From the NCBI GenBank assembly GCA_002733945.2, contig NVXO02000009.1:50882-63060 (forward strand): a DNA stretch of 12,179 bases. The letters are read 5' to 3'. Origin of the DNA: Sulfurimonas sp. GTDB lineage: Bacteria; Campylobacterota; Campylobacteria; Campylobacterales; Sulfurimonadaceae. Below the pieces are notes generated by a model. That model worked only from the letters and a program-made list of their open reading frames with translations. It ran no database searches and was not told the DNA's origin. The position numbers and the translations under genes were made by a program. Positions 1 through 12,179 of the stretch are shown in pieces; positions within the stretch are counted from its first letter, which is position 1, and the number at the start of each line of letters is the position of its first letter.

Positions 1-66
1 CTATTCTTGTTATATAGTTTTTCTATTATTGTTAAATATAATTACTATTATTGTTATAATTATTCT
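1..66. repeat. Three 12-bp direct repeats at exact 22-bp period
   Basis: The core CTATTATTGTTA occurs at 23-34 and 45-56, and a one-mismatch copy (CTATTCTTGTTA) at 1-12. The start-to-start distance is 22 bp both times, about two turns of B-DNA, so all copies face the same side of the helix. The array begins at the window edge and may extend further left. No copy follows after 66. The bases between the cores are AT-rich and not conserved, unlike CRISPR repeats. Iteron-like or regulator-binding repeats are possible; low-complexity coincidence is the alternative. Confidence 0.45.
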
Positions 67-130
67 TAAAATTGATAGGAAAATATTGGAATTAATAGCA
101 TATATCTTAGGTTGTAAACTATTTATTTAT
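67..130. other. Short intergenic stretch, no gene seen
   Basis: AT-rich sequence between the direct repeats and the left end of the IS4-type element. No open reading frame, RNA gene or terminator is visible. Confidence 0.4.
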
Positions 131-150
131 AACTGACCTTACGGACTTTT
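131..150. repeat. Left terminal inverted repeat of the IS4-type element
   Basis: Begins AACTGACCTTACG and pairs with 1226-1245 at 17 of 20 positions. Confidence 0.75.
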
Positions 151-175
151 AAAAACAAAGAAGATAAAATATACT

Positions 176-1227
176 ATGAAAACAGATTACCTAGAACTCT
201 ACACAGACTACCTAATCAGCAGTAATGGCTATGCAACAACAGGCTTATCCGATATGATGGATAATGAAGTTAGCCATGACCAAATAACAAGATTTTTACT
301 AAAAAATGAGTTTAACTCAAAAGACTTATAGAAAGAAGTAAAACCAACTGTACGAGAAGTAGAGAGTGAAGAGGCATGTCTAATTTTTGATGATACTATC
401 CAAGAGAAGAAGTGGACGAAAGAGAGTGAAATGAACTGTTATCATTTTGACCATACAGTTGGTAAAACTGTAAAAGGGATAAACCTTTTTAATGCACTTT
501 ACTACAGTAATGATGTATCTATACCTGTCGCATTTGAGATAGTGAAAAAGCCTATAAGATATAGTGAATTAAAAACAAAAAAAGAGAGAAGAAAATCAGA
601 TACAACTAAAAATGAACTTATGAGAGATATTATCCAAACGACCATCAATAATAAACTAAAGTATAGCTACATACTGATGGATACATGGTTTACATCTCAG
701 GAAAACTTTGAGTTTATTGAGAAGAAAGAGAAAAAGTTTATAGCAGCAATAAAGAGTAATAGGCTCTTTGCTACTAGCCTAGAAGAAAAATATAATGGAA
801 AGTTCCAAAGAGTAGATTCATTAGAATTATCAGATAAGCAATCTATACGAGGTTACCTAAAAGGATATGATAAAGAAGCCCTAATAGTCCGCCGAATCTT
901 TAAAAACAAAGATGGTAGTATAGGTATATTAAATCTGGTATGTAGTGATATCACTCTTGATGGTTCTACTGTCTCAACAATCTATGAAAAACGATGGAAA
1001 GTTGAAGAGTTTCATAAGTCTATAAAACATAACTCAGCTCTTGCTAAGTCACCTACAAAAACAGTTAGAACTCAAAGTAACCATCTATTTATGTCAATAT
1101 TGGCATTTTTAAACTAGAAAAGTTAAAGATAAAACACCAACTTAATCATTTCGCACTTAGAACTAAGTTGCTTATCAAAGCTAATCAAGTTTCATTTATG
1201 GCACTTCAGAGGCTTAAGGCTTGTTAA
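176..1227 (+). pseudogene. IS4-type DDE transposase, broken by an in-frame TAG and a frameshift
   Basis: The transposase would cut and join DNA at the ends of its own element. Reading from ATG 176, the frame meets TAG at 329-331 where the surrounding sequence (KDL-stop-KEVK) suggests an original Trp or Gln codon. The same frame then continues to TAG 1115-1117. Catalytic residues are visible: Asp-Asp in LIFDDTI (codons 389-394), Asp in ILMDTWFTS (codon 680), and the perfect IS4 signature Y-x2-R-x3-E-x6-K in YEKRWKVEEFHKSIK from codon 983. After a run of five T (1106-1110) the frame changes. With one more T the protein would run on as KLEKLKIKHQLNHFALRTKLLIKA to TAA 1225-1227, a typical C-terminus for these transposases. 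Two lesions make the copy very probably non-functional. The open part without the first stop is 431-1117. Confidence 0.85.
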
Positions 1228-1245
1228 AGGTGCGTAATGTCAGTT
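1226..1245. repeat. Right terminal inverted repeat of the IS4-type element
   Basis: Ends CGTAATGTCAGTT, the near reverse complement of 131-143. The restored transposase stop codon (TAA, 1225-1227) overlaps its inner edge, a compact arrangement usual for insertion sequences. Confidence 0.75.
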
Positions 1246-1257
1246 AATAAGTAAAGA

Positions 1258-2133
1258 TTAAAACCTTATGGGTAAGTAAAAGCTCAGCTCAAAACGCTTG
1301 TCGTCAGATAGATATTTATTCTTTTTATAAATGGCAAATGGTGGTTTAGTTGTAGTTTCGTATTCACTATTTGGTAACCATTCGGTATAGAGCCAATGCA
1401 TAAACGGTAAGAAATCACCATCTGTTCCTTCTATATCAAATTGAGCATATGTACCATTAGCAATTTTAAATTTAGGCAATCTTTCACTCTGTGATGTAAG
1501 TTTCTCTGAAACTTCAATACAAGCGACATATTGACACTCTTCAAGATGAGTAACTGATGGGTTGTCGTGAAATAATGCAATATGCCTATAATTTTTAATA
1601 TTATTACGATATGTCCAAGTTTGGATCTTTTGCCATGTCTGTTTAATCGCATCGTTATAGCCATTATGCCTAATGTAGAAAGCTTCTATTTGTGGCATTT
1701 TAACAATAGTTGCCTCAATATTGTCATAATTGGCAGTTGAGTCTTTTGCTTTTTGTGACTTTTCAATTATATTTTGTGAATATCTTTTATATCCATCTTT
1801 TTTCCATTCAGTAGGAGTCATTAAAAATCTTTCCTTAAAAACTCTAATAAATGACGTTTGTGAACTATATCCACATAAGGAAGCTATTTCTGTAATAGTC
1901 GAATGTTTATTTGTTAGTAATAGAGTAGACGCTTTTTGAAGTCTTATTGATTTAATACTTTGATATATATTTCTGCCGAAAATTTCTTTAAATATTTTAT
2001 GCATATAAAATTTACTTATGTTAAAGCTTTGGGCAAGTTCGTTCATATTTATATTTGTATCAATATGTTTATAGATATAGAACAGTATGTCGTTGGATAT
2101 CTTTGTTTTTTTATTAAGTGTTTCTTTTTTCAT
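1258..2133 (-). CDS. AraC-family transcriptional regulator with GyrI-like ligand-binding domain
   Basis: A 291-residue two-domain regulator. Residues about 12-112 form an AraC/XylS DNA-binding domain with two helix-turn-helix units: MNELAQSFNISKFYMHKIFKE near residue 30 and TITEIASLCGYSSQTSFIRVF near residue 79. The latter is the conserved second helix pair. After a short linker, residues about 140-291 resemble the GyrI-like (SbmC, effector-binding) fold, which binds small, often hydrophobic or cationic molecules in Rob- and BmrR-type regulators. It therefore probably senses a small compound and controls an unidentified target. No strong Shine-Dalgarno precedes ATG 2133, but a TATAGT-like -10 element lies just upstream at about 2143-2148. 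The gene looks intact. It sits between a degenerate 69-codon gene and the IS4-type element, and nothing adjacent is an obvious target. Confidence 0.88.
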   Translation of the reverse strand: MKKETLNKKTKISNDILFYIYKHIDTNINMNELAQSFNISKFYMHKIFKEIFGRNIYQSIKSIRLQKASTLLLTNKHSTITEIASLCGYSSQTSFIRVFKERFLMTPTEWKKDGYKRYSQNIIEKSQKAKDSTANYDNIEATIVKMPQIEAFYIRHNGYNDAIKQTWQKIQTWTYRNNIKNYRHIALFHDNPSVTHLEECQYVACIEVSEKLTSQSERLPKFKIANGTYAQFDIEGTDGDFLPFMHWLYTEWLPNSEYETTTKPPFAIYKKNKYLSDDKRFELSFYLPIRF

Positions 2134-2289
2134 AATTCAACTATAGCAAAAAAAGTAAACATCGCTTCTTAAACTGAATTTTAAATTATGGGCTCCTCCA
2201 TCGCCTATAATGAACCCATAAAACAGAAACAGTAAAATCAGTTTTCTTATTCTAAAAATGTCCCTTGCATTTGATAAAAGTGCTGTTGT
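2134..2289. other. Intergenic region upstream of the AraC-type gene
   Basis: No gene is supported here. A weak hairpin (ATGGGCTC at about 2187 pairing imperfectly with GAACCCAT at about 2212) lacks a T-tail in either direction, so I do not call a terminator. The part nearest 2134 should hold the promoter of the AraC-type gene. Confidence 0.4.
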
Positions 2290-2499
2290 TCAAGAGTACA
2301 AAGATGAAATAGAGAATGAAAAAGACTGAATGGAAGAGAAACTAGCGGATGTTTGAGAACTATTCTCATTCTTGGAGTATCTAAGTGAAGCTGATTGCTC
2401 ATTTTCAAAGTCAAGTTTGATGACATCACCGCTTGATGTTTGCATCGCGATATTGAGTTCATTTGAGCGATAAGTATCTAATCCGTAAGAGATATTCAT
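2290..2499 (-). CDS. Small Ser-rich hypothetical protein, probably a C-terminally truncated gene
   Basis: A 69-residue frame starts at ATG 2499 behind a good ribosome binding site (AGGGAACTCTT before the ATG). The protein begins MNISYGLDTYRSNELNIAM and has a TSSGDVIKLDF segment followed by a Ser/Phe-rich stretch (residues about 40-68). It resembles, from memory, the N-terminal part of small uncharacterised Campylobacterota proteins that share a 'SGD-I-LD' segment and then a longer acidic helical C-terminus. Here the frame stops at TGA right after the Ser-rich part, so the C-terminus may be lost. No continuation is obvious in the other minus-strand frames. Only 37 bp remain between its start and the left end of the IS3 element, so its original promoter may be disrupted. 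No function is proposed. Confidence 0.5.
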   Translation of the reverse strand: MNISYGLDTYRSNELNIAMQTSSGDVIKLDFENEQSASLRYSKNENSSQTSASFSSIQSFSFSISSLYS

Positions 2500-2613
2500 A
2501 AGAGTTCCCTAATATGTATTTATTATTCTTTTATATCGACATAAAAAGTAAATTGATGCGGCTACACTAATTCATACTTAGAATATTTAGTAATTCTGAG
2601 ATAAAATATCAGT

Positions 2614-2951
2614 ATGAATAAGGATAAAAGTAAGATGAAAAACAGTAAATACACCAGAGAATTTAGAGATTCTAGTGTTCAGTTAGTGATAAATTCAGAC
2701 GAGTCAACTGCAAAAATTGCCAAAGATTTGGATGTTAATGAAAAAACGCTTTATAATTGGGTGAGAGAATATAAAAAAGCCAATAATATTCCCATCATGT
2801 CAAGAGGTTATTTAACTACTGGAAATGGAAAAAACAACAACAAAGAAACTGTAGAGGAAGAGGCAAAAAGATTGCGTGCAGAGAATAAACTACTTAAACA
2901 AGAAAGAGACATCTTAAAAAAGGCAACAGCGTATTTCGCCAAAGAAACTCT

Positions 2952-2955
<4 letters not shown>
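2614..2955 (+). CDS. IS3-family transposase OrfA (helix-turn-helix subunit)
   Basis: A 113-residue protein with an N-terminal helix-turn-helix (about residues 10-55: REFRDSSVQLVINSDESTAKIAKDL then VNEKTLYNWVREYKK) that recognises the element ends. A C-terminal leucine-zipper-like coiled coil follows (about 78-105: EEEAKRLRAENKLLKQERDILKKA). This is the standard OrfA architecture. The heptamer A AAA AAG at 2916-2922, in the correct phase within codons TTA AAA AAG, is the classic -1 slippage site that fuses OrfA to OrfB. The OrfA stop TGA (2953-2955) overlaps the orfB ATG at 2952. OrfA itself looks intact. A second in-frame ATG (2635) is a possible alternative start; no strong ribosome binding site decides between them. 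Confidence 0.88.
2916..2922 (+). promoter_or_regulatory. Programmed -1 ribosomal frameshift site (A AAA AAG)
   Basis: The zero frame reads TTA AAA AAG, so the slippery heptamer is in register. Shifting by -1 enters the orfB frame, which is open from here through its ATG at 2952. IS3 elements use this site to make the OrfAB fusion transposase. Confidence 0.75.
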
Positions 2956-3817
<862 letters not shown>

Positions 3818-3874
3818 ATATATTTGTTCTGAGTATGATATAGGGTTGACATATCACTTTTTTATGTCACACTC

Positions 3875-4481
3875 TTATACTACTAAAACCCTCTGCAAAA
3901 ACCAAAATACTGCAACACTCCCGATCATATATGCAAGTAAGAGTCTATAAGCATTTAAGCTAAGTCTTAAAAACTTCTCTATAAGAAAAAATAACACTAA
4001 TAAAATACCGATAAAAAGAAGCTGTCCTATTTCAACTCCTAGATTAAAAAAGAGAAGAGAGGGAACTATGTCATTTGGTGAAAGTCCTATTTCTTTTAAA
4101 ACAGATGCAAACCCCAAACCATGTATTAGTCCAAAAAATGAGGCTATCAGCCACGGGTATTTTTGTGCAAGATAAATTTTACCCCTTGAGTCATACACAA
4201 TCTCAGCCGACACAAAAACGATGGATAATGCAATAAGAACTTCAACTAAAACACTAGAGACAAATATGATGAATACCTAAGTCAATATAGGTATAAATGA
4301 GTTGTAAAAAACCAGACTGATAGTTGATGAGAAGTTCACCTGTCTGGAGTAAAATCCTTTGGATACTAGCACCCCCATCTAAAAAAACTAACTTAGATAT
4401 GAATTCAATTGAACTACTGTCTAAGTTCTTTATTGTTATGACTTCTTTATCTATAGATTTTTGAGTAGTAAACTCTAATTT
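3875..4481 (-). pseudogene. HupE/UreJ-family membrane protein, pseudogene with internal deletion
   Basis: Family members are membrane proteins with a periplasmic N-terminal part and a six- or seven-helix region; a role in metal or hydrogenase/urease-related transport is proposed but not settled. The C-terminal piece (open 4276 down to the stop at 3875) reads SSVLVEVLIALSIVFVSAEIVYD, then the hallmark GLIHGLGFASVL, then two more membrane segments to the natural end FLQRVLVV. A second piece in another frame (4481 down to TAG 4254) gives the end of the periplasmic part and YTYIDLGIHHI, which should lead into a 'GFDHLLF' helix. That helix and the following ones (an estimated 50-70 residues) are absent, and the frame changes at the junction near 4260-4270. 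The start is also missing: a TAA (4482-4484) precedes the second piece. A GTG at 4213 could begin a 112-residue fragment, but no ribosome binding site supports it. Confidence 0.75.
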
Positions 4482-4542
4482 TTATAAGATTTTCTTTAAC
4501 AAACTATCATATTTACTAATATATAATAGCTGTAATTAAAGA

Positions 4543-5763
4543 TTAATTAAAAAAGTAACTTTTACCTTTGTTTACCCTTGCAAAATGGAAGTCAATACTC
4601 GATAAAAGTCTGCTATCAAGGTAGTGAATATCACTTGCATCTTGTTTTATAAATATTGCAAGTCTCCAGTTTTGTATATCAAGTATAAGAGATTCAATTG
4701 ATACACGTAAACTGCTTCTATGCTCATCACTTAAGTCGTTTACAGCTGTATTATAGAGTAGGGCACTCAGTACTTTTAATGTATTTGATAAGTCTTTAAA
4801 CTCAAAAAGGCTAGCTAATGCTTTTGCATAATTATTAAAAAGTCTAGATAGTTCTGTAAGTATTTCTGTTGTCAGGAGTTCTGCCTTATGAATACTATTT
4901 ATAACATCTTCTTCAAGCTCACTACATTCTGCGATTAAATCATAATCTATATTTATCTCTTGTATATATTGAGCTGCACTGATAGTTGTACATCTCACAG
5001 CATTTATTGTGCATGGTGTTTCTTTTTGAATGATAGAAAGTTTTATTAGAGACTCTTTATATTTATCTATAAACTTATCTTTAAAAAGATAACCTTGTAT
5101 AAAATCTACACCTATCTCTTTTACAACATCTAAATCATTTTGTGTCTCTACCCCTTCTAGCACAGTGTGTTTATTTGATAGTTTTGCATATCTTACTATA
5201 CCTTTTGCTACTTCTATATAAGCTCTGTTTGTTTGGATAGTTCTTATAAAATCCATATCGAGTTTTATTGTGCTGGCTCTATGAAATAAAGAACTTACAA
5301 AAACACTATTTGGTTTTGAGAAATCATCATAAGCAAAATCTACATTTGACTCTTCCAAGCAGTTCATAAAATGTTCTATATGCACTATATTCTCATCATC
5401 AGAATTTTCTATAATTTCGACTACAATATTAGTAGTTGAATTAAAGAGTTTAATCCAATGCATAATATGCTTGGGTTTAGTAGCTACATCGGGGTCAAGG
5501 TTTATAAATAGTTTTTTACCCTTAGGTCTATTTTTGATTTGATATGTTTTTATAACGGATTCTACATCAAAAAATAATTCTAAATTTTTGTGTAAACTTT
5601 TAAAAAATATATCTGGTGCAATTGCTTTTCCTTCATACTTAAATCTACTTAACGCTTCATAACCAATAATATTCATATTCTTTATATCTACAATAGGTTC
5701 ATAAGAAACCCCATAATCCTCATTATCCATAATAGATTTAATAATTTTTTTTGTTAATTTCAT
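4543..5763 (-). CDS. EAL-domain protein, putative cyclic di-GMP phosphodiesterase with uncharacterised C-terminal domain
   Basis: A 406-residue cytoplasmic protein without membrane segments. Residues about 15-245 form an EAL domain, which hydrolyses cyclic di-GMP to pGpG. Visible active-site residues are E36 in EALSRF, N88 in INLD, E116 in VEIIEN, D146-D147 in YDDF, K167 in IKLD, E203 in LEGVET and Q223 in IQGYLF. So the metal- and substrate-binding set appears complete. The loop after DDF is unusual: SKPNS replaces the common GTGYSS, which may lower activity or alter dimer control. Residues about 250-406 form a mainly helical region (SNTLKVLSALLYNTAVNDL; LDIQNWRLAIFIKQDASDIHYLDS) that I do not recognise and that could be a sensor or partner-binding domain. 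A GGAG ribosome binding site precedes ATG 5763. The gene is divergent from feoAB and shares an 86-bp control region with it, so it may respond to iron. Confidence 0.88.
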   Translation of the reverse strand: MKLTKKIIKSIMDNEDYGVSYEPIVDIKNMNIIGYEALSRFKYEGKAIAPDIFFKSLHKNLELFFDVESVIKTYQIKNRPKGKKLFINLDPDVATKPKHIMHWIKLFNSTTNIVVEIIENSDDENIVHIEHFMNCLEESNVDFAYDDFSKPNSVFVSSLFHRASTIKLDMDFIRTIQTNRAYIEVAKGIVRYAKLSNKHTVLEGVETQNDLDVVKEIGVDFIQGYLFKDKFIDKYKESLIKLSIIQKETPCTINAVRCTTISAAQYIQEINIDYDLIAECSELEEDVINSIHKAELLTTEILTELSRLFNNYAKALASLFEFKDLSNTLKVLSALLYNTAVNDLSDEHRSSLRVSIESLILDIQNWRLAIFIKQDASDIHYLDSRLLSSIDFHFARVNKGKSYFFN

Positions 5764-5776
5764 TGTCTCTCCATTT

Positions 5777-5811
5777 AATTTTAAGAATTATATAGTACAA
5801 TTCTTAAAATT
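5777..5811. promoter_or_regulatory. Perfect 13-bp dyad containing back-to-back -10 elements
   Basis: AATTTTAAGAATT (5777-5789) and its exact reverse complement AATTCTTAAAATT (5799-5811) flank a 9-bp spacer. On the minus strand TATAAT (5792-5787) is a good -10 for the EAL gene. On the plus strand TACAAT (5796-5801) or TAAAAT (5805-5810) can serve feoA. The two promoters would thus overlap almost face to back, and one polymerase could exclude the other. The dyad could also bind a dimeric regulator. Confidence 0.6.
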
Positions 5812-5826
5812 TAATAATGATTATCA
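5812..5826 (+). promoter_or_regulatory. Fur box upstream of feoA
   Basis: TAATAATGATTATCA matches the 7-1-7 Fur consensus TGATAATnATTATCA at all but one defined position, and a GATAA follows at 5832. It lies just after the candidate feoA -10 elements, covering the expected transcription start, which fits repression by Fe-Fur. The ribosome binding site starts 12 bp further on. Confidence 0.75.
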
Positions 5827-5837
5827 AAATTGATAAA

Positions 5838-5843
5838 AAGGAG
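5838..5843 (+). promoter_or_regulatory. Ribosome binding site AAGGAG fixing the TTG start of feoA
   Basis: Six bases separate AAGGAG from TTG 5850. This spacing decides the start codon of feoA, which otherwise has no ATG near its conserved N-terminus. Confidence 0.75.
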
Positions 5844-5849
5844 TAGACC

Positions 5850-6074
5850 TTGAGACTGAGTGACATAAAAATAGGTAGTAGGTGCAAGATAATAAATATA
5901 CAAAATAATAAAGCACTCAAGTATAAGTTTATGGATTTTGGTATAAAAAAAGATACAGAGATACTCGTAGAACATATTTCTATATCAAAGTCTAATATAA
6001 CAGTGAAGGTTAAAAACTATACAGTTGCATTAAGAGATTATGAATCGGCTACACTAGAAGTAAGTGCATTATGA
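5850..6074 (+). CDS. feoA: Ferrous iron transport protein A (FeoA)
   Basis: A 74-residue cytoplasmic SH3-like protein that partners the iron(II) transporter FeoB. Family features are the N-terminal LSDIKIGSRCKI, a central KFMDFGIKKDTEI (the usual 'R-L-x-x-LG/MGI-x-x-G' segment in a variant form), and a C-terminal VALRDYESATLEV strand. The start is the unusual codon TTG at 5850, chosen because AAGGAG (5838-5843) sits at ideal distance and no ATG is available before residue 28. The stop TGA (6072-6074) overlaps the feoB ATG (6071) in an ATGA junction, so the two are translationally coupled. Regulation by iron through the Fur box at 5812-5826 is likely. Confidence 0.93.
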   Translation: MRLSDIKIGSRCKIINIQNNKALKYKFMDFGIKKDTEILVEHISISKSNITVKVKNYTVALRDYESATLEVSAL

Positions 6075-8155
6075 AAAAGATAAGAGTGATACTGATAGGT
6101 GAGTCAAATGTTGGAAAAACATCACTTATAAATCTACTTGGTAATAAATACTTTAAAGTAAGTAATTTTTCAGGTACTACTGTAGAAAAAAATATTGCAA
6201 GTTTAAAATATAAAAACCATGAAATAGAATTTATAGACTTACCAGGGATATACAGCATAGATGAATATGCCCAAACAGAAATAAACCTACTTGTAAAAAG
6301 AAAAATACAAGAGAATAAATATGATATCATTTTAAATATAGCAAGTGCTACTATCCTCGATAGAAATCTTAACTTATCTATGGATTTACTCGAACAAAAG
6401 TCTAAGCTTATTTTAGCGATAAATATGATAGATGAGTTAGGTGATGCAAGTATCAATTCTGAGCTTCTATCAGATATTTTAAATATTGATGTGATTCAAA
6501 TATCTACAAAAAACAGTACAAATATCACTCCTCTTTTAGATACTATAGTTAAAGTCTATTCTGAGGACCTAAAGATAAATACTTTTAAGTATCCAAAAGC
6601 TTTAGAACAAGAGTTAAATATGATTGAGTCTTTTTTATCAACAAACTCAAATTATCTTACAGATAAAAGTTTAGATGTAGCCTTAGCTTATATTGGAGTG
6701 AAAAAGAGTGAGCTAAAGGATAGATATATAGCTATGAAACTTTTAGAGAAAGACACAGAAATAACAAAAATTGTTTCTTTTCTTCATTTTTATAATCCTT
6801 TAAAAAAACTATTAGATAATGCTCGAAGTCGTATATATAATTATTATGATACACAAGATTTACTCTACTTAAAAAAAGAGCTCAAACAAAATTTAGCACA
6901 CTCTTTATTTTTACAAACTACTGAAAACTTTGTGCACAAGTCAACTTTAACCAATAAAATTGATAAATTATTAATTAGTAATCTTAGCGGTATAGCGATA
7001 TTTCTTTTTATCATGTGGGTAATATTTGAGAGTACTTTTTATATTGGCTCTATCCCTATGTTATATATTGAAGAGGGATTTAATATCTTAGGAACTTTTC
7101 TTGGTCCACTCATAGACTCTCCTAACCTAAAAAGTCTTATTATAGGTGGAATACTACCAGGGCTCTCTGCTGTTATGATGTTCTTGCCAAATATATTGAT
7201 TTTATTTTTAGGTATCACACTACTCGAAACTACAGGGTATTTAACAAGGGTAAGTTTTCTTCTTGACGGTGTTTTACAAAAGTTTGGTCTGCATGGTCAG
7301 TCAATCATCCCTTTAATAATTGGTTTTGGTTGTACAGTACCCGCTTATATGGCTACAAGAATGTTAGAAAGTAAAAAAGATAAACTTATTACACTATTTT
7401 CTTTAGGTTTTATCAGCTGCTCTGCAAAACTACCTGTGTATGTTTTGTTTATTAGTGCTTTTTTTAAACCTTCTGCCTCAGGAAATATTTTATTTGGGAT
7501 TTATATATTTGGGGTTCTTGTAGCACTTCTAAGTGCTAAGTTCTTGAACAAAACTATTTTTAAAGCCTCTAAAGAGACTTATATTATGGAACTGCCACAG
7601 TATAGACTTCCATCTTTTAAACTCATATATATGAGTGTATGGTTAAAGTCCATTTCTTATGTTAAAAAAGCGGGTATATACATCACACTTATATCCATGC
7701 TTATTTGGTTTGCATCTAGTTATCCAAAATATGATGTAGTAGATTCAAATACAAGGTTTTACAAACTTGAGCATAGCTATTTAGGACAGTTGGGTAAATC
7801 TTTAGAACCTATTTTTAAACCTTTAGGTTTTGACTGGAAAATGTCTGTCTCTCTTATGTCAGGAATGGCAGCAAAGGAAGTGATAGTATCTACTCTGAGC
7901 ATTTTATATGTAGTAGAACAAAATAATAGTAATAATAATGAGTTAATAAAAAAACTTCGAGTAAGTATTGATTTTGCTTCGGCTGTCTCTTTTATAGTCT
8001 TTATCACTTTGTATCTTCCATGTTTTGCCGCTACAATTGTTTTTACCAAAGAAAGTGGAGAAATAAAGTATTTATTTTATTTAGTGTTTTTCACACTCTC
8101 TTTTAGTTGGTTGGCTTCATATAGTGCATATAATATAGTGAGGATGATGACATGA
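6071..8155 (+). CDS. feoB: Ferrous iron transporter FeoB
   Basis: An inner-membrane iron(II) transporter with a cytoplasmic G domain, 694 residues; shorter than the 773 of E. coli FeoB. G motifs are visible: G1 GESNVGKT (10-17), G2 within SNFSGTT (31-37), G3 DLPGIYS (56-62) and G4 NMID (118-121). The first G1 residues (GES) differ from the common GNP/GQP. A helical spacer follows (about 170-300). The membrane part starts near residue 305 and includes the first gate region GFGCTVPAYMATRMLE with its conserved Cys, and the second gate region around VWLKSISYVKKAGIYI. It also has the conserved MSGMAAKEVIVSTLSILY. The reading frame is intact. Its TGA overlaps the ATG of the following GGDEF gene, so a signalling enzyme is made from the same message. 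Confidence 0.95.
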   Translation: MKKIRVILIGESNVGKTSLINLLGNKYFKVSNFSGTTVEKNIASLKYKNHEIEFIDLPGIYSIDEYAQTEINLLVKRKIQENKYDIILNIASATILDRNLNLSMDLLEQKSKLILAINMIDELGDASINSELLSDILNIDVIQISTKNSTNITPLLDTIVKVYSEDLKINTFKYPKALEQELNMIESFLSTNSNYLTDKSLDVALAYIGVKKSELKDRYIAMKLLEKDTEITKIVSFLHFYNPLKKLLDNARSRIYNYYDTQDLLYLKKELKQNLAHSLFLQTTENFVHKSTLTNKIDKLLISNLSGIAIFLFIMWVIFESTFYIGSIPMLYIEEGFNILGTFLGPLIDSPNLKSLIIGGILPGLSAVMMFLPNILILFLGITLLETTGYLTRVSFLLDGVLQKFGLHGQSIIPLIIGFGCTVPAYMATRMLESKKDKLITLFSLGFISCSAKLPVYVLFISAFFKPSASGNILFGIYIFGVLVALLSAKFLNKTIFKASKETYIMELPQYRLPSFKLIYMSVWLKSISYVKKAGIYITLISMLIWFASSYPKYDVVDSNTRFYKLEHSYLGQLGKSLEPIFKPLGFDWKMSVSLMSGMAAKEVIVSTLSILYVVEQNNSNNNELIKKLRVSIDFASAVSFIVFITLYLPCFAATIVFTKESGEIKYLFYLVFFTLSFSWLASYSAYNIVRMMT

Positions 8156-9456
8156 AAATGTCTACTGCAATAAATATCTCAATAATTATATTTTTAATTA
8201 TTGCCACTATTTTAATTAACTATAGTTTGACAAGTTTTGCAAATGCAATTACTGTTAGTGCTAGTATAGATGATAAAGTATTTGAATACAGTGTAGTGTT
8301 TTTTATCTATTTTGCTTGTATTTTACTTATTTTGCGTGTTGAAGTATATCTTCTTTTCATAAATCCAATTACAAAAATAAAGAAATATATACACAGTTTA
8401 AAACACAAAAATGATGGGAATAATAACAAAAAAAGTTTATCTTGTATAGGAAAGGAGTTTAAGGACTTAGTTGAGCTTATAGAATGTCTAGATAAAGAAC
8501 TCCAAGAGTTGTCAATGACGTTTGAGACAAGTGTAAAAGAGAATACACAAGAGTTAGCACTCTCAAATGAAAAACTAAATGAAGAAAAAGAGTTTGCACA
8601 TAAAATAATTGATAAACTCAGTGATATAGTCTTTGTTATAAAAGATAATAGTTTAGTAAATGCCAATAATAATTTTTATAAGAGATTTAAAAACTTAGAA
8701 TCTTTTCTAGAATGTTCAGGTCATAGTAAATTTGTACAGTGCCTAGAAAAATGTGAATCATGTAAAGAGTACTTAAAAGTTGATGCACAACTTTTTTCAG
8801 TAAATATAGAGTTGTTTAATGAAAACTACTACATCGTAACACTCATTGATATGACAGCCTATAATGAAAGTATAAAATATGCGCAAGATCAAAATCCACT
8901 CACAAAATTACCTGGAAATGAATCTATAAAAAAATATATGTATTCACTCTTAAAACTGAAAGAACCAGCAGTAATTATCTACTTTGATTTTGATAACTTT
9001 AAACCATTTAATGACAAGTATGGTTTTGAGTTAGGAGACAGAATGATTAGTAGTTTTGCAGATATATTAAAAGCTAAAGAGTGTACTTACAATGTATTTA
9101 ATGCTCATATTGGTGGGGATGACTTCTTTTGTAGTATAAAAGAGCCATCAGACACTGCAATAAGCATGGTAAAAGATGTTATCAATAGTTTTACACTTAA
9201 TGCGAAACAATTCTATTCTAAAGAGGATATAAACAATAATTGTGTAATGCTAAAAGATAGAGAAGGTAATGAAAAAAGCTTTCCACTTTTGAGTGTTAGT
9301 GCTGTAGTTGTAAACATTGCTCCAAACTCACAGCAAATTACTTATATAGAATTGACAAAGATTATAGCTTCGATGAAAAAAGTATCTAAGATGTCAGAAA
9401 ATAAATTAGCTGCAGTATCAGTTATAGCCTATGCCGAGTACTGTAGTAAAGAATAG
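8152..9456 (+). CDS. Membrane-anchored GGDEF-domain protein (putative diguanylate cyclase) co-transcribed with feoAB
   Basis: A 434-residue protein that may make cyclic di-GMP. Two membrane segments (about 5-27 and 47-70) enclose a short periplasmic loop, then a HAMP-like stretch (INPITKIKKYI) and a coiled coil (about 100-150). Residues about 150-235 form a PAS-like sensor region containing C188, H191, C197, C201 and C204 (CSGHSKFVQCLEKCESC), a possible metal, Fe-S or redox site. The GGDEF domain (about 245-434) begins NPLTKLPGN, has the metal-binding FDFDNFKPFNDKYGFELGD, and carries GGDDF at 321-325 in place of GGDEF. No RxxD inhibitory site precedes it. GGDDF with LPGN occurs in a known subgroup whose activity cannot be assumed. 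The ATG overlaps the feoB stop (ATGA) with GAGG at 8140-8143. The 3' end overlaps the convergent 76-codon gene by 28 bp. Confidence 0.9.
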   Translation: MKMSTAINISIIIFLIIATILINYSLTSFANAITVSASIDDKVFEYSVVFFIYFACILLILRVEVYLLFINPITKIKKYIHSLKHKNDGNNNKKSLSCIGKEFKDLVELIECLDKELQELSMTFETSVKENTQELALSNEKLNEEKEFAHKIIDKLSDIVFVIKDNSLVNANNNFYKRFKNLESFLECSGHSKFVQCLEKCESCKEYLKVDAQLFSVNIELFNENYYIVTLIDMTAYNESIKYAQDQNPLTKLPGNESIKKYMYSLLKLKEPAVIIYFDFDNFKPFNDKYGFELGDRMISSFADILKAKECTYNVFNAHIGGDDFFCSIKEPSDTAISMVKDVINSFTLNAKQFYSKEDINNNCVMLKDREGNEKSFPLLSVSAVVVNIAPNSQQITYIELTKIIASMKKVSKMSENKLAAVSVIAYAEYCSKE

Positions 9457-9659
9457 TACCAATCTTCATTTAAAAAATCTCTATCTTCGATAATAGTAAT
9501 TTCAACTCTTTGTAGTTTTGTAGATACATTTATAGACTCAATACACTCTTCTGGTATGTTAAGTGTATCTAGCGCATAATCATACGACAAGTCGCATATC
9601 TCAAAATCTTTCCATGTATATTGGTCATCTAATTCGTTGATTATAAAATATGTTGGCAT
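9429..9659 (-). CDS. Small acidic hypothetical protein, last gene of the flavodoxin operon
   Basis: A 76-residue protein I do not recognise. It has about 17 acidic against 4 basic residues, two Trp and many Tyr, with two Cys (CDL and ECI). There is no signal peptide or membrane segment, so it is probably cytoplasmic. ATG 9659 has a good ribosome binding site (AAGGAAAACTAT before the start), and only 21 bp separate it from the original flavodoxin stop at 9681, which argues for a genuine operon member. Its 3' end overlaps the end of the convergent GGDEF gene by 28 bp. An acidic partner or accessory of flavodoxin is conceivable from position only. Confidence 0.7.
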   Translation of the reverse strand: MPTYFIINELDDQYTWKDFEICDLSYDYALDTLNIPEECIESINVSTKLQRVEITIIEDRDFLNEDWYYSLLQYSA

Positions 9660-9680
9660 ATAGTTTTCCTTTTATTTGAA

Positions 9681-10190
9681 TTACTTTGAAAAGTAGGGTG
9701 TTATTTGCTCTATCCATGTTGTTATACGGTCATCACTGAGCTCTTCTTGGGTGTGCTCATCTAGTACTAAACCGACAAACTATCCATCTCTAAGAGCAGA
9801 GGAGTCTTCAAAGTTATATCCATCAGTGGGCCATGTTCCAACTACATTAGCACCATTTTCTAAGACTTTATCATAGATAATACCCATGGCATCTAAAAAG
9901 TTTTGACAGTACTGCTTTTGGTCACCAAGCCCAAATATTGCAACAGTTTTATTAAGAAGGTTATACTCATTAAGATTGGACATATAATCTTCCCAATCAT
10001 CTTGAAGTTCACTCTTCCCCCAGCTAGGGATACCAAAAATAATCAAGTCATATTTATTTATTGCATCATCAATGCAGTCACTTAAGTTATTAAGATCTAT
10101 ACTAAACTCAGACATTTTTTCTTTAATTATTTTGGCTGTATCTTCTACTTCTCCTGTGTTCGTTCCATAAAATAGTCCTATTTTTCTCAT
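9681..10190 (-). pseudogene. fldA: Flavodoxin gene interrupted by a premature TAG (codon 137)
   Basis: Flavodoxin is a small FMN electron carrier that replaces ferredoxin when iron is scarce. The protein shows the phosphate loop GTNTGEVEDTA (9-19), the first flavin loop with Trp57 (IPSWGKSELQDDWEDY) and the second with Tyr94 (GLGDQKQYCQNFLDAMG). These match the classic Trp57 and Tyr94 that sandwich the flavin. The frame stops at TAG 9780-9782 after SSALRDG. Beyond it the same frame continues without change as FVGLVLDEHTQEELSDDRITTWIEQITPYFSK to TAA 9681-9683, giving the expected 169 residues. CAG or AAG was probably the original codon. Losing the last strand and helix should destabilise the fold. 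The lesion may be real, a sequencing error or suppressed. ATG 10190 lies one base after the proposed original stop of the upstream gene. Confidence 0.88.
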
Positions 10191-10191
10191 A

Positions 10192-10712
10192 TTATGCTAC
10201 TTCAAGTGGCACAGCTATATTTTTTTATTGATACGACTAGATACTGCTTTGATAAAGATACTGTTCAGGTCAAGCATCATCTCAATTTCTTTACCATTAA
10301 ATATAAGCTGAATAAGATCAATACAAGGGTGTGAATATCCAAGTAACATTTTAAATTCTGGATTAAAGTGTATACTTTTTGCTAGGTACCTCATTTTTGG
10401 GTGCTTACTCTGTTTAAAGTACTGGTTAAAAAGAAGAGAGTCTTCTTTATATATAGATACAATCTTTTGACTCTTTTGTGGTTCAAACTTATAAAATGGA
10501 AAAAATGAGAGTATTTTCTCTTCAAATATTCCAAGCAATGAGTGAGCAAACAATTGCTCATTTTTTAAGTCAAACTGTGACTGTGTTGAAAGGTATTGAT
10601 TTATCATTGTGCAAAACATCTTGCGTTGACATGTGATTTCATTTACCATATATGTTTTAGGTAAAACTTCTTTGGTTGTCTGTTTATATTTTTCGAAACC
10701 TAATTTACGCAT
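10192..10712 (-). CDS. Uncharacterised iron-regulated protein upstream of flavodoxin; C-terminus probably altered by a frameshift
   Basis: The uninterrupted frame is 10215-10712 (165 residues). I do not recognise the family. The protein is soluble and probably helical, with Cys at 28, 34 and 130 and His at 56, 104, 115 and 128. ATG 10712 follows AAAGGA at good spacing, and a Fur-box-like site overlaps the promoter. The frame ends INKKI-TAG (10215-10217) directly after a run of seven A. If one A is restored, the protein would continue as INKKNIAVPLEVA and stop at TAA 10192-10194, one base before the flavodoxin ATG. That tight coupling suggests the longer form is the original. Context (Fur control, flavodoxin next) points to a low-iron role. 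Confidence 0.65.
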
Positions 10713-10726
10713 TATTTAGTCCTTTA

Positions 10727-10741
10727 TTGATAATCGTTATT
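10727..10741 (-). promoter_or_regulatory. Fur box over the promoter of the flavodoxin operon
   Basis: On the minus strand AATAACGATTATCAA contains the palindromic core of a Fur box (compare TGATAATnATTATCA). It follows directly after a -10 candidate TACAAT (10750-10745) and precedes AAAGGA of the 165-codon gene. The block GTACAATTCT...AATAA-y-GATTATCA is shared with the feoA promoter, where the spacing between the parts differs. Confidence 0.65.
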
Positions 10742-10767
10742 AGAATTGTACAGAGTAAAGCTTATAT

Positions 10768-10782
10768 TGATATTAATTATCA
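10768..10782. promoter_or_regulatory. Fur-box-like palindrome midway between divergent iron-locus promoters
   Basis: TGATATTAATTATCA matches TGATAATnATTATCA except at one position. It lies between the two divergent transcription units and could serve either or extend Fur binding across the region. Confidence 0.6.
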
Positions 10783-10811
10783 ATATAATATTATTTTAAG
10801 GGAACCCCTAT

Positions 10812-10817
10812 TATAAT
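10812..10817 (+). promoter_or_regulatory. -10 element of the short plus-strand transcript
   Basis: A perfect TATAAT sits immediately before the third Fur-box-like site, placing the transcription start near 10824. No clear -35 is seen, which is common in Campylobacterota promoters. Confidence 0.6.
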
Positions 10818-10819
10818 AT

Positions 10820-10834
10820 CGATAAGAATTATCA
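10820..10834 (+). promoter_or_regulatory. Fur box over the start of the micro-ORF transcript
   Basis: CGATAAGAATTATCA matches the 7-1-7 Fur consensus at all but two defined positions. It covers the expected transcription start, so iron repression is likely. Confidence 0.65.
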
Positions 10835-10849
10835 ATAAGGAGTAAAACA

Positions 10850-10906
10850 ATGTTTGATTTGAACAATAAAAATGACATAAGTAAGTTTACTGGCAAAGCG
10901 TGTTAG
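10850..10906 (+). CDS. Micro-ORF 1, 18 residues, behind a strong ribosome binding site
   Basis: ATG 10850 follows AAGGAG (10837-10842) with 7-base spacing. The peptide reads MFDLNNKNDISKFTGKAC and ends at TAG. I recognise no family. It could be a real small peptide, a leader peptide, or the start of a gene whose remainder has decayed. It is too short to judge from composition, so the support is the ribosome binding site, the Fur-controlled promoter and the following terminator. Confidence 0.4.
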   Translation: MFDLNNKNDISKFTGKAC

Positions 10907-10942
10907 GCTCTTTGATAAATAAAATTTCTTGTAAGGAGCAAA

Positions 10943-11068
10943 ATGGTTAAATTTATTACAATTAATACAGATGAAGATACTTAAATAAGTATGTATAAAC
11001 CTAATGAAGCGTACATTTTGGCATACCTTGTACAGGGTTTTAGACAAAATAATATAAAAATACACTAA
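10943..11068 (+). pseudogene. Micro-ORF 2, about 41 codons split by an in-frame TAA
   Basis: ATG 10943 follows AAGGAG (10933-10938) at close spacing. The first part, MVKFITINTDEDT, ends at TAA 10982-10984. The same frame continues IS and then from ATG 10991 MYKPNEAYILAYLVQGFRQNN to TAA 11066-11068. The second part looks like a genuine amphipathic protein segment, so I suspect a small gene broken by one base change. Reinitiation at ATG 10991 is an alternative. No family is recognised. The gene lies on the short iron-controlled transcript between the Fur box at 10820 and the terminator at 11113. Confidence 0.45.
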
Positions 11069-11112
11069 GCTGAATATTCTCCTTAATACGATTGCTTAAC
11101 ATAAAATTCAAT

Positions 11113-11146
11113 ATGCCCACATGTCATACATCATGTGGGTATTTTT
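11113..11146 (+). terminator. Intrinsic terminator of the micro-ORF transcript
   Basis: CCCACATG and CATGTGGG form a perfect 8-bp stem, extended by A-T, T-A and G-T pairs to about 11 bp around an 8-base loop. A run of five T (11142-11146) follows. It closes a transcript of about 320 nt beginning near 10824 and insulates the downstream acyl-CoA synthetase gene. Confidence 0.85.
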
Positions 11147-11197
11147 CACTCTTTTGCATTAAACATTCAAATCTTCATAAAAATATCTTAAGAAATA

Positions 11198-11203
11198 TAT
11201 AAT
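11198..11203 (+). promoter_or_regulatory. -10 element of the acyl-CoA synthetase gene
   Basis: TATAAT at 11198-11203, about 57 bp before the ATG and after the terminator. No convincing -35 hexamer is seen and no Fur-like site is present here. Confidence 0.45.
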
Positions 11204-11259
11204 CTAAAGGTTGTATCATGTAGTTATAAAATGTTTTAAAATTAACAATGGAGTGCACC

Positions 11260-12179
11260 ATGTTAGATTTAACTACGCTACAAGATATACCAATATATGT
11301 AGAACAAAATATTGCTAATCAGAGTTTTATGAACTATCTCAAAGATGGTCATTGGCAGAGTGTTAGTGCAGAGCAGTTCGTACAAAACATATATAAACTC
11401 TCTTTTGCATTTAGGATGGCTGGGGTAACCCAGGGTACAAATGTAGCTATCGTATCAAACTCATCACCTTCTTGGCTTATGGTAGATTATGCCCTGCAAG
11501 ATATAGGTGCTATTAGTGTGCCAATGTTTGCAAATATATCCTCTGAAAATTTTATATATCAACTGGGAGATGCAGAAGTAGAGTTTATCTATATCGCTTC
11601 ACAAGAGTGTTACGACAAAACGAAACAACATTTAAGTTCAATGAAATTAATCGTAACTCACAATATAGAGACTGATAATACAAATAGCATTGATTTTGAG
11701 ACTTTTATGGATGTTCAAGCGAAAAAAAGTACAAATAAGATAGATAAAAATGATTGTGCAACGATTGTATATACTAGCGGTTCAACAGGTATTCCTAAAG
11801 GTGTTGAGTTAAGCCATAACAATATCATAACCCAGCTCAAAAATACATCTCTACTGTTCCCTCTGACGGAGAGAGATAGAACACTTAGTTTCTTACCCTT
11901 AGCACATATATTTGAGAGGATGGTGATGTCTTATTATCTTGTCTCTGGTATTAGTATCTTTTTTGTAGATGATGTGAAAAATGTCGGTAATTTAATGAAA
12001 GATGTTAAACCAACTCTAATGACAGTAGTCCCAAGAGTACTAGAAAAGATTTATATAAAAATGCATGATGCAGTAGTAAGTGTACCATTTCTCCAAAAAA
12101 TCATACTAACCTTGGCACTAAGTGAAGCTGACAATAAAAATATAAAGAGTTCTACAATTTTTACATCCATATTTGACAA
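11260..12179 (+). CDS. Long-chain fatty acid-CoA ligase / AMP-dependent synthetase, 5' part (runs off the window)
   Basis: The gene begins at ATG 11260 behind TGGAG (11249-11253). The 306 complete codons in the window contain no stop. This adenylate-forming enzyme activates a carboxylic acid with ATP and transfers it to CoA. The ATP-binding signature YTSGSTGIPKG is at residues 171-181, followed by VELSH. FLPLAHIFER, a segment typical of long-chain acyl-CoA synthetases, lies about 40 residues further on. The N-terminal region (AFRMAGVTQGTNVAIVSNSSPSWLMVDYALQDIGAISVPMF) is also characteristic. The C-terminal half with the hinge and catalytic Lys lies outside. The substrate cannot be fixed from this part, but a FadD-like long-chain ligase is most likely. 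It has its own promoter and seems unrelated to the iron genes to its left. Confidence 0.9.
   Translation, partial: MLDLTTLQDIPIYVEQNIANQSFMNYLKDGHWQSVSAEQFVQNIYKLSFAFRMAGVTQGTNVAIVSNSSPSWLMVDYALQDIGAISVPMFANISSENFIYQLGDAEVEFIYIASQECYDKTKQHLSSMKLIVTHNIETDNTNSIDFETFMDVQAKKSTNKIDKNDCATIVYTSGSTGIPKGVELSHNNIITQLKNTSLLFPLTERDRTLSFLPLAHIFERMVMSYYLVSGISIFFVDDVKNVGNLMKDVKPTLMTVVPRVLEKIYIKMHDAVVSVPFLQKIILTLALSEADNKNIKSSTIFTSIFD

Follow-up and report, generated by a model that had tools for sequence, protein, structure and literature searches.

Organization of the locus

The window, by which we mean the whole 12,179-nucleotide stretch of DNA from the marine sulfur bacterium Sulfurimonas sp. that was analyzed, holds four genes whose order, strands and coordinates agree with those given in a preliminary description of the sequence. 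A gene for a stand-alone EAL-domain protein (4543..5763, minus strand; PF00563, E=2.3e-31) is followed on the plus strand by feoA (5850..6074; PF04023, E=9.9e-13), feoB (6071..8155) and a gene for a cyclase-like GGDEF-domain protein (8152..9456; PF00990, E=7e-12). The TTG start of feoA at 5850 is preceded by AAGGAG, and ATGA overlaps join the feoA stop to the feoB start (6071-6074) and the feoB stop to the start of the GGDEF gene (8152-8155). These links give feoAB and the GGDEF gene the appearance of a single translationally coupled unit, as had been proposed. Upstream of the four genes lie fragments that we read as transposase-like.

The EAL gene, starting at 5763, and feoA, starting at 5850, diverge from an 86-bp control region (5764..5849), within which lies one Fur-box-like site, TAATAATGATTATCA (5812..5826). 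This site agrees with the 7-1-7 Fur core TGATAATnATTATCA at 13 of 14 positions and is the sole match of at least 11 in the gap. About 0.02 matches of 13/14 would be expected if the window were replaced by a first-order Markov copy; the window itself has two, the other being at 10768. Weak promoter-like sites in both directions overlap or abut the Fur-box-like site. The overlaps and the box-bearing gap could thus be confirmed directly from the sequence. Taken with the EAL-family loci and controls discussed below, the site stands in a promoter region at a frequency beyond chance, and we consider Fur control of the locus likely.

A second feoAB set in the genome

FeoA carries its expected domain, and FeoB carries GTPase, Gate and FeoB_C domains, all above curated cut-offs (for TIGR00437, 510.5 bits where 315.65 is required). 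The pair is a predicted ferrous iron transporter and the second feoAB set of the genome, its FeoB being 43% identical to the resident one. Matches to the window FeoB occur in 56 of 60 genus genomes (its own included), with one extra copy at 33%. We rejected the view that it is an ordinary FeoB of the genus, since the other genus copies are only 39-54% identical, the highest values coming from partial matches. The feoA-feoB order and the Fur-box match are those of known feoAB and feoABC operons; the window differs from these in having a GGDEF gene in third place and an EAL gene that reads away from the same control region.

The EAL protein

The EAL domain spans residues 1-240 and is followed by a C-terminal helical extension (about 245-406). 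Within the domain, E36, E116, E119, D146, D147, K167, E203 and E206 are identical in all 28 aligned rows (the window row included), and N88 and Q223 in 27 of them; we take these to be catalytic positions. The structure model is of moderate quality overall (mean pLDDT 80.0) but mostly at about 90 or more in the EAL domain, and Foldseek matched it to EAL domains of known structure, among them 4q6j, 8arv and 3u2e. Loop 6 departs from the canonical DFG(T/A)GYSS, reading DDFSKPNS in the window and YDDFxKPNS in the alignment consensus. Passages of PMC7290235 name six of the conserved catalytic residues and report loop 6 as essential for dimerization. Because this loop is non-canonical, hydrolysis of c-di-GMP is predicted rather than certain, and we consider it likely that the protein lowers c-di-GMP. 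The C-terminal extension gave no fold lead among the best 50 fold-search rows; by sequence, other proteins also end in it, and several of these have what look by eye like receiver or PAS parts.

The cyclase-like protein

The preliminary description had named the four genes as feoA, feoB, a GGDEF gene and an EAL gene. Those assignments held, with one correction: the signature of the GGDEF gene is GGDDF and not GG(D/E)EF. The motif site is covered by 10 of 11 aligned rows, each with D in place of E at the fourth position, and no RxxD site was seen in the alignment just before the window motif. The metal- and guanine-contact residues are retained, and the other active-site residues are intact. 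The model, again of moderate quality (mean pLDDT 75.0), comprises two N-terminal helices, which to our reading look membrane-spanning, a long helix, a PAS-like middle and the GGDEF domain; Foldseek matched it to PAS-GGDEF proteins and to PleD, DgcB and WspR. At the position that we take to be equivalent to the selectivity serine of Hypr enzymes, all 10 aligned rows covering it have Asp (D296 in the window).

Published GGDDF cases point both ways, and the motif of the window protein may be inactive. The Geobacter Hypr cGAMP synthase GSU1937, which has a GGDDF motif in common with the window protein and differs from it at the D296 position, where a serine is expected, is reported as active in passages of PMC8835794; the same passages record no effect for the GGDDF/EAL protein PA3258. 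A Bordetella EAL-CBS-GGDEF protein with GGDDF has no reported activity in the portion of PMC12805831 that describes it. Apart from the few members of its own group, the window GGDEF domain has its nearest relatives, among the matches listed, in EAL-CBS-GGDEF proteins (about 34-51%, for the most part over ~190 residues), and the three of these that were aligned also have GGDDF. In the window, by contrast, two oppositely oriented genes encode the EAL and GGDDF parts, and in the cyclase-like protein the place of CBS is taken by N-terminal helices and a PAS-like domain. We set aside the possibility that the window pair is a split member of that family: no CBS hit was found, and the EAL parts are 23-30% identical where tblastn aligned them.

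Fur-box matches across the EAL family

We scored a Fur-box match as 12/14 or better; this threshold and the list of iron markers were set after the first loci had been inspected. The EAL searches scored the best 8 and 4 candidates per genome, and the stand-alone EAL family turned up in 30 of the 397 genomes sampled from the phylum, with the best 4 scored. A match stands directly upstream at 23 of 39 Campylobacterota EAL loci, compared with 5 of 364 genes from 40 arbitrary regions; counting the head of the gene run as well, these figures become 35/39 and 8/364, where the control omits any gene with a run that extends to the end of the sequence and the EAL set retains such loci. The remaining four loci lack a box in either place. 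After clustering, a direct match is found in 18 of 28 clusters at 80% identity, 8 of 16 at 70% and only 4 of 11 at 60%. Arbitrary regions were taken as the control because the EAL loci themselves are partly iron-rich: other genes of the same loci have matches in 118/288 cases at the gene-run head and 18/288 directly. An intergenic-only control from the same loci gave 10/12 against 8/50 in the close group, a smaller contrast in partly iron-rich surroundings, and 21/61 against 19/512 in the distant group. Upstream regions of EAL-CBS-GGDDF genes, used as a negative control, had no match in the 10 that were usable (from 29 loci).

Sharing of the box extends beyond the phylum to some gammaproteobacterial relatives. 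Relatives outside Campylobacterota with GC under 0.55 have a direct match in 23 of 58 cases, four of them perfect (other genes of such loci, 14/836), and those of high GC in none of 15. Iron genes neighbor 18 of 39 EAL loci and 5 of 40 arbitrary regions (p=0.001), a comparison that favors the EAL loci in that the marker queries came mostly from them. Proximity to FeoB was rejected as a main argument, at 6/39 against 3/40 (not significant). In the genome of the window, the background (68.8 kb) holds only two hits of at least 12, namely those of the resident feoAB (13/14) and of the second EAL-family gene (12/14).

On this evidence we consider it reasonably likely that Campylobacterota and part of Gammaproteobacteria possess a dedicated, largely unrecognized family of stand-alone EAL phosphodiesterases under Fur control, forming an "iron arm" of c-di-GMP signaling. 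Recruitment of its members to sites next to iron-uptake genes (feoAB, FTR1, TonB receptor, flavodoxin) would have happened repeatedly, fusion with a Fur-type DNA-binding domain once, and in the window genome a member would have been paired with a FeoB-coupled cyclase-like protein.

Recurrence of the cluster

The GGDEF searches scored the best 7 (family) or 4 (phylum) candidates per genome, in sets that overlap. In the family search (E<=1e-28), 110 of 228 genomes (own included) were hit, most listed matches covering the GGDEF domain only; no full-length relative was listed in another genome and, the window's own copy aside, every listed match leaves the first 97 of the 434 residues uncovered. 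The phylum sample (397 genomes, own included; E<=1e-48) added one match, again of the GGDEF domain only. Full-length relatives do exist in metagenome assemblies. There, relatives of the EAL, FeoB and GGDEF proteins all lie on contigs of equal size (5220 bp), as do relatives of FeoB and the GGDEF protein at 146,068 bp; from these coincidences of size, the cluster probably recurs, and with it the FeoB-GGDEF pairing in other lineages. A lack of conservation beside feoAB, which the preliminary description had named as evidence against its proposal, is thus what the 228- and 397-genome sets display for the full-length GGDEF protein and not what the metagenomes display.

A proposed low-iron module and its alternatives

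The locus is best explained, with a probability that we put at roughly 0.6, as a low-iron module under Fur control in which a putative EAL phosphodiesterase and the FeoAB-GGDDF unit would be co-regulated. When iron is sufficient, Fur would occupy the site at 5812..5826 and keep both divergent units low. As iron falls both would be released, and FeoAB would be made together with a soluble c-di-GMP phosphodiesterase, which by lowering c-di-GMP would favor leaving the surface or moving towards iron. The signal that decides between swimming and settling would in this manner probably receive direct input from iron shortage. The membrane PAS-GGDDF protein would be produced along with FeoB and serve as a signal-dependent partner at the membrane, either as a conditional cyclase opposing the phosphodiesterase locally or as a nucleotide-binding regulator; any particular role of this protein we would place below even odds.

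The preliminary description had instead proposed that the cyclase is induced by low iron along with FeoAB and that the EAL gene is under separate or opposite regulation; on that reading c-di-GMP would rise when iron is scarce. Biofilm or motility, which it named as the process coupled to iron status, would be a putative output. The ATGA coupling of the GGDEF gene to feoB, the retained contact residues and the activity reported for GSU1937 speak for such a scheme, whereas the lack of effect of PA3258 speaks against it. Moreover, because the gap has a single match and EAL relatives carry their own Fur-box matches in many unrelated neighborhoods, co-repression of EAL and feoAB by Fur is the better reading; opposite regulation of the EAL gene appears unlikely, and both transcripts should rise in low iron. 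We regard such a rise of c-di-GMP as unlikely too. A non-enzymatic function of the GGDDF protein, as a GTP- or c-di-GMP-binding membrane regulator acting on FeoB or on the EAL protein, is a tentative possibility to be taken more seriously. The invariant D at the fourth motif position, the missing RxxD and the affinity to EAL-CBS-GGDEF proteins, with their Bordetella example, are in keeping with it, although the rest of the active site is intact and a GGDDF motif can be active, as in GSU1937.

The four genes might also lie together by coincidence on a mobile or decaying island, merely through the arrival of a foreign segment. The GC content is 28.6%, against 33.9% in the own-genome background, and the transposase-like fragments, the broken flavodoxin nearby and the lack of listed full-length GGDEF relatives in the genome searches would all fit. 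We nevertheless judge this improbable, given that the four genes are open while their neighbors are broken, that related entries share contig sizes and that Fur-box matches accompany the EAL gene across contexts.

Relation to known links between iron and c-di-GMP

Both iron and c-di-GMP are known to guide life on surfaces, and the printed links between them that we found concern single species. In Vibrio cholerae, according to the abstract of PMC7641913, EAL and GGDEF genes that have Fur-box-like sequences are direct targets of Fur, which activates the EAL operon vieSAB, represses cdgD and lowers c-di-GMP and biofilm independently of iron. Fur-box-like sequences at EAL and GGDEF genes are thus common to both systems; they differ in that Fur activates vieSAB, and the abstract mentions no link to feoAB. 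In Shewanella oneidensis, passages of PMC2667191 place the EAL protein SO2039 in an iron-acquisition module with FeoB and describe a rise of about 3- to 5-fold on iron depletion. We liken it to the window EAL protein by this description and not by family membership; those passages give neither a direct feoAB link nor a function, unlike the window, where the EAL gene adjoins feoAB. A term search of the Shewanella fur-mutant paper (PMC2386053) gave no mention of SO2039 in the text it covered.

A literature search, with subscription papers mostly outside its scope, returned no paper recognizable as an account of feoAB next to a GGDEF gene or, with most titles judged from listings, of a Fur-controlled stand-alone EAL family. 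If our reading is correct, iron and c-di-GMP would be linked in a general and directly testable way by a phosphodiesterase family in which a Fur box is usual in one phylum and frequent in part of another. The four-gene feo arrangement would then be a compact natural construct that places iron uptake, synthesis-like and degradation parts under one operator.

Fur-EAL fusion and iron-linked neighbors

In one metagenome protein, P0146, a Fur-type DNA-binding domain is fused to an EAL domain of the window's family. No full-length fusion was found in the 228-genome family search (E<=1e-20, best 9 candidates per genome), in which eight genomes have the Fur-type winged-helix protein alone (107 to 121 aa).

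The window also holds an iron-stress neighbor outside the feo operon, a flavodoxin gene (9780..10190, minus strand; PF00258, E=4e-18) in which an in-frame TAG follows codon 136 and interrupts the reading frame. Upstream of it lies a gene for a 165-aa protein without Pfam match (10215..10712, minus strand), and three Fur-box-like sites (12, 13 and 12 of 14; 10728..10834) lie upstream of both. Relatives of the 165-aa protein at two other loci, of 264 and 268 aa, also adjoin a flavodoxin and a member of the same EAL family.

A stand-alone EAL family associated with Fur boxes

The broader Fur-linked EAL family, rather than the four-gene set in which we encountered it, is the more interesting result. 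The window EAL gene belongs to a family of stand-alone EAL-domain proteins, usually of about 237 aa. A search of 228 family genomes (E<=1e-40) placed the family in 11, and a less strict search of 397 phylum genomes in 30, spread over 13 of 68 genera. We compiled 39 Campylobacterota loci (L092, which is the window, L081-L090, L098, L104, L159, and L222-L246), leaving out L091, L096, L097, L099, and L100 as second copies of the same locus. A direct match was defined as a Fur box of at least 12/14 within 250 bp upstream of the gene, a threshold picked after the first loci had been seen, while a looser test also accepted a Fur box at the head of a co-directional gene run. Direct matches were found for 23/39 EAL genes and matches under the looser test for 35/39, with neither kind at L223, L225, L229, and L243. 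As a control, 40 arbitrary regions were taken from 15 of these genomes, and their genes gave 5/364 and 8/364 (Fisher p 1.8e-22 and 3.4e-38, values that ignore relatedness). Within these 39 loci, the other genes gave 18/288 direct matches and 118/288 under the looser test, the latter count being high because the loci are partly iron-rich. After clustering, direct matches persisted in 18/28 clusters at 80% identity, 8/16 at 70%, and 4/11 at 60%.

The association extends to some of 73 loci taken as outside Campylobacterota, mostly from marine Gammaproteobacteria (such as Marinomonas, Neptuniibacter, and Shewanella) and a few others. Among those with GC below 0.55, 23/58 had a direct match (at least 13/14 in nine and perfect in four), compared with 14/836 other genes from loci matched in divergence and GC range, a group that then included four Campylobacterota loci; the high-GC loci had none (0/15). 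EAL-CBS-GGDDF genes, used as a negative control, had no Fur-box match (0/10). The non-Campylobacterota neighbourhoods examined by eye were often without obvious iron genes, and the Fur box therefore seems to track the EAL gene rather than its neighbourhood.

Neighbourhoods and pairings of the EAL gene

Iron markers (FeoB, FTR1, TonB receptor, imelysin, flavodoxin, or a Fur-family protein within 6.4 kb) occurred near the EAL gene at 18/39 loci versus 5/40 arbitrary regions (p=0.001), a comparison biased in favour of the loci by marker queries drawn mostly from them; FeoB proximity on its own, at 6/39 versus 3/40, was not significant. At L104, and in another genome at L238, feoAB and the EAL gene form one gene run, at L104 behind a Fur-box match, and a co-directional feoB adjoins the EAL gene at L226 and L244. 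The gene lies in an FTR1 run at L098 and is surrounded by flavodoxin, FTR1, and Fur-family genes at L083. In the TonB-receptor run of L159, with Fur-box matches at its head, the EAL gene is followed by one for a canonical GGEEF-domain protein, an independent instance of this EAL family paired with a cyclase.

A single metagenome protein, P0146, is a fusion of a Fur-family DNA-binding part with this EAL domain. The full-length fusion was not found in the 228-genome family search, and a small winged-helix protein of the same kind stands alone beside the EAL gene at L089 and L090. By eye, the EAL gene of a Shewanella locus (L150) follows a 152-aa gene resembling fur itself. At ten loci from one family of the order (L232-L235, L237, L240-L242, L245, and L246), the EAL gene is located two genes downstream of an rpoC-like gene (by eye), with a direct upstream Fur-box match in 10/10. 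At L224, L226-L228, L230, L231, L236, and L244, the EAL gene comes immediately after that of a putative DUF2325 protein of 102 to 118 aa, downstream of a Fur-box match. The family gene at L091:83-805 (-) has one internal stop in this assembly; its relative P0166 is intact.

Probable shared control of the EAL gene and feoAB

The order and strands of the EAL gene (4543-5763, -), feoA (5850-6074, +), feoB (6071-8155, +), and the GGDEF gene (8152-9456, +), together with two ATGA overlaps, are in the sequence as the preliminary description had them, and the four family assignments stand in family and domain searches. Its interpretation as a whole is partly supported. A gap of 86 bp separates the EAL start (5763) from the feoA start (5850) and does contain the proposed Fur box: TAATAATGATTATCA at 5812-5826 agrees with 13/14 positions of the 7-1-7 Fur core, where a Markov copy of the window would be expected to contain about 0.02 such matches. 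Weak promoter-like sites for both directions overlap or adjoin this match, so that one bound Fur could block both; but promoter matches in the region hardly exceed those of shuffles (40 versus a mean of 33.3, sd 5.4), which makes this dual blocking an inference. The EAL gene had been suggested to be under separate control from feoAB or to oppose them; with one Fur-box match in the gap, it is instead probably co-regulated with them.

A joint release of both transcripts at low iron is most likely. Iron shortage would cause Fur to leave its single site and both transcripts to rise, whereupon derepressed FeoAB would take up iron and the derepressed EAL protein would lower c-di-GMP, with the membrane GGDDF protein (the product of the GGDEF gene) as a conditional partner. 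For the window genes, we infer expression, Fur binding, catalysis, and phenotype. SO2039 of Shewanella oneidensis, which one study reports as increasing about 3- to 5-fold upon depletion of iron and as sharing a module with FeoB (PMC2667191), shows that iron can induce an EAL gene; its likeness to the window gene lies in being an iron-linked EAL gene. A Shewanella fur-mutant paper, searched for SO2039, makes no mention of it (PMC2386053). In Vibrio cholerae, Fur reportedly activates an EAL operon (PMC7641913), whereas the window EAL gene is proposed to be Fur-repressed; by analogy, the direction for the latter may not be assumed.

Three further Fur-box-like sites lie at 10728-10834 (about 107 bp), upstream of a 165-aa gene and a flavodoxin gene; on the + side, inspection by eye showed nothing but very short frames, near 10,850 and 10,940.

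Features of the EAL and GGDDF proteins

All EAL catalytic residues checked are kept, being identical in 28/28 aligned rows (27/28 for N88 and Q223), and the structure model matches solved EAL domains. Loop 6 is unusual (DDFSKPNS). The C-terminal 160 residues (approximately 245-406) form a helical domain that matches no Pfam family. The same domain makes up the end of other proteins in the order, several of which contain receiver or PAS parts, and it has matches in 17/41 relative genomes, with 13 in one of them. Copies of this domain (L178-L196) carry a DIHYLD-type motif and frequently finish in an acidic stretch containing EFF or ELF.

The GGDEF domain is present as described, but its motif reads GGDDF. 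According to a structure model and fold search, the N-terminus has two helices, which are followed by a long helix, a PAS-like domain, and then the GGDEF domain. The residues for metal and guanine contact are retained, Asp occupies the fourth position of the motif, and alignment of the window protein revealed no RxxD site ahead of the motif. In published work, GSU1937, with GGDDF, is active, and PA3258, a counterexample of this type, had no effect (PMC8835794).

Recurrence and origin of the four-gene set

Recurrence of the set in related genomes, to which the preliminary description had tied its interpretation, was borne out in part. No full-length relative of the GGDDF protein outside its own genome was among the matches listed for 228 family genomes (E<=1e-28, 110 genomes with a match) or for a sample of 397 phylum genomes (E<=1e-48, two genomes), with its own genome included and scoring limited to the top 7 or 4 candidates from each genome, but near relatives of metagenome type do exist. 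Most listed matches covered the GGDEF domain only, mostly within frames of about 590 aa, and the corresponding protein-collection matches were largely EAL-CBS-GGDEF proteins. In the protein collection, GGDDF-protein relatives reach 88, 63, 61, 53, and 42% over most of the length and 65% over 60% of it; FeoB relatives reach 76, 67, 62, and 52%, then 46-47% (best 120 of 6612); and EAL relatives reach 57, 57, and 45% over 95-96%. The 61% GGDEF, 67% FeoB, and one 57% EAL entry each derive from one contig of 5220 bp, approximately the space that the four genes need, and the 53% GGDEF and 62% FeoB entries each from one of 146,068 bp, for which no EAL entry was among the protein-collection matches listed. 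Given the equal sizes, the entries very likely share these contigs.

The four-gene set looks like an accessory one, probably acquired. The 2.34-Mb host genome, in which the window occupies C14:50882-63060, also carries an ordinary feoAB on another contig (C22). A Fur-box match of 13/14 lies upstream of the feoA of that set (L094:8621-8635), and the two FeoB proteins share only 43% identity. Window FeoB is matched in 56/60 genus genomes, its own included, at only 39-54% identity apart from its own copy, with one extra copy at 33%. Cluster GC is 28.6% versus a genome background of 33.9%, and transposase-like fragments lie upstream: by reading of the sequence, a transposase-like frame at 431-1117 and an IS3-like transposase in several short frames at 2614-3817 (+). 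A HupE/UreJ-like fragment at 3875-4213 (-) matches PF13795 over the latter half of the model only. Downstream, the flavodoxin gene at 9780-10190 (-) has an in-frame TAG after codon 136; since the frame beyond it goes on to a flavodoxin-like end, this suggests either a pseudogene of recent origin or an error in sequencing.
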